Part shown: positions 1-64,000 of the stretch, piece after piece
How the letters are laid out: every line of letters begins with the position of its first letter
Numbering within the stretch: the stretch's first letter is position 1
DNA from: Verrucomicrobiia bacterium
GTDB taxonomy: Bacteria > Verrucomicrobiota > Verrucomicrobiia > Opitutales > Cerasicoccaceae
Direction: 5' to 3'
Assembly: GCA_030425485.1 (NCBI GenBank)
Contig: JAUIAM010000007.1
Span: 1 to 64,000, forward strand
Length of the DNA: 64,000 nucleotides
Notes under the pieces: model-generated
Seen by the model: only the letters and a program-made list of their open reading frames with translations
What the model was told of the DNA's origin: nothing
Databases searched by the model: none
Translations under genes and position numbers: made by a program

Positions 1-114
1 GTAATTTTGAGGATTTTTTCGGCTTTCGAAGTGGTGTGAATCCAGATTCATGAACTGAGAAAACGGAAAAAGACGCGAAAAGACCCTTTTCTACCGACCT
101 TGATGAATTTGAAG

Positions 115-132
115 ACACGGCCTAGGCCGTGT
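115..132. repeat. Perfect 18-bp palindrome
   Basis: ACACGGCCTAGGCCGTGT reads the same on both strands. It lies in the gene-free first 428 bases, 25 bases before the left arm of a larger inverted repeat. It could be a protein-binding site or a cruciform or hairpin end for transcription entering from the left. No T-run follows, so a classical terminator is not supported. Confidence 0.8.
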
Positions 133-156
133 ATTAGCGAGTAAAGGTCCTCTGCC

Positions 157-398
157 TAACCGCAGAGACGCAGAGCGCGAGGGGTCTCCCTACGCTCAAT
201 GCTTTTGCGACAGTATGAGGTGCTCTTGGATGATTTCAAAGTAGCCGCGGACGGCTGAGGACTTTGATTTTTTTTCTCACGCAAAGAGCGCAAAGGCGCA
301 AAGTGGATGAAGTAGGCAGCATCTAGTTGAAACTACCAGAAGGGAACGCTGCTCGTTTGATAAAAATCAACCCGTTTCGCTCTGCGTCTCTGCGGTTA
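157..398. repeat. Inverted-repeat element, 21-bp arms, non-coding
   Basis: Bases 157-177 and 378-398 are exact reverse complements (21 bp) enclosing about 200 bp. The arms carry the CGCAGAGACGCAGAG type of sequence. The interior holds a second phased motif at about 279-302 (ACGCAAAGAGCGCAAAGG and on). From memory, both motifs resemble dispersed non-coding repeats found between genes in many bacterial genomes. No coding sequence is credible inside, and there is no target-site duplication that I can be sure of. It may be a small non-autonomous (MITE-like) element or a paired dispersed repeat. The remainder of 1-428 shows nothing else I can name. Confidence 0.7.
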
Positions 399-428
399 AA
401 AATACCTTGAGAGAAGTAGGAGTGCTGC

Positions 429-1343
429 CTAGGCGCGCTCGCTCGTGCGTTTATCGCGTGCGCGCCACCAGGAGGCCAGGCTCAAGCCGGAGAGGTTGTG
501 CCAGAGACTGAATATCGCGCCAGGCAGGGCGGCAAGCGGTTGGAAGAACGTTGCGCCCAGGCTGGCGGCGAGGCCGGAGTTTTGCATGCCGACTTCGATG
601 GCCAGCGCGCGTCGGTCGGCTTCGTTGGCCCGGAAGAGCACCCCAGCGCCGTAGCCGAGCGTAAGGCCCAGCGTATTGTGCAGCACGACGGCGAGCAGGA
701 TCAGACCCGGAAAGGCCAGGATAGGCTCGCGGTTCATGGCTATAATCACCCCGATAATGAAGACCAGCATAGCCATGGACAGCAGAGGCAGCCCGCGGTT
801 GACGCGCTCCAGTTGCCGGGGAAAAAGCTGCTTCAGCAGTGCGCCCACCAGTACCGGAGCCAGCGCGACCATGGCCACGTTGCCCATGATGGACCAGAAG
901 GGTATCTCGATGCGCTCCCCGGCGTAGAGCTCGATCAAGAGGGGAGTCATGAGCGGGGAAATCAGGGTCGAGCACAGCGTCAGGGTAACAGAGAGCGCGA
1001 CGTTGCCCCGGGCCAGGTAGCAGATGATGTTTGAGGCCGTCCCGCCGGGCGTTGAGCCGAGAATGACCATCCCGATCAGGGCCATGAGCGGTAAGCCAAG
1101 CACCAGGCTGATTACCCACGCCAGCAGCGGCATGATAAGGTACTGTGCGCACGTTCCCACCACCAGCAGGCGACGTTGACGCCAGACGCCGACAAAGTCT
1201 TCCGCCCGCAGGGTCATCCCCATACCAAACATGATTACCGCCAGCATCAGGTTAATCTGTGGTTTTGCCCAGAGGAAGCCTTCCGGCCAGGCCAGGGCCA
1301 GGGCGGAGACAGCGACAACAAGCGGCAGAAACCAGAATACCAT
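429..1343 (-). CDS. Bile acid:sodium symporter family (BASS) transporter
   Basis: A 304-residue polytopic membrane protein with about nine or ten hydrophobic segments. BASS markers are visible: GMGMTL at residues 40-45, GSTPGGTASN at 96-105, and a late EVGMQNSGLAASLG segment near residue 250. BASS proteins take up organic anions (bile acids, pantoate, pyruvate, other keto acids) with sodium; the substrate here cannot be read. The start chosen is the ATG at 1343, which overlaps the stop of the upstream uppP gene (TAATG), so the two are probably translated in tandem. A longer frame starting at 1439 would only add residues inside uppP in another frame and is not favoured. Confidence 0.85.
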   Translation of the reverse strand: MVFWFLPLVVAVSALALAWPEGFLWAKPQINLMLAVIMFGMGMTLRAEDFVGVWRQRRLLVVGTCAQYLIMPLLAWVISLVLGLPLMALIGMVILGSTPGGTASNIICYLARGNVALSVTLTLCSTLISPLMTPLLIELYAGERIEIPFWSIMGNVAMVALAPVLVGALLKQLFPRQLERVNRGLPLLSMAMLVFIIGVIIAMNREPILAFPGLILLAVVLHNTLGLTLGYGAGVLFRANEADRRALAIEVGMQNSGLAASLGATFFQPLAALPGAIFSLWHNLSGLSLASWWRARDKRTSERA

Positions 1344-2404
1344 TAGCTGAACATGACGGCGGCCACGGCGATGGCCAACACGATGCGGTACCAAGCAAAC
1401 AGGGCCAGCCCGTGCTTGGTCAGGTAGGCCACGAGCCACTTAACCGCCAGCGCGGCGGAGAGGGTGGCCACGACGATGCCGAAGAGAACCGGGCCGGGCT
1501 CCAGCGCAGCCAGCATTTGCGGTCCGAGGCTGAGGGTCTTGTATCCGGCAGCGGCGGAGAGCGTTACCAGCCCGAGGAGAAAGGAAAACTCCGCGGCACG
1601 GGCCGGGCTGAGCCCCACCACATAGCCGCCCACGATGGTCATCATGGAGCGGCTCGTGCCGGGCCACATGGCCACACACTGGAGCAGCCCGATGGTCACG
1701 CACTGTTTCAGGGTAAGCTCGTGCAGGTCGGGGCCGTCGTCCGGCTTTTGCCCCTGCTTGTGCTTCTTGCGCCAGCCTTCCACCGCCAGCATGAGCAGCG
1801 CACCGGCCACCAGAGCGATGATAACGGGCCCGATGCCAAACAGTTGCGACTCGATGAAATCGTCTAAGAGCAGCCCCAGCACGGCAGCTGGGATGAAGCC
1901 TGCTATGAGATTGCGCAGCAGCCGCAGGCCGTTGGGGTTTTTGCCTAACATGCCCATCAGGATGGTCATGAGGCGGTTCCAGTAGATGATGACTACAGCG
2001 ATGATGGCCCCGCCCTGAATGATGATCGCGTAGGCGTTGGCCGCATCGGCCATGGTAAAGGGGCGCTCGACGCCGTCTTCCTCAATCGAAATGGGCTCGC
2101 CTTCCTTGTTGTAGAGCGGGGTTTCTTCGTTCAGGCCGAGTAACTCATTGGTCAGGATGAGGTGTCCGGTGGAGGAAATGGGCAAGTACTCGGTAATCCC
2201 CTCGACCAGCCCGAGGATGAGCCCATCCATGTAGGTAATCTGGCTTTTGGCCTCATCGACAGGCAAGCCGTCGCTGCTGGCATCTGTTACACTTTCCACG
2301 GGCGGGTTCGGAGACGCCGCGCTGGGGGTGTCCGCACGGGCGACAGCCGCTCCAGTGGCGATGAGCAGTGCGACGAGGAGTCGATCAAGTAGCAGTCGAT
2401 TCAT
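1343..2404 (-). CDS. uppP: Undecaprenyl-diphosphatase UppP/BacA, with extended N terminus
   Basis: Removes a phosphate from undecaprenyl pyrophosphate to recycle the lipid carrier of peptidoglycan and O-antigen synthesis; integral to the inner membrane. The family signatures are both present: EGITEYLPISSTGH at residues 68-81 (catalytic Glu pair) and PGTSRSMMT near residue 247. At 353 residues it is longer than the usual 265-280. It carries a 58-residue leader before the usual start (signal-like hydrophobic stretch 4-20, then a Pro/Ser/Asp-rich linker) and an acidic insertion of about 25 residues after the first motif. An internal ATG at residue 59 would give the canonical start, so the leader could be over-called. 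The bile-acid-type transporter follows with a one-base overlap. Confidence 0.93.
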   Translation of the reverse strand: MNRLLLDRLLVALLIATGAAVARADTPSAASPNPPVESVTDASSDGLPVDEAKSQITYMDGLILGLVEGITEYLPISSTGHLILTNELLGLNEETPLYNKEGEPISIEEDGVERPFTMADAANAYAIIIQGGAIIAVVIIYWNRLMTILMGMLGKNPNGLRLLRNLIAGFIPAAVLGLLLDDFIESQLFGIGPVIIALVAGALLMLAVEGWRKKHKQGQKPDDGPDLHELTLKQCVTIGLLQCVAMWPGTSRSMMTIVGGYVVGLSPARAAEFSFLLGLVTLSAAAGYKTLSLGPQMLAALEPGPVLFGIVVATLSAALAVKWLVAYLTKHGLALFAWYRIVLAIAVAAVMFS

Positions 2405-2497
2405 GGTATCTATGTGGCTATGGCAGGTGCGCCCTTAAGGGACAAACTAAATTTGTAGTGGACATCGGCTCGGCTGACCCCATAAGGAATCATCTCT
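2405..2497. promoter_or_regulatory. Divergent intergenic region uppP / trpD
   Basis: This 93-bp gap must hold promoters for both directions. It contains the 10-bp palindrome CCCTTAAGGG (about 2433-2442). A good Shine-Dalgarno (TAAGGA) stands about 8 bases before the trpD ATG. No convincing -35/-10 pair was identified. Confidence 0.5.
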
Positions 2498-3547
2498 ATG
2501 TGGGGTAAAGGATTGGCAGAGCTGTGTGCTCATGTGCGTGAGGGCAATGACCTGAATCGTGAACAAGCCGCCGCTGCTGCCCACTTACTGGCCGAAGGGC
2601 AGGGCACGCTGACTGAGCGCGAAAACCTCCTTCTGGCCCTGCAGGAAAAGGGCGAGTCGCCCGTTGAGGTGGCGGGTTTCGCCAGTGTGTTCCGCGAGCT
2701 GGCCCGCGATCCCGAGCTGGGTGAGCTGGCCGAAAATGCGTTTGATTTCGCCGGTACAGGCGGGGACAAGTCCGGCACGGCCAACCTTTCAACCATGGCA
2801 TCGCTGCTGGTGGCCAGCATGGGCGTCCCGGTGGTCAAGCACGGCAACCGCTCCATCACCTCCAAATGCGGCAGCGCGGACCTTATTTCGGCTCTGGGCT
2901 TCCCGCTTGAAGCGGAAAATGCCCAACTGCGCGAGTGCCTGGAGCGCTTTAATTTCACCTTTCTCTTTGCCCCGCGCTTTCACCCGGCCTGGAAACATGT
3001 GGCCGAGGTGCGCCAATCGCTCGCCGCCAAGGGCCACCGTACAATTTTCAATATCCTGGGACCGCTGATTAACCCCGCCCGCACGCCCTATCAGGTGATG
3101 GGCGTCTACGCTAAAGAGTGGGTTGAGCCGCTGGCCGACGCACTGGGGGACTTGGGCGTTCGCCGTGGCTTGCTGGCCAACGGCGAGCCTTTCGAGGGAG
3201 GGACGCTCGACGAGTTGGCCACTTCGGGGACGACCCATGTCGCTGGAGCAGGCGGGCTCAAGGGACTCTCCGAAGCCTGGCTTCCGGAAAAATTTGGCCT
3301 GGAGCGCTGCGCACTTGACGAACTCAAGGGCGGCGACCTGGACCGCAATTACGCCATCCTGAACGACCTTGCCGAGGGCAAGGCCAAACCTGGGCTGACC
3401 GACACAGTCGCCCTCAACGCCGGCGTCGCCCTCTGGGTGGCCGAGCAAGCAACGTCACCTGAGAGGGGGATTTCTCAGGCACGTGAACACATCGCATCAG
3501 GACAACTACTTCAATGGCTGCAACGACTACGCTCTTACCTGGCATGA
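2498..3547 (+). CDS. trpD: Anthranilate phosphoribosyltransferase
   Basis: Second step of tryptophan synthesis: joins anthranilate to PRPP. At 349 residues it has family length. The PRPP loop GTGGD sits near residues 86-90, followed by SGTANLST, KHGNRS near residue 114 (anthranilate site), and SADLISALG. The start ATG has TAAGGA about 8 bases upstream. No other trp genes are next to it; instead it overlaps glmM (ATGA, 3544-3547), so it appears to be the first gene of a trpD-glmM transcription unit. No attenuator was seen in the short leader. Confidence 0.96.
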   Translation: MWGKGLAELCAHVREGNDLNREQAAAAAHLLAEGQGTLTERENLLLALQEKGESPVEVAGFASVFRELARDPELGELAENAFDFAGTGGDKSGTANLSTMASLLVASMGVPVVKHGNRSITSKCGSADLISALGFPLEAENAQLRECLERFNFTFLFAPRFHPAWKHVAEVRQSLAAKGHRTIFNILGPLINPARTPYQVMGVYAKEWVEPLADALGDLGVRRGLLANGEPFEGGTLDELATSGTTHVAGAGGLKGLSEAWLPEKFGLERCALDELKGGDLDRNYAILNDLAEGKAKPGLTDTVALNAGVALWVAEQATSPERGISQAREHIASGQLLQWLQRLRSYLA

Positions 3548-4899
3548 CTCCAAAATACTTCGGCACAGATGGCATTCGCGGAGCATTCGGGGGTGACATT
3601 CTGAACGAATCCTTCTTGCGCAGAAGCGGTTACGCACTGGCGCGCTTTCTCCTCAAGCACAACCCGACCAAGCCCGTGACGGTTGTCATCGGCCGGGACA
3701 CCCGCGCCTCAGGGGAGGAAATCGAGCAGTACCTGTGCGAAGGCCTCTGCGCCCACGGGGTCCACGCCGTCCTGCTCGGGGTCGTGCCCACGCCTGCCGT
3801 TTCCATGATCGTGCGCGAACTGCACGCTGACCTCGGTATTGCCGTGACCGCCTCGCACAACCCGGCCCGCGACAACGGCTTCAAACTTTTCGATAACCGT
3901 GGGCTCAAGTTTACCATCGAGGCAGAGCTCGAGATCGAATCCTTTATTGAAAACGAGACCATGACCGTGGTCGAGGGCCGTCCCGCAACCTGCGGCTACG
4001 CTTACGACGGCGAGAGCGTCTACATCAACAACATGAAGTCCCTCCTGCACCAAAACTGCATCGAGGGGTGGAAAGTCGTGCTCGACACGGCCAACGGGGC
4101 CACGACCAAGACCAGCCCCGCAGCACTCAAGCACTTTGGGGCGCAATTGGTCTTAATCGGTGATGCGCCCAACGGAAATAACATCAACGAGGGCGTGGGC
4201 AGCGAGCACCCCCAGCTCCTCAGCCAGACCGTTTTAGCCGAACAAGCCGCTATCGGCATCGCCCATGATGGGGACGGAGACCGCCTCGTGGTCTGTGATG
4301 AGCTCGGACAGATCGTTAACGGCGACCAGGTGTTGGGCATCCTCGCGCTTGACGCGCTGAAAAACAACCAGCTCAAAAACAAGACCCTCGTGGCCACCGT
4401 GCAGAGCAACTTTGGCCTGGATAAGTGCATTGCCGCTGCCGGGGGCAGGGTGGAGCGCGTCGGCATCGGCGACCGCAATGTGCTCCTGCGCATGGTGGAG
4501 GCCCACCACAACGTCGGAGGCGAAAATTCCGGTCACATTATTTTGCGCGATTACGGCGTGGCGGGCGACGGCTTGCTGGCGGCCATTACCCTGATCCGTA
4601 TCATGCACGCCACAGGCAAGCCGCTCTCCGCCCTGCGCGAGCAGGTGTCGCTCTTTCCGCAGTTGACGCAGAATCTCAAGGTCCAGGAGAAGCGTCCCCT
4701 GGAGGAGTGCGAGAACATCCAAACCGCCATCTCTGGCCTGACTGAAACCCTCAGCAGCAATGGCCGCCTGCTGGTGCGCTACTCGGGCACAGAGTCCAAG
4801 CTGAGACTGCTGGTCGAGGCCGAAGATGAAAATATGCTCCAAAGCGGGCTCCAATCGCTAATTGAGGCTGCACAAGCCGACCTTGAGGTGATACCTTAA
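3544..4899 (+). CDS. glmM: Phosphoglucosamine mutase
   Basis: Converts glucosamine-6-phosphate to glucosamine-1-phosphate on the way to UDP-GlcNAc for peptidoglycan and LPS. Visible hallmarks: KYFGTDGIRG at the N terminus, the phosphoserine loop TASHNP with Ser104, the metal loop DGDGDR at 242-247, the sugar loop GGENSGH near 326 and the phosphate-binding RYSGTES near 413. The start at 3544 shares ATGA with the trpD stop and yields the family-typical N terminus (451 residues). An in-frame ATG at 3514 would add ten residues lying inside trpD and looks less likely. The overlap suggests translational coupling to trpD. Confidence 0.95.
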   Translation: MTPKYFGTDGIRGAFGGDILNESFLRRSGYALARFLLKHNPTKPVTVVIGRDTRASGEEIEQYLCEGLCAHGVHAVLLGVVPTPAVSMIVRELHADLGIAVTASHNPARDNGFKLFDNRGLKFTIEAELEIESFIENETMTVVEGRPATCGYAYDGESVYINNMKSLLHQNCIEGWKVVLDTANGATTKTSPAALKHFGAQLVLIGDAPNGNNINEGVGSEHPQLLSQTVLAEQAAIGIAHDGDGDRLVVCDELGQIVNGDQVLGILALDALKNNQLKNKTLVATVQSNFGLDKCIAAAGGRVERVGIGDRNVLLRMVEAHHNVGGENSGHIILRDYGVAGDGLLAAITLIRIMHATGKPLSALREQVSLFPQLTQNLKVQEKRPLEECENIQTAISGLTETLSSNGRLLVRYSGTESKLRLLVEAEDENMLQSGLQSLIEAAQADLEVIP

Positions 4900-5001
4900 T
4901 ACAAGCCGCGGTACGCGTCATTTTGCAGGGCAAAGTTCACTCAATCCGCTCTATGACTTGACGCACCCGCTCTCAGACATCATTTTGGTCAATCTACTCC
5001 T

Positions 5002-6435
5002 ATGGATACAACCACCAGTTCACACAAAGAAATCGCTTTAAAAGATCTCGACCCGCGCCAGCGCAAGCAAGTCGACAAGGCCCTTCAATCGCTCAAGCGT
5101 AACGCCAGTTACACCATAGACGTTTGCAACAGCATCCTGCGGCAGTACCCCGGCTGCCTGGAGGTGCGACAGATTCTCCGCAAGGCCCAGAAGCAGGCCG
5201 CAGGTGGTAAGACCAGCGGGTTTAGCCGCCTCATCGGCAGCGTGACCAGCGCCCCCTTTGCCCTCAAGGCCAGCTCGCAGATCAAGAAGGACCCGAGCGT
5301 CGTCATGGAGAACGCGGAGAAGATTCTCAATGGTGACCCTTTTAACACCAACGCCCACCGCATGCTGGCCCAGGCGGCGGAAGCCCTCGAACTCTGGGGC
5401 ACGGCAGCTCTTTCCTACGAATGCATCGCCGAGGCCGATCCCAAGAATATCGACAACAAGATCGCCCTCGGTAACGCCCTGATCGAAAACGGCGAGCCGC
5501 AGCGCGCGCTCAAGGTAGGCACAGATGTGCTGCGCGAAACCCCCAGCAACGAAGATGCTCAGGAGATGGTCAAGCGCGCCACGGTGGCCGAGTCCATGCA
5601 GAAGGGCAAGTGGGAGGAAGAAACGGACTTCCGTGACAAACTGGCCGACGAAGATAAGGCGGTCGAACTTGAGCAGCGTTCACGTGTGGTCAACGACGAG
5701 GAGACTATCCAGAAGCTCGTTCAGAAGAATCTCAAGCTGCTTGAAGCCGAGCCTGAGAACATGAACCTTTACCGCGACATTATCAGCGGATACCGCAATC
5801 TTGGTGACTTCGACACGGCGCTGGAGTATTTGGCCAAGGCTCGTGCCCAGCCGACAGGTAAGGGTGACAGCAGCCTGGAGCGACTCCACGTTGACCTCAC
5901 CGTGCAGTCCATGCGCAAGAAGATCGACGAAAAGGCAGCGGCTCTCGAAGCCAGCCCGGATGACGCCACGCTTCAGGCTGAGCTGGAGCAGCTCAAGCAG
6001 GAGGAACAGGATTTCCGTCTCAAGAACGCCCGCGCAACCGTCGAAAAGTACCCGAACGATTACGCTGCGCGCTTCGAGTACGGCCAGCTCCTGCACGAGA
6101 GCGGCCAGCACGACGAGGCCATCCAGCAATTCCAGCAGGCCCGCCGCAATCCGAAGGTCCGCACCGCTGCCATTCTTTACCTGGGTCGCGCGCTCAATGC
6201 CACGGGTAAGAGCGACATGGCTATCGAGCAGCTCAAGGCCGCCAAGTCCGACGTTATCGGCATGAGCGATTTGAAGAAGGAGATTATTTACGACCTGGCG
6301 CTTGCTTACGCTGAAAATGGTGACGAAGACGCTTCGACCGAAGAGCTCAAGGAAATCTATCAGGAGGACATTGGCTACAAGGACGTATCGGACCGCATCA
6401 ACGCCTACTACGAAAAGAAGAAAAAGAACTCCTAA
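5002..6435 (+). CDS. Tetratricopeptide-repeat protein, cytoplasmic
   Basis: A 477-residue protein without signal peptide or membrane segment. Several TPR-like helical pairs can be traced (about 95-200 and 250-290, then 345-420, for example AARFEYGQLLHESGQHDEAI). A charged, probably coiled-coil stretch at about 300-340 is rich in Glu, Lys and Leu. The C terminus is lysine-rich. TPR proteins are scaffolds for protein-protein contacts; no enzyme domain is visible. The next gene starts 8 bases after the stop, so they are very likely co-transcribed. I do not recognise a more specific family. Confidence 0.8.
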   Translation: MDTTTSSHKEIALKDLDPRQRKQVDKALQSLKRNASYTIDVCNSILRQYPGCLEVRQILRKAQKQAAGGKTSGFSRLIGSVTSAPFALKASSQIKKDPSVVMENAEKILNGDPFNTNAHRMLAQAAEALELWGTAALSYECIAEADPKNIDNKIALGNALIENGEPQRALKVGTDVLRETPSNEDAQEMVKRATVAESMQKGKWEEETDFRDKLADEDKAVELEQRSRVVNDEETIQKLVQKNLKLLEAEPENMNLYRDIISGYRNLGDFDTALEYLAKARAQPTGKGDSSLERLHVDLTVQSMRKKIDEKAAALEASPDDATLQAELEQLKQEEQDFRLKNARATVEKYPNDYAARFEYGQLLHESGQHDEAIQQFQQARRNPKVRTAAILYLGRALNATGKSDMAIEQLKAAKSDVIGMSDLKKEIIYDLALAYAENGDEDASTEELKEIYQEDIGYKDVSDRINAYYEKKKKNS

Positions 6436-6443
6436 TAATTTCT

Positions 6444-6905
6444 ATGTCTCGCAAGTCCAAGTTCCTGGTCAGCGCTCTGGCCGCATTGTTCATTCAGCTC
6501 AGCTTCCAGTCGGGTGCTTTTGCGGCCAAAAACATGGTCAAGCATCACCGCGAGCGCTGGGAGTATGAAAACCGTGAGTGGACCGCCCCGGAGGTCATCC
6601 TCAACGTCAACATCCGCGTTCCGGTGGTTGATACGGTCGGCTATCTGGCCGTGTTTTACAACGAGCCCCAGCGTTTCAACCAGCTCGTGGCCAAGATGCG
6701 TCCCATCATGACGCGGGTGAATGAGCTCAGCGACGGCACCTTTAAGGGCCACAGCTTCCCGGCTGAGACGGAGGCCGAGCTCGACAAGCTGCGCGGCCAG
6801 ATGTTTGCCGATGTTCAGTCGCTCTACGGCGACGAGGCGCTGAGCCGCCTGAAGGAATACCTCGGCAGCAAGTACGGCTCCATCGACAGCAGCGGCTTGT
6901 TTTAG
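6444..6905 (+). CDS. Small exported protein of unknown function
   Basis: 153 residues with a clear Sec signal peptide: basic MSRKSK, hydrophobic core 8-21, cleavage likely after AFA near residue 28. The mature part is charged and soluble, without cysteine pairs or repeats that I recognise. It begins 8 bases after the TPR protein, so the two probably form an operon and may act in the same process on different sides of the membrane (inference). Confidence 0.75.
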   Translation: MSRKSKFLVSALAALFIQLSFQSGAFAAKNMVKHHRERWEYENREWTAPEVILNVNIRVPVVDTVGYLAVFYNEPQRFNQLVAKMRPIMTRVNELSDGTFKGHSFPAETEAELDKLRGQMFADVQSLYGDEALSRLKEYLGSKYGSIDSSGLF

Positions 6906-7086
6906 GCAAGGAGCGCTTGCCAGGAAAACAGGGCCTTCAATGGGGCATTTTTCCCCTGACGAATTTCCTTTGAAATCTGGCAACAGCAGTCTATAGTTTA
7001 TCTTTCAGAATCCTCTTCTGTGTACGAAACCTATCGTCTGCTCTTATCCTTTTCTTCTATCCAGGGAGCTCGAACCCGAAGTGTGG
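6906..7086. other. Intergenic region upstream of the pilus-type locus
   Basis: Just after the upstream stop lies a small hairpin, GGCAAG-GAGCG-CTTGCC (6906-6922), without a following T-run, then a GGGG/CCCC pair around 6938-6954. They may end transcription of the preceding operon weakly. No promoter consensus stood out in the rest, which ends at the first of two very small reading frames described separately. Confidence 0.4.
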
Positions 7087-7170
7087 ATGTCAGGCCGTAA
7101 ACCGGAAGACAAAAGCAATTTGGAGAGCACCCACCTTAACTCGATTAGGTTAACAGAGCACACACAATGA
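7087..7170 (+). CDS. Possible leader peptide 1 (27 residues)
   Basis: An ATG at 7087 opens a 27-codon frame ending in TGA at 7168-7170. Its stop overlaps the ATG of a second tiny frame (ATGA). The peptide is hydrophilic and resembles nothing known to me. No strong ribosome binding site precedes it. It is listed only because the ATGA chain leads directly into the first gene of the pilus-type locus. It could be chance. Confidence 0.25.
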   Translation: MSGRKPEDKSNLESTHLNSIRLTEHTQ

Positions 7171-7217
7171 CGGCACGAGCAGAGGATTCTATTATTTTTA
7201 AGGCCCAAGTCGCATGA
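7167..7217 (+). CDS. Possible leader peptide 2 (16 residues)
   Basis: A 16-codon frame whose ATG overlaps the stop of the frame before it and whose TGA (7215-7217) overlaps the ATG of the next gene at 7214, again as ATGA. Two successive ATGA junctions are suggestive of coupled translation, but frames of this size arise by chance and there is no Shine-Dalgarno for it. Confidence 0.25.
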   Translation: MTARAEDSIIFKAQVA

Positions 7218-7753
7218 GCGATATTCGCGAATACCGTCCTCTCATCCTCCGGAGTAACCGTTTTCTGGGCTCCGTTCTGGTCGAGAGGGGACTGGTCTCC
7301 TCTGAGGACCTTGAGGCTGCCAACGAAAAACTGCTCGAACTCATTCAATCCGGCGACATTCGGGGAGCCAGCTTGCTCAACATCCTCATTTTCGACCTGA
7401 AAGTGCTCGATGAGGCCGCTTTCCTGGACAGCACGGTCGAGATTGACGAGGTCAAGCTGATCGACCTGCAAAACTACGACATTTCCAGGGCCACTGAGAT
7501 GTCCCTCGACGTCGACCTGTGCTGGGCTACTTACACCCTGCCTTTCGATCGGGTGGAAAATTTCTACATGGTTGCTACCTGCTACCACCACAGCACGCCT
7601 GCCATCCAGTATTGGGAGGAAAAGCTTGAGGGGGAGATCATCTGGTACACCGCGGGCGTAAATACCATTTCTTCGGCACTCGATCGCCTGACCCTGATGC
7701 TCGAGGAATCTGCCCGTGAGAAAGAGGGAGCCAAAACACCGGAGAAGGCTTGA
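7214..7753 (+). CDS. Stand-alone MshEN/GspE N-terminal-like protein
   Basis: 179 residues, soluble. The first 95 or so residues (FLGSVLVERGLVSSEDLEAA, then a second, weaker helical repeat) resemble the MshEN domain at the N terminus of PilB/GspE-type ATPases, some of which bind cyclic-di-GMP. The later part (VENFYMVATCYHHSTPAIQYW) resembles the short sheet region that follows it. There is no ATPase domain. It is the first gene of a run leading to pilB, so it may be a partner or decoy of PilB (inference). AAGG about 8 bases before the ATG serves as ribosome binding site. Identification rests on pattern resemblance only. Confidence 0.6.
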   Translation: MSDIREYRPLILRSNRFLGSVLVERGLVSSEDLEAANEKLLELIQSGDIRGASLLNILIFDLKVLDEAAFLDSTVEIDEVKLIDLQNYDISRATEMSLDVDLCWATYTLPFDRVENFYMVATCYHHSTPAIQYWEEKLEGEIIWYTAGVNTISSALDRLTLMLEESAREKEGAKTPEKA

Positions 7754-7779
7754 ACCGGACTATGGTTCGGGCTTAATGT

Positions 7780-9123
7780 ATGCCTTCCTATATGGGTAAG
7801 CGTATCCTCATTCTGGACGACGATTCCGATTTCAACAATCTGTTGACGGACATCTACTCTCAGGCCGACTACGACGTCGTCTCGGAGCATGATCCGGAGG
7901 ACGCGGTTCTACGCTTCCGCGATGAGGATTTTGACCTCGTTGTGACCGACCAGAAGATGCCGGGGCTCAGCGGTGAGGAGTTCATCCGTGAGATCAAGGG
8001 CATGAAGCCCAAGGTCCCCGTCATCATGGTTTCGGGCTACCTCGACAACGATACCATTCGCAGCCTCATCCGCGAGGGCGTGGGCGGGGTGTTTCTCAAA
8101 CCGCTGAATGTTTTTTCCCTGCTCAAGCGCACCTCCGCCCTCATCGAGGAGGCCGAGATGAACCGAGGCGGGCAGGGGCGTGAGCCGCTCAAGGAAGACC
8201 GGGACCCGACCGACTACCGGCATAGCCTGCCTTTTGATTTCGAGTGCTATCCCTGCCGGGCAGCCAAGAGCCAGGAGTTTGCCAAGAAGCTTTTTGCCAG
8301 TCGTGCTTTTAAGCACAATCTCGTCCTCATCGGCGAGGAGGGCACCGATCTGGCCAGCATCGTGCATGATCTGGCCCAGTTCGACAACCGTAAGGAAGAT
8401 GCCTACAAGCTCATTGACCATTCGCAGCTCACCGAAGCCAAGCTCATGGAGCGGGTGGAGGCGGCGGCGAAAGATGCGGCTACGACGCTGACACTTGTCG
8501 TGCCGCGCACAGAGCTCATCGGCGAGGATGCCCAGCAGGTGCTCTTTGCTGCCGGGCGCGGACGGGGCGCGTTTGAAAACCTGCCGATTGCGCTGAGGTT
8601 CATCTTCTTGGTCCATGACGACATCGATGTGCTCTACGACGAGCGCAAGATCGACGATGACCTCTACATGTTTCTGGGCACGACCGAGGTCAAAGTGCCC
8701 GCCTTGCGCGAGGTGCGCGATGACATCCCGATCATGGCCCAGCGCGCCATCAATGCGGAAATTTCCCGTCAGGGTTCCAAGCGAAGCATTCGGCTGAATC
8801 CGGCGGCGCGGTCTTTTCTCAAGGAGCGCGACTGGCGGGGTGGGGTGCTGGAGCTCAAGCGTGTTGCCCGTGCCATTGCCCATCTGGACAAAGAGGGCGA
8901 CGTCACCCATGAGGATGTCGAGCTGGCCACACGCCATGCCGGGAGCGGTCAAGGCAATCAGGACAAGGACTTGCGCCGGATGCTGACCTTAAAGCGCAAT
9001 GACTATGCGCTGGCTGTCGCTTTGCTCTGTGAGGGTGACCCAGTGCGGACAAATCAGATTCTGGAAGCAGACGATACCCTGCTGGAGCGATTCCTGATAA
9101 CCACCACAGACGCCGTCAAATAG
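7780..9123 (+). CDS. Response regulator with degenerate NtrC-like AAA+ domain
   Basis: 447 residues. The receiver domain (about 5-125) is intact: acidic DDD at about 13-15, phospho-acceptor Asp in VVTDQKMPG, Ser in IMVSGY and Lys in FLKP. The following domain aligns by eye with sigma-54 activators (LREVRDDIPIMAQ; FLKERDWRGGVLELKRVARAI). However, the Walker A lysine is lost (GEEGTDLAS), the Walker B acidic residues are lost (LTLVVPRTE), and no GAFTGA loop exists. It therefore should neither hydrolyse ATP nor touch sigma-54. No clear DNA-binding helix-turn-helix is seen at the C terminus. A start at the internal ATG 7792 is possible. It is followed by an unknown gene and a second protein of the same design. 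Confidence 0.8.
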   Translation: MPSYMGKRILILDDDSDFNNLLTDIYSQADYDVVSEHDPEDAVLRFRDEDFDLVVTDQKMPGLSGEEFIREIKGMKPKVPVIMVSGYLDNDTIRSLIREGVGGVFLKPLNVFSLLKRTSALIEEAEMNRGGQGREPLKEDRDPTDYRHSLPFDFECYPCRAAKSQEFAKKLFASRAFKHNLVLIGEEGTDLASIVHDLAQFDNRKEDAYKLIDHSQLTEAKLMERVEAAAKDAATTLTLVVPRTELIGEDAQQVLFAAGRGRGAFENLPIALRFIFLVHDDIDVLYDERKIDDDLYMFLGTTEVKVPALREVRDDIPIMAQRAINAEISRQGSKRSIRLNPAARSFLKERDWRGGVLELKRVARAIAHLDKEGDVTHEDVELATRHAGSGQGNQDKDLRRMLTLKRNDYALAVALLCEGDPVRTNQILEADDTLLERFLITTTDAVK

Positions 9124-9198
9124 GCTCTGTATGATATGTTTTTCAGCCCATGATCGTGACCTCCTAACTCCCAGATTTGCCAATACTCCCCGGATTCC

Positions 9199-9870
9199 AT
9201 GAGCGAAGATAGCGACAAATTGCTTTTACAGACCGTGCGAAAGATTTCCTTCGATGAGGATTTTTTGTGTGAGGATGCCGAGGGTGAAGACCTGACCGAG
9301 CTGTCGCTGCTCCTCACCACCTTGAGCCGCTCGGCTGCGCAGTGTGCCGAGGTGTTGGGCGTCGGGTCGTTGCAGGCACTGGCATCCTGGGAGCCGGGGC
9401 GCTCGCTGCATTTGCAGCGCCGGGCCGAAGGCTTCGAGTACGCCCGCAACCAGGGCGTGAGTGGTTGGGAGGACCTGGAAGAGCTGCCTGTGGTTGAGGC
9501 ATTCTCGCAGGCTGTCATCCTTGAGCAAACACGGCCGGAGATACGTGCCTGTCTCCGCGATTTGGCAGGAGTGGACTGGGCGGGCATCCGCGAGTTTGAA
9601 ACCAGTAACTGGGACATCTGCTCGCCGGATTCCCATGTCGGCAGTGAGTCTACGCAGACTGCGACGAAGCTCGTTCTACAGCTCGATGCGCTGCTCAAGG
9701 GCAGTGGAAGCCCCCGCAGCCGTATACGCCTGGACTTTGAGCAGGGCAGCCTCTGGTCATGGTCCAACCGGCAGGATGATTATCTTATGGTGCTCTCGAC
9801 CCGGGATATCGATGTATCCCAGCGCGCGTCCTTGATGCGTGCCGGAGAAGCCTTTATGTCTGTGTTTTGA
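9199..9870 (+). CDS. Protein of unknown function in pilus-type locus
   Basis: 223 residues, acidic, soluble, no signal peptide or membrane span. The C-terminal third has alternating hydrophobic strands (SRIRLDFEQGSLWSW, then DDYLMVLSTRDID) that could form a small sheet. I do not recognise a family. It lies between two pseudo-NtrC response regulators, with 75 bases before and 55 after, in one orientation with pilB. A role in the same signalling or assembly module is inferred from position only. Confidence 0.65.
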   Translation: MSEDSDKLLLQTVRKISFDEDFLCEDAEGEDLTELSLLLTTLSRSAAQCAEVLGVGSLQALASWEPGRSLHLQRRAEGFEYARNQGVSGWEDLEELPVVEAFSQAVILEQTRPEIRACLRDLAGVDWAGIREFETSNWDICSPDSHVGSESTQTATKLVLQLDALLKGSGSPRSRIRLDFEQGSLWSWSNRQDDYLMVLSTRDIDVSQRASLMRAGEAFMSVF

Positions 9871-9925
9871 GGTTTGAAAACCCGCTCCGCATTAACATAG
9901 TAAACGTTATAGTCCCCAGGGTTTT

Positions 9926-11284
9926 ATGCCTCAAAAGATACTCGTACTCGACGACGAAGAAAACTACGCCAAGATGCTGCACTCCCTTCTGGAGCAGCAC
10001 TACTTCCTCGTCGATTCAGCCACCAAGCCAGAGGCCGCCTTGCGGGGATTGGAAGAACAGGGCTACGAGTTGGTTATATCCGACTACAAAATGCCGGTCA
10101 TGGATGGTTCGGACTTTCTGGAGAAGGCCCGCATCATCAATCCCAGCCTGCCCGTAATCCTGGTCTCCGGTCTGATGAATACGCCGGAATTGGTCAAGGT
10201 GGCCAATATGGGCGTTACGCTTGTGCTGGAAAAGCCCATTGATATTGAGAATTTCCTCGGCCACGTTAAGCGCTTCGTTCAGCCCTTGGATGAGGAAGAA
10301 TTTTACCGTCAGAAGCACTTGCAGGAAAGTGCCTCGGCCAATGCCGTAGGCGAAGACGGGGAGCCCTTTGTGCGCCGCTATCCCGAGGGCAGCGCTTTTG
10401 TCTCGGACCGCTCCCAGTCGATGCAGATGTTCCTCGACGAGCTCTGGCGCGCTGCCAGTGAGCAGGCCCACGTTTTTCTCAAGCTTCCCCCCGGGGCAGA
10501 ATTTGAGCGTCTATTGCGGGAGATTTCGCGCTGGCAGGGGCAACCCACCAACCAGCTTTATACGATCGATATTTCGAGTCCGGTCCCGCAGGGGATGGTT
10601 GAGCGTTTAAATGCGGTTGCTGGCAGCGGTGAGCTCAGCAACGTCGTTGGCGTGTATGGCTATGGGCAAAGCCCGCTCAAGTTGCAAGAGGCTTGGGTTG
10701 ATATCCTGCGGGAAGCGCCAGAGGACTTGTTGCTGGTCCATGGTATCGATGCGCGTGTCTTTGGTCGCGAACCCTTGCCGATCAATCCCGAGTTGAGCGA
10801 GTTACTGGTGCAAAGCCTGTGCGAAATGCCCCCGTTGTCCGACCGCCTCAGTGATATTGCCGCCTACGCGCTCAGCCTGTGCCAGCACTGCGCCGCAACC
10901 CGTGGCAACGCGGAGCGGATGACGCTGGCACCCGAGCTCGCACCGCTGTTGTTGCAGTACGATTGGCCCGGGAATTTTCAGCAACTGGCAGACGTGCTCC
11001 ACCGCGCAGTCAACCTGACTGATGGTGATATCCTCGGCGCGGAGGCCGTCCGCGAGGTGCTCAAGCGCACGGGTGAGGTCGTGGCAGCCACCGCGCTCCC
11101 GACATTGAGCGACTACCTCCAGGCTGAACAACGTCAGTATCTGGAGCAGGTGCTCAAGGCCAGCGGGCAGGATATCTCCAGTGTTCTAGACCGAATGGAG
11201 GTGGACTTATCCCTGCACGGCTCAGTAGATTCTCCTCGGGAATTAGGGTTACTCTATCCGGAACTTTTGACTGCAAAGGGATAA
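9926..11284 (+). CDS. Second response regulator with degenerate NtrC-like domain
   Basis: 452 residues. The receiver domain (5-120) keeps the acidic pocket DDEE, the phospho-acceptor in VISDYKMPVMDG, Ser in LVSGL and Lys in LEKP. The central domain shows the sigma-54 activator outline (SDRSQSMQMFLDEL at its start; LSDRLSDIAAYALSL; YDWPGNFQQLADVLHRAVNL at its end) but Walker A is replaced by LKLPPGAEF, with no Walker B and no GAFTGA. The C terminus lacks an obvious Fis-type helix-turn-helix. Ten bases separate it from pilB, so it is almost certainly co-transcribed with it. Phosphorylation-dependent control of PilB by contact rather than of transcription is a reasonable but untested idea. Confidence 0.8.
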   Translation: MPQKILVLDDEENYAKMLHSLLEQHYFLVDSATKPEAALRGLEEQGYELVISDYKMPVMDGSDFLEKARIINPSLPVILVSGLMNTPELVKVANMGVTLVLEKPIDIENFLGHVKRFVQPLDEEEFYRQKHLQESASANAVGEDGEPFVRRYPEGSAFVSDRSQSMQMFLDELWRAASEQAHVFLKLPPGAEFERLLREISRWQGQPTNQLYTIDISSPVPQGMVERLNAVAGSGELSNVVGVYGYGQSPLKLQEAWVDILREAPEDLLLVHGIDARVFGREPLPINPELSELLVQSLCEMPPLSDRLSDIAAYALSLCQHCAATRGNAERMTLAPELAPLLLQYDWPGNFQQLADVLHRAVNLTDGDILGAEAVREVLKRTGEVVAATALPTLSDYLQAEQRQYLEQVLKASGQDISSVLDRMEVDLSLHGSVDSPRELGLLYPELLTAKG

Positions 11285-11294
11285 CTAGATACTT

Positions 11295-13148
11295 ATGGCA
11301 CTGGCTCGTATTCAGGCGTCTATCGTCAATCACCTCAGGGACCTGAAGCGGTTAAGCGACCAGCAGGCCGATAACCTCATTTCCACCGATCAGGAACTGT
11401 CCGGCGACGAGGTCGAAAAGCTCCTTATCAAGGACTACGAGATCACGGACTTTCAGCTACTGGTGGCCAAGAGCCGGGCTTTTGGCATGGCTCCCTTTAA
11501 TGCTCACCACTACCAGAAGGACGAGCGCACCTTTGAGCGGCTGGACGAGGAGTTTTGCCGCGCGCACAAGATTTTACCCGTGGGGCTGGTGGGCAACTTC
11601 ATCATCATCGCCATTTCGAATCCCTTTGACCTCTCCATCACCAACCGCGTGCAGGAGCAGACCCGCAGAAAGGTCATGCCGCTGCTCGCCCTGGAGCGGG
11701 ACATTGTCCACAGCCTGAAGAACGAGGACACCAATGAGATCCCGGTGGCCGAAGGTTTTGGTGATGTAGTCGAGGCTCTCGACATGGAGTTTGCCATCGA
11801 CGACGTTGAGCTCGACGACGGAGACGAGGCCGAGGACTCCGCCCCCATCATCCAGCTCGCCAACCGCATCATCGAGGACGCCTACTACTCCGGCGGCAGT
11901 GACATCCATATCGAGCCCTTTGAAAAGGACTGTCGCGTGCGGGTGCGCGTGGACGGTGTCTTGACCGAAAAACTTTCCCTGCCTTCAAAGGTAGCTGGTG
12001 CACTGTTGGCCCGCATAAAGGTGATGTCCAACCTCGACATCGCCGAGAAGCGCTTACCGCAGGACGGCCGTATCGTCTTCCAGCAGTACACACGCAAGCC
12101 GATCAACATCGACTTGCGTGTTGCCACCGCGCCGCTCAACCACGGCGAGGGTGTGGTCATGCGTATCCTGGACAAGTCCAAGTCCACGTTGCCGCTGCCT
12201 GCCTTGGGCTTTGAACCGGAGAACCTCGAAATCTACCGCGAGCTCATCCAGCGCCCCTACGGCATGATCCTGCACTGCGGGCCTACCGGTTCGGGTAAGT
12301 CGATGACGCTGTACTCTGCGCTCAACGAGATCAACTCGTCCGAAATTTGCATCCGCACGGCAGAGGACCCGATCGAGTACACGCTGCCGGGTCTTTGCCA
12401 AATGCAGATGCAGCGCAAGATCGGGCTCACCTTTGCCAATGCGCTACGTGCCTTTCTGCGACAGGACCCGGATGTTATCCTGGTGGGAGAAATCCGAGAC
12501 AAGGAAACCGCGGGCATCGCGGTGGAAGCGGCGCTCACCGGCCACATGCTTTTCAGCACGCTCCACACCAATGACGCGCCCGGCACCATCGCACGTTTGA
12601 CCGACATGGAGATCGAGCCGTTCATGATTTCGGCCTCGCTCGTGTGCATCTGTGCCCAGCGCCTCATGCGCCGGGTGTGCAAAACCTGTCGCCAGGCCTA
12701 CGAGCCCGATGGCCGCGAGCTAGAAATCCTCCGCAAGGCAATTGGCTGGGAGGAGGGGAGAACGATTTACCGCGCCAATCGCACGGGCTGTCCAAGCTGC
12801 AATGGCAAGGGCTACAAGGGACGAGTCGGCATCCACGAGCTGCTGCAAACCTCTGAGCTGCTCATCGATGGCATCAACCGCGAAGTCGAAACGGCCGAGC
12901 TCAAGCGCATCGCTATGTATGGTGGCATGAGCACCCTGCACATGGATAGCATGAAAAAGGTGCGCTCACATCTTTCTACGATGGAGGAGGCCATTACGAC
13001 GGTGCCGCCGGACATGGAAGACCTGGAGGCGCTGGCTGAAGAGTTTGCACTGAAAGACCAGATAAAGGCCAAGGCAGCCTCGGATCGTAAGAAAGCCCTG
13101 CATGTCGACAAGGGGGAGGCCGAAGTCGCGGCTCCGGAAAAAGAGTGA
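11295..13148 (+). CDS. pilB: Type IV pilus assembly ATPase PilB (GspE family)
   Basis: 617-residue hexameric motor that powers pilin polymerisation or pseudopilus extension at the inner membrane. The N-terminal MshEN-like part covers about 1-150; an acidic linker (about 165-185) follows. The ATPase core has Walker A GPTGSGKS at 329-336, the Asp box RTAEDPIEY near 354, Walker [13 protein letters not shown] at 391-402 and the His box [11 protein letters not shown] near 417. The zinc tetracysteine pairs CKTC and CPSC lie near 461 and 499. All catalytic motifs are intact. No pilC, pilT, secretin or pilin genes are adjacent, which is unusual; the prepilin peptidase is far away at 56511. GspE of type II secretion is the alternative assignment. 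Confidence 0.92.
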
Positions 13149-13168
13149 AATGCTCTAAAAGCGCGGAT

Positions 13169-13858
13169 TTAACCGGCTTTTTCTTTCTCGGCTAATTCTT
13201 TTTCCCGCGCGTCGAGGGAGTCTGACTTGGTTTCGAGCTCCTCACGCATTTGCTCCAGCTCCTGCTGCATGACTTCCTGCGTCTGTGCCTTTTCGAAGAG
13301 CGAGCTTTCGCTCATTTCGAGAAATTGTTCGCGCTCGTCCAGCATGGCCTTGGCCTCGGCCAGAGGTTCTTTGGCCAGTGTGCGGAGTTCTGCCATTTCA
13401 GCTTTGAGGGCTTCGAGCTCGGTTTTCAGAGCATCGATCTGCGCCTGCATGGCCGCAGTGTCCGCACTGGTGGCGGCGAGGGCGGCGGGTTCTGCTGCGG
13501 CCGCTACGGGCTCCGGGGCGGGTTCTTCGGCTGCGACTTCGGGCGCTTCCTCAGGCTGCTCCTCCTCCGGCTTTTTGGCCGGAGAGGCCGGAACCTTGAA
13601 GTTGCTGGCGATCGCCTTCTCAGAGATAACACGGAACTTCTGTGCAGCCTGTTTTTCAAAAATAATCCACTCGGCGTCTTCCTCGTCCGCGCTGCTGGTG
13701 TGGAGGACGGAGACTTCCTGCTTGTCGTGCTGATCCTTTATCTTCCCGATATCCGGGAGTGACATCACGTTATCCTGCACTTCACCGTCGATCGCCACCC
13801 ACCAGGTGTCTTCTTGGTTGTGCTTAAGTATCCAGCGTTGTAGTTCGTTCAGAGTCAT
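13169..13858 (-). CDS. Acidic coiled-coil protein of unknown function
   Basis: 229 residues, convergent with pilB (20 bases between the stops). Residues 1-80 look like a small globular domain (MTLNELQRWILKHNQEDTWW start). About 85-130 is a Pro/Ala/Glu-rich linker (repeated PEEE/EEAPE/EEPAPEP), and about 135-227 is a strongly predicted coiled coil rich in Glu, Leu and Ala. No signal peptide. The N-terminal part could be a protein-interaction domain of the GYF kind, but this is a guess. Function unknown. Confidence 0.7.
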   Translation of the reverse strand: MTLNELQRWILKHNQEDTWWVAIDGEVQDNVMSLPDIGKIKDQHDKQEVSVLHTSSADEEDAEWIIFEKQAAQKFRVISEKAIASNFKVPASPAKKPEEEQPEEAPEVAAEEPAPEPVAAAAEPAALAATSADTAAMQAQIDALKTELEALKAEMAELRTLAKEPLAEAKAMLDEREQFLEMSESSLFEKAQTQEVMQQELEQMREELETKSDSLDAREKELAEKEKAG

Positions 13859-13943
13859 AAGCGGGGGGTAGGGCTAGACCAGTTCTCTACGTCGGTTTTG
13901 GAAAGCTAAGGCTTTGATGGCGTGAAATCTAGCGTTTTTTACA

Positions 13944-15023
13944 TTATTCTTCATAAAAACCGCCGCCGAGTAGGGTATCACCCGCATAAATCGCCGCAAC
14001 TTGCCCGGGAGCGAGCGCGCGCTGCGCTTCATGGAAGCGGATTTTAGCCGTATTTTCGCCCTCGGGGATGAAGTCTGCCCGCTGCAGCGGGTCGCGGTAA
14101 CGCGGCATAATTTCGATTTCCTGCGGCGAAGTGATCGCCGTGTGGGCCCAACTGAGCTCGCGCAGGGTGAACTCCCGTTCGTAGAGTCCGGGGGCGTTCG
14201 GCTCGTCAAAGGCGACCACGAGCTGGTTTTGGGTAAAGTCTTTGCCGGTGACGACGTAGTTCTTGAAGTCGGTGTTGCTCGGGATGCCCAGCCCGCGCCG
14301 CTGGCCGAGCGTGAAGTGGTGCAGCCCGGCGTGTTCCCCCAGCACGGTGCCGTCTGTGCGGACGATCTCTCCCGGGCGGTCGGGGATGTAGCTCTTGAGA
14401 AAGGCATTGATGTCAACCTTGCCCAGAAAGCAAATGCCCTGGCTGTCCTTGCGCTTGGCGTTGGGCAGGTTGTGCTCAAGCGCCAGCTCGCGCACGCGGG
14501 GCTTGGCCAGCTCGCCTATAGGAAAGCGTGCCCGCCGCAGTTGCTCCTGCTTGACGAGGGCGAGAAAGTAGGACTGGTCCTTGTTGCGGTCAATGCCGCG
14601 CAAGAGCTCGCGTGAGCCGTCGGCATTTTCCCGCAGTCGGCAGTAGTGCCCGGTCGCGATCTCGTCAAAGCCCTCGTCCTCGGCAAACTGCCTGAAAACG
14701 CCGAACTTCATCTCGCGGTTGCACATGATGTCCGGATTGGGGGTAATGCCGCTGCGGTAGCCCGCTACGAGATAATCCACCACGTACTGGCGGTAAGCAT
14801 CGATCAGATTGACCACTTCAAAGGGGATTTCGAGGTGCGCACACACGGCCTTGGCCTGCTTGATGTCTTCCTCCCAAGGGCAGTCTGCCAGAATCGCGCT
14901 GCCTTCCTCGTTCATCCAGGTGCGCATGTAGGCCGCATAGACGTCGTGCCCCTGCTGTTTGAGCAGGAGCGCGGCCACTGCGCTGTCAACGCCACCGGAG
15001 AGTGCCACCAGGATTTTTGCCAT
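13944..15023 (-). CDS. mnmA: tRNA-specific 2-thiouridylase
   Basis: Installs the 2-thio group on uridine 34 of tRNA Lys, Glu and Gln, using ATP and a persulfide sulfur. The 359-residue protein shows the PP-loop SGGVDS at 9-14, the first catalytic Cys101 in NPDIMCN and the second Cys198 in QGICFLG. Also typical are GHY (125-127) and NKDQSYFL (147-154), which contact tRNA. It ends about 85 bases from the coiled-coil gene and faces away from the GH13 gene. Confidence 0.96.
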
Positions 15024-15113
15024 CGGATAAGAAAGGCACAGCTTTGCGGAAAAAACAACCCGGCAGATTGTGCGTGCGTTCGGCCCGGCACGTGCTTATC
15101 AAAGGGGCAAGCT

Positions 15114-17546
15114 ATGCCGACATCTAAATTTTTTGAAGCCTCCTGGGTCGACCACCAGCATGGCATCGTTTTTTTGAGTGAGGACTGGGCGCGAGCGGAC
15201 AAGCTTCCCCCGCTGTTTCTTAACCCCGGCGAGCAGCCCCTGAAAAGCCTCAAGCGGGCCGAACCGCAGGAGTATGCCAAACTCGCCGGTTACTATGTCG
15301 AGCACGGGCAGGTCGTTTTCTTCCTTTGGCCCGAGCACTTTCCAAATCTCGATTGGCAGGAGAATGACTTCTACGTCGCCGGAGAGTTCAACGGTTGGGA
15401 GAAAGCCATTGGCAAAAGGCGCTGGCTGATGCGAGCCGACAAGCACAAGGGCAAGCTCTGCTTTACGCTCTCGGTGCGCATGGACAAGGTCTGCCAAAAT
15501 CAGGCCGTGCGCTTCAAGTTTGTCAGCGGGGAAGGGGAGTGGCAGATGACGCCCGTCGATGCGCCCAACCGCGAAGTCGAGGGTGACGGCACGCATCCCT
15601 TTATCCTCGAACCCAAGCGTACCGGTCGCCACGTCTTCGTTTTTCAGCCCAGCATGGACCACCCCATCCTTGGCCATGAGAAACTGCTTTGGAAGGGACC
15701 GCGTGCTACCCAGGAGTGTGACATCGCCTTTGGCCACCTGCTGATGGAGCTCGGCACGGAGGCCCCGATGGGGACCTTTATCCAGGAGGGGCGTACCATC
15801 TTTCGCCTCTTTGCGCCCCGCGCGACGAAGGTTGCCGTCTGCATTTACTCTGAGCCCGAGGGCACGGACGCCGAGACGCACGAGTTGGTCCGCGTCAGTG
15901 ACAACGTCTGGGAGCGTGTGCACCCGCAGGGCCTGCATGGCTGGTTTTACCACTACAGCGTCGATGGCGAGGACATGGGCAACTACAGTCACTTCGACCC
16001 GAACTTTAAAATCCTCGACCCCTATGCGCTGGCCGCAGTCAGCCACCTAGGGCCGGGTATTATTTACGATGAGGCCAAACTCCCGCGCCCCAAGCGGCAG
16101 TTTGAGCCGCCTGCCTGGCATAATCTCATCATTGCCGAAACGCATGTGCGCGACCTTATCGCCTATGCCGAGATCGAGCTGGATGAGGGGGAGCGCGAGG
16201 GCTTCAAGGGCGTAGCCAAGTGGTTGCGTTCGGATAATTGCTACCTGAAGGATCTGGGCGTCAACGCCGTCGAGCTGCAACCCATTCAGGAAAACGACGC
16301 CCACAGCCACGACGAGTACCACTGGGGCTACATGACCTGCAACTACTTTGCCCCGGCCAGCACCTACGCCACCAAGCCGGAAAAGGCCTCCCAGATTGAG
16401 GAGTTTAAGGACATGGTCGACGCCTTTCACGAGCAGGACATGGCCGTGATCCTCGATGTGGTCTACAACCACGTGGGCGAGCCTGCGCACCTGCTCTTTA
16501 TCGACAAACTCTACTACTTTGAGACGACCCACAAGGGCGACCTCATGAACTGGAGCGGTTGCGGCAATGACTTTAGCGCGCACACCCCCATGGGGCGACG
16601 GCTCGTCATCGACAGTCTTGTGCACCTGATCGAAACCTACGACGTGGACGGCTTCCGCTTCGATCTGGCGGAGTTGATCGGCGTGGACGTGCTGCGCGAA
16701 ATCGAAAAGGCTCTCAAAAAGGTAAAGCCCTCCATCGTCCTCATCACCGAGCCGTGGAGCTTTCGGGGACACATTGCCCAGGCCCTGCGGCACACCGGCT
16801 TCAGCCAGTGGAACGACGGCTACCGCGAGTTTGCCGGCAAGTATGTGCGCGGTCAGGCCAACCGCGACCAGTTCCGCTACTTCCTTTCCGGTTCGCCGCA
16901 CTATTTCGCCATGTGGCCCGCGCAGACGGTCAACTACGTGGCTTCGCACGACGACCGCTGCTGGATCGACAAGATCACCGAAAACGCCGACTACAACGGC
17001 TCATGGCCTACGGGTAACGATCGCACCCGCACCCACCTGATGTGTTCCCTGCTCATGGCTTCGCTCGGTGTGCCCATGTTGGCTCAGGGGGTGGACTTCA
17101 TGCACTCCAAGCAGGGCGTCAACAACACCTACCAACGCGGTGACCTCAACGCGCTTTACTACGGACGCCTCCGCCAGTATCCCGCGACGCATGATTACTT
17201 CCGCGCGTGGATCAAGTTTCGCCTCTCGGACCGCGGCAAGCTCTTCCGCCTGGATTCACGCCAGAGCGACGACTACCTGCACTTTTACGAGGAGGGCGAC
17301 ACCTCCGCCATCGGCGTGCTTTACAACGCCGACGCCTCACGCGGGCACCAGCAAATCCTCTACGCCATCAACCCGCACGGCAGGGAGTACTGGCTCCCCG
17401 TACCCGAGTTGCTGCCCTCGGCCTTTACCCAACTGGCCGACCACGAGCGCCTCGACCCCAAGGGCCTCAAGAGCGGCACCTTCAAGTGGCAAGACGGCTA
17501 CATCGTGCTGCCCCCCATGAGCTGCGGCCTCTGGGCCAGAGGGTAG
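15114..17546 (+). CDS. GH13 alpha-glucan-active enzyme (pullulanase/debranching-like)
   Basis: 810 residues, cytoplasmic (no signal peptide). An N-terminal beta-sandwich domain of CBM48/E-set type (FYVAGEFNGW near residue 86) precedes a second such domain. The (beta/alpha)8 barrel follows, with the four family regions: DVVYNHVGE near 448, GFRFDLAELIG near 513 (nucleophile Asp), ITEPW near 544 (acid/base Glu) and VNYVASHDD near 606. The YHWGY motif before region I points to the pullulanase/isoamylase side of GH13, so glycogen debranching is the likely role; branching enzyme is the alternative. The frame is open upstream to 14646, but that part is antisense to mnmA. The ATG at 15114, preceded by an AAAGGGG-type site, is clearly the start. 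Confidence 0.85.
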   Translation: MPTSKFFEASWVDHQHGIVFLSEDWARADKLPPLFLNPGEQPLKSLKRAEPQEYAKLAGYYVEHGQVVFFLWPEHFPNLDWQENDFYVAGEFNGWEKAIGKRRWLMRADKHKGKLCFTLSVRMDKVCQNQAVRFKFVSGEGEWQMTPVDAPNREVEGDGTHPFILEPKRTGRHVFVFQPSMDHPILGHEKLLWKGPRATQECDIAFGHLLMELGTEAPMGTFIQEGRTIFRLFAPRATKVAVCIYSEPEGTDAETHELVRVSDNVWERVHPQGLHGWFYHYSVDGEDMGNYSHFDPNFKILDPYALAAVSHLGPGIIYDEAKLPRPKRQFEPPAWHNLIIAETHVRDLIAYAEIELDEGEREGFKGVAKWLRSDNCYLKDLGVNAVELQPIQENDAHSHDEYHWGYMTCNYFAPASTYATKPEKASQIEEFKDMVDAFHEQDMAVILDVVYNHVGEPAHLLFIDKLYYFETTHKGDLMNWSGCGNDFSAHTPMGRRLVIDSLVHLIETYDVDGFRFDLAELIGVDVLREIEKALKKVKPSIVLITEPWSFRGHIAQALRHTGFSQWNDGYREFAGKYVRGQANRDQFRYFLSGSPHYFAMWPAQTVNYVASHDDRCWIDKITENADYNGSWPTGNDRTRTHLMCSLLMASLGVPMLAQGVDFMHSKQGVNNTYQRGDLNALYYGRLRQYPATHDYFRAWIKFRLSDRGKLFRLDSRQSDDYLHFYEEGDTSAIGVLYNADASRGHQQILYAINPHGREYWLPVPELLPSAFTQLADHERLDPKGLKSGTFKWQDGYIVLPPMSCGLWARG

Positions 17547-17653
17547 GGTAAATTTACGCGAGCAGCGCCCCCTGCTTCGCGCTTGCCAAGTGGGCCTTCG
17601 GCTTATGGCATAGGAGTGGTCGATAAGGTTTAGACCCTGCACGTTTTGCTCCT

Positions 17654-19513
17654 ATGAAGACACTAGCGCGTATTTGTTTTTCCCTGCTACTCCTTGGCTT
17701 CTTTTCCTCCCTGCTCTCGGCACAGGATTCCTCCGAGACGGCTGGAGCGGAGTTGCCGCCTCTGCGCGATGCGCCGCCGCTCTACATCCCCGAGTGTGAC
17801 AGCCCGCACGAGACCATGAGCAGCTTTACCGAACTCTCGGGTAACATCCGCGACGTTTTTCTCGAAACCAAAGACCTGGACGACATCCAGTGGGAGCAGG
17901 AGTCCAAGCTGATCGACCTCTACGCCAAGTTGACCTATCTTCTCGACACCAGCCACATCCCGGAGAACGATCAGTTTGCCCAGGCCAATATTATCGCGTC
18001 GCAAATTTCCGAAATCCTCGACCGCCTGGAGACACCACATCTGGACCAAATTCCCGATGAGTCTGAAATGCCAGCAGACGTAAACTACTGGCGCTTTCCC
18101 AATATGGAACTCGCGCTGACCCGTATTCAGGACGGTCCGCGCAAGGGCGACTGGGTTTTTTCCTCCGAGGTCGTGTCCAAGGCGGACGATTACTACGATC
18201 GCGTCAAGCACATGCCTTACCTCGATGACGCCGTCGTCGGCGATATCGACAGTAAGGGCGGGATACTCGACCACTACATCGACTACACCGGTCCGCTCAT
18301 CCCGATCGAGATTACGGACAGGATTCCAGACTGGATGCGTGCGAAGTTTTTTGGCGACCCGCTCTGGAAGTATTTCGCGACCGTAATCATACTCGTGCTT
18401 CTGGTAGGGGTTGGTTTACTGGTGCGGCTGGTGACGCGCTTTCGGCGCGACAAGATCGAAAACCCGAACCACATCCTTTTGCAACTGCGGCGCATCCTCC
18501 TGCCGCTTACAATGGTGGTGTTGCTACCGATGGTTATCCACGTCATCACCATCGACATCCGCCTGCGCCTGCTACCGCTGGAGATTACTGACGATATTCT
18601 GTGGTTCATCTTTTACCTGATGTGTTTCTGGCTCTGCGTCTGCATTAGTAGTCTCGTTTCGGCCATCATCATCGCTTCGCCCTCGATCAGCCCCTTTGGG
18701 CTGGACGCCAGTCTGGTCCGTCTGGGGAGTCGTCTCGTGGCCTACGGCATTGGCTTCTGGATTCTAGTCGAAGGGCTGCAAAACCTTGGCCTTTCGCTGG
18801 TGCCGCTCATCGCGGGCGTCAGTGTCGGTGGCCTGGCCTTTGCCCTGGCCGCGCGCCCGACGCTGGGCAATATCCTCGGCGGGGTGCTCATCTTTGCCGA
18901 CAAGCCCTTTCGGGTAGGCGAGCGCGTGGTCGTTAACAACCACGACGGCACCGTGGAGGAAATCGGCTTGCGCTCGACGCGTATCCGCACCCTAGACGGC
19001 CACCTCCTCTCTGTGCCGAACGAGGAAGTCAGTGGCAGCTTCGTGGAAAACATCGGCGCGCGCCCCTACGTCAAACGCACGCTCAACGTGACCGTGACCT
19101 ACGACACCTCACCGGAGAAAATCGAGGAGGCCATGTCGATCATCAAGCAACTGCTATCGACCGAGGAGGACGGCGAAAAATCCAAGGACGAGCTCGGGCG
19201 CCCGGCCAACTCGATGATTAACACGGAGGCCTTTCCCCCGCGGGTCTATTTTAATGACCTGAACGCGGACTCGCTCAACATATTGGTTATTTACTGGTTT
19301 TCGCCTCCGAATTACTTCGACTACCTGGAGCACGCTACGTGGTTCAACCTCGAATTGCTCAAGCGTTTCAACGCCGCCGGTATCGACTTCGCCTTCCCCA
19401 CGCAAACCATCGAGCTCAAGCAGGTGGGGGGAGTGGTTGCCTCGCCAGCTCAGGGCGAGACGACTTCGGAGCCGTCGCCACCTGGTCAGACTCCAGACCA
19501 GGTAAAACGTTAG
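17654..19513 (+). CDS. MscS-family mechanosensitive channel with long periplasmic domain
   Basis: 619 residues. A signal peptide (1-24, cleaved after LLSAQ or nearby) is followed by a roughly 200-residue periplasmic region. Several transmembrane segments lie between about 235 and 400. The MscS pore helix and beta domain follow: AGVSVGGLAFALAARPTLGN near 386-405, DKPFRVGERV, then GLRSTRIRTLDG and VPNEEV. MscS channels release solutes on hypo-osmotic shock; the larger MscK/YnaI-type members have extra periplasmic and membrane parts, as here. The C-terminal tail is Pro/Ser/Gln-rich. A separate ABC gene pair begins 62 bases downstream. Confidence 0.9.
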   Translation: MKTLARICFSLLLLGFFSSLLSAQDSSETAGAELPPLRDAPPLYIPECDSPHETMSSFTELSGNIRDVFLETKDLDDIQWEQESKLIDLYAKLTYLLDTSHIPENDQFAQANIIASQISEILDRLETPHLDQIPDESEMPADVNYWRFPNMELALTRIQDGPRKGDWVFSSEVVSKADDYYDRVKHMPYLDDAVVGDIDSKGGILDHYIDYTGPLIPIEITDRIPDWMRAKFFGDPLWKYFATVIILVLLVGVGLLVRLVTRFRRDKIENPNHILLQLRRILLPLTMVVLLPMVIHVITIDIRLRLLPLEITDDILWFIFYLMCFWLCVCISSLVSAIIIASPSISPFGLDASLVRLGSRLVAYGIGFWILVEGLQNLGLSLVPLIAGVSVGGLAFALAARPTLGNILGGVLIFADKPFRVGERVVVNNHDGTVEEIGLRSTRIRTLDGHLLSVPNEEVSGSFVENIGARPYVKRTLNVTVTYDTSPEKIEEAMSIIKQLLSTEEDGEKSKDELGRPANSMINTEAFPPRVYFNDLNADSLNILVIYWFSPPNYFDYLEHATWFNLELLKRFNAAGIDFAFPTQTIELKQVGGVVASPAQGETTSEPSPPGQTPDQVKR

Positions 19514-19575
19514 TGTCTGTTTTTTTGTCTTTAAAGCACGCAAGGTACCTTAATTAGTGTTAATTAAATTGTGCC

Positions 19576-20457
19576 ATGTCTGTTGTTACCCCCGCAATAG
19601 CGACCCGCGGCCTGACCAAGGTCTTTGGAAGTGTTAGAGCTCTGGATGGCCTCGACCTTGAGGTGCCACCAGGTGAAGTGCTCGCCTTGCTCGGAGCCAA
19701 TGGCTCAGGCAAATCGACCACGTTCCGGCTCTTGCTCAATATCTATCACCCAACGAGTGGGGTTTCGGCTCTGCTTGGGTGTCCCAGTCGTAAGCTAAAC
19801 ACGGACTGCTTGCAGCACGTTGGCTACATCTCCGAGGGTCAGCGTCTGCCGCTTTGGATGACGGTTGCTCAGTACATCGATTATTGCGCGGGATTTTACC
19901 CGCAGTGGGACGATGGTATGGTGGGGCAGTTGGTGAAAGCCTTTGGCCTTCCCATGGATGGGAAGCTAAAGCACCTCTCTCGCGGGCAGCGCATGAAGGC
20001 GGCCGTGACCAGCGTGCTGCCGGCTCACCCCAAGCTCTTGCTCCTCGATGAGCCCTTCAGCGGGCTTGATGTCGAGACGCGAGCCCAGCTTAGCTACCTA
20101 CTGCGAAACCTGGCCAAGGAAGACGGCCTTGCTACCGTCATCACGACGCACGACGTGGAAGAGGTTGAGCCCGTTGCCTCCCGCATCCTAATCTTGGACA
20201 AGGGACGAAAGCGCATCGACGAGCAGCTTGCGGCATACTTGGCCCGGCATCGCTATGTTGATCTGCACGAGCTTGCTTACGAGGCGCTTCCAGAAGCCGC
20301 GCGCGGCAAAATCCACCGCAAGGCCAGCCTGACAGAGCCTGAGTTGATTTTTACCGACCAGTACTCCCCGGAGTTTGAAAGTGACATGGCTGACGTGACG
20401 TTTCGCCCCATGACCCTGCGCCAAATCCTGACCGCCCACGCCATCAGCCTGCTATGA
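19576..20457 (+). CDS. ABC transporter ATP-binding protein
   Basis: 293 residues. Walker A GANGSGKST at about 41-49, a Q-loop region, signature LSRGQ near 134 (instead of LSGGQ), Walker B LLLLDEP near 154 and the switch His in TTHDVEE near 191. The C-terminal ~75 residues are an extension typical of ABC-2 type exporters of the CcmA/YtrB kind. Its stop overlaps the start of the membrane partner (ATGA at 20454), so the two form one transporter. Substrate unknown. Confidence 0.92.
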   Translation: MSVVTPAIATRGLTKVFGSVRALDGLDLEVPPGEVLALLGANGSGKSTTFRLLLNIYHPTSGVSALLGCPSRKLNTDCLQHVGYISEGQRLPLWMTVAQYIDYCAGFYPQWDDGMVGQLVKAFGLPMDGKLKHLSRGQRMKAAVTSVLPAHPKLLLLDEPFSGLDVETRAQLSYLLRNLAKEDGLATVITTHDVEEVEPVASRILILDKGRKRIDEQLAAYLARHRYVDLHELAYEALPEAARGKIHRKASLTEPELIFTDQYSPEFESDMADVTFRPMTLRQILTAHAISLL

Positions 20458-21971
20458 GCCAAGTTCTGCACATCCTTCGCAAAGACCTTTTACGCTATCG
20501 CTGGGCCTGGATCACTCTGCTGGCAGTAGGGGGCGTAAAACTCTATCTGCTCGGCACCTACGCCGGGCTGATGGATGATGAGTTCAACACCATTCTGCGG
20601 TTCCTGGTCGGGGTGGTAGATACCGTTCTTTTGGGGGTCATAGCGGTCATGGTCGTACAGGAGGAAAGCCTGGGTGATCCTGATGCATACTGGCTTTCTC
20701 GCCCGTTTTCTCGCATCGGGCTGCTGGTCGCGAAGTTACTTTTTTTCTGCCTGATCATCTTGGGCATCCATGCGCTGGCCGAGTCTATCGTCCTCATCAT
20801 GAATGATGGCCCAAGACGCGTGATTTTCCCATTTTTGGCCATTATCGGCGGCTTGGCCTTCTGGGTCTGGGTCATCTTTCTGGCCGCACAAACCCGCTCT
20901 TTCCCTCGCTTCCTGTTGCGCCTGTTCATCGTCGGCTTGGTATTCGTTCTCGCTTCCATCAGCCTTACTTACCTCGCGGATAAAGCGGATTTGCTTGATG
21001 ACGATTGGTTTGGGCTGCTGCCACATGACATGGATGCAAGCACGGTTGGGCTTTTGCAAAAAGGTTGGTGGCTGGCCATGGGCTTGACGGTCTTGGTTGT
21101 GTACTATCAAACACGCCGCCTGCGGATTGCCTGGCTCTTGTTGCTGCCGACACTGATCGGCTCCATTCTACTCACACCAAACAGCGATTACCAGATTCAT
21201 TACGATTATGAGTCTGAGTCGGCGCTTAGGGATTTGGATTTAAAGCTCGTGGGATTTGAGAACGCAGGCTACACCGTGGATGACTCTGGAGAATGGCGCA
21301 GCTACAGTGCTATTTTTACGGTCGATGATGCTGTCAATGTGGATAAGCTCTTGATCCGCGTCAGCAGTGCTAGCGCATACAAAGCTGGAACTGTTGAAGA
21401 TGGGTACATTGAGGTCATGGGCGGTTTATCTCAGCCCCGAAAAACTACCTACAAAGGCCAAAAGGCATACGCCATCGACGCCTTCTACCTGTCCCCGGAT
21501 CAGTATGCAGTGGTGAAGGACAAGGCAGTGGATTACACACTGCAGATGAATGTCCAGACGACGCAGGATACTGAGCTGGTCCGGATACCCATTCGGAAAT
21601 CCAGTGGCTTTGTCCATGATGGCAGTCGCCATGTCATAACGGATATAAACTCCCACCAGGATGAGTTGACGATCAGGTTTCATACCTACAGCGCTACATT
21701 CCTTTTTGAAGACGGCTCGGATATGTTTGATGTCGATTATGTTGGCATTACTCGATTGAACTACGCGCTTATCAACCGTAACACCGGGAAAATTATCGGT
21801 GCGAACAGCTACCCTGGTTTTACTGGGTTCAGTAGCACCACTAGTATAGGCGTTCGCGTGCCGTTGGCTCGTGAGATTTCAGTTTCCGACTACGACTTGG
21901 CTGTCTACAAGCAAAGCACTGATAGTAGCCAGTTTGAACGGCTCTCGCTCTATGATTACGTCATCGAGTAG
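20454..21971 (+). CDS. ABC-2-like membrane protein with large C-terminal soluble domain
   Basis: 505 residues. Roughly six or seven hydrophobic segments occupy residues 10-245 (for example 15-35, 45-70, 95-120, 125-150, 160-175, 200-240). The remaining ~260 residues are soluble and strand-rich, without a motif I know. The arrangement (ATGA overlap with the ATPase) makes it the membrane half of the exporter. A big terminal soluble domain is not standard for this class and may lie outside the membrane. The gene is followed by a 7-bp-stem hairpin at 21996-22021. Confidence 0.8.
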   Translation: MSQVLHILRKDLLRYRWAWITLLAVGGVKLYLLGTYAGLMDDEFNTILRFLVGVVDTVLLGVIAVMVVQEESLGDPDAYWLSRPFSRIGLLVAKLLFFCLIILGIHALAESIVLIMNDGPRRVIFPFLAIIGGLAFWVWVIFLAAQTRSFPRFLLRLFIVGLVFVLASISLTYLADKADLLDDDWFGLLPHDMDASTVGLLQKGWWLAMGLTVLVVYYQTRRLRIAWLLLLPTLIGSILLTPNSDYQIHYDYESESALRDLDLKLVGFENAGYTVDDSGEWRSYSAIFTVDDAVNVDKLLIRVSSASAYKAGTVEDGYIEVMGGLSQPRKTTYKGQKAYAIDAFYLSPDQYAVVKDKAVDYTLQMNVQTTQDTELVRIPIRKSSGFVHDGSRHVITDINSHQDELTIRFHTYSATFLFEDGSDMFDVDYVGITRLNYALINRNTGKIIGANSYPGFTGFSSTTSIGVRVPLAREISVSDYDLAVYKQSTDSSQFERLSLYDYVIE

Positions 21972-21995
21972 CAAATAGGGTGGGGATTCTGTTTT

Positions 21996-22021
21996 CTAAT
22001 GTTGAGCTCTTTTGACATTAG
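21996..22021 (+). terminator. Weak hairpin after ABC operon
   Basis: CTAATGT (21996-22002) pairs with ACATTAG (22015-22021) around a 12-base loop that itself contains GAGCTC. There is no T-run, so it may be a weak terminator, a processing site or chance. Confidence 0.35.
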
Positions 22022-22086
22022 GAAGGTAGGCCTCAGGCATAAGCATTAGCCCTATTTATCCTCCGGGGGAGATTCGGGCAGCTTAA

Positions 22087-23211
<1,125 letters not shown>

Positions 23212-23262
23212 GCCTGATTGGTTCGCCGTGCGAGCCACTCAGTTAAGTGCACCATTTCAGCG

Positions 23263-23288
23263 GGCCGTCCACACCACTGTGGACGGCC
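23263..23288 (+). terminator. Strong hairpin between gapA and pgk
   Basis: GGCCGTCCACA (23263-23273) pairs perfectly over 11 bp with TGTGGACGGCC (23278-23288) around the loop CCAC. Only a poor T-stretch follows (TCGCTTTCC). It could terminate part of the gapA message, or stabilise its 3' end so that gapA is expressed above pgk-tpiA. Confidence 0.65.
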
Positions 23289-23391
23289 TCGCTTTCCCAG
23301 CAGGGGAGAGCCTTGCGTTTCGGATCGAGTAGCTATGCGCCCTCCGAATCTTACACATTTTCAAATTTAAAATTTACGAATCAATTCCGTC

Positions 23392-24594
23392 ATGGCTTCC
23401 GTAAAAACCATCAAAGACGTCAACCTCGCTGGTCAGCGCGTATTCGTGCGCGTGGACTTTAACGTACCCTTCGACTCCGAAGGCAAGATTTCCGACGACA
23501 CACGGATCATGGGCGCGCTGCCCACGATCAAGCACCTCTCCGAGCAGGGCGCAAAGGTCATCCTGGCCAGCCACCTCGGTCGTCCCAAGGGCGAAAAGAA
23601 CCTCAAGTACACACTCGCTCCGGTTGCGGTTGCTCTGGCTGAGCGCTTGGGCAAGGACGTCACCTTCGTGGAAGACTGCGTGGGTGAAGTAGCCGAGAAG
23701 GCCGTCGAAGCCATGAGCGACGGCGACGTCGTGCTGCTCGAAAACGCCCGCTTCCACAAGGGCGAAGAGAAGAACGACCCCGAGTTTGCCCAGTCCCTTT
23801 CCAAGCTGGCCGACGCCTACGTTAACGACGCCTTTGGCACCGCGCACCGCGCCCACGCGACCACCGCTGGCATCGCCAAGTTTATCTCGGGCCCGAAGGT
23901 TTCCGGCTTCCTCATCGAGAAGGAACTCAACTTCCTCGGTGATAAGACGGCCAAGCCCGAGCGTCCCTTTACCGTTATCCTCGGCGGGGCCAAGGTTTCT
24001 GACAAGATCACCGTGATCGAGGCTCTCCTCGAAAAGTGCGACACCATGCTCATCGGTGGCGCCATGGCCTACACCTTTGCCCTTGCACTGGGCCGTACCG
24101 TAGGCGACAGCCTTTCCGAGCCGGACAAGATCGAGACGGCCAAGGCTTGCCTGGCCAAGGCCGAAGCCAAGGGTGTAAAGTTCCTTCTTCCGGTGGACAA
24201 CCTCATCACCAACAAGCTCGACTTCGGTGCGGGCACGGTGGGCGAGACCAAGATCGCCGAAGGCAACATCGAAGACGGCTGGGAGGGCGTTGACATCGGC
24301 CCGAAGACGATCGAGCTCTACAAGGCCGAAGTGGCCAATTCCAAGACCGTCTTGTGGAACGGCCCGATGGGGGTCTTTGAAATCGCCGACTGCGCCAAGG
24401 GTACCTTCGCCGTGGCTGAGTCCGTGGCCGAGACCGACTGCATCTCCATCATTGGCGGTGGCGACTCCGTCAAGGCGGTCAAGAACAGCGGCTACGGGGA
24501 CAAGGTCTCCTTCATCAGCACGGGTGGCGGCGCCAGCCTCGAATTCCTGGAAGGAAAAACCTTGCCGGGTGTTGCCGTCCTGGAGCAGGCTTAA
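23392..24594 (+). CDS. pgk: Phosphoglycerate kinase
   Basis: Transfers phosphate from 1,3-bisphosphoglycerate to ADP. 400 residues, monomer type. Substrate motif RVDFNVPFD in the N-terminal domain, SHLGRPKG, the ARFHKGEEKNDP segment, and the nucleotide-side GGAKVSDK, WNGPMGVFE, GGGDS and STGGGASLEFL in the C-terminal domain are present. It lies 180 bases after gapA, with a hairpin between, and 14 bases before tpiA. Confidence 0.97.
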   Translation: MASVKTIKDVNLAGQRVFVRVDFNVPFDSEGKISDDTRIMGALPTIKHLSEQGAKVILASHLGRPKGEKNLKYTLAPVAVALAERLGKDVTFVEDCVGEVAEKAVEAMSDGDVVLLENARFHKGEEKNDPEFAQSLSKLADAYVNDAFGTAHRAHATTAGIAKFISGPKVSGFLIEKELNFLGDKTAKPERPFTVILGGAKVSDKITVIEALLEKCDTMLIGGAMAYTFALALGRTVGDSLSEPDKIETAKACLAKAEAKGVKFLLPVDNLITNKLDFGAGTVGETKIAEGNIEDGWEGVDIGPKTIELYKAEVANSKTVLWNGPMGVFEIADCAKGTFAVAESVAETDCISIIGGGDSVKAVKNSGYGDKVSFISTGGGASLEFLEGKTLPGVAVLEQA

Positions 24595-24608
24595 CCCTTA
24601 CAACTATT

Positions 24609-25403
24609 TTGGATATGGCTACTAAGCGCAAATACCTGATCGCAGGGAACTGGAAGATGAACAAGACCGCGCCCGACGGCGTGGAGCTGATCGAGGGTAT
24701 CCTCAACGAAATCGGCTCACAGAGCGAAGTCGGCGTTGCTGTCTGCCCGCCTTTCACCGCCCTGGAAAGCGCGGCTAAGGCTCTGGCCGACACCAACACC
24801 ATCACCCTCGGTGCGCAGAACATGCACCCCGAGCCCGATGGTGCCTACACCGGTGAGGTCTCTGCGGCCATGCTGCGTACGCTCTACGTGGGCTTTGTCA
24901 TCCTCGGCCACAGCGAGCGTCGCCAGTACTTTGCCGAGTCGGACGCCTTCATCAACCAGAAGGTCATCGCCGCTCTGGAAAACAATCTCAAGCCGATCCT
25001 CTGCGTGGGTGAAACCATCGAGGACCGCGAAGCGGGCAAGACTCTCGAAGTGGTCGAAACCCAGCTCAAGGGCGGCCTTGTCAACGTGGACAAGAAGCAG
25101 GCTGAGCAGATCGTCATCGCCTACGAACCCGTATGGGCCATCGGTACGGGCAAGACCGCTACGCCGGAAATGGCGCAGGAGGTGCACGCTGCGATCCGCA
25201 AGATGCTGACCGACATCTTTGGCTCCGACATCGCCGACAAGATTCGCATCCTCTACGGCGGTTCCATGAAGCCCGGCAACGCTGCTGAGCTCTTGGCAGA
25301 GAAGGACATCGACGGTGGTCTCATCGGCGGTGCATCCCTCGAAGCCAAGTCCTTCGGCAAGCTGGTGGAGGCCGCTCTGGCCCAGACCAAGGCCGACGGT
25401 TAG
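24609..25403 (+). CDS. tpiA: Triosephosphate isomerase
   Basis: Interconverts dihydroxyacetone phosphate and glyceraldehyde-3-phosphate. 264 residues from the ATG at 24609, or 262 from the ATG at 24615, which gives the more usual N terminus. Catalytic residues are visible: Lys in AGNWKMNK, His in ILGHSERR, Glu in AYEPVWAIGTGK, and the phosphate loops LYGGSM and GGLIGGASL. It is last in the gapA-pgk-tpiA cluster and is followed by a strong terminator. Confidence 0.97.
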   Translation: MDMATKRKYLIAGNWKMNKTAPDGVELIEGILNEIGSQSEVGVAVCPPFTALESAAKALADTNTITLGAQNMHPEPDGAYTGEVSAAMLRTLYVGFVILGHSERRQYFAESDAFINQKVIAALENNLKPILCVGETIEDREAGKTLEVVETQLKGGLVNVDKKQAEQIVIAYEPVWAIGTGKTATPEMAQEVHAAIRKMLTDIFGSDIADKIRILYGGSMKPGNAAELLAEKDIDGGLIGGASLEAKSFGKLVEAALAQTKADG

Positions 25404-25534
25404 GCTTATTGATAAAAAATTGTTAGAAAATGCTTGGCAGCTAGGGGGAATGCCCCCTATGCTCTGATCATTCTCGCGAAAGAAATGCTAACGCTAAGTT
25501 AAACTTTTCTCTAGCCCACACCCCATACCATTGA

Positions 25535-25555
25535 GGCCGCCCGTTACGGGCGGCC
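25535..25555. terminator. Bidirectional intrinsic terminator
   Basis: GGCCGCCCG-TTA-CGGGCGGCC is a perfect 9-bp GC stem with a 3-base loop. It is followed on the plus strand by TTCTTTCTT, and sits just 7 bases from the stop of the convergent lipoprotein gene. It ends tpiA transcription and could also serve the opposite direction, where the flank is less T-rich. Confidence 0.85.
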
Positions 25556-25562
25556 TTCTTTC

Positions 25563-26105
25563 TTAATTGGATTCAGGTTGGCTTTCTACAGTTCCCGGCA
25601 TCCCCTGGATGAGGCCTTCTTCAGGATCGATTTTTAGCTCCAGGAAGGTTTTTCCACCACAACCGGGTGCGCGAGACTTTATCGTCATGACTGAATTGTC
25701 TTCTGAAAAACTCAAAATCTTTGCTGCTTTTTCATCCAAAAAGTTCAGATCACCCGAGCCATAGAGTGAAATAGTAGGGTCTCCATCTGCTTTTGTAGAT
25801 AGTCCAATGCGATTGATTCCAAACTTGTTTTGTATGAGTATTGCATTCTGACCGTTCTGAAAATTATTGATCAGAATTCTGCTCCCGTCTTTTTGACTTA
25901 TCATCTCAATGCTGTTTTTGACTTCGTCTGTGTACAGCACGATGCGCGGAACTCCTTCCTTATCAACAATCTCGAGTCGCTCAGCTCGAATAACCCTTAC
26001 CATTTCGTCTTGTTCTGAGTCTTCCTCCGGGGGCTTATCTTCGCAGCCTGAAAAGAAAAGGATTGGAAGTAAAAAGAGCGAGAGTGGGGTAGGGCATCTT
26101 TTCAT
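25563..26105 (-). CDS. Putative lipoprotein of unknown function
   Basis: 180 residues. N-terminal lipoprotein signal with lipobox LFFSGC (Cys about 21), followed by an acidic linker (PPEEDSEQDE). The remainder has short repeated strand-turn units such as IVLYTDEVKN, ILINNFQNGQ and ILIQNKFGIN, suggesting a beta-rich domain. The gene is more AT-rich than its neighbours, which may indicate acquisition or weak conservation. No family recognised. Confidence 0.7.
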   Translation of the reverse strand: MKRCPTPLSLFLLPILFFSGCEDKPPEEDSEQDEMVRVIRAERLEIVDKEGVPRIVLYTDEVKNSIEMISQKDGSRILINNFQNGQNAILIQNKFGINRIGLSTKADGDPTISLYGSGDLNFLDEKAAKILSFSEDNSVMTIKSRAPGCGGKTFLELKIDPEEGLIQGMPGTVESQPESN

Positions 26106-26154
26106 ATTATGATTACCAATATCCGAAATGCCTTACCGCCGTCAAGATTTCACA

Positions 26155-27051
26155 CTAGCTGACGCGTTGTTCCATCTCGCGCACGAGCGCGATGAGGAAG
26201 CCGTTGTTGCCGCCGAGGGCTTCGCAGGCCTTGATGGCGGCCTCGGTGTGCTCGCGGGTTTTTTCGTAAGAGGCTTCCAGGCCATAAAGGGCAGGGTAGG
26301 TCAGCTTGCCGTTTTCGACGTCCGCACCCACGGGCTTGCCCAAGGTTTCGGCGTCAGCCGTGGCGTCGAGGATGTCGTCCACGATCTGGAACTGCATGCC
26401 GATGTGGTGGCCGATCTCACGCATGGTTTCGACCGTCTCCGTGGGGGCCTCGCAGAGGCGAATGCCCATGGTAAGGCTGGCTGTGATGAGGGCGCCGGTC
26501 TTGTTGCGGTGGATAAAGTTAAGGCGCTCCTTGGTCGGTTCCTGCTTTTCACCAATAAGGTCTTCCATCTGGCCGCCGATGAGCTTTTCGCTGCCGGAGG
26601 CGTGGCCGAGGTCGCGGACGAGGCCCACGGCGACTTCGGGCACCTGGTGGTACTTTTCGGCCAGGAACCACAGGGCCCACGTTAAGAGGGAATCCCCGGC
26701 CAGAAGGGCGGTCTCTTCGTCAAATTGCTTGTGACAGGTGGCGCGACCGCGCCGCAGGTCGGAGTTGTCCATGCAGGGCAGGTCGTCGTGGATCAGGCTG
26801 TAGGTGTGCAGGCACTCCATGGCGACGCAGGCAGCCATCGGGTCGAGGCGCGAGGGAAACATGGCGTGTGCGGCCTGGATGAGCACAGGGCGGATGCGCT
26901 TGCCGCCGGCCTGGAGGCTGTAGCGCATGGCTTCGTGCAGCACGGCAGGGCGGGTGTCCGCGGGGGGCATCATCTCGTCGATGGCGCGTTCGGTCCGCTC
27001 CTGATAGAGCTTCAGCGTGGTTTTAAAATCCTGGGTATCGGTCGTTTGCAT
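26155..27051 (-). CDS. ispA: Short-chain polyprenyl diphosphate synthase (farnesyl/geranylgeranyl type)
   Basis: Condenses isopentenyl diphosphate with allylic diphosphates to give C15 or C20 prenyl chains. 298 residues. First aspartate-rich motif DDLPCMD with following NSDLRRGRATCHKQF, and second motif QIVDDILD, are both intact; GGKRIRP near residue 53 binds diphosphate. The two residues inserted in DDxxxxD mark the bacterial FPP-synthase type. It feeds quinone, carotenoid or undecaprenyl synthesis, fitting with UppP and GlmM elsewhere in the window. Confidence 0.93.
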   Translation of the reverse strand: MQTTDTQDFKTTLKLYQERTERAIDEMMPPADTRPAVLHEAMRYSLQAGGKRIRPVLIQAAHAMFPSRLDPMAACVAMECLHTYSLIHDDLPCMDNSDLRRGRATCHKQFDEETALLAGDSLLTWALWFLAEKYHQVPEVAVGLVRDLGHASGSEKLIGGQMEDLIGEKQEPTKERLNFIHRNKTGALITASLTMGIRLCEAPTETVETMREIGHHIGMQFQIVDDILDATADAETLGKPVGADVENGKLTYPALYGLEASYEKTREHTEAAIKACEALGGNNGFLIALVREMEQRVS

Positions 27052-27128
27052 CGTCTTATCTTACACTTGCACTGTCTGAGTTCGCTTTTAGGATGTGGCC
27101 TCGTCAGTTCAGGTAACGAACAAAGCGT

Positions 27129-27746
27129 ATGGTGGATCAATCACAAAAAGCGGGCCTCAGTTTTGAGGAAATTTGCAGGCAGATATTTGCTGAACAGTCG
27201 GCATGGCGTAAAGTCTTAATTGGCTGTGTGTTGTGCCTGAGTGTTTTTGGCAGTCCATTCGCCTTTGGTTACATCTGGCGTTACATGGCAAAACTACGGG
27301 CCACGGGCGACTTCACGCTACCCGAGTGGGACGAGCCACTCACGCTTCTGATCCCGGGTCTAAAGGCCATGATCGTGTTCTTCGCGTGGTGCGGTGTGCC
27401 GAGCCTGATCGCCCTTGCCCTGCAAGCCTTCTTCTTCGAAGTCACCTGGGTGCTGGGGTTTCCGGCAGTGGTCATTACTGCAGTGGTCCTCTGGGGGAGC
27501 TCCTGCCTGGGTGTTTCTGCCCTCTGGCACTTCCAGCGTGAGCCCGAGTGGGAGACGCTGATGCAGTTTGAGCGCATTTGGGCCCCCTTTGGGCGGGCTT
27601 GGTCGCAGTTGTTGCTTCCCGGGATGGCCTATGTCGGCTTCCTGGCACTGCTTTCGCCCTTGCTGCTGCTGGTCTTTTTTGGTGGATTTTTGCCCTTTAT
27701 GGCCTATGCTTTGCAGGCTTACGTTTTTAGTAGTAGAGCAAACTAA
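27129..27746 (+). CDS. Polytopic membrane protein, DUF4013-like
   Basis: 205 residues with four or five hydrophobic segments (about 25-45, 73-105, 108-130, 155-200). The layout of a first membrane span, a conserved PEWDEP-type stretch, then a glycine/leucine-rich multi-span part resembles DUF4013 proteins. Function unknown. It is 11 bases from the zinc-ribbon gene that follows. Confidence 0.7.
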   Translation: MVDQSQKAGLSFEEICRQIFAEQSAWRKVLIGCVLCLSVFGSPFAFGYIWRYMAKLRATGDFTLPEWDEPLTLLIPGLKAMIVFFAWCGVPSLIALALQAFFFEVTWVLGFPAVVITAVVLWGSSCLGVSALWHFQREPEWETLMQFERIWAPFGRAWSQLLLPGMAYVGFLALLSPLLLLVFFGGFLPFMAYALQAYVFSSRAN

Positions 27747-27757
27747 CCCACTTTTTT

Positions 27758-28033
27758 ATGCCGACATACGAGTACCACTGTAACGCCTGTGAGAAGGACT
27801 TCGAGGCTTTCCACTCTATGACCGCTGATCCGGTCAAAGACTGTCCAGAGTGCGATGTGACGGGTAAGGTTGAACGCAAGATCAGCGCCGGGGCCGGAAT
27901 TATTTTCAAGGGCAGCGGCTTTTACGAAACCGATTACAAAACCAAAAGCGGCACGCCGGAATCTTCCTCCAGCGCCAAGACCGAGAGTAAGCCTTCGGGC
28001 CATAGTTGTGGCAGTGGCTGCGGCTGCGCCTAA
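27758..28033 (+). CDS. FmdB-family zinc-ribbon protein
   Basis: 91 residues. N-terminal FmdB ribbon: MPTYEYHCNACEKDFE, then CPEC at about 30-33, forming a Cys4 zinc site. This is followed by GAGIIFKGSGFYETDY, which is the usual second half of FmdB proteins. The tail is rich in Ser/Lys and ends in a Cys/Gly cluster (SCGSGCGCA). The role of FmdB is poorly defined; a regulatory function has been proposed. Confidence 0.9.
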   Translation: MPTYEYHCNACEKDFEAFHSMTADPVKDCPECDVTGKVERKISAGAGIIFKGSGFYETDYKTKSGTPESSSSAKTESKPSGHSCGSGCGCA

Positions 28034-28056
28034 CTAACTCCCCCCTTACCAACCTC

Positions 28057-28749
28057 ATGCCCAAGCCAAGCCAGAAACAACGCGACGCAGATAACCGCCA
28101 ACTGGGCAGTCTGGTTCTGTCCATCCTATTGGCTGTCTTCTGGTGTGTCGTGGGCCTCTTTGCGGGGATTGTGCAGTTGGCGTCAACCAGCGTGTCGCCA
28201 GATATCGGTATTCCTGCCGAGGATGAGCGCAAACCACGCACCATTTATTTCCCCAAGGCCAACGACCGCGGCACAAGCCAATACGAGTCGCAACTGGGCA
28301 AGCTAATCGCTGACGGCCCGGCGACGATCAAGCTCAGTAGCGCACAGCTCAACGCCTGGGCTAAGGGTGGCCGCCGACCCTCCAAGCCGACGGGCGAGGG
28401 TGCAGAGGCCGCCCCGAGCATGGATGCGCTCTTGCCGAGCTTCCGCATCATCGACGACAAGCTGGCCATTTTTCTCTATCTGGAGTTCAACATTCAGGGC
28501 GAGATCTACAAAACCAGTTTCCACACCATCGGCCGCTTTAGCAGCGAATCCGGTCGGGCAAACTTCGTGCCCGAGGTCACATACCTCGGCAGTGCATTGC
28601 TCCCTCCCGTTCTGGTTGCCCCGTTGATTGAGGATACCTTGCTCAAGGGCTACGGGCAGTCGGAGTACTTCGGCGAGGTGCTTAAGGCATGGTCATCGGT
28701 AAAGAGTGCCCGCATCGAAAACGATGTGCTCGTGCTCACCAAAGGCTGA
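28057..28749 (+). CDS. Single-span membrane-anchored protein of unknown function
   Basis: 230 residues. Short basic N terminus, one transmembrane segment at about 16-40 (LVLSILLAVFWCVVGLFAG), then a soluble domain outside. The start ATG at 28057 lies after the stop of the FmdB gene; an upstream in-frame ATG at 28006 overlaps that gene and is not favoured. There is no recognisable enzyme motif. Probably in one operon with the preceding two genes. Confidence 0.7.
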   Translation: MPKPSQKQRDADNRQLGSLVLSILLAVFWCVVGLFAGIVQLASTSVSPDIGIPAEDERKPRTIYFPKANDRGTSQYESQLGKLIADGPATIKLSSAQLNAWAKGGRRPSKPTGEGAEAAPSMDALLPSFRIIDDKLAIFLYLEFNIQGEIYKTSFHTIGRFSSESGRANFVPEVTYLGSALLPPVLVAPLIEDTLLKGYGQSEYFGEVLKAWSSVKSARIENDVLVLTKG

Positions 28750-28778
28750 GTGTTCACGTGGCATGCAAGGGGTACACG

Positions 28779-30068
28779 GTGGCTAGGCGAACGAGTCTTT
28801 ATCTTTTATTGTTGTTTGGGCTTGGACTCGTACAGGCTGATGAGGCCAAGCTGACACCTGATGCTGCACCGGCGGAAGAACCGGTCATCGAAACCGCCGT
28901 GATCGAGCGCGATGTGCCGACCGTAGTCGCGGTCATCGAGGAGGTAGAGCCACTCAATCTGCCGGAGCCGCCCGAAGTCTTTCTACGCAAAACCTCGAAT
29001 CACTATTTCGAGGTGGTGGGCACGGATTACAATTCCGTGCAGTACGTTACCCACATGGCGCAGGAGGCCGGTGAGTACTGCTCAAACTTTGTGCCCATGA
29101 GCAATGCGCTGCCACAGCCCATCCTGGTTGAGCTGGTCCCGGCCGAGCGGGCGCAGTTCCAGGCGCCATTCCTGATCCGTCCGCAGACCAACGGCGAGGT
29201 CATCGTGTACCTGCGTTGGGACGAGTCCGCTAATTTTTCGGATACCTGCCAGGCCCTGGCCAGTGCCTATATGGTGCGATGTGCTATCTGGCGCTTTGGC
29301 CACTCGGCAGCGGGAGATGTTCCGGACTGGCTAGAGCTTGCCCTGGGCCTTGGGTTGCACGTGCACCTGCGTCCGGCACTGATCGACGAGGTGGTAGAGA
29401 ACTCCATGCAGGACGAGCCCTGGTTGCTGGAGGACATCTTTTCGCTCAAGGGCAGCGAGGGGCTGCATTCTCCGACCGCGCGTCGGGCTTGCTTATGGTT
29501 AGTGCGCTTTTTGCAAAACCAGTCCCCCAGTCGCGAGCACTTCCAGCGGCTTATGCTGGGGTTTCTGAGTAACATGCCGCCCTACGAATTACTGACCGCA
29601 TCCTATCCGCAGAAAGCGACAGACTTATATTCTACGCGACTGTGGTGGGCCGTCGGCTACGAGGCAACGATTCGCTCGCGGCAAAGCCCGTTCTACAGCC
29701 TCTATGACTCAAGTAAGGTTGTGCGTGAGCTTTCCAGCATTACGGCGGAACAGGACGGGCAGGACATCCGGCTCGCCCTCGGCCAGCTCTACGAGTTTCG
29801 GGGTAATAACGCACTGCGTCGTGCGGCTCAGCAGCGCGTGCGCGAGATCAAGCTCGAGCTGCAAAAGATTAACCCCGTTTACTACAATGCGCTGCTTTCA
29901 TTGGGGCTCACTTACGAGGCATGGATCAAGCTGGAGGCCGGGAGAGAGGATCGCGGTGAGCCTACGCCCGATCAGATGGCTTTCGCGGAAGCCTTTGTCC
30001 TCTACCAGCAGGATATAGAAGCAGCGCAATTGCTCGATCTGGAGATTAAACGCCTGCTGAACTGGTAG
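28779..30068 (+). CDS. Secreted protein, possibly a degenerate peptidase-MA-like protein
   Basis: 429 residues from a GTG at 28779, which is preceded by AAGGGG about 7 bases away and yields a proper signal peptide (RRTSLYLLLLFGLGLVQA). The frame also opens upstream at 28689 inside the preceding gene; that longer form would bury the signal peptide. The segment DVPDWLELALGL recalls the conserved helix downstream of the active site in gluzincin peptidases of the MA type, but no HExxH is present, so catalysis is unlikely. Function unknown. Confidence 0.6.
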   Translation: MARRTSLYLLLLFGLGLVQADEAKLTPDAAPAEEPVIETAVIERDVPTVVAVIEEVEPLNLPEPPEVFLRKTSNHYFEVVGTDYNSVQYVTHMAQEAGEYCSNFVPMSNALPQPILVELVPAERAQFQAPFLIRPQTNGEVIVYLRWDESANFSDTCQALASAYMVRCAIWRFGHSAAGDVPDWLELALGLGLHVHLRPALIDEVVENSMQDEPWLLEDIFSLKGSEGLHSPTARRACLWLVRFLQNQSPSREHFQRLMLGFLSNMPPYELLTASYPQKATDLYSTRLWWAVGYEATIRSRQSPFYSLYDSSKVVRELSSITAEQDGQDIRLALGQLYEFRGNNALRRAAQQRVREIKLELQKINPVYYNALLSLGLTYEAWIKLEAGREDRGEPTPDQMAFAEAFVLYQQDIEAAQLLDLEIKRLLNW

Positions 30069-30144
30069 CCTTTACCCGTTGTCGTGGCTTGGGCAATGAT
30101 GGGCATTTGACAGCGGCGGCGGATTTCGTCTATTTACCTGATTC

Positions 30145-30951
30145 ATGTTGCGCAACCTGTCAGCCGTCACCCTGCTTTTTTTCTGCGGTATGGTGCCGCT
30201 CCAGGCTTTTCTCGCCACGGAGAGTTTCGACTACGTTGCCGGGCAATTGCTCAATGGAAAAAGTGGGGGAGCGGGCTGGACTTCAAGCTGGCAGGAGATC
30301 AACAACGCCGCCGATATCAATTATGGCGGGCTGACCTTTCCCGACCAAAGCACCAGCGGAAATGCTGCCATCCTGGACAACATATATGTGGAGTACGTGG
30401 CTTATCGCTCTTTTGCCGGGGTTGACGCCAACACACAGACTTCCGCCTCATTTTCCTACCTGTTTCAACTGCAAGGAACGGTGTCTTTTGTCGGAAACAC
30501 CTACGCAGGAATCAATCTTTTCTCAGGTCAAAATCAGCAGCTCTTTTTTGGCAAGCTGGGTAACTCCGAGCAGATCGGCATCCAGACCTATGTGGGCGAC
30601 GAGGAGGTGCTTGGCGTCGATATCGATTGGGAGAATGAATTCGCGCAAGACTACGTCTACCGATTCGACGTGGACTACGAGCTTGCCGCGCAGGGAGAGA
30701 GTACCATGAGTATCACGCTGAGCCGCTCAGACGGCGAGCCTGCGGAATTACTGGCGACATGGAACGACGTCTCCCTCGGCGAGGGCTTCAACTTCGATGG
30801 CGTACAGATCATCCGAGACGGAGCCATGAACAACGGCATCGGTGCCGTTTTTGATGAGATTAACATCAGCGCCGTGCCTGAGCCTGCCGCGCTCTCATGG
30901 CTCTGTGGCGGCTTACTGCTGATCGCCGCTCGCCGGCGCGTGGCTGCTTAG
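30145..30951 (+). CDS. PEP-CTERM secreted protein
   Basis: 268 residues. Signal peptide at 1-22 (RNLSAVTLLFFCGMVPLQAF), a beta-rich middle that could be a jelly-roll/LamG-like fold, and a C-terminal PEP-CTERM sorting tail: VPEPAALSWL, a hydrophobic span and RRR. PEP-CTERM tails are recognised by exosortases and are typically found on exopolysaccharide-associated surface proteins. The exosortase gene is not in the window. The stop overlaps the convergent stop of the next gene by four bases. Confidence 0.85.
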   Translation: MLRNLSAVTLLFFCGMVPLQAFLATESFDYVAGQLLNGKSGGAGWTSSWQEINNAADINYGGLTFPDQSTSGNAAILDNIYVEYVAYRSFAGVDANTQTSASFSYLFQLQGTVSFVGNTYAGINLFSGQNQQLFFGKLGNSEQIGIQTYVGDEEVLGVDIDWENEFAQDYVYRFDVDYELAAQGESTMSITLSRSDGEPAELLATWNDVSLGEGFNFDGVQIIRDGAMNNGIGAVFDEINISAVPEPAALSWLCGGLLLIAARRRVAA

Positions 30952-31466
30952 CCCAAGGCGTCCCAGGGACTGTCGCTTTCCCGCTGCTGCTGACGCTGCT
31001 TTCGGCGCCGCGTTTGCAGGAGGGTAGTTTGCTGGCTAGCGCAGCGGTCTACCCAGTCAAGCAAGCCTTCGGGCGTGATGACAACTGCGCCGGAGGCCCG
31101 AATGGATTCCGTAACAAGGTTGTCCCGGGTGGCCACCGTGCAGGCGGTTGGCTCCGGGGACTTTGCCACAAGCTGCTCAATAATCGCATCTGCGGACAGG
31201 CTGCTGGGCGAGAATACGATGGTGAACGTCTTTTCCCCGCTCGGGTACTCGAAGCTCGGCTTCAGGCCCTGCCCATCAAAAACGATTGTTGTGCGCGTGC
31301 CCCCGATGTCGTGGATGATGCGCACGGTGTTCAGGAAACGCTCACGTGCGCCGTCGATGTCACCGCGTAAATCCCTACGCACCTCGGGCCAGGCGTGCAT
31401 GAGGTTGTACCCGTCCACAATGAGGTGCTCAGCGGGCGCGGGTAGTATTTTTTTGCGCTTAGCCAT
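30948..31466 (-). CDS. YacP/Rae1-like NYN-domain ribonuclease
   Basis: 172 residues. NYN domain start [10 protein letters not shown] with the first catalytic Asp, then [19 protein letters not shown] and ATRDNLVTE carry the other acidic residues of the PIN-like site. Proteins of this family (YacP, Rae1) cleave mRNA on the ribosome. The C terminus is basic ([10 protein letters not shown]), suited to RNA or ribosome binding. The start at 31466 lies inside the end of the copper ATPase gene (8-base overlap), implying co-transcription; an ATG ten codons upstream is possible. Confidence 0.85.
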
Positions 31467-33684
31467 CGAGCTTGACCCGCTTGAGGCGAAGAGCATTCAC
31501 GATAACGCAGACCGAACTCAGGCTCATGGCGGCAGCGGCAATCATTGGGTTGAGCAATAGTCCCGTGAAAGGGTAGAGGATGCCCGCGGCCACGGGGACA
31601 CCAAGCCCGTTGTATATAAAGGCAAAAAAGAGATTCTGCCGGATGTTGCCCATCGTGGCGCGACTGAGAGATAGCGCATGGGAAATGCCGCGCAGGTCGC
31701 CTTTGACCAGCGTAACCCCGGCACTTTCCATCGCCACATCGGTCCCTGTACCCATTGCGATGCCGACATCGGCCTCGGCCAGCGCGGGCGCGTCATTGAT
31801 GCCGTCGCCCGCCATGGCCACGACTTTGCCTTGCTGCTTGAGTTGCTGAACGACGCTATGCTTGTCGGCAGGCTTCACTTCGGCCCGGTATTCGCTAATC
31901 CCTACCTCTGTCGCTACCGCCTTGGCCGTGCCAGCATTATCCCCGGTCAGCATCATGACGCTGATGCCCATACCACGGAGGGTGCGGACGGCAGCGGCAG
32001 AGCTGTCCTTGATGGGGTCAGCAATGGCCAGCAGTGCTACCGTGCGCTCACCACGGCCCACGTAAACCACCGTTTTTCCGTTTTGGGCCAAACTCTCAGC
32101 GGACGCGCCAAGCCTCTCACCAAGCGATAGCTGCTGGGACTCGATGAATGCCGCATTGCCGATGCACAGGGGCTCGCCCTCGACTTTTCCGCGCACACCA
32201 CCGCCGGTGACCGACTCAAACTCCGTAGCTTCTACGAGCTCCAGCTTGCGTTTCTGCGCCTCCTTGACAATAGCCAGGGCCAGGGGGTGCTCGCTCCCCA
32301 GCTCCAGCGAGGCGGCCTGTCTCAGCAGGGCATCCTTTTCTTCTCCCTCTACGCAGATAATGTCGGTCAGCGCGGGCTTCCCTTCCGTCAAGGTACCCGT
32401 CTTGTCGAGGCAGAGTGTATCGACTTTTTCAATACGCTGGAGGCTCTCTGCGTTTTGGATTAAAATACCTTCACGGGCTCCGCGTCCGACTCCCACCATG
32501 ATCGAGATTGGCGTGGCCAGCCCCAGAGCGCATGGGCAGGCGATGATGAGCACCGCCACGGCATTGACAAAGGCGTAGGCCAGGGAGGGGCTCGGCCCCC
32601 ATACCGCCCAACAGACAAATGACGCCACCGCGCAGAGCATGACCAGCGGTACAAAGACGCCAGCAACTCGATCTGCGGTTGCCTGGATGGGGGCCCGGCT
32701 GCGTTGAGCTTGCGCAACCATGCCGATGATTTGGGACAAGAGCGTGTCGTCTCCCACCTTGTCTGCTCGCATGATGAAGCTGCCCGTTTCGTTGAGGGTG
32801 CCGCCGGTTACTGCATCGCCCTCCGTTTTCTTGGCCGGTTCAGGCTCTCCGGTAATCATCGACTCGTCGACGCGGCTACTGCCCTCTATGACGACGCCAT
32901 CCACGGGCACCTTGTCTCCGGGGCGCACACGGATGCGGTCGCCTTCGTGCACACAGCAAAGGCTTTTCTCTTCCTCGTTTCCGTTCTCATCGATGACGCG
33001 TGCGAGCTTAGCGGCTTGCCCCATGAGGGCCTGCAGCGCCTCCCCGGTTTTACCGCGTGCCCGTGCTTCCAGCATTTGGCCCAGCAGAACGAGCGAGATG
33101 ATGACGGCTGCGGATTCGAAATAAAGCCCGATGTGTCCGCCGTGCTCCTGAAAGTCAGCGGGAAATACGCCCGGAGCGATGAGGGCGATGGCTGAGAACA
33201 AAAAGGCAGCCCCGGCACCAAGTGTTATCAGCGTGAACATGTTCAGGTTCCATCCGCGAAAAGACTTCAGCCCGCGCACGAAGATGAAATTTCCCGCCCA
33301 GAAAATGACCGGAATGGTAAGGGCAAACTGAAGCCATCGGTTAACTGCCTGAGGGACGACCTCGTGCATGCCCGCCCAGAGCATGGGCAGCATGGCCAGG
33401 AGGAAGACGGGCACACTGAATACGAGTGAACCCCAGAACCGCTTTGCCATAAAGGCGTATTCCTCCCGCGCCGAGTCTTCTCCGCTTTGCGGGCTTTCGG
33501 GCTCCAGGGCCATTCCGCAGATTGGGCACTCACCTGGGCCATCCTGCCGGACTTCCGGGTGCATGGGGCAGGTGTAGATGCTCGCTCCGGGTTCAAACTT
33601 AGGCTCTAGAGCCATCCCACATTTTGGGCAATCTCCGCGCTTGTCGGATTCGACTTCCGGGTGCATCGGGCAGGTATAGGTCAT
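31459..33684 (-). CDS. copA: Copper-translocating P1B-type ATPase
   Basis: 741 residues. Exports copper (or silver) across the inner membrane. Two tandem N-terminal metal-binding HMBD units, each with CPMHPEV and CPKCGM or CPICGM, lie at about 4-28 and 38-63. About eight membrane segments follow. The ion-site motif CPC in IIACPCALG is near 384, the phosphorylation loop DKTGTLT near 424, the SEHPLA histidine-proline motif near 463 and the hinge [10 protein letters not shown] near 625. No copper-responsive regulator is next to it. The YacP-like gene overlaps its 3' end. Confidence 0.93.
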
Positions 33685-33789
33685 TGCAACGACTATGCTG
33701 TACCTGTGGCCAACCGATGCAACCCTCGGTTAATTCGCAATGCCTTAAAGTTGGCATGCGGCAAAATGTTGCTAAAAAGCGCTTTCCCT

Positions 33790-33818
33790 TTGACCAAAAA
33801 GTGCCTATACCATACGCC
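33790..33818 (+). promoter_or_regulatory. Candidate promoter of tRNA-Ser
   Basis: TTGACC (33790-33795), 17-base spacer, TACGCC (33813-33818). The -35 is good and the -10 is poor. A start near 33825 would fit the mature tRNA 5' end at 33829 with a very short leader. Confidence 0.35.
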
Positions 33819-33828
33819 TTCAAGTCAT

Positions 33829-33916
33829 GGAGAGGTGGCAGAGTGGCCGATTGCGGCGGTCTTGAAAACCGCTGACGGGCAACCGTCCGGGGGTTCGAAT
33901 CCCTCCCTCTCCGCCA
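33829..33916 (+). tRNA. tRNA-Ser (anticodon UGA), CCA encoded
   Basis: 88 bases including encoded CCA. The acceptor stem GGAGAGG (33829-33835) pairs with CCTCTCC (33906-33912), with discriminator G at 33913. The anticodon stem GCGGT/ACCGC holds the loop CTTGAAA, giving anticodon TGA. The long variable arm (CGGG-CAA-CCG type) makes it class II, as expected for serine, and the T loop is GGTTCGAATCC. The last 13 bases are repeated downstream as part of a 117-bp tandem array. Confidence 0.97.
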
Positions 33917-34200
33917 CAAACGCTCAGCGTTTGATCCGACTGAGGGGCGCTGCCCCTACGGTGCTGCGCACCTACCCCTGGTGGTTTCGATTGCTCCGGA
34001 AAAGCTCGCATTCCTTTACCTCCCTCTCCGCCGCAAACGCTCGGCGTTTGATCCGATTGAGGGGCGCTGCCCCTACGGCACTGCGTGCCTACCCCTGGTG
34101 GTTTCGATTGCACCAGAAAAGTTCGCATTTCCTTACCACGCGCTCCGGCACAAACGCCCGGCCTTTGACCCGATTGAACGGTACTACGCGGCTTGGCGGG
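33904..34200 (+). repeat. 117-bp tandem repeats starting in the tRNA-Ser 3' end
   Basis: Copy 1 is 33904-34020 and begins with the last 13 bases of the tRNA; copy 2 is 34021-34137, about 90% identical; copy 3 (from 34138) is a decayed partial copy of roughly 45-60 bases. Each full copy holds three hairpins: an AAACGC/GCGTTT stem, AGGGGC-GCT-GCCCCT, and a 5-bp stem that is GGTGC-TGC-GCACC in copy 1 and GGCAC-TGC-GTGCC in copy 2 (two compensated pairs). The design resembles the repeats that follow E. coli tyrT, which also begin with tRNA 3' sequence. The period is 39 codons, so a basic reading frame stays open through it; I do not regard that frame as a protein. Confidence 0.9.
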
Positions 34201-34224
34201 CCAAAACCCGATGCCGCTTAAGGT

Positions 34225-35265
34225 CTACTTTGATTGAAGTGAGCCCGCCCGGATGTCTTTGGCCAGCGAGGCCACATCGCCCGGCGTCGTATGCCAGGAG
34301 CACATGAAACGGGCGGCCCCGCCGATAAACTGGTAGTAGCGCCAACCCTTCTCATTGAGAAAAGTGTGGACGCGCTCGGGCATTTCCAGAAAGACCGAGT
34401 TGGCCTCGATGGGGTACATCAGTTTCACGCCCTCAAGCTGTGAGAGCTGCTCGCCAAGGTTGTTTGCTGATTCCAGGGCAACCCTGGAATACTTTTCATA
34501 CAGGCGGTCGTTGAGCCATGGCGCCCACGGGGCCGAGAGGTAGCGCATTTTGGAGGCGAGTTGGCCCGCCTGCTTACAGCGATACTCAAACTCCCGGGCC
34601 AGGCCCTTGTCGAAAAACACGACTGCCTCAGAGAACCCGAGCCCGGCCTTGGTCCCACCAAAGCACAGCACGTCGATGCCTGCCTCGTGAGTGAGGGCCT
34701 TGGGGGTGCAACCTTCGGCGACCAGCGCATGGAAGAAGCGCGCCCCGTCCATGTGCACCTTGAGATCATGACGGGCCGTCAGCTCGGTTAAACTGCGTAT
34801 TTCGTCGATACTGTAGCGCGTTCCCAGCTCAGTCGGTTGCGAGAGGGACAGCACGCGGGCGCGGGGGTAGTGAATGTCGCTGCGCTTGGTGATAAGTGCT
34901 TCAACGCTCTCCGGGGTCAGTTTGCCATGGTTGCCCTTGCCCAGCAGGAGCTTGGTGCCATTGCTGAAAAACTCCGGTGCGCCGCACTCATCTGTCTCCA
35001 CGTGAGATGACTCATGGGTGATAACACTGTGATAGGACTGGCATAGCGAAGCCAGGGCGAGGGAGTTTGCCGCCGTGCCATTGAAGACGAAGTAAACTTC
35101 GCAGTCGCATTCGAAGAAGTTACGAAAGGCCTCGCAGGCCTTTGCCGTGTAGGTGTCTGCGCCGTAGGAGGGCAGGTAGTGCTGGTTGACTTCACTCAGT
35201 GTGGCCCAGGCCTCAGGGCAGGTTGGCGAAGTGTTATCGCTGGCAAAGTGGTACTTGTCGCTCAT
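34225..35265 (-). CDS. Low-specificity threonine aldolase family (PLP-dependent)
   Basis: 346 residues. Cleaves L-threonine or allo-threonine to glycine and acetaldehyde. Visible: the N-terminal SDNTSP, VFNGTAANSLAL near residue 62 (cofactor phosphate binding), ESSHVETDECGAP near 85-97, KVHMDGARFFHAL near 169 (Asp binding the pyridine nitrogen) and the PLP lysine in CFGGTKAGLG near 202. It stands between the tRNA repeats and the LacI regulator on the minus strand; no functional link with either is evident. Confidence 0.92.
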   Translation of the reverse strand: MSDKYHFASDNTSPTCPEAWATLSEVNQHYLPSYGADTYTAKACEAFRNFFECDCEVYFVFNGTAANSLALASLCQSYHSVITHESSHVETDECGAPEFFSNGTKLLLGKGNHGKLTPESVEALITKRSDIHYPRARVLSLSQPTELGTRYSIDEIRSLTELTARHDLKVHMDGARFFHALVAEGCTPKALTHEAGIDVLCFGGTKAGLGFSEAVVFFDKGLAREFEYRCKQAGQLASKMRYLSAPWAPWLNDRLYEKYSRVALESANNLGEQLSQLEGVKLMYPIEANSVFLEMPERVHTFLNEKGWRYYQFIGGAARFMCSWHTTPGDVASLAKDIRAGSLQSK

Positions 35266-35345
35266 AGTACTGAAAGCTTGATAGAGTAAAAGACGAAGAG
35301 CCTTCTTCGCGTATAGGGGTCAAGAAAGTAGAAGAAACTGAGGTC

Positions 35346-36437
35346 CTATGCGGCGCCAACAGGTGCCGCGCAGGACATGCGCTCGACCAGCCTGACGGGG
35401 AGCTTGATCAACTCGGATTCCTCGGGGCTGCCGAGTGAAATCTGCTTGTCGATCTCCTGTACGGCGCGTCTTCCCATCTCTTGCAGCGGGAAGTGGACCG
35501 TGGTCAGGGCAGGGTGGTGCGTGGAGGCTTCCGGCTGGTCATTGCAGCCCATGACGGAGATATCGTGCGGGATCTTTATGCCGAGTGATTGTAAATGAGC
35601 CGACACAATGATGGCGGCAGGATCGTGGAAGCAGAGGATGGCGGTCGGGCGCGTGTCGAGCTTGACCAGGTGGTCTGCGGCCTTGACTACGTTCTCGCGG
35701 GGGAATTCGCCCAACTCGGATTCACAATGATAAATGTACTCTGGGTAGAGCCGGAGCCCGGCTTCGCGGATGCCCTCGGAGAAACCGCGCTCCATGGCCG
35801 TCATGTTACCCAGTTCAGAGCCGAAGGGACCGGTGAGGTAGGCGATACGCTTGTGGCCAAGCTTGGCCAAATACTTTACCGCTGATTTTGTTGCTTCAAG
35901 GTAGTCTGGCATAATGCAGCACAGGCCCGGTGTGTCGATGTGGTGACCGAGGTAAACGAAGGGGACGCCCAGCTTGGTCGCGGCTTTAACCAAGCTCGTG
36001 TTGGGAGGGCTCGCTGCGATGAAGCGCGTCGATGAGCCGTTGCGCAGCGGCTGCGGCAGCTTCTCGGGCTCAGCCTCATAATCTATGTAGGGGTCAAACA
36101 GCGAGTAGGCTACGGGCTGGGTTGGGTCGTCGAGGGCAGAGACGACGCCGGAAAGCATTTGGCCAAAGTATTGGTGCTGGATGCCTCCCGGTGAGGCCGA
36201 ACTCATCAGGAAGCAAACGCTGCCACGCTGAGGGTAGAGGAGCCGCTGGGCAAAGTCGCTCTTGGGCTGGTAGTTCAGCTCCCGGCACGCATCGATAATG
36301 CGTCGCTGTGTGTCCAGGCTTACGCGGATGCCGTTGTCGCTGTTGTTGAGAAAGGAGGAAATTGCGCTGGACGAAACTTTTGATTCCCGGGCTATATCCG
36401 CGATAGTGATGCGCTTGGTCTTGGATGTGCTTTCCAT
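35346..36437 (-). CDS. LacI-family transcriptional regulator
   Basis: 363 residues. Helix-turn-helix at about 10-35 (ITIADIARESKVSSSAISSF) with the hinge region, then a periplasmic-binding-protein-like effector domain ending in DQPEASTHHPALTTVHFP, typical of the family. The start chosen is ATG 36437, which puts the helix-turn-helix at the usual distance; an upstream ATG at 36527 would add 30 residues in AT-rich intergenic DNA. It is divergent from the large secreted-protein cluster beginning at 36654 and is its most likely sugar-responsive regulator. Confidence 0.9.
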   Translation of the reverse strand: MESTSKTKRITIADIARESKVSSSAISSFLNNSDNGIRVSLDTQRRIIDACRELNYQPKSDFAQRLLYPQRGSVCFLMSSASPGGIQHQYFGQMLSGVVSALDDPTQPVAYSLFDPYIDYEAEPEKLPQPLRNGSSTRFIAASPPNTSLVKAATKLGVPFVYLGHHIDTPGLCCIMPDYLEATKSAVKYLAKLGHKRIAYLTGPFGSELGNMTAMERGFSEGIREAGLRLYPEYIYHCESELGEFPRENVVKAADHLVKLDTRPTAILCFHDPAAIIVSAHLQSLGIKIPHDISVMGCNDQPEASTHHPALTTVHFPLQEMGRRAVQEIDKQISLGSPEESELIKLPVRLVERMSCAAPVGAA

Positions 36438-36653
36438 GATGAAAAATTTATTATGAGGCTGTCTGTATGGCGTAATTTTTAGCAGATTTAAGCGAAATGT
36501 TCTCTTATAGGCAAATAATAAGCGCATTACCTTAAGTTTATCAAGTAATAAAATAATTATTTACCCCTTGACGTTTTTATCAAAGGAGGATTCATTGGGT
36601 GGCGTGGCAACACTTACACCCTAATCGAGAACACAGAAAAAAGGATTACCATT
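36438..36653. promoter_or_regulatory. Divergent control region, LacI regulator / secreted-protein cluster
   Basis: 216 bp, markedly AT-rich. It holds the 12-bp palindrome AAATAATTATTT (36551-36562), a TTGACG -35-like hexamer (36568-36573) whose match at -10 distance is weak, and the direct pair TTTATCAA (about 36538-36545) / TTTATCAA (36576-36583). A near-perfect Shine-Dalgarno AAAGGAGGA (36582-36590) is followed not by the annotated gene but by a 9-codon TTG frame (36595-36624). The annotated gene at 36654 has its own AAGGA. Operators for the LacI protein probably lie here. Confidence 0.55.
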
Positions 36654-37451
36654 ATGACAGCCAAAGTTTCCACCCCCCTACAACTCGTTCGTGAATTCAA
36701 GTTGGCCTCATGTCTGCTGGTTGCTGCAGCCGCTTTCGCGGCGAGTGCATCGGCGCAAACGGTTATCAACTACGCTGCGCCGGATGCGGATACCTACACC
36801 GCCGCAACCTCCAGCAGTGATCAAAACTACGGCACCTCCTCTTCTTTGAAGATTCGCTATTACACCAGTGGCCGCTATCGTAATCGCTCCTATGTGCGCT
36901 TCGACCTCTTTTCGGGTGGGAATGAGGGGAGCTTCACCGGACAGACCATTACGGATGCTTCGGTCACCTTCCGCTATGCCAGTGATGACAGTGAATATCC
37001 CGGGACGACGGTTAATGTCTATGGTGTGAATCCCGACTTCCAGGGTGGTGACGGCCTCCTCGGGCAGGACTGGGGCGAAGAAGCCCTTACGGCTGACAAC
37101 GCCCCTTGGCCCGGATCGACTGGTGCATTGCCGGATTATATTACTCTGGTAGGTTCGTTTTTCCTGCCGGGCTCGGGAGTATCCCAGGGGGATCCTTTTT
37201 CCATTACCGGTGAGCCACTGGTCAGCTTCCTCAATGACAGCCTCGAAAGCGGTCAGGCCGACCCCAATTTGGTCACCTTTATCCTCTTTCAGGATAGCTC
37301 ATACACGGGTGGTGCGCTAAAGATGCTCTCTAAGGAGAGTGGTCTTGGTAACTCCTCCATGAGCGTCACGGTCATCCCCGAGCCGGGTACCTACGGCCTG
37401 ATTTTTGCCGCATTTTCCATCGGTCTAGTGCTGGTGCGCCGTCGTAAGTAA
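36654..37451 (+). CDS. Secreted DNRLRE-type protein with PEP-CTERM tail
   Basis: 265 residues. Signal peptide ending ASASA near residue 34. One DNRLRE-like module (about 38-235) with the marks PDADTYTAATSS, SYVRFDL, VYGVNPDFQGGDG, LGQDWGE and MLSKE. The PEP-CTERM tail follows: IPEPGTYGLIF, hydrophobic span, RRRK. The same module occurs twice in the 1365-residue protein encoded at 45151. DNRLRE domains are carbohydrate- or surface-associated beta-sandwiches. Together with the LacI gene opposite, it looks like the first gene of an induced surface-protein cluster. Confidence 0.85.
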   Translation: MTAKVSTPLQLVREFKLASCLLVAAAAFAASASAQTVINYAAPDADTYTAATSSSDQNYGTSSSLKIRYYTSGRYRNRSYVRFDLFSGGNEGSFTGQTITDASVTFRYASDDSEYPGTTVNVYGVNPDFQGGDGLLGQDWGEEALTADNAPWPGSTGALPDYITLVGSFFLPGSGVSQGDPFSITGEPLVSFLNDSLESGQADPNLVTFILFQDSSYTGGALKMLSKESGLGNSSMSVTVIPEPGTYGLIFAAFSIGLVLVRRRK

Positions 37452-37477
37452 CGGCACGCGCTGGTACACAGTTACAC

Positions 37478-37512
37478 GCTCCGGGGCGCCGCCTCTTGGA
37501 TTGCCCCGGAGC
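37478..37512 (+). terminator. Hairpin after the DNRLRE/PEP-CTERM gene
   Basis: GCTCCGGGGC (37478-37487) and GCCCCGGAGC (37503-37512) form a perfect 10-bp GC-rich stem with a 15-base loop, followed by CTTAACTTTC. Likely a terminator or attenuator that makes the first gene more strongly expressed than the following large ones. Confidence 0.65.
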
Positions 37513-37626
37513 CTTAACTTTCAGATACTTAAATGCGTGGAAGGCAATTCCATGCAGCACAATACCCCTGTCTTCACACCTAGCCAAAATGGCAGTGTCA
37601 CATAACACAATTCCCAAGGCCACAGC

Positions 37627-40600
37627 ATGAGATATTGCAAGTCAGAGAAGGGCTTTGCCCTCGTCGTTGCGTTGGTCTTGATGTCCTTTATCCTCCTGCT
37701 GTTGGTGAGTCTGAGCACGCTTGTCACGGCAGACCTGAAGGTCGCTTCTGTTCATATGCTGCAAACACAAGCGCGCAAGAACGCGCTCTTCGGATTGCAG
37801 GTGGCAATGGGTGAACTGCAGAAGTCGATGGGGCCGGACCAGCGCGTCAGCGCACAGGCAGACATCCTTACGCTAACGGACGATCCCGCGGCGGGCGCAA
37901 GACGCTGGACTGGAGTTTGGAACAGTGATGCTACGCACCCGGACTACACCGAAGGCGAACGCATCGCCTGGCTTGTTTCTGGTGATGTTAATCCCGATAC
38001 CGGGCACACCGTTGGGGCCGGAGCGGATGCGGTCACTCTGGTGGGTAAAGCTCTCGATGTGGCCGATCCCAATAACCCGGACCGCGTGACTGCCCCCCTG
38101 GTTGAGATCAGCAGTACGTCAGGCTCACCTTATGGACATTATGCCTGGTGGGTAGGGGACGAAGGCACCCGCGTGCGGTACCACACGGGCAGCACGCCAG
38201 ACGCTAATCCAAATCACGCCTTTACTGCCCCCGACAACAGTGGCCTGAGTGCCTTGCCTGACTTTGGGGGCTATGATGCCAACGATACGATGAACCCGCA
38301 CGTTTCGGATCTTTCGCACCTCGAGATTGTTTATCCGGGCACGATCGGTGCCGGGCAGACTGCCGCTGAGCGCGCGCAGTTGCTGCACACGGTCAGCTTT
38401 GCCAGCAAAGGTTTGGCTACCAATACGCGCGACGGTGGCTTGAGGCAGGATCTAACCGTGCTTTTCGAGGGAAACCAGGCGCTGCCTGATTGGGGAACAA
38501 ATCTCCCCGACCTGGAGCTGGCCCGCTCCTTCTACCAACTCAAAGACGAGGTTAACAACAGCGGAGCCGCGGCCAGCATCGCCCCGCGTGCCCAGACTGA
38601 CACCGAACACGGCGTCGTCCCGGTGATGACCTACTTCATGTTTCATTTTGGCTATGTGGCGTCCTCGCATTCGTATCCAGCGGATTTGTATGTCACGCTC
38701 AAACCGACAATCGTACTGGCGAATCCCTATAACATTAAGTTGGAGTCAGCGGATTATGAGGTCGTCTGGTCGCCCGAGCCGGGTAAGCAGGCATCTGGCT
38801 TCATCATTCGCATCTACGGCACGAACAGTTCGGCCTACCTCTCCATGCCCACCCGTGAAATGAACGATGTGCTGGGAGACTCGCTGACTTTCAAGATCAG
38901 CGACCAGTCATTTGAGCCGGGCGAGGTAAAGGTGTTTACTATCGACTCCATGTCGCCAGAGCCATTTCCTTCGACTGGACTGGACATGATAAACGATGGG
39001 GTGACGCCACTTTCTGCCTACGCGTGGATAAATACGAACGTCGCCCTCGATCCGGGCTTTTTCGGTCCAGATGGGACTGGTCTGGCTGCCGAAGGAACCA
39101 TGCAGATGCTGTATGGGTTTAATCGCTTCACGCTCAAGGTTAACGGTAGCGAAGCGCAGACGCTGGCGGATGTATTTGTGCCGTCTACGTGGGTAGAGAC
39201 TGATCCCGCAGATAGTAGTTTTGATCCCGCCTCATTAGAGCACATGGGGGGCGTTCATGCTGATTCCGCTTATTTTGGTGTTCCCGTTCCTATTATCGCC
39301 AGAAACTCACGACACGATCGCGTGAGCTATGGCACATCGCGCTACGGCGGCACGGTGAACGTCAATACAGGGATGTCATGGCTGGTCAGCGCTAACCTGC
39401 GTGCGACAAATCCGGCGCTGCCCGATAGCAGTGATTACCTTTGGGATGGTAGCCCTGCCCATTTGGGCGTCTACGTTTCCGGAGGGGTGAGTAACGTTGG
39501 GCACTACGTGGTCGACACGGACGGAGAGCATGCCTTCTGGGGGTATGGGACCAGCCCGGCAACAGGTTTCTCGAATGTCGTGCTGTTCGATGTGCCCCGA
39601 GGACCGATTCTGTCCATTGGTCAGTTGCAACACCTGAACATAGGAAGCATTCATGATCCCGCCTATTCACTGGGAAATTCATGGGCCAGCGTTTATTACG
39701 ACAGAGACGAGGCCGACTTTTCGTACCGGATAAACGAGGCCACATGGGATCGCTTTTTCTTTAGCGGCTACGATGCTGCCAGCCACGACTGGTTGAACCC
39801 CCGCATTCAACCTACAGACTCTGCGCTGAGTGCGGATAATGCGCTACTGGACGATCCCGACATCATCGCCGCACTGCTAACCATAGAAGGTGCCTTTAAT
39901 GTCAACTCTACGAGTATTGAGGCATGGGAGGCACAACTGGCCTCACTGCGTCGCCGCGCCATCAGCTATTTCGATGCCGCCGATACCGCCAATGGCATTC
40001 AGACTTATGATGCGGGCACGCTGGCTAATCCCGTTGCCCGCGCACCACTGCCGACTGGCACTGCATTTGTCGCCGATCACCCTTCAGACGGTATCAGTGC
40101 TGAAATGTGGAAGGGCTTTCGCAACCTTACGGATGATGAAATATCGCGCCTTGCGGCGCAGATTGTCTATCAGGTCAAGCTACGCGGACCGTTTCTGTCC
40201 ATCTCCGATTTTGTTAACCGTGACCTGAGTGATGAGTCCGATGCTTCGTACGGCCCCTGGCAGATGGGGGCACTGCAGGCTGCTCTGGATTACCGATGGT
40301 CACGTAACTTCGACGGCGGCACGTATCCAGCGACGGGCATTAACTCCAATCTGCGTGAATGGATAGGCTCGACCTATATCATTGGTGCAACAAAAGGCAT
40401 CCACCAGCGTGTGACCAGTGCCACGGAAACGGGATTGCCCCATCCTGAGGCTACCGACGGCCAGTCGAGAAGCCGTGCTGCGCCGGGCTATGTCACACAG
40501 GCCGATTTGCTGAGTATCTTAGGGAGTGTTGTCAGTGCGCGCTCTGATACGTTTACCATTCGCGCTTATGGCGATGTGGAGAACGAGCTGAACGGTGAGA

Positions 40601-40758
40601 GTGCGTATGCGGTCTGCGAAGCTATTGTGCAGCGTATTACTGAGCCTGTTTACCCCGATGATACGAACCCTTGGGAGCCTACAGCTGCAACAAAGCAGAC
40701 CTTAGGCAGAAAATTCGTTATAACCTCGTTCCGCTGGTTGGATGAAGATGAAATTTAG
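37627..40758 (+). CDS. Large PilX-like / Verru_Chthon cassette protein A-like protein
   Basis: 1043 residues. The N terminus has a prepilin-type segment: KSEKGFALVVALVLMSFILLL, with possible cleavage after the Gly of EKG. KNALFGLQVAMGELQK follows, as in PilX-like proteins and the Verru_Chthon cassette protein A family. The body (about 60-1030) is a long beta-rich extracellular region. Verru_Chthon cassettes are sets of pseudopilin-like genes found in Verrucomicrobia; their function is unknown. Only this member is evident here. Its end overlaps the next gene by 17 bases. The prepilin peptidase at 56511 could process it. Confidence 0.75.
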   Translation: MRYCKSEKGFALVVALVLMSFILLLLVSLSTLVTADLKVASVHMLQTQARKNALFGLQVAMGELQKSMGPDQRVSAQADILTLTDDPAAGARRWTGVWNSDATHPDYTEGERIAWLVSGDVNPDTGHTVGAGADAVTLVGKALDVADPNNPDRVTAPLVEISSTSGSPYGHYAWWVGDEGTRVRYHTGSTPDANPNHAFTAPDNSGLSALPDFGGYDANDTMNPHVSDLSHLEIVYPGTIGAGQTAAERAQLLHTVSFASKGLATNTRDGGLRQDLTVLFEGNQALPDWGTNLPDLELARSFYQLKDEVNNSGAAASIAPRAQTDTEHGVVPVMTYFMFHFGYVASSHSYPADLYVTLKPTIVLANPYNIKLESADYEVVWSPEPGKQASGFIIRIYGTNSSAYLSMPTREMNDVLGDSLTFKISDQSFEPGEVKVFTIDSMSPEPFPSTGLDMINDGVTPLSAYAWINTNVALDPGFFGPDGTGLAAEGTMQMLYGFNRFTLKVNGSEAQTLADVFVPSTWVETDPADSSFDPASLEHMGGVHADSAYFGVPVPIIARNSRHDRVSYGTSRYGGTVNVNTGMSWLVSANLRATNPALPDSSDYLWDGSPAHLGVYVSGGVSNVGHYVVDTDGEHAFWGYGTSPATGFSNVVLFDVPRGPILSIGQLQHLNIGSIHDPAYSLGNSWASVYYDRDEADFSYRINEATWDRFFFSGYDAASHDWLNPRIQPTDSALSADNALLDDPDIIAALLTIEGAFNVNSTSIEAWEAQLASLRRRAISYFDAADTANGIQTYDAGTLANPVARAPLPTGTAFVADHPSDGISAEMWKGFRNLTDDEISRLAAQIVYQVKLRGPFLSISDFVNRDLSDESDASYGPWQMGALQAALDYRWSRNFDGGTYPATGINSNLREWIGSTYIIGATKGIHQRVTSATETGLPHPEATDGQSRSRAAPGYVTQADLLSILGSVVSARSDTFTIRAYGDVENELNGESAYAVCEAIVQRITEPVYPDDTNPWEPTAATKQTLGRKFVITSFRWLDEDEI

Positions 40759-41440
40759 ACCTTACCTCTTAGTCCCCTGTGCCATCTTGCTTCTACTTCT
40801 TCAGGTGGGTGAGTTGCGGGCCCAGGGGCAGGCTGAGCCAGGTTGGATAAATGTGTCGCTCTCCGTGGTGACGAACAATGTCCCTATTCGCGGTTTGTAT
40901 TACAAGAACGGTGGCGAGTGGGTGCAACTGGATGTGCCAACGGTACGCAGCAGCCCCGCATTCGAATACCGTGGTCCTGAGCATCTGGCTTTTTATACCC
41001 AACCCTACAATCCGGAAGAGGCGATCCCGCCTCCCTTGGCCTCAGTACATCTCAAGCGCAATGAGGCAGAGCAGGCACTCGTCTTTTTTCACGGTGACAT
41101 CTCTCCCGATGAAATAAAGGTGCTATCAATTGCTGACAGCGCTCGTGCGTTCCCGACAGAAAATCTGTTGCTGTATAACATGTCCCAACAACTGGTCGTA
41201 GGTCTTTTTAATGACAACATGAAGCAAGTCCCCGCCAGAAGCTCGGCCATGGAGCCGTATGGCGATGGTAGCAGACGTGGTTTCAGGATACAGCTTGCAG
41301 TGCAGGAACAGGAGCATGGTGACTGGAAGCGCGTCTACGCGACAGGTTTCCCGATCTTTCCTGATTACCGCTGGCTCGTTATTTGGTTTGGTCAGGGGAA
41401 AGAGCCCTGGCTGCTCATGCTGCGCGACCGCCAGGCATAG
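40742..41440 (+). CDS. Secreted protein of unknown function in cassette
   Basis: 232 residues with signal peptide (MKMKFRPYLLVPCAILLLLL, cleaved near RAQG). A start at 40748 is equally possible. The mature part is beta-rich (WINVSLSVVTNNVPIRGLYY; VSLK-type strands) with no motif that I recognise. Translation is probably coupled to the preceding gene, whose last 17 bases it overlaps. I recall similar small secreted proteins next to cassette-A genes in Opitutae, but cannot verify it. Confidence 0.7.
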   Translation: MKMKFRPYLLVPCAILLLLLQVGELRAQGQAEPGWINVSLSVVTNNVPIRGLYYKNGGEWVQLDVPTVRSSPAFEYRGPEHLAFYTQPYNPEEAIPPPLASVHLKRNEAEQALVFFHGDISPDEIKVLSIADSARAFPTENLLLYNMSQQLVVGLFNDNMKQVPARSSAMEPYGDGSRRGFRIQLAVQEQEHGDWKRVYATGFPIFPDYRWLVIWFGQGKEPWLLMLRDRQA

Positions 41441-41470
41441 GCGTGGTAAGCATCACACTTTTACGATCCC

Positions 41471-44400
41471 ATGGATAAAGTATATTTTCATAAAATTAAG
41501 TTAATCTGGCTGCTGCTGGCCGCTGTCACCTCCCCGTGTTTTGCTGAAGAAACACTTAAGGTGGAGCCCATCGATGAGGCCTTGCCGTTCTACGAGGCAG
41601 ACTTGCGTCGCGTTCGCAACGCCTTGCCCGATGATGCCTTTCCGCCCCTGCGGGTGCTGATGGCCAAGAGCCGCTTCTGGGCGCAGGAAAAGTACCTGAG
41701 TCTCGTGGTGCAGATCGACCCGCGCGCAGCAGGCGTAGAACTGGAGGCGCTTGAGCTGGAGCTCCGCGTGCTGACCCCCGATGGTGTTAGCCAACACCTT
41801 ATCCGGCCCGATACCCGCGCAGCAATGCTCTACCCGGCGATACCCGAGTCGCTTCATGCTGGCGGTGTAGGTACGATTGAGGTGGTCCTGCGTCAACGTG
41901 GGGGCGATGTTATTGCGCACTCGACCGAACCCTTTCGCGTGGAAACTTTTGCTCAGGTAGTGTCGACATCGGGCATGGTTCCATTGACTATTTCCAACGG
42001 CAACAAGGTATCGGTGCGCGGCCTACCCATTACGGCTGGAGTGCCTTTTCCGATGGGCGTGCTGGCAGATACCGTAAACCTCCGCCTCATCGCGCTCGAT
42101 CAACCCGGACGGCCAGAGATCCCGTTTCAGGTGGAGTCCATCGCCAAGTGGTCGAAGTGGGGTTCGATCAAGTGGGTCCACGTAAGCTTTACGGTAGATG
42201 TTGAGGGTGGTGAGCGACGCCTTGGGCTGGAGTATGGACCCGATATCAACACCCCGGCGACAAAGCCCATGACGGTATCCTTCGATGCGGGTAAGCCGCA
42301 ACTGGATGCCGGCCTGCTCAAAGTGGACGATGGCTTGTGGTATGCGGGCACAAGTGGGAAAGCAGCGGACAAGGTCCTGGGCATGCGCTCGCTCGATGGC
42401 GGTTTTGTCAAGCTTTCGGACGGACCTGTCTATCGCTCGGAGTCTGCTGGTGAGTGGGAAGTAGAGCTAAGTGGTTCAGTGAAAACCGTGCTGAAGAAGT
42501 CGGGCTGGTACCGCGATGACGAGAGTGGGGCGGAGTACTGCCAGTTCCTGACCCGCCTGTATTTTTATCAAGACAGCCCCATGGTGAAGATCACCTATAG
42601 CTGGATTTTTACCGGAGATGGGAATACGGACACGATTGAAAATATGGGCTGGGAGTTTAGCCTGGCGCAATCGCCTTCGCCCCTCGGTTTCCTGACGCCG
42701 CATGGAGCATGGCAAAAAGGTCAGAGCCTGCTGCAGTGGGACTATGAGCACTTTGACATCTTGCAGGCCGATCGTGTGCAGGAGTTTGCCGGGCAGCGCG
42801 CACCGGGTGTTGCCGGGTTAGCCTATGCTGACGAAGTGAGCCTTTTCCTCGGTGTGCGTGACTTTTGGCAAAACTATCCCTCCGAGCTGGAGTATGGTAA
42901 GGATGTACTGTGGTTTCACAATTGGCCGCGTCACAATCGTCCCGCCGGTTATACCTTCGAAGGCGAACTCACGGCTGAGCGCGGCGAGCCCGCACTGCCC
43001 TCAGCTGCACGGCATGCCCAATATACTCCGGGTAAACTCAGCCGTTCGGAGTGGACGCTTAACTTGCTCCAGGCACGCTTTGCCCACGAGGGCGAGGTGC
43101 TGAACTTCCGCTTGCCCTACGAGGTAACGGTCGATCCGGTTCATAGCATCATGCGCGCGGGGCGACCCTGGATAAAATACTGGCGTGTGGGTGAGCCCGA
43201 GTCGGTCAACGCGCAGGGCATTTCCCGCACAGAGGAAATGTGGCTTTACTTGCAGCCCACATCGCAAACCGAGGCCAACGCAGCGGCGATTATCGATGCG
43301 CTCAATGCCGAGACCCTGCGCGCGGTGGTTGATCCCAAGTGGATGACGGGGAGCGGTGCCTTTTACGAAATTCATTACAAAGATACGGAGCGATTTCCCG
43401 AGGAGGAGCGGCTCTATGAAAAGCTGGCCCTCGCGCCGGGCAAGTGGCGGGAGCATCTCGGGCTCTATGGCATGTGGATCTACGGAGATATTACCGGGTG
43501 GAATCTCGAACTCGAACGGCGCGAACCGGACCTCTACCGGGCCTACCGCAAGCGCCACCACGGCTGGCCGTTCTCTTGGATTCCCTACGCACGCAGCGGT
43601 GACTCGCGATTCCTGCATGAGGCCGACATCGCCACCCGGCAAAACATTGACGCGAACTGGAAGCACTACGCCACCGACGGCAGGAAGCGGGGCGTCATCC
43701 ACCGTTCGACGCTTCCATGGGCATCGACCTTTGAGGACGACGAGAACGCCACGCGAACCCGTGACTACGAGAGCAAGGTCGATTACCTGCTCTTTGCCTG
43801 GTACATGAACGACTACTACCGCGCATGGGATCTCTTTCAGGACTGGATGAGGCTAACTAAGGTTGACGACACGGGCAAGCTGCGCGGGCCCATTGATATT
43901 CTAGGTCCCTTCGGAAAACCGGTGGACACGCGCTTCCCCCTGACCATGCTCAAGTCTTATGTCGAGACGTACGAAGCGACCTTTGATCCGTGGTTCCTCG
44001 TCGCAGCGCATGCACTGGCCGAAGGTTACGAAAGGGAGTACGAAGAAGAGGGGAGTCTGGGTACGCCTTATGTGACGGCTTTTCGCGAGTATCAGCGCTT
44101 TACTGGAGATGACTACTGGCGAGAAATTTATCTGGCCTATGCTGATTACATGGGCGGGATTTCTGCCACGCACTACGTCGATCCGCTGCTGGAGCCAGAT
44201 GCCTACGCATGGAAGCTCACGGGCGAGGATCACTACCTTGGCCGCCTGCAGCACTTCTCCGACTGGACGAAAGCGTCCATCTGGGATGGCGAGGAGCCCG
44301 ATTTTATCCAGGGATTTTATGTGCGGGGTGACGGCCACACTGCGCCGCGAACAACGGGCTGGATGTTGCGCTACTACCCGCTGGCCCTGCATGCCCTGGC

Positions 44401-45082
44401 TACAGCGGACAAAAGCGTAGCGCCCGTAGCCAACGAGGTTTACCTGATTGATAAGCAGAAGCATATCGCCTTTCTGCACGAGGGTGATGCGCCTCAAACC
44501 ATTTCCCTGCGTCAAAGCACGAACAAGCAGGGCAAGGGAAAGCCCGCGACCTACCGACTCACTGGGCCAGGCGGCGAACTGGTGGAAGAAGGCGAGTGGG
44601 ATGTGGTCAACGGCAAGGAGCTCACCCTTGCACAAAGTGCACCGCCGGGTTTGTACCATCTGCACGTTGCCGGTACACAGCGTTTGGTCGTGCCAGTGGT
44701 TCTCGAAAGCGATGCCAAAGAGGTTATCGTCGCCGAGCCCGGTGGCCGGGTGGATATCGCGGGCTACCATAATCAGCTTTGGTTTTATGTGCCGGAGGGG
44801 GTCGAGTCTTTCGACGTCGAGCTCGCCATTCACAGTAAGGGCAACACCGTAAGGCGTTTCTCGATCTGGGCCCCGGATGGCGAGCTGGTCTGGAACGATA
44901 ACTACTACAAGCCAAGCCATCGCGGCGGAAAATCCTACAAGCTCAGCATCCCGGTGAAGCCGGAGCAAGCGGGCCAACTATGGCGTGTTACCGAGCCCGG
45001 CGGCTACCTTTACTTTAAGCCGGAGGCGGTCATCCCGCCGTATTTTTCGAGCGATGTCAGGCGCTGGTTTCGGCCCGAGTAA
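41471..45082 (+). CDS. Giant secreted RIFT-barrel protein, polysaccharide-lyase-like
   Basis: 1203 residues. Signal peptide 1-25 (IKLIWLLLAAVTSPCFAEE). The stretch from about 165 to 275 (SVRGLPITAGVPFPMG, RPEIPFQVESIAKWSKWGSI, WVHVSF) looks like the N-terminal RIFT-barrel of the PcRGLX/YetA group, which includes exo-acting polysaccharide lyases. The central ~300-900 region is tryptophan/tyrosine/histidine-rich with an alpha-toroid feel (HHGWPFSWIPYARSGDSRFL; WYMNDYYRAWDLFQDW), suiting a lyase or hydrolase. The C-terminal ~250 residues are beta-sandwich-like. Substrate unknown; a uronate- or rhamnose-containing polysaccharide is a guess. Confidence 0.7.
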   Translation: MDKVYFHKIKLIWLLLAAVTSPCFAEETLKVEPIDEALPFYEADLRRVRNALPDDAFPPLRVLMAKSRFWAQEKYLSLVVQIDPRAAGVELEALELELRVLTPDGVSQHLIRPDTRAAMLYPAIPESLHAGGVGTIEVVLRQRGGDVIAHSTEPFRVETFAQVVSTSGMVPLTISNGNKVSVRGLPITAGVPFPMGVLADTVNLRLIALDQPGRPEIPFQVESIAKWSKWGSIKWVHVSFTVDVEGGERRLGLEYGPDINTPATKPMTVSFDAGKPQLDAGLLKVDDGLWYAGTSGKAADKVLGMRSLDGGFVKLSDGPVYRSESAGEWEVELSGSVKTVLKKSGWYRDDESGAEYCQFLTRLYFYQDSPMVKITYSWIFTGDGNTDTIENMGWEFSLAQSPSPLGFLTPHGAWQKGQSLLQWDYEHFDILQADRVQEFAGQRAPGVAGLAYADEVSLFLGVRDFWQNYPSELEYGKDVLWFHNWPRHNRPAGYTFEGELTAERGEPALPSAARHAQYTPGKLSRSEWTLNLLQARFAHEGEVLNFRLPYEVTVDPVHSIMRAGRPWIKYWRVGEPESVNAQGISRTEEMWLYLQPTSQTEANAAAIIDALNAETLRAVVDPKWMTGSGAFYEIHYKDTERFPEEERLYEKLALAPGKWREHLGLYGMWIYGDITGWNLELERREPDLYRAYRKRHHGWPFSWIPYARSGDSRFLHEADIATRQNIDANWKHYATDGRKRGVIHRSTLPWASTFEDDENATRTRDYESKVDYLLFAWYMNDYYRAWDLFQDWMRLTKVDDTGKLRGPIDILGPFGKPVDTRFPLTMLKSYVETYEATFDPWFLVAAHALAEGYEREYEEEGSLGTPYVTAFREYQRFTGDDYWREIYLAYADYMGGISATHYVDPLLEPDAYAWKLTGEDHYLGRLQHFSDWTKASIWDGEEPDFIQGFYVRGDGHTAPRTTGWMLRYYPLALHALATADKSVAPVANEVYLIDKQKHIAFLHEGDAPQTISLRQSTNKQGKGKPATYRLTGPGGELVEEGEWDVVNGKELTLAQSAPPGLYHLHVAGTQRLVVPVVLESDAKEVIVAEPGGRVDIAGYHNQLWFYVPEGVESFDVELAIHSKGNTVRRFSIWAPDGELVWNDNYYKPSHRGGKSYKLSIPVKPEQAGQLWRVTEPGGYLYFKPEAVIPPYFSSDVRRWFRPE

Positions 45083-45150
45083 GTCCGGCCATATTTTTTA
45101 GACCGATTGGCTGCCGAACCCGAATTGGAAAACAACCCATTGATTGCTAT

Positions 45151-48100
45151 ATGAAGATTAGATGCTTACCCCTGATTGGCCTGGCCTGTGCGATGCTATG
45201 GCGCACCGCCGCCGCTACGGATACCCTGGTCCTGAACGGAGTGCCGGAGGCCGTTATCGTGACCTCGGATGACCGCGCCGGGTGTATCAGCACTGCGGTG
45301 AACACCCTCAACGAGTACATCGAGAAAATCACGGGCACGGAGCTCGATGTGCTGCTGGTCAACGATAACTACTCCTCCAGCTTGTCCACCTTTACCACGG
45401 GTCGCTTTGCCATCCTTGTGGGCGAGAGTGTCTTTACCGATCAACTGAGTCTGCCCCTCGGATCGCTAAAGGCGGAGGGCTTTATTATTAAAAGTTTTTC
45501 CGGCGGCGTGGCTATCGTGGGGCATGACGAGGAGAGCTTTAACATCGTTTACAACTACAATACCTCCAGCGCGGGTTCACTCTACGGCGTTTATCGCTTT
45601 CTGGAGGAGCTGGGCTGTCGGTGGTTTTACCCGGACCCGCAGTACGACATCTACCCGAGCGAATCGACGCTGACCATACCCTCGACGATGGACATAACCG
45701 ACGCCCCGTACTTTGAAAACCGCTTCTCCTACGGTAACTCGGAGTGGCGGCGAAAGGTCGGCTACGGTGGCACGGTTGACCCCTGGCGTACGCGTCACAC
45801 CTTTGAGGGCGATCGCGTTGAGGCTTTGTTTGGAGACACGCACCCGGACCTCGTAGCCCAGGGATTTCACTTTCCGATTCCGGGCGTGATGGACCTCGTT
45901 ATCCAGCACGTGCGCGACTATCTTTCCACGCCCAAGCACCCGGGCAGAAACTACATCGGGGTTATCCCCAAGGACGCCTATGAGACGGCGGGCAATCCCT
46001 ACTGCGAGCCCTTCCTCACGCCAGAGAGAGGTCCGTCAGGCGAGTACTCGGACCTGATCGGATGGGCTGCGGTACAGGCGGCTGAGGCGGCAGATGATCT
46101 GCCGGGTAAGGTCGTTTACCCTGCGTATGAAAAATACCGCATGCCGCCGCTACAGATTACGTCACTGCCGGACAATCTCGTCGTCCAGTTGGCGCAGACG
46201 CGCGTGTATTTCAATGACAGCGACGAGAAGGAAGCCGGTTGGGATCTCATCGAAAGCTGGGCCCCGCTAGACCCATCGGAGTTTTACTTCTACCGCTACT
46301 ATGAGCGTTTTCGCAAGGTCACGCCTTCGTTCGTACCGCACCTGATCGATGAGGACATCAAGAAAATGAAGTACTTTCGCGAGAACGACATCCTGAATAT
46401 CGGCGGCGAAACGAACTTTGGCCTGGTCTCCGCAGATCACCCCTACGCCTGGTGGTTCTGTCTCAATGAATACGTCACGGCTAAGTTACTCTGGAACCCT
46501 GACCTCGACGTAGACGTCTTGCTGGCGGATTATTACGACAAGTTCTTCGGCGTCGCTGCCGAGCCGATGGAGGACTTCTTTACCCGTCTGGAAGAACTCT
46601 ATTTCACCCCCGAAGAGCTGCACCTGTATTCGCTGCCCGTTATCTATGAGCTGGAAGGTTATCTCGATGAAGCCGTGCTGCTGGCGCAGGGGACGCAGTG
46701 GGCAGGCAACGTCGACTACATCGATACGGGTTTTGACATTGTGCGCGCGATTCGCGATCGCATGGAAGCTGAGTCACCGCTCGAAGGAGAAGACCCCGTC
46801 GTCTACTACACCTTTGACCAAGGCGAGGGCACGGTGGCCGAGGACCTTATCGGCACGGCGGATGCCACGATCCATGATGCTGCCTGGACAGGGGGCGTTA
46901 TCGGTAACGCGCTAAAGTTTGATGGCGAAGAAAGCGTGGTCAATTTTCCGACCATAAACATGGAGGATACCGCTTACAGCTATTCCCTGTGGGTAAAGCC
47001 CGGTGAGGTGACGTTTGGGCAGACGCAGTACCTGATCGGCTCGGAGGCATGGGACCGCCAGGGGCTCTTACTCGACGGCGGCACGCTGAAGATGATCCAT
47101 CGTCATGCCGGCTCCAGTTGGGGTGGCCAACGCAGCGACCTGTCTGGTAAGGCCGAGGAGCTCAAGCCCGGCGAGTGGTACCATATCGTTGCAACCTATA
47201 GTCCGGAGAATGGCATGGCCCTCTTCATCAACGGTGTGCTGGTGGCACTGGAGCCTTCGCAGACGACCCCTTCCGAGTACAGCGTGCGCTTCATTGGTGC
47301 GGCGGGGCGCAGCGGTGCCAGTGATATTCGCGAGCACTTCAAGGGAGACATTGACGAGGTTAGAATCTACAAGCGCGAACTGACCTTTGACGAAATCCAG
47401 GTGCTCTATTTTGAGCCCGGCGTGTCGGCCTACAAGACCGATACGATCAACTACGACACGCCCGATGCCGACACCTATGTGACTTCGGGTTTCGGCGCCG
47501 CGTCCGTTAACAATGGCGACGGAAACTCCATGTGGGTACGCTATCACACGAATTATAAAAACCGTCGTTCCAGCTACGTGCGTTTTGATTTGGACGATGG
47601 TGCGCCGTCGGGACTACCCATGCTGCCCGTGCGTTTTGCCGAACTGACCTTTCGCATGATTGGCATTTCCAGCAACCGAGAGGAGGGTAACACGATCCTG
47701 GTCTATGGCCTGAACGCCGACTTTCAGGGCGGGGGCGGCGTGCAGGGCCAAGACTGGGGAGAGATGACGATGACGGGGCTGGATGCCCCTTTTACGTGGA
47801 CGCAGGGTGGGGGGACGGACTTGAGCGATCTGACCCTGCTGGGCACATTTGAAATCCCCCCTGGTGACGAAGAACCACCCACCGGCACAGAGTACACCAT
47901 CCGAGGTGAAACCCTGGTCGACTTTATCAATGATTCGCTCGCCAGCGGAGAACCGCTTGCAGACCTCATCACTTTTATTCTCTACGAGCAGGACGTCACC
48001 ACGGGCTACCACCATAGCTGGGCCACTAAAGAGTACGGCACGATCGACCCTACCTCACTGACACTTTATACCGATCGTGACGTTCCGCCCATCCCCGTTG

Positions 48101-49248
48101 AATATGCCCAGCCCGCGGCGGACTCGTACGTCGAGGCCAGCGACCCCTCTGGCAATAACGGTACGAGCACAGTCATGAAAACCAAACGCTCGGGCAGCGG
48201 CTCAACCACAAGAATGTCCTATGTGCGTTTCGACCTCCTTGGTCCGCGACGAAGCTATGTTCAGGACATGGTGATTGAAGACTCCGAGCTGACCTTCCGC
48301 TACCACGGCATGCACAGCGGCAGAGGCCAGAACACGGCCCTGGTCTATGCGCTGCTCCCCGATTACCAAGGTGACACGGGCGTCCTCGGACAGGATTGGG
48401 ATGAGCTGGAGTTAGCCGCCAATAATGCCCCGTGGGACCCCGATACCTCGTCATCTTCCAGCGCTCCGGCACACTTTCAACTCGTAGGCAGCTTTACCAC
48501 ACCCGACAACGCTGGAGCACCGCCCGCCGGTACCGAGTTTACCATTTCCAGCCCGGAACTGACGGCGTTCCTCAATAACTCTCTGACCTACGGTGACGAG
48601 ACCGGGCCGTTGGTCACCTTTGTCCTCACTGAAGAAAATGCCACAGGTGCGCAAATGCTCTGGGCCTCGAAAGAGCACGCCACGATTGAGCCGACCTCTT
48701 TAACCGTTTGGCTGCCGGAGTATGCAGAACTTTACGAGACGGGTGAGTCCTCATACGCGGAGGGGCCCATCGAGTACCTTTCGTTTGGTGGCCCCGCCCT
48801 TGACGGATTTCAACGTTGGTTAGCTGCGCACTATCCGAATGCCCAGTACCAAAGTGCCTCGCTGGTTGCTCCCGGAGCAGTCCCGCTCAACGATACCATT
48901 AGCAACCTCATGCGGGCGGCGCTGGGGATGTCCCTGCGCGAAAGTGCCGAGTCGCTTCCTGTATCGTCATTCAGTGGCGCGTATCCGCAGCTCACCTACC
49001 GTCAACTGCGTGGTGGCGGTGGGATCGTCGGCGTTGATTACGAGTCTGGCGGCATCACCTACCGGGTAGAGGTTCGCGGCTTGCTGGATGGCCCCGATTG
49101 GAGCTGGGGAGACGATGTGGTGGAGATGGTTGGCAGCCCCGTCGTGGTTAACGATGATATCGAGATCGTAACCGTACGCTCCAGGATTGCCGCTACGGAA
49201 GGCAACCCCGTCTTTATGCGCTTAAGGATTCTCTACGACGCAAGCTGA
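45151..49248 (+). CDS. Giant secreted DUF4838-LamG-DNRLRE protein
   Basis: 1365 residues. Signal peptide 1-22. Residues about 25-175 resemble the N-terminal domain of GH67-type enzymes (AGSLYGVYRFLEELGCRWFYPD), followed by a DUF4838-like region to about 540. A LamG/concanavalin-like domain follows at about 550-755 (VVYYTFDQGEGTVAED; GEWYHIVATY; DEVRIYKREL). Then come two DNRLRE-like modules (about 765-970 and 980-1195), each with SYVRFDL and GQDW marks. The C-terminal ~150 residues (LMRAALGMSL ... TYRVEV ... MRLRILYD) form a module I associate with secreted Opitutae proteins. Likely binds or cleaves complex glycans. Confidence 0.75.
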   Translation: MKIRCLPLIGLACAMLWRTAAATDTLVLNGVPEAVIVTSDDRAGCISTAVNTLNEYIEKITGTELDVLLVNDNYSSSLSTFTTGRFAILVGESVFTDQLSLPLGSLKAEGFIIKSFSGGVAIVGHDEESFNIVYNYNTSSAGSLYGVYRFLEELGCRWFYPDPQYDIYPSESTLTIPSTMDITDAPYFENRFSYGNSEWRRKVGYGGTVDPWRTRHTFEGDRVEALFGDTHPDLVAQGFHFPIPGVMDLVIQHVRDYLSTPKHPGRNYIGVIPKDAYETAGNPYCEPFLTPERGPSGEYSDLIGWAAVQAAEAADDLPGKVVYPAYEKYRMPPLQITSLPDNLVVQLAQTRVYFNDSDEKEAGWDLIESWAPLDPSEFYFYRYYERFRKVTPSFVPHLIDEDIKKMKYFRENDILNIGGETNFGLVSADHPYAWWFCLNEYVTAKLLWNPDLDVDVLLADYYDKFFGVAAEPMEDFFTRLEELYFTPEELHLYSLPVIYELEGYLDEAVLLAQGTQWAGNVDYIDTGFDIVRAIRDRMEAESPLEGEDPVVYYTFDQGEGTVAEDLIGTADATIHDAAWTGGVIGNALKFDGEESVVNFPTINMEDTAYSYSLWVKPGEVTFGQTQYLIGSEAWDRQGLLLDGGTLKMIHRHAGSSWGGQRSDLSGKAEELKPGEWYHIVATYSPENGMALFINGVLVALEPSQTTPSEYSVRFIGAAGRSGASDIREHFKGDIDEVRIYKRELTFDEIQVLYFEPGVSAYKTDTINYDTPDADTYVTSGFGAASVNNGDGNSMWVRYHTNYKNRRSSYVRFDLDDGAPSGLPMLPVRFAELTFRMIGISSNREEGNTILVYGLNADFQGGGGVQGQDWGEMTMTGLDAPFTWTQGGGTDLSDLTLLGTFEIPPGDEEPPTGTEYTIRGETLVDFINDSLASGEPLADLITFILYEQDVTTGYHHSWATKEYGTIDPTSLTLYTDRDVPPIPVEYAQPAADSYVEASDPSGNNGTSTVMKTKRSGSGSTTRMSYVRFDLLGPRRSYVQDMVIEDSELTFRYHGMHSGRGQNTALVYALLPDYQGDTGVLGQDWDELELAANNAPWDPDTSSSSSAPAHFQLVGSFTTPDNAGAPPAGTEFTISSPELTAFLNNSLTYGDETGPLVTFVLTEENATGAQMLWASKEHATIEPTSLTVWLPEYAELYETGESSYAEGPIEYLSFGGPALDGFQRWLAAHYPNAQYQSASLVAPGAVPLNDTISNLMRAALGMSLRESAESLPVSSFSGAYPQLTYRQLRGGGGIVGVDYESGGITYRVEVRGLLDGPDWSWGDDVVEMVGSPVVVNDDIEIVTVRSRIAATEGNPVFMRLRILYDAS

Positions 49249-49419
49249 GCTACGACGGCATTACCCGAGTAACTCACGGCATGGGGTCAAGTGCGCGGCA
49301 AAGGTGTCGCATTCACGCGCTTGCCCTTATCCATTTACTAAATCAGCCGTGTGAGCGCGGGCCTTGCGTGCCTGCTTAACGATGGTTGAACACAGGACGA
49401 TATAAGCATAAGATAAACC
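49249..49419 (+). promoter_or_regulatory. Intergenic region upstream of alanine dehydrogenase
   Basis: 171 bp without coding sequence. It should contain the terminator of the secreted-protein cluster and the ald promoter, but I see neither a strong hairpin nor a clear -35/-10 pair. An A/T-rich stretch (GATATAAGCATAAGATAA) precedes the ald start. Confidence 0.35.
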
Positions 49420-50508
49420 ATGAGAATAGGAATTCCCAAGGAGATAAAGCCGCAGGAAAAGCGGGTGTCACTAACTCCGGATGGCGTGCGCCAACTGAGC
49501 TCCGCTCATGAGATTTCCGTAGAAACAGGTGCCGGGGAGCAGATCGGTTTTAGCGATGACGCTTACCGTGCTGCCGGGGCAACGATCATGGATCGTCCGG
49601 ATACCATTTTTGCCGAGGCCGACATCATCGTTAAGGTCAAGGAGCCGCAGCCTCCGGAATGCGCACTGCTGCGAGAAGGGCAGATCCTTTTCACCTATCT
49701 GCACTTGGCAGCCAGTGAGGCACTGACGCGCGCGCTCATCCAGAGCAAGGCCACCTGTATCGCCTACGAAACCATCGTGGAGAATGGCCGCCTGCCCCTG
49801 CTTGAGCCGATGAGCGAGATTGCTGGCCGCATCGCCACGATCGCCGGGGCAAGCTGTCTGAGCAGCCATATGGGCGGAAGCGGAACTCTGCTCGGTGGCG
49901 TGCCGGGTGTCGCTCCGGGCAAGACGGTGATTATCGGGGGTGGGGCCAGTGGCCTCAATGCGGCCCGTATGGCGGTCGGTTTGGGCTCTGACGTGACCAT
50001 CCTTGAACTGAACCCTGACCGGGTGCGGCAGCTGGATTTAACCCTGCCCGGCGTGCGGGTCCTTTACTCGACCGAGGCCACTTTGCGGCACTTGCTGCCT
50101 GAGTGCGATTTACTCATCGGCGCGGTGCTCATCCCCGGTGCGCGTGCCCCGCAGTTGATTAACCGGGCTATGCTCAAAACGATGAAGCCAGGCAGCGTAT
50201 TCGTAGACATCACGGTGGATCAGGGCGGATGCTCGGAGACTACGCGCCCGACTACCCATGCCGAGCCCACCTATGTGGAGGAGGGGGTTGTACATTACTG
50301 CGTGGCCAACATGCCCGGCGCCTACGCGCGTACGGCTACCGAGGCACTTACGAGCACGACGTTTCCCTTCCTGAAGCTGCTGGTCGATTACGGTTTGGAA
50401 GAGGCCTGCCGCATGCGGCCTTCCATCCAGGGTGGAATAAACCTGATGGATGGGGTGATAAAGAACGCAGCCGTAAAAGCGGCGTTTCCGAGGATCCAGG
50501 CCGTGTAA
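49420..50508 (+). CDS. ald: Alanine dehydrogenase
   Basis: Reversibly deaminates L-alanine to pyruvate with NAD. 362 residues, family length. N-terminal MRIGIPKEIKPQEKRVSLTP, substrate-binding Lys in IIVKVKEPQ, the HLAAS loop (His about 96), the Rossmann glycine motif GGGASGLNAARMA near 168-180, and the C-terminal VDITVDQGGCSETTRPTTH with the catalytic Asp are visible. It stands alone and converges on the Y-family polymerase gene with 31 bases between the stops. Confidence 0.95.
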   Translation: MRIGIPKEIKPQEKRVSLTPDGVRQLSSAHEISVETGAGEQIGFSDDAYRAAGATIMDRPDTIFAEADIIVKVKEPQPPECALLREGQILFTYLHLAASEALTRALIQSKATCIAYETIVENGRLPLLEPMSEIAGRIATIAGASCLSSHMGGSGTLLGGVPGVAPGKTVIIGGGASGLNAARMAVGLGSDVTILELNPDRVRQLDLTLPGVRVLYSTEATLRHLLPECDLLIGAVLIPGARAPQLINRAMLKTMKPGSVFVDITVDQGGCSETTRPTTHAEPTYVEEGVVHYCVANMPGAYARTATEALTSTTFPFLKLLVDYGLEEACRMRPSIQGGINLMDGVIKNAAVKAAFPRIQAV

Positions 50509-50539
50509 GACTTACTTAAGCCGCTTTACGGACTTTGCG

Positions 50540-51784
50540 CTAAGGGCTGAGGCCGTCGTTTTCCTGTTCGATATCAGGGATATGAGTGAAAGAGATGCGC
50601 ATGGGGGCGGATTTGTTGCGGTGGGCATCGTGAGCGGGAGCAAAGTAGACGGAGGCATTGCCGTAGCGTTGCGTGAGGCTGTCCATGGCTTTTTGCAGCG
50701 CGACCCGCCGCGGCTGGTTATCGTCGGCAAAGAGCGAGGGCGTGTGGTCAGCAGCGGGGGTGAGCTCGGAGAGGACCACGCGGACCTGCGTCGGGGTGTC
50801 GTCGCGCGGAGCATCTTGCCAGAGGCGGTTGAGGTGCAGGGTAAAGGTCTGGGTGTCCTGGGTAGGGAAGACCTTGACGCTGCGTTCCCAGCGCCAGGTA
50901 AAAGAGAATTTTACGCTGAGGGTCATGCAGGCCGCGTAGTAATCCATAGCGCGTAGGCGGCGGCAGGCTTTTTGAAGTTGCTTGTGCATGACGGGCAGGG
51001 CGCGCTCGGTGCGGCGCAGGGCGGGGGGCAGGATGTGGGAATGGCTGAGCGTGCGGTGTTGGGTTGCCACCTCCGGGAGGTCGTCGCCACGGAGTTGACG
51101 GTACATGGCCAGCCCGTGGATGGAGTCCCAAATGCGGGAGAGCTGTGGAGCACTGGCGGCGCAGAGCTCCCTGACGCTGCGGATACCGTGCCTGTCCAGT
51201 CGCTTGCTCATGCTGCGTCCGATGCCGGTGATGTCATTTAGCTCCAGGGAGTAAAGGATGCCCGGCAAGTCCTCCCGCCTGATGAACTGGCAGCCGTTGG
51301 GTTTACGCATTTTGCTGGCCAGCTTGGCTAAGAAGCGGTTGGGGCCGACGCCGATGGAGCAGGTGATGCTCTGGCCGATTTCCTCGCGCAGGGCGGTCTT
51401 GATCTCGTCGCACTTGGCCCGGGCAATGGCGGGTGGCTGCCAGTGCGGGGGGAGTTGCCCGTAGCACTCGTCGATGGAGAGCACTTTTTCCACATGCAGG
51501 CACTTTTCGATCGTGGCGATCATGGCATGGTGCGTCTGGATGTAGCGCTGGTGGTTGCCCTCAATAAATACAATACCCGGGCAGAGGAAGCGGGCTTCGC
51601 GGACACCTGTCCCGGTCTTGACGCCGTGCCGCTTGGCCTCGTAGCTGGCGGCGATGCAGCAGGTGGTGTCCGTGCCGATACTGGGGACGATACCGACGGG
51701 GCGCCCGCGTAGCTCCGGCTGCCAATGCTGCTCTACGGAGGCGAAAAAGCTGTCGAAGTCGATAAAGAGATAGCGGAAATCCAT
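50540..51784 (-). CDS. Y-family translesion DNA polymerase (DinB/UmuC type)
   Basis: 414 residues. Metal ligands in FIDFDSFFASVEQ (Asp9 region) and LSIDECY near residue 105-111 are intact, so it should be an active polymerase. SIGVGPNRFLAKLASKMRKPNG and ITGIGRSMSKRLDRHGI (helix-hairpin-helix) are family typical. A TGA stop lies in frame just three codons upstream, so ATG 51784 is the earliest possible start. No Shine-Dalgarno precedes it; instead a 16-bp inverted repeat begins two bases upstream. The C terminus lacks an obvious clamp-binding motif. Confidence 0.9.
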   Translation of the reverse strand: MDFRYLFIDFDSFFASVEQHWQPELRGRPVGIVPSIGTDTTCCIAASYEAKRHGVKTGTGVREARFLCPGIVFIEGNHQRYIQTHHAMIATIEKCLHVEKVLSIDECYGQLPPHWQPPAIARAKCDEIKTALREEIGQSITCSIGVGPNRFLAKLASKMRKPNGCQFIRREDLPGILYSLELNDITGIGRSMSKRLDRHGIRSVRELCAASAPQLSRIWDSIHGLAMYRQLRGDDLPEVATQHRTLSHSHILPPALRRTERALPVMHKQLQKACRRLRAMDYYAACMTLSVKFSFTWRWERSVKVFPTQDTQTFTLHLNRLWQDAPRDDTPTQVRVVLSELTPAADHTPSLFADDNQPRRVALQKAMDSLTQRYGNASVYFAPAHDAHRNKSAPMRISFTHIPDIEQENDGLSP

Positions 51785-51786
51785 AC

Positions 51787-51802
51787 GTGCTCATGTGAGC
51801 AC
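51787..51802 (-). promoter_or_regulatory. Candidate LexA-type operator
   Basis: GTGCTCA-TG-TGAGCAC is a perfect inverted repeat ending two bases before the polymerase start codon. Its core reads TGCTC-N4-GAGCA. From memory, the LexA box described for Verrucomicrobia is TGTTC-N4-GAACA, which has the same spacing and differs by one base per half-site. A site this close to the start codon would block transcription initiation or elongation. Confidence 0.6.
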
Positions 51803-51872
51803 ATTTATTGACAAAAAGCAATCCGGGTTTATCCGTTTCCGGTTTGCTTGGACGGAGCTAAGCGCGATGGGC

Positions 51873-52922
51873 TTAGAAGGGGACGCCGAGGGCGAAGATG
51901 ATGTTTTCTTCGAGCTTCTTGGTGCCGGGGCCAACGATGTTGTCGTAGTTGGCGTTGTAGCTGAGGCTGGCCTCGATCCACTCGGTCAGTTTAACCACAC
52001 CACCGAGGTAGAAGTTGTACTGGTAGTTGTTTGTGTCCGAGGGGTCCATGCGGATGTACGCGTTTTGCTCGACGCGAAAGTACTTGTTGAAGTGGTACTC
52101 AAACTCGTTGCCCGCGGTGACGTAGTAGAACCACTTCTGGTTTTCGCCGACCACGTTGTTGTACTGGCCAGACATACCGCCAGTAATGTTCAGCTTCATG
52201 TCCTCGTCGTTAATGATGCGGTAGCCGACACCAAGCGTTTCGGTGGCCTGGTCTTCGATGTCGCGCACCTGGTCCTTGAGGTAGGAGGTGTCGGAGGTGA
52301 AGAACCAGTCTTCTTCAAAGTCCCACTTGTAGTTAAAGCCACCGCCATACTTGTCGGTATCGACGCTCTTCACGCCATTGGCGTTGACCGTATCGCCAAA
52401 TTCGTAGAAGCCGCGAATGCCGTAGTGGTGGATGTCGTCGTCGAGCTTGGCGTTAAACTTCGTGACAAAGGCGGTCTTGCGGGAGTTGGAGTTGGTGTAG
52501 GTGTAGCCTACGGTGAACTTACCGTGCCAGCCCTCGGGGATGACGGACTGGAAGGCTTCCTTCCACTCGGCGATGCGTGCGTCCCAGTCTTCGGCCTGTT
52601 GCTCGGCAGCAGCGGTTTCAGTCTCGCCGCTTTCTACGGTTTCAGGAGCTCCGGCGGCATCGGCCATCTGGGTGCCTTCACTCGGCATGGTGGGGCCGGC
52701 GACCTCCTCGGAGACATTCTCGGGCGTTTGCACCTCGGCGTCGGCTTCGGCGACCTGGAGGGTGCCGAGAACCGGGCTGGAAAAGGTAATGACGCCATTT
52801 TCCTGGCTAACGAGCGAGCCGGTCAGGCGGTCGCCGTTCTTGAATACGAGTGTGTCTGCGGCCAGGGTAGAGGCGCTCAAGGCGAGCGCGAGGCAGGCGA
52901 TTGATTTCTGAAGCAAATTCAT
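51873..52922 (-). CDS. DUF481 outer-membrane-type protein
   Basis: 349 residues from ATG 52922 (an upstream ATG at 52961 would misplace the signal peptide). Signal peptide 1-22 (KSIACLALALSASTLAA). A short SH3-like strand region (TLVFKNGDRLTGSLVSQENG) sits at about 23-60, and a low-complexity Ala/Glu-rich stretch follows to about 130. Then comes a DUF481 beta-barrel-like domain of alternating strands with terminal Phe (LGVPF), as expected of outer-membrane proteins. DUF481 proteins include salt-induced outer membrane proteins; function not established. Confidence 0.85.
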   Translation of the reverse strand: MNLLQKSIACLALALSASTLAADTLVFKNGDRLTGSLVSQENGVITFSSPVLGTLQVAEADAEVQTPENVSEEVAGPTMPSEGTQMADAAGAPETVESGETETAAAEQQAEDWDARIAEWKEAFQSVIPEGWHGKFTVGYTYTNSNSRKTAFVTKFNAKLDDDIHHYGIRGFYEFGDTVNANGVKSVDTDKYGGGFNYKWDFEEDWFFTSDTSYLKDQVRDIEDQATETLGVGYRIINDEDMKLNITGGMSGQYNNVVGENQKWFYYVTAGNEFEYHFNKYFRVEQNAYIRMDPSDTNNYQYNFYLGGVVKLTEWIEASLSYNANYDNIVGPGTKKLEENIIFALGVPF

Positions 52923-52993
52923 GGGAATAGCCCAGCAAAGGAAAATGCCAGATGAGTGCAAGTCCTTATTCCCCCTGCGGGCAATGCGGGCCC

Positions 52994-53896
52994 TTAGGAA
53001 GCGGCGTCGAGCACAAGATTTTTCCCTTTGAGCAGGGCGATGAGCTTCTTCATGGCGGGCGTCAGCACGCGGCCTTTGCGGTGGATGATGGCCAAGGGGC
53101 GCGTCAGCTTTTTGCCACGAATCGCGACCGAGCAGATGAGCCCCTGCTTGACTTCCTGCAGGACGGTGGTGGAGGGGACGATGGCGATGCCGGCGTCGAT
53201 CTCCACCGCGCGCTTGACGGTCTCGATGTTGTCAAACTCCATCACGGGTTCGATATCGAGCTTCAGCTCTTTAAATACCTGATCGGTGGCCTTGCGGGTG
53301 GGGATGTCCTGATCGAAGCCGATAAACTTCTCGTTTTTGAGCTGCTCGATATCGACACTCTTCTGGCGGGCGAGCGGGTGGTTCGGGCTGCAGACGACCA
53401 CGAGTTGGTCCTCGTGAAAGGGGATAACCTCCAGTTGGCGCATCTTGTTCGGGTAGGCCACGAGGCCGAGGTCGACCGCATTGTGCAGCACATCCTCGTA
53501 GACGAGATTCGAGCGTCGGTATTCCACCCGGACGTTGACCGAGGGGAATTCCTGCAAAAACTCCTTCACGTAGGGAGGAAGCTCATGCAGGCCGATGCTG
53601 TAAATGGTGGAAATATGAATCGTGCCGCTGATAACCTTCTTCATCTCCTGCAACTCGCTGGTCAGCTTTTCGTACATGTGCAGGAGTTCTTTGGCCGAAT
53701 CATAGAGCTTGCCGCCTTCGCGGGTGAGGCGGAATTGTTTTTGACTCCGGTCCACGATGAGCACATTGAAATGTTTTTCCATCGCTCGGAGTTGCTGGCT
53801 GACGGCGGACTGGGTGATTCCATTAAGCTTGGCCGCGCGAGAAAAGCTCTGGCTCTCGACTAAATCACTGAATATCTTGAAGTTTTCAATGTGCAT
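52994..53896 (-). CDS. LysR-family transcriptional regulator
   Basis: 300 residues from ATG 53896, or 304 from ATG 53908. Winged helix-turn-helix at 1-60 (FSRAAKLNGITQSAVSQQLRAMEKHF), then a two-lobed effector domain (VSGTIHISTIYSIG; LVAYPNKMRQLEVIPF; GIAIVPSTTVLQE). Overall closest by eye to the CbbR/CysB group. It is divergent from a YggS-type gene. A TGCATG-TTTC-CATGCA inverted repeat (53892-53907) covers its start region, and ATTG-N5-CAAT (53920-53932) lies between the genes. Confidence 0.9.
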   Translation of the reverse strand: MHIENFKIFSDLVESQSFSRAAKLNGITQSAVSQQLRAMEKHFNVLIVDRSQKQFRLTREGGKLYDSAKELLHMYEKLTSELQEMKKVISGTIHISTIYSIGLHELPPYVKEFLQEFPSVNVRVEYRRSNLVYEDVLHNAVDLGLVAYPNKMRQLEVIPFHEDQLVVVCSPNHPLARQKSVDIEQLKNEKFIGFDQDIPTRKATDQVFKELKLDIEPVMEFDNIETVKRAVEIDAGIAIVPSTTVLQEVKQGLICSVAIRGKKLTRPLAIIHRKGRVLTPAMKKLIALLKGKNLVLDAAS

Positions 53897-53919
53897 GTTT
53901 CCATGCATAATGGTTTCTA

Positions 53920-53932
53920 ATTGGAAATCAAT
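53920..53932. promoter_or_regulatory. Candidate LysR-type operator
   Basis: ATTG-GAAAT-CAAT is a perfect inverted repeat with T-N11-A-like geometry in the 71-bp gap between the divergent LysR and PLP-protein genes, as expected of an autoregulated LysR site. Confidence 0.5.
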
Positions 53933-53967
53933 ATTAAATTTAGTTAAACTTATTTCACGGAGGGGTT

Positions 53968-54660
53968 TTGATAAGCTATAAGGATTTTGAAGTAAACTGT
54001 CGCCGCCTGGAGGGGCGCATGGCCGCGGCCTGCCAACGCAGTGGTCGTGAGCGTTCCAGCGTGCGGCTCATGCCGGTCACGAAGACGCACCCCGTCGAGG
54101 CTGCGTTGTACGCTGCGCGCTACGGCTTCGCCTCGGTGGGGGAGAATCGTGTGCAGGAGGCGGTGGAGAAGATCCCGCATGGGCCGGAGGGCTTGCGCTG
54201 GGAACTGATCGGGCACTTGCAGTCTAACAAGGCCCGCCTCGCGGTGGAGCACTTTGACCGTGTGCAGTCTGTGGACAGCGAAAAGCTCCTGCGCAAGCTG
54301 GACGCTGTGGCGGCAGAGCAGGGGAAAACCCTGCCCGTGCTCCTGCAAGTCAATGCCGGGGACGACCCGGCCAAGTTTGGGGTCGAGTGCGCCGCCTGCC
54401 CGGCGTTGCTGGAGGTCGCTCTCGGCTGTGCGCATCTCACGGTTGACGGGCTGATGACGATTGCCCCGTTGGACGAGGATGTGGCCGTGGCGCGACGCAC
54501 CTTTGAGCGCTTGCGTGAGACGCGGGATGCGCTGGAGGCGTCCTTTGGCGTTAGTCTGCCGGAACTCTCCATGGGCATGAGTGGTGATCTTGAGGATGCC
54601 ATTGCCGCTGGCAGCACACTCCTGCGGGTCGGAAGCGCGCTCTTTGGCATGCGCGACTAG
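53968..54660 (+). CDS. YggS/PLPBP family pyridoxal-phosphate homeostasis protein
   Basis: 230 residues. Single-domain PLP-binding barrel: the cofactor lysine in MPVTKTHP near residue 39, GENRVQEAVEKI, WELIGHLQSNKA, QVNAGDDPAKFGV, GLMTIAPL, LSMGMSGDLEDAI and RVGSALFG are all family features. It buffers PLP rather than catalysing a reaction. The start codon is TTG at 53968, with GGAGGGG 3-8 bases upstream. Divergent from a LysR gene that may control it (inference). Confidence 0.93.
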   Translation: MISYKDFEVNCRRLEGRMAAACQRSGRERSSVRLMPVTKTHPVEAALYAARYGFASVGENRVQEAVEKIPHGPEGLRWELIGHLQSNKARLAVEHFDRVQSVDSEKLLRKLDAVAAEQGKTLPVLLQVNAGDDPAKFGVECAACPALLEVALGCAHLTVDGLMTIAPLDEDVAVARRTFERLRETRDALEASFGVSLPELSMGMSGDLEDAIAAGSTLLRVGSALFGMRD

Positions 54661-54735
54661 CGCGGACTTGTTGGCCGAAAGGGGCCTGTCTTTTTCGCAT
54701 TGCCGATGCCTTGCGATAGGCTATGATGGAGCAAA

Positions 54736-55593
54736 ATGGCAAAAGTTGATTTCAGCCCGCAGCGCAAGGAAGCCCTGTTCGCCCTGATGGATGATCCGTC
54801 GCGGATGGTGCGTGATGCGCTGGTGGACGCTTTTCGTGCGCTGGGGCCGGAGGGCGTCATCTGGCTGCGTGAAGCTGAGCACCTCGACGAGCTGGCCAGC
54901 CATGCCCGCAAGATTTTACAGGAAATCCAGGGCGACGACCCCGCAGCGGCTTTTATCGATTTTATCCGCTCCTTTCAATACGAGCTGGAAACGGGGTGCC
55001 TGATGCTTGACCGCACCTGGTATCCGGAGCTCGACACCGGGCAGTGCGGACTCTTCCTCGACGAGGTGGCTGACCGCGTGCGGGAGTTAATCTGTGAGCC
55101 CGCCACGGTTTTTGACAAGTGCCGCACCCTCAACCGCGTGCTCTTTCACGAGTACGGCTTTCGCGGGGACAACGAGGATTTTTACCACCCGGACAACAGC
55201 TTCCTCAGTCGCGTGATCGAGCGTCGCCGCGGCCTGCCCATCTCCTTGTCTATTATTTACCTGCTGGTGGCCTACCGCTGCGACATCAAGCTCGAGCCGG
55301 TCGGGTTTCCCGGACGCTTCATGGTCGGGTGCTACACCGAGGGCGATCCCTTCTTCATCGATGTCTTTGAAGGCGGCGTTTTTCGCACGGTCGAGGACCT
55401 CGAAACCATGATTCACGAATACCGGATGGAGTTTGATCCCCTGACGCTGACCCCGGCCACGGTGGGCGATGTTCTCATGCGCTGCTGCCGCAATCTCGTT
55501 AACCAATTTACCCGCGCGCGTGACCCGGAATCGGCTCGCCTCTACGCCGATTTCGTCCATGAATTCGAGAATGCTTACAAGCGAAAAGCTTGA
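54736..55593 (+). CDS. SirB1-family transglutaminase-like protein
   Basis: 285 residues. The SirB1/transglutaminase-like core: KCRTLNRVLFHEYGFRGD and NSFLSRVIERRRGLPISLSIIYL at about 130-175, then VGFPGRFMVGCY and FIDVFEGG. The SirB1 group lacks a proven activity; family members often carry TPR-like C-terminal helices, and a short one is present (MRCCRNLVNQFTRARD). GGAG lies five bases before the ATG. Its end overlaps the aroE start by 23 bases. Confidence 0.88.
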   Translation: MAKVDFSPQRKEALFALMDDPSRMVRDALVDAFRALGPEGVIWLREAEHLDELASHARKILQEIQGDDPAAAFIDFIRSFQYELETGCLMLDRTWYPELDTGQCGLFLDEVADRVRELICEPATVFDKCRTLNRVLFHEYGFRGDNEDFYHPDNSFLSRVIERRRGLPISLSIIYLLVAYRCDIKLEPVGFPGRFMVGCYTEGDPFFIDVFEGGVFRTVEDLETMIHEYRMEFDPLTLTPATVGDVLMRCCRNLVNQFTRARDPESARLYADFVHEFENAYKRKA

Positions 55594-56497
55594 CCAGACA
55601 ACCGTCTACACCCTGGCGGATCTCGAAAACTGGCCCGAGGACGGCACTTCGCTCGCTGTGTTGGGCGATCCCGTGGCGCATTCGCTGAGCCCCCGCATGT
55701 ACCATGCCGCGCTGGCTTGCATGGCGCAGACGCAGCACATTTTTGCCGACTGGCATTACGTGAAGCTCCATGTGCCCGAGGGCCAACTGGCCGAAGCGCT
55801 TGAATTGCTCTGGGAAAAGAAGTTTCTTGGGATGAACCTCGTTTTGCCGCACAAGGTGGTAGCCTGCGAGCTGGCACGTGAACTCGATCCCGAGGCCAAG
55901 GCCGTGGGCGCGGTCAACACGCTCAAGCGTCACCCTGACGGTGGCTACGTGGGCTACAATACGGACACCTACGGGCTGGCCGAAGCCCTGCGACGTGACC
56001 TGGGCGTCGAGTTGCAGGGGCAGGACGTCATCCTCCTCGGTGCGGGGGGGGCTTCCCAGGCGGTGGCGCATGCCATTTTGCGTGCGGGTTGCCGGAGTCT
56101 GTGGATGGGCAATCGCAATCAGGACCGCCTGGGGCGCGTGCTCGACGGGTTAAGTGATGTCGCGGGCGAGGGCAGGTTGCGCGGGTTTGACATCACCCAG
56201 AGGCCACCGGGCGACATGCCCACCAGCGGCGTGATGATTAACGGAACCTCACTGGGGCTTCACGAGGGCGACCCGACTCCGATCGACCTCACGCCCTTTG
56301 ACTCCAGCCTCAAGATTTACGACATGCCCTATGGTCATGAAAACGCGCTGGCCAAGGCAGCCAAGGCGCGCGGTATGGCCTATGCGGACGGCGTCTCCAT
56401 GCTGGTCTGGCAAGGAGTGCGGGCGATGGAAATTTACAGCGAAACGCAGGTGCCCGACGCGCCCATGACGCAAGCGGTTCGCTCCGGTTGCAAGTAA
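55571..56497 (+). CDS. aroE: Shikimate dehydrogenase
   Basis: 308 residues. Fourth step of the shikimate route (NADPH-dependent). N-terminal shikimate-binding SLSPRMYH, the catalytic Lys in NLVLPHKV, GYNTDTYGL, and the nucleotide-binding GAGGASQAVAHAI near residue 160 are present. C-terminal VMINGTSLGLHEGD also fits. Start options are ATG 55571 and ATG 55559; both overlap the SirB1-like gene. It provides chorismate precursor and is only 5 kb from a chorismatase gene. The prepilin peptidase gene begins 13 bases after the stop. Confidence 0.93.
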   Translation: MLTSEKLDQTTVYTLADLENWPEDGTSLAVLGDPVAHSLSPRMYHAALACMAQTQHIFADWHYVKLHVPEGQLAEALELLWEKKFLGMNLVLPHKVVACELARELDPEAKAVGAVNTLKRHPDGGYVGYNTDTYGLAEALRRDLGVELQGQDVILLGAGGASQAVAHAILRAGCRSLWMGNRNQDRLGRVLDGLSDVAGEGRLRGFDITQRPPGDMPTSGVMINGTSLGLHEGDPTPIDLTPFDSSLKIYDMPYGHENALAKAAKARGMAYADGVSMLVWQGVRAMEIYSETQVPDAPMTQAVRSGCK

Positions 56498-56510
56498 TTG
56501 AGCTTTCAGG

Positions 56511-57542
56511 ATGGATACTGTAAGAGAAATTGAGGCCCTGCTTCCGTGGTTTTTTCCGGTAGTGGCTTTTGTCTTTGGGGCCTGCTGGGGCAGCTTTCTC
56601 AATGTGGTTATCTACCGCGTTCCGGCGGGGAAGTCGGTGGTGACGCCGGGTTCGCACTGTGCCTGCGGCCAGCCGATTCCCTTTTACGACAACATTCCCA
56701 TTCTGACCTGGTTTCTACGCGGAGGCAAAGCGCGTTGCTGTGGCCAAAAATTCAGCTTCCGCTATCCCTTTGTCGAGCTGCTGACCGCGTCGCTCTTTAC
56801 GGCGGCTTGGCTGCTGCTTCCCCCGGCTCAGGCTGTGGCGGGATTCCTCTTTCTGGCCCTCATGATTGCCGGGACTTTTATCGATCTGGACACGATGACC
56901 CTGCCGGACGCGATCACCATTGGCGGGTGTATCGCCGGGGTGCTGCTGTCCTTTGCCTTGCCCGGTATCCATGGGTACTCCGGTGACGAGCCCTTCCTCC
57001 TGCTCAGCCTGCGCTCGGGCGTCACCGCCATGATCGGCGCGGCGGTCGGCTCGGGTGTCATCCTGTGGATCGCTCTCAGCGCGGAGGCGGTCTTAAAAAA
57101 AGAAGCCATGGGCTTTGGCGATGTTATCCTGATGGGCTGCATCGGGGCATTCTGTGGCTGGCAGGGGGCGCTCTTTGGTATCTTCGGCGGGGCACTGTTG
57201 GGCACGGCGTTCGTCATCCCGGTGATGATTTTGCAAAAGGTATTCGGCATTGCCATGCCGGGTCCGGGCAAAGTCGTTGCCGCAGGCAAGGACGGGGTCA
57301 GCGCCGCGCTCGACAAAGAAGAAGCGGCCAAGGCCGAGGGTAAATCCAGCGACACGCCGATCGAGGACAAGGCCAAGACGGGCGAAGAGCCACAGCTGGG
57401 TATGGGCGTAGCCATTCCCTTTGGGCCCTGGTTGGCCCTGGGCGGGGTGGTCTACTACCTCTACGCCTGGCGCTTCGCAGACCCGTACCTGGAGTCTATT
57501 TGCCAGCTCATTTTCGATCCCGTATTGAACGCATCGTTCTAG
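56511..57542 (+). CDS. pilD: Prepilin peptidase / N-methyltransferase (type A24)
   Basis: 343 residues, eight or so membrane segments. Cleaves and methylates prepilins and pseudopilins. N-terminal methylase-type cytoplasmic loop has the paired cysteines (CACG at about 50-53 and CCG at about 75-77). Catalytic aspartates are in IDLDTMTLPD near 130 and GFGDV near 203. A Lys/Glu/Asp-rich insertion (about 255-300) before the last membrane part is longer than usual. Substrates in this window could be the proteins encoded at 37627 and 62324, and PilB is at 11295. Confidence 0.93.
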   Translation: MDTVREIEALLPWFFPVVAFVFGACWGSFLNVVIYRVPAGKSVVTPGSHCACGQPIPFYDNIPILTWFLRGGKARCCGQKFSFRYPFVELLTASLFTAAWLLLPPAQAVAGFLFLALMIAGTFIDLDTMTLPDAITIGGCIAGVLLSFALPGIHGYSGDEPFLLLSLRSGVTAMIGAAVGSGVILWIALSAEAVLKKEAMGFGDVILMGCIGAFCGWQGALFGIFGGALLGTAFVIPVMILQKVFGIAMPGPGKVVAAGKDGVSAALDKEEAAKAEGKSSDTPIEDKAKTGEEPQLGMGVAIPFGPWLALGGVVYYLYAWRFADPYLESICQLIFDPVLNASF

Positions 57543-57559
57543 CTCGCGTCTAAGCCATC

Positions 57560-58246
57560 ATGTGGCGATGGAAACGACCGGGTAAATGGCATCTCTTTAT
57601 TTTTGCGCTGGCAGTCTTGCTCGGCGGACTCGCAGTGCTTGGGGGGATCGCCTGGTCGAAATCGGCGATCTACGCTGCGGCAAAGGGGAGAGTCTTTACT
57701 GATGCGGAAGCAGTGCCCGCGTGTCGCGTCGGGTTGGTGCTGGGCTGTGCCAAGGAACTGAGCAATGGCCGGGCGAATCTGTACTTTGAGCGACGCATGG
57801 ACGCTGCCGCTGAGCTGTACGCAACCAACCGCGTCGAATACCTGATCGTGAGCGGTGACAACTCACGGATGGACTACGACGAGAGCACCGACATGAAGGA
57901 CGCGCTGGTAGCGCGTGGCATCCCGGCGGAGAAAATTATCTGCGACTATGCGGGCTTTAGCACGCTGGATTCCGTCGTCCGGGCGCAGGCCATTTTTCAG
58001 CAAGACCGCTTCGTCGTCGTCTCGCAGGACTTCCATGCCCGCCGCGCAATCTACATCGGCCAACAACACGGGCTGGAGGTCTACGCCTATACCGCACGCG
58101 ATGTCCATGGCACGGGTGGCCTGCGGACCCAACTGCGCGAGCACCTGGCCCGGGTAAAAACCGTGCTCGACGTCAAGCTGCTCGGGCGCGAACCCCGCTT
58201 CTATGGTGAAGTCATTGCCGTTCGCGATCAGGAGCAGGCGGGGTAG
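57560..58246 (+). CDS. SanA-like DUF218 membrane protein
   Basis: 228 residues. One N-terminal membrane anchor (about 10-32), then a DUF218 domain: VGLVLGCAKE, ANLYFERRMDAAAELY, YLIVSGDNSR, DMKDALVARGIP, and VVVSQDFHARRAIYI. SanA in E. coli affects envelope permeability and vancomycin resistance. It follows the prepilin peptidase by 17 bases in the same direction, so may share its transcript. Confidence 0.85.
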   Translation: MWRWKRPGKWHLFIFALAVLLGGLAVLGGIAWSKSAIYAAAKGRVFTDAEAVPACRVGLVLGCAKELSNGRANLYFERRMDAAAELYATNRVEYLIVSGDNSRMDYDESTDMKDALVARGIPAEKIICDYAGFSTLDSVVRAQAIFQQDRFVVVSQDFHARRAIYIGQQHGLEVYAYTARDVHGTGGLRTQLREHLARVKTVLDVKLLGREPRFYGEVIAVRDQEQAG

Positions 58247-58254
58247 GGAAGCTT

Positions 58255-58659
58255 TTAGCTCGGGCTAGGCGCACCGTTATTTCGGTTGGCGAGAAATTCA
58301 ATAAGATAGAAGAGGCTAACGGGCATGACCACTAGTAATGAGTTGAGAACCCAGAAGTAAAAAAGCCCTTTCGAAAACGTGCCGAAGATCAAATTTATGG
58401 TTGGATTCAGGAGCAAGAAGAGCGGAAAAATGGTCAGCGTAACCAAAATTACAAAACGTTCTTTCTTACTCTCCAGAATCCATCGACTCATACTGAGTAT
58501 AAGCGTTAGTGCTCCCACCCAAATAATAGCTTTTTTCAGCGTGATGGTTTCTTCAATGGGAGGGCCGACCAGTGCGCATCCAAAAAACCACATTGTTGGA
58601 TAAATGCCAAGCGCAAGTGTGCCGAATACCAGTATTGTATAAAGCATAAGCAGAGACAT
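58255..58659 (-). CDS. Small membrane protein of unknown function
   Basis: 134 residues, about four hydrophobic segments (4-30, 40-62, 68-88, 95-122). Noticeably more AT-rich than the genes on either side, which could mean recent acquisition or weak conservation. It converges on the SanA-like gene (8 bases between the stops). No family recognised; the intergenic stretch 58660-58850 shows no recognisable structure. Confidence 0.6.
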   Translation of the reverse strand: MSLLMLYTILVFGTLALGIYPTMWFFGCALVGPPIEETITLKKAIIWVGALTLILSMSRWILESKKERFVILVTLTIFPLFLLLNPTINLIFGTFSKGLFYFWVLNSLLVVMPVSLFYLIEFLANRNNGAPSPS

Positions 58660-58850
58660 GTTTTCATTTATTCTTGTAGCTATTCGGTGTCAAATAAGTT
58701 GTGTGATACTGCTACTTATGGGATCTCGGCGATATCAGCTGCGTGTGTCCTCAACCATACCTTCTGAATGCGGCAGCCCCGAGGGCGTGATTTTGCGAAA
58801 ATGACCTTTGCCTTTTTGGTCGCTGCGGTGGTTAATGTCGCGTTTACGCA

Positions 58851-60407
58851 ATGAGTAACGTGGCAACTGAACGGACATGGACGCAGCGCTTTTGGCTGAT
58901 GCTCGGCCTGGTGACGCTGGCCCGTATCCTGTACCTGACGATCTTTCCCTACGATCTGGTGGGCGACGAAGCCTACTACTGGGACTGGGGGCGTGAACTG
59001 GACTGGGGCTACTTCTCCAAGCCGCCCATGATCGCCTGGCTGATGGCGCTCTTTGACTGGCTCGGTGGCGGGTCGCAGTTTGGGCTCAAGCTGGCCCCGA
59101 TCCTTTTCGGCGCAGGCACGGCGACCTGGCTTTTTCTGCTGGCGCGGCGACTCTTCAATGCCCGGGCGGCGTTCTGGACGGGTGCGCTGATGTTTGCCAC
59201 GGTGGGCAACCTCGCGCTCAATACGCTCTTTACCATCGATGCGCCGCTGCTGTTCTGCTGGACGGGGGGGCTCTATGCCTTCTGGCGTATCGTGGAGCAG
59301 CCGCGCGAGGCGGGTGGGCGGCTCGGCTGGGCCTTTCTGCTCCTGTTGCTGCTCGGCTGTGGCCTCCTGAGTAAGCAGATGATGCTGGCTTTCTTCGGCA
59401 TGGCGCTCGGCTTTCTGGCATTTGACAAGTCTTCCCGCTGGCTGCTGGTCAATCCACTCACGTGGATTATTGCGCTGGTGGCGCTGGCCTTTCTGCTACC
59501 CCCACTGCTGTGGAATATGCAGCACGACTGGATCACGCTCAAGCACATGGAGGATCACTTCCAGCCCGGTAGCGAGGCTTGGGTGGAATACCTCGTGCGT
59601 CCGCTGACCTTTGTCGGGCTGCAGATCGTGCTCGGCTCGATCATTACAGGCGTTTTGCTCTTTGGCATTCTCATTTCACTGGGGCTGCGCTGGACCAAGA
59701 TGGCCCGTGCGCAACGCCTGCTGCTATGGTTTTCGGTGCCGGGCCTGCTCGTGGTGCTCTTTATGTCGCTGCGCCAAAGCATCAACGCTAACTGGCCCGC
59801 GGTTTTTTATCCGGGTGCGTATATGCTGCTGGGTGCCTGGGGCACGCAGGCTATTTCAACCGGAGGCGGCTTTGATCGCCTGCGCGGATTCTTTAAGCCC
59901 GGCGTCTACCTCGGCGTGGTGCTTTCGCTGGCCTTTTATGCCATGCCCTTTGTGGTTAAGGCTGGCGGCTGGGAAGGGCACCCGATGGACCCCGGTCGCC
60001 GCATGGAAGGGTGGAGCGAAATTGGCCGCGAAGCCGGTGCGTACTACAGCGCTTTTTCCAATGGCCAGCCTGAGCTCGTAATCGCGACAGGGCACCGCCA
60101 CACCATGGCCGAGCTCGGCTTCTACCTGCCGGGGCAACCCCGCGTGTACCGTTGGCTGACGATGGGCGAGCACTACCCGGAGGGCTTTATCGAGTCTCAA
60201 TACGAGATTTGGGGTGGTCCAGACAATGCCTTGGGCAAGGACGCGCTGATCATCTGGCCTGGGCGTGACAACCCGCTCAGCGGAGACATCCTGGAGGCCT
60301 TTACCAGCACGGAAAAGCTCGGGGTGGTATCGTCGCAGGATGAGACAAAGAACGCCAAGGCTTTCACCCTCTATAAAGGTAATGATTTTCAAGGATGGAA
60401 CCGATGA
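58851..60407 (+). CDS. GT39-family (ArnT/PMT-like) polytopic glycosyltransferase
   Basis: 518 residues, about 10-12 membrane segments. The first outer loop contains the acidic motif GDEAYYWDWGRELDWGYFSKPP of this family (catalytic Asp/Glu), followed by a long membrane-embedded part and a C-terminal soluble domain. Such enzymes move sugars from prenyl-phosphate carriers to lipid A or proteins. Stop and start codons of the next gene (PAP2 phosphatase) overlap as ATGA, so the two work from one message; dephosphorylation of a prenyl or lipid A phosphate is an obvious partner reaction. Confidence 0.88.
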   Translation: MSNVATERTWTQRFWLMLGLVTLARILYLTIFPYDLVGDEAYYWDWGRELDWGYFSKPPMIAWLMALFDWLGGGSQFGLKLAPILFGAGTATWLFLLARRLFNARAAFWTGALMFATVGNLALNTLFTIDAPLLFCWTGGLYAFWRIVEQPREAGGRLGWAFLLLLLLGCGLLSKQMMLAFFGMALGFLAFDKSSRWLLVNPLTWIIALVALAFLLPPLLWNMQHDWITLKHMEDHFQPGSEAWVEYLVRPLTFVGLQIVLGSIITGVLLFGILISLGLRWTKMARAQRLLLWFSVPGLLVVLFMSLRQSINANWPAVFYPGAYMLLGAWGTQAISTGGGFDRLRGFFKPGVYLGVVLSLAFYAMPFVVKAGGWEGHPMDPGRRMEGWSEIGREAGAYYSAFSNGQPELVIATGHRHTMAELGFYLPGQPRVYRWLTMGEHYPEGFIESQYEIWGGPDNALGKDALIIWPGRDNPLSGDILEAFTSTEKLGVVSSQDETKNAKAFTLYKGNDFQGWNR

Positions 60408-61114
60408 AGCAGTGTGAAGCTCGCCCCATGATCTGGACGCCATTGGCCATCCTGGCCGTGGTCAGCATTGTTAGTTGGCTTGTTCCCATCGACGTGGAGT
60501 TGTCGCAGCAATTCTACGCGGGCGATCGGCAATGGCCCATCGGTGAGGAACCGTTCTGGAAGTTCCTTCACGCCTATGGCCCAATACCGGGCATCGCGCT
60601 CAGTGCCGTGGCGCTCTTTGCGCTCATTGGGGGCTTTTTTATGCGCAAGCTGCGAGCATGGCGCCTGCCCAGCGTGTTCCTCATCGTCGCCATTTTGCTG
60701 GGTCCGGTCGTGGTGGTGAATTTCATCTTCAAGGACCACTATGGTCGCCCGCGCCCCAGTCAGACGCTTGAGTTTGATGGCGGAGCGCGCGAGTACCTGC
60801 CCGTGCTCGTGCCTGGAAAGGAAAAGGGCGGCTCGTTTCCCTCCGGGCATAGTTCTATCGGCTTCTTTCTTTTTACCCCATACTTTATCTTTCTCGGTTG
60901 GCGCAAACGTTGGGCCTACGCCTTTCTGTACGGAGGGCTGGTCTACGGTGTGCTCATGGGGGCGGCCCGTGTCCTGCAGGGCGGCCACTACCTGACGGAT
61001 GTTATCTGGGCCGCGGGCATGGTTTACCTCGTCGATTATGCGCTGTACTATGCCCTGCGTCTGTACCAGTGGACTCCTGGCGGGATGGCGAATGAAGATC
61101 CACGATGTAGCTGA
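60404..61114 (+). CDS. PAP2-family membrane phosphatase (LpxE/PgpB-like)
   Basis: 236 residues from ATG 60404 (ATGA overlap; ATG 60395 also possible). Six membrane segments. The three PAP2 motifs are visible: KDHYGRPRP near 109, PSGHSSIG near 146 and RVLQGGHYLTD near 194. Substrates of this family are lipid A 1-phosphate, phosphatidylglycerol phosphate or undecaprenyl pyrophosphate. Its fusion in one operon with a GT39 transferase points to lipid A or carrier lipid processing. Confidence 0.88.
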   Translation: MKQCEARPMIWTPLAILAVVSIVSWLVPIDVELSQQFYAGDRQWPIGEEPFWKFLHAYGPIPGIALSAVALFALIGGFFMRKLRAWRLPSVFLIVAILLGPVVVVNFIFKDHYGRPRPSQTLEFDGGAREYLPVLVPGKEKGGSFPSGHSSIGFFLFTPYFIFLGWRKRWAYAFLYGGLVYGVLMGAARVLQGGHYLTDVIWAAGMVYLVDYALYYALRLYQWTPGGMANEDPRCS

Positions 61115-61122
61115 AAAAAAGC

Positions 61123-62019
61123 ATGGCACTCAAGGTTACATTCGGAGCAGCACGCTCCCAGATCGTCGCTACTAGCGCGGAATTGGCACTGGCAAACACG
61201 CTGCTGGCTGGGCCATCGGTTGAGTGTATGACCGATACGGTGCAGCGCTTAAGCCGTATTGACAAAAACACCTTTTCCTGTGAGACGCAGGGGCAACGCT
61301 GGTTCTGCTATTCGGTGCCCGTCACCGGCAATCTGGAGGCGCAGACGCGAAGCGCTTACGGGCAGCTTTTTACTGCTTTGGGCGGGCTCAACTGCCTGCG
61401 CATCTGGAACTACGTGCCGGAGATAAATACCGTGGCAAATAGCTTGGAGCACTACCAGGCGTTTTGCCTCGGGCGGCATCAGGCCTTTGAGCAGCACTTT
61501 GGCTGTGGTGCGCGTGATGAGTATTGCGCCGCCTCGGCCGTAGGAGCGGGGGACGATCACTTGAGCATTGTGGCGCTCGCTACGCCGCAAGCCGTTGCCC
61601 ATCTGGAGAACCCGGCCCAATGTCCCGCCTATGAATACCCGGAACAATACGGGCCACGCCCGCCGAGCTTCTGTCGGGCCAGTTACGATGCTGCCGGCGC
61701 AGTCTACATCTCGGGCACCTCTGCCGTTATCGGAAGTGACAGCGTTGGGGTGGGGGACCTGGAAAGCCAGTTGCGGGTTACCTCCGAGAACGTGCAAAAA
61801 ATTCTTACACTCTGTGCAGAGCAAAGCGGCCGCGACCTGATGCGTGAACGCGCCAGCTTTTGCCGCCTGTATCTGCGAAAGAGCGAGGATCTCGCTGTGG
61901 CAACCCGCTGGTTGGCCACGCTGCCCTGGATTGATCTTGCTCAAACGATGATTGTGCAGGCGGATATCTGCCGGAGCAACTTGATGGCCGAAATCGAGCT
62001 TTCGTATCCGCGGGTTTAG
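61123..62019 (+). CDS. Chorismatase of the FkbO/Hyg5/XanB2 family
   Basis: 298 residues. The C-terminal half is very characteristic: AVGAGDDHLSIVALATP, then AYEYPEQYGPRPPSFCRA, GAVYISGTSAVIGSDSV, DLESQL and the last-helix QADICRSNLMAEIEL with the Glu that holds the catalytic position in this family. The N-terminal half (CLRIWNYVPEIN; AFCLGRHQAFEQHFG) also fits. Members split chorismate to pyruvate and a cyclohexadiene or hydroxybenzoate product; which one cannot be told. It begins 8 bases after the PAP2 gene in the same direction. A role in aryl-polyene, quinone or secondary metabolite supply is likely. Confidence 0.8.
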   Translation: MALKVTFGAARSQIVATSAELALANTLLAGPSVECMTDTVQRLSRIDKNTFSCETQGQRWFCYSVPVTGNLEAQTRSAYGQLFTALGGLNCLRIWNYVPEINTVANSLEHYQAFCLGRHQAFEQHFGCGARDEYCAASAVGAGDDHLSIVALATPQAVAHLENPAQCPAYEYPEQYGPRPPSFCRASYDAAGAVYISGTSAVIGSDSVGVGDLESQLRVTSENVQKILTLCAEQSGRDLMRERASFCRLYLRKSEDLAVATRWLATLPWIDLAQTMIVQADICRSNLMAEIELSYPRV

Positions 62020-62323
62020 ATCGCGGTTTAAATATAGTCGTAGCCCTATACCCGCTGGTGCGCACAGATGGATTCTGAGCGATTTTTCGCATTTGGTCGG
62101 AGCACACGATGCTGGTACACCGCACTGGACAGTCTGTAGGGTCATTGTGACGAAACAATGTTTCTTTGTTTGTTGCGTAATGTATCTGAAATATGTTGTT
62201 GACAGTTGGGTGTAGGTAGGTGATGCTTTATCTATGCAAGGCATGGTGGTGCTTCCCGAATGTATGAAATATAATCGCGGTGAGAGCGTATGTTGTCATC
62301 GGCCAAGTGCGAGGTCGGTTGCT
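62020..62323 (+). promoter_or_regulatory. Intergenic region before the pseudopilin-like gene
   Basis: About 300 bases without a credible gene. It contains a perfect -35 hexamer TTGACA at 62199-62204; no good -10 was found at the normal distance. Two further in-frame ATGs (62234 and 62264) lie downstream but lack the Shine-Dalgarno seen before 62324. Confidence 0.4.
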
Positions 62324-63022
62324 ATGGGCCATGTTCGAGTGCGCAGGGACTGTGGTGTGACCCTGATTGAGCTGCTTGTCGCAGTGATGGTGATGCTTGT
62401 TCTCGGCGCGATCGTGGTTCAGGTATCGGGTTCGCTAAAGTCCTCGCAGCAGCTTACAACCTGCTCAAGCAATCTGAGGCAAATTGGTGTGGCCGCTAGT
62501 TTGTATGCAGCCCAAAATGGCGGCATGCTCTTGTCCTTTCGCTCCTATCATGACTCAGATGATCCGCGGGCGACGGATAGTAAATTCTGGTGGCCACAGG
62601 TGCTGGCTCCCTATGTGGATCTAGGTGAGTTTGAGCATGGGGAGCGCGGTGGGACACTGTCGGAGCTGTCATGCCCAACGGGTGCTGAGGCAATCGGGCC
62701 CAGTGGCTGGTGTACGACGTACGCTATGTTTGAGCCCGTACCGGGTGTGCGCGTATCAGAGATAAAGGATCCGTCTAATAAGGTCTATATTGGTGATTCC
62801 TCCTGGAGCGGACGCCGTGCAGGCTGGAGCGGAGATGCCGAGATGGTTGCTCGCGAAGAGGGGGTAAACGATCGTGCGATTATGCTGCGCCACGGGGGAG
62901 GGGCTAATTTCCTTTTTCACGATGGCCATGTAGAGTTGATAGAGGGTGAGGACTTGCCCTCGGAGAACGGTCACGGCGGTACAGATCATGCGTTCAGGCG
63001 TATGTTTGATTGGAGATACTGA
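62324..63022 (+). CDS. Prepilin-type (pseudopilin-like, DUF1559-like) protein
   Basis: 232 residues from ATG 62324, which has GAGGT at 62311-62315 about 8 bases before it. Upstream ATGs would lengthen the leader. The prepilin motif CGVTLIELLVAVMVMLVLG (cleavage after Gly) is the usual N-terminal methylation segment. The end has the H-x-DG type motif (FLFHDGHVELIEG) found in secreted DUF1559-like proteins of Planctomycetes and Verrucomicrobia. Probably processed by the prepilin peptidase and exported to the surface or a pseudopilus. Four cysteines (in TCSSN, SCPTG, WCTT and the leader) may form a disulfide. Confidence 0.8.
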   Translation: MGHVRVRRDCGVTLIELLVAVMVMLVLGAIVVQVSGSLKSSQQLTTCSSNLRQIGVAASLYAAQNGGMLLSFRSYHDSDDPRATDSKFWWPQVLAPYVDLGEFEHGERGGTLSELSCPTGAEAIGPSGWCTTYAMFEPVPGVRVSEIKDPSNKVYIGDSSWSGRRAGWSGDAEMVAREEGVNDRAIMLRHGGGANFLFHDGHVELIEGEDLPSENGHGGTDHAFRRMFDWRY

Positions 63023-63152
63023 TAGGGTAGAGGCTGTCTGTAGCTGGTTGCCTGAAGGATGCTGAAACAAGCCTGAAAGTCGTCACGCAACGCAATCCGC
63101 CATAGGCTAAAAAACAAATTGACGCACTTCTGTCTCGCAACGACTATGAGTT

Positions 63153-64000
63153 ATGCCTACCGTACGTGCGATCGCGAAACATGTTAACCTGAGTCCGGCG
63201 ACAGTCAGTCGTGCATTGCGTGGCGTTGATGGCGTGAGCCCGGAGACGATTGCCAAGGTCCAGGGTGCGGCGGAGGAGTTGGGTTACGGTGGTCGGCGGC
63301 GCGGCAGGTCTCGGAAGACGATCGCCCTGCTTATCACCACACAGGTCGATGGGGGCTTGTTTGAGCTGGCGCGGCGCCATGTCCTGTTGCTGAACGAGGA
63401 ATTTTCCCGCCGGGGCTGGCAACTGCATCCCGTTATGATACCGGAAAACCCGGTTGAGGGTGAAAAGGTATTGTCTGAATTTATCGCAAAGGCCGGTACG
63501 CATGGTGTCGTCATGGACGGTTGCATTATGATCGGTCGCTTGCCAGCTGAGCTATTGCCAAGGTATCATCGCTTGTTGGCTGAGCGTTTTACCGGAAGCA
63601 TTGTCATGCTCTGTCGGCATGACATTTACAATGGTCTTGGCGGTGTTGCAATCTTGGACTACGACGCCGGTATTGAAGCGGCAAACGTGTTGATCGAAAA
63701 GGGGCATCGCAAGTTTGGCTGGATTGGCTCGCTCGGTAGCGAGACAAATGCCGCCGAGCGCCTGGGCGGGGTGTATACCGCGCTGCGGAAGGCTGGATGC
63801 AGGCTTTCCCATGAGATGTGGATGAATGACCGCGACCCGCTGCCCGCCTCGGAGGTTTCCCGTATGTTTAAGGCCGAACTGCCGAAGAAGCGGGCGGATT
63901 GGCCTACGGCCTGGATCTGCTCAACCGACTGGCTTGCGGCCAAGCTCATTGTGTGGGCTCGTGGCGAAGGGCTTAGTGTGCCCGGCGATCTTAGTGTTGT
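63153..64000 (+). CDS. LacI-family regulator, cut by window end
   Basis: At least 282 residues, no stop before 64000. Helix-turn-helix at once: MPTVRAIAKHVNLSPATVSRALRG, then a PBP-like effector domain (KTIALLITTQV; GHRKFGWIGS; WICSTDW). The start is ATG 63153; another ATG at 63145 is in a different frame and stops at once. A TTGACG / 17 / GACTAT promoter-like pair (63119-63124 and 63142-63147) would place the start of transcription about at the ATG, so the message may lack a leader. It is a second LacI regulator, presumably controlling genes beyond this window. Confidence 0.88.
   Translation, partial: MPTVRAIAKHVNLSPATVSRALRGVDGVSPETIAKVQGAAEELGYGGRRRGRSRKTIALLITTQVDGGLFELARRHVLLLNEEFSRRGWQLHPVMIPENPVEGEKVLSEFIAKAGTHGVVMDGCIMIGRLPAELLPRYHRLLAERFTGSIVMLCRHDIYNGLGGVAILDYDAGIEAANVLIEKGHRKFGWIGSLGSETNAAERLGGVYTALRKAGCRLSHEMWMNDRDPLPASEVSRMFKAELPKKRADWPTAWICSTDWLAAKLIVWARGEGLSVPGDLSV

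Follow-up and report, generated by a model that had tools for sequence, protein, structure and literature searches.

In Escherichia coli, 178-bp repeats (rtT RNA) lie in tandem behind the tRNA gene tyrT, and each of them begins with tRNA 3′ sequence. REPs of the GTAG superfamily are abundant in the verrucomicrobium O. terrae and mostly lie downstream of genes, their stems carrying alternative complementary residues; clusters of them are reiterated in tandem together with flanking DNA, and a role in termination has been proposed for REPs (Di Nocera et al. 2013, PMC3733652). Accretion of elements at tRNA ends has also been described (PMC5704250). REP-type hairpins and tRNA 3′-end insertion sites are usually treated separately, and they are combined in the 117-bp repeat described here, behind a tRNA-Ser(UGA) gene; the open-licence papers on tyrT, tRNA repeats and GIY-YIG nucleases at tRNAs report no such array, and an older report is possible. 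On balance, the repeat is probably a miniature non-autonomous cassette at tRNA-Ser 3′ ends, carrying REP-type hairpins and spread by recombination there.

In the window, which is the whole 64,000-nt stretch of DNA analysed, tRNA-Ser(UGA) is the sole tRNA gene found by ARAGORN, and the period-117 array behind it (33902-34177, TRF score 419) is by far the strongest tandem repeat (Table 1). The earlier note had placed three copies at 33904, 34021 and 34138, each 117 from the next, and these starts are confirmed; copies 1 and 2 are full length, but copy 3 is a decayed remnant of only about 40 bp, with its first stem disrupted (AAACGC..GCCTTT). Copy 1 does open with the final 13 bases of the tRNA including the encoded CCA, and copy 2 has CCG, as had been observed. 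The difference between these copies, given before as about 12 positions, is exactly 12 of 117 (90% identity), and four of the twelve (33962, 33963, 33969 and 33970) do form two compensated pairs in a single 5-bp stem (GGTGC/GCACC vs GGCAC/GTGCC). The "inner pair" of the first hairpin also changes from T-A to T-G to C-G as noted, but its position is the loop edge. The last 13-16 bases of the tRNA form the left boundary of the cassette (target/core); a direct copy of the tRNA 3′ end is clear at the boundary of copies 1 and 2 (12 of 13 bases), and the copy at the far side of most units is decayed. Chance as the origin of the array was ruled out by its TRF score together with the presence of the unit at four tRNA-Ser loci. 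An Rfam cmscan of the window at gathering thresholds returned only the tRNA and a 6S RNA, with no family at the array and no rtT RNA; the 6S RNA (RF00013, 73.5 bits) lies at 7009-7189 on the plus strand.

Table 1. Positions, within the window, of the tRNA-Ser(UGA) gene and the parts of the 117-bp array.
Feature	Position	Strand	Source or remark
tRNA-Ser(UGA)	33829..33916	+	ARAGORN; Rfam RF00005, 55.7 bits
Cassette copy 1 (tRNA 3′ end, hairpins A, B and C, right end)	33904..34020	+	TRF
Hairpin A, copy 1, CAAACGCTCAGCGTTTG	33917..33933	+	family with 4 compensatory pairs
Hairpin B, copy 1, GGGGCGCTGCCCC, minus-strand GTAG foot	33944..33956	+	dispersed family
Hairpin C, copy 1, GGTGCTGCGCACC, minus-strand GTAG foot	33960..33972	+	family with 3 compensatory pairs
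Right-end motif, copy 1, CGATTGCTCCGGAAAAGCTCGCATTCCT	33988..34015	+	
Second tRNA-Ser 3′-end copy, TCCCTCTCCGCCG, boundary of copies 1 and 2	34021..34033	+	
Cassette copy 2	34021..34137	+	TRF
Hairpin A, copy 2	34034..34050	+	
Hairpin B, copy 2	34061..34073	+	
Hairpin C, copy 2, GGCACTGCGTGCC	34077..34089	+	
Right-end motif, copy 2, CGATTGCACCAGAAAAGTTCGCATTTCC	34105..34132	+	
Third tRNA-Ser 3′-end copy, decayed, ACGCGCTCCGGCA	34138..34150	+	
Copy 3, partial, decayed	34138..34177	+	TRF; 72% identity to copy 2 over remainder

The genome to which the window belongs (G000; 62 contigs, 98% complete) was searched with the unit, which is present at all four of its tRNA-Ser genes, in place or displaced. 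Besides the tRNA-Ser(UGA) array on contig C8, full-length matches were obtained at the other tRNA-Ser loci. One follows tRNA-Ser(GCU) on C24. Another follows the tRNA-Ser(CGA) 3′ half on C4, at the contig end, which cuts the array off, and the start of C56 apparently continues this array; since C4 (1-218) and C56 (1-206) both end within the array, the CGA array probably has at least three copies, left unresolved by the assembly. The third match is an orphan unit on C11; its strand is that of tRNA-Ser(GGA), which lies 21 kb upstream of it. Contig C19 has the complete tRNA-Ser(CGA), which adjoins a 343-aa protein (L129, 2761-3792, minus strand) that is read as a phage-type integrase; it has no Pfam match at 1e-3, and a relative with 37% identity lies close to tRNA-Ser(CGA) in G004 (L114). 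Given this protein and the further ORFs of C19 and C4, which are phage-like as judged by eye, the most likely cause of displacement is a prophage for the CGA unit and an island for the GGA unit, on a joining that we infer. The C11 orphan matches the GCU unit at 98% identity, and this similarity begins at the tRNA 3′ end and stops at ACCATGCGC, with unrelated flanks on both sides; two unlinked copies of such identity in unrelated surroundings mark a discrete cassette. Moreover, the tRNA-end copy of the orphan, CCCGCCCTCTCCGCC (CCCGCCC), matches tRNA-Ser(GCU) and not the CCCTCCC of the tRNA-Ser(GGA) upstream of it, as if, judging from these bases, the C11 cassette had come from the GCU locus.

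The arrays in relatives that the earlier note had envisaged do occur, as units lie behind tRNA-Ser in other genomes of the genus. Behind tRNA-Ser(UGA), the unit is in place in G003, displaced in G001 and represented in G002 by a variant with a different first hairpin; behind tRNA-Ser(GCU), it is present in G002 and, with different hairpins, in G003. No unit was found behind GCU or GGA in G001, or behind GGA in G002 and G003, and ordinary hairpin-plus-T terminators take its place at GCU in G001 (L133) and at GGA in G003 (L122). A comparable arrangement follows tRNA-Ser(CGA) in G005, of another genus. The exact 21-base hairpin A pattern, run against 84,980 species genomes, from which records of G000 or a near relative were possibly left out, matched only JB024, a member of the genus, and one alphaproteobacterial MAG contig; by our estimate, about 0.5 chance matches are expected in such a search. 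The unit has no integrase of its own, 117 bp being too small for any gene, and at other loci an island, a prophage or a GIY-YIG cassette lies between it and the tRNA, which is accretion. In G001, the order behind tRNA-Ser(UGA) is an island of about 37.6 kb, a GIY-YIG cassette and the unit, the last two each behind a tRNA 3′-end copy. This island encodes a large serine recombinase (PF00239, PF07508, PF13408; L131, 128-2203, minus strand), whose open frame crosses the tRNA-Ser(UGA) gene antisense and whose relatives adjoin tRNA-Ser in G003, G007 and G008. As well, in G011 and G012, from other families of the order (L106, L115, L118, L218), tRNA-Ser is followed by unrelated segments of about 100-150 bp, which terminate in a tRNA 3′-end copy and contain an inverted echo of the T-arm of their own tRNA (GTGGGATGAGAACCCAC, GGGGGATGAGAAGCCCC) that varies in step with the tRNA.

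The hairpins of the cassette belong to a family dispersed through the genomes of the genus, with at least 21-33 sites per genome. Hairpin A with its tail (AAACGCNCGGCGTTTGATCCG, at most 2 mismatches) has 22, 21, 6 and 10 sites in the four genus genomes, and hairpin B (GAGGGGC N1-5 GCCCCTACG) has 33, 22, 25 and 21 exact sites, the reversed control giving 0 in both cases; outside the genus, the hairpin B pattern has 3 sites in G005 and no match in G004, G006 and G007. Among 60 dispersed loci, an ORF of at least 100 codons has its stop within -45 to +6 of hairpin B on the sense side in 41 and on the antisense side in 6, against a random expectation of 4.5. For 7 of these 41 ORFs, such as those at L161, L166, L172 and L191, the stop is the module's own TGA (distance +2), so that the repeat supplies the end of the protein. 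At L178 (G000:C17:73923), tRNA-Gln is directly followed by hairpin modules that lack the tRNA-Ser right end. On the minus strand, hairpins C and B read GTAG-GCAC..GTGCC-GTAG-GGGC..GCCCC, which is the form of the GTAG REP superfamily; like its members, 20-40 bp palindromes with GTAG at one end, they are tagged at one foot, but each is short, at 16-17 bp including the tag. The final G of GTAG doubles as the first stem base, and hairpin A has no tag. The hairpins are also dispersed, in high copy and downstream of genes, as GTAG REPs are. The Y1 (RAYT) transposase family PF01797 has no match in G000, G001 and G003 and weak matches in G002 (best 4.7e-10), and the palindromes around four RAYT-type genes of sister genera are different ones; REP mobility driven by a RAYT was accordingly dropped for G000.

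The right end of the cassette has a different distribution. Each unit closes with about 28 bp like CGATYGC.....GAAAGTTCGCATT (..AAAGTTCGCATT..), followed by a more or less decayed tRNA-end copy. With at most 3 mismatches, this pattern occurs at 8 places in G000, 7 of them in tRNA-Ser cassettes, and its reversal at 0; across six genomes it is also found in the UGA and GCU units of G003 and at a few scattered 3-mismatch places. The right end is thus nearly restricted to tRNA-Ser cassettes. Its GTTCG part may resemble the tRNA T-loop by coincidence or as a decayed echo. The idea that it is a relic of the serine recombinase C-terminus (RTF.. frame) was left aside, the similarity being only weak. 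A matrix built from the G000 right ends was run over the tRNA-Ser loci on both strands, and its top matches outside units were, at L225 of G084, the right end of the GIY-YIG cassette following tRNA-Ser(GGA); at L112 of G001, that of a deleted GIY-YIG cassette which precedes an inverted unit close to tRNA-Ser(CGA); and, at L128, the junction to the left of the C11 orphan. On the 20-kb piece L132, the right end of the G001 GIY-YIG cassette ranks third. At L112, the GIY-YIG right end continues into CCTTACCATGCGTCCAGCCAC, which is nearly the unit's own end CCTTACCACGCGCTCCGGCAC. These similarities are short, with about 15-17 matches in 24 positions, and the motif is missing from two GIY-YIG elements (L216, L226); both points tell against the cassette reading.

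The GIY-YIG cassettes among these larger elements encode a nuclease (PF01541) of about 100 aa, in G001 at 2492198-2492530, which is found directly behind tRNA genes or tRNA-Ser-end copies in many families of the phylum (L215-L220, L223, L225-L229, L245-L248, L251, L252, L255); the tRNAs are Ser and also Gln, Asn and Asp, and the nuclease gene has the same orientation and mostly lies within 230 bp. Of the 32 GIY-YIG loci read, 17 have a tRNA, mostly Ser, within 342 bp upstream, and two or three more lie behind tRNA-Ser-end copies. Behind the tRNA GCCA, these cassettes often have a left end GCCATTCGAC..GCTCATGGCAGG. The nuclease looks like part of an undescribed small mobile element, and it is a lead for the mobilising enzyme because its close relatives across the phylum mostly lie directly behind tRNAs in the same orientation. 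It counts against the cassette reading that G000 has neither a Y1 transposase nor, at E 1e-6, a GIY-YIG relative of the tRNA-linked family. A broader proposal, that undescribed small mobile elements of Verrucomicrobiota home to tRNA 3′ ends, the GIY-YIG ones being autonomous and the 117-bp units their hairpin-carrying non-autonomous derivatives, is speculative and in our view unlikely; if true, the 117-bp units would be comparable to MITEs, but with tRNAs as their target.

Copies may also have spread from one tRNA-Ser gene to another through ordinary homologous exchange. A serious rival of the cassette reading is tandem reiteration with gene conversion. A REP cluster fixed behind one tRNA-Ser gene would have been multiplied in tandem, flanks included, through slippage or unequal homologous exchange, and gene conversion through the shared tRNA 3′ end would have copied it to the other tRNA-Ser genes, without site-specific recombination. 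The REP-like form of the hairpins and their location at gene ends are in keeping with such a course, as are the likeness of all tRNA-Ser genes over about 15-30 bp at the 3′ end and the tandem reiteration of REP clusters described by Di Nocera et al.; nevertheless, the right end is foreign to the dispersed hairpins and occurs almost exclusively in tRNA-Ser cassettes, similar right ends are found on larger elements at these sites, the GCU/C11 cassette stops abruptly on the right at a second tRNA-end copy, and the orphan carries the tRNA end of the GCU type. Reiteration with gene conversion is therefore held to be a real possibility, though not a probable one.

The covariation bears on what the hairpins do. 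For hairpin A, 16 distinct versions have 95.5% of their cells paired, with changes on both sides at 4 of the 7 pairs; for hairpin C, 13 distinct versions give 96.9% and 3 of 5. In 500 shuffles, neither the observed paired percentage nor the covariation score was reached for either hairpin, figures that are not probabilities because the hairpin sequences are related by descent, and pairing is also kept in sequences picked by position only. The base pairing seen by the earlier note therefore persists as more versions are aligned. Its proposal that the repeats are transcribed together with tRNA-Ser as a structured trailer RNA or a decoy for tRNA-processing enzymes, with hairpins under selection, could draw on these compensatory changes and on the position of the repeats directly 3′ of the tRNA with no notable T-run terminator between. 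Yet the pairing is kept across the whole dispersed family, so that the covariation is not evidence for a tRNA-linked RNA: these hairpins, covarying in the same way, lie behind dozens of protein genes with no tRNA, and they also lie behind tRNA-Gln. Moreover, the UGA unit of G003 lacks one side of the middle hairpin, several tRNA-Ser genes of the genus have no unit, two of them having T-run terminators, and the Rfam match is to the tRNA alone. Fold energy was set aside as support for an array RNA, as that of the array is no better than that of shuffled sequence (z = -1.26). A dedicated trailer RNA or decoy is consequently quite improbable, the least supported of the cassette, reiteration and trailer readings, and the array may yield an RNA as a by-product.

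A plainer account, in which the hairpins terminate transcription of the tRNA gene and owe their number to chance, would suit their sense orientation at gene 3′ ends (41 of 60) and the termination role proposed for REPs (PMC3733652). However, the strong stems are not followed by a T-run, relatives have ordinary T-run terminators behind some tRNA-Ser genes (L133 and L122), and the tRNA 3′-end copies and the right end are left unexplained, which makes this account very improbable.

Under the preferred cassette reading, the unit, whose boundaries are seen to be tRNA-Ser 3′-end copies, would carry hairpins drawn from the dispersed gene-end family of the genus, and its right end of about 28 bp would be held in common with larger elements inserting at the same place. 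Movement would proceed by recombination at the tRNA 3′ end, which would restore the tRNA end and leave an extra copy downstream; tandem copies could arise from repeated insertion or unequal exchange, and prophages or islands arriving later would push older cassettes off the tRNA. By analogy with REPs, any effect of the hairpins on RNA would probably be that of an exonuclease barrier or a transcript end. On this reading, small passengers in mobile-DNA traffic at tRNA ends can produce arrays that resemble a tRNA-linked RNA gene, and the cassettes offer a concrete route to asking what moves them.

Compared with described systems, the cassette resembles the tyrT repeats of E. coli in its tandem arrangement behind a tRNA and in repeats that start with tRNA 3′ sequence, and it differs from them and from rtT RNA in having no Rfam match and in taking its hairpins from a genome-wide dispersed family. 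With GTAG REPs, which go with RAYT transposases, it shares short palindromes with GTA(G) at one foot, alternative stem residues, a location downstream of genes and tandem copies that include flanks; unlike those REPs, it has two GTAG hairpins in the same direction after a third hairpin of another type, RAYTs are absent from G000, G001 and G003, and its units at tRNA-Ser have, in addition, a right end and copies of the tRNA 3′ end. The GIY-YIG cassettes likewise lie directly behind tRNA-Ser 3′ ends or their copies, and some have the right-end motif, whereas they carry an ORF of about 100 aa and a left end that differs from that of the unit, bar a few bases in the G001 unit. As in CIME (cis-mobilizable element) and accretion arrays (PMC5704250), an element with no integrase lies between tRNA 3′-end copies, and later elements integrate next to the tRNA and push it away; compared on sequence features, the present cassette differs from a CIME in being only 117 bp long, gene-free and arranged in tandem.
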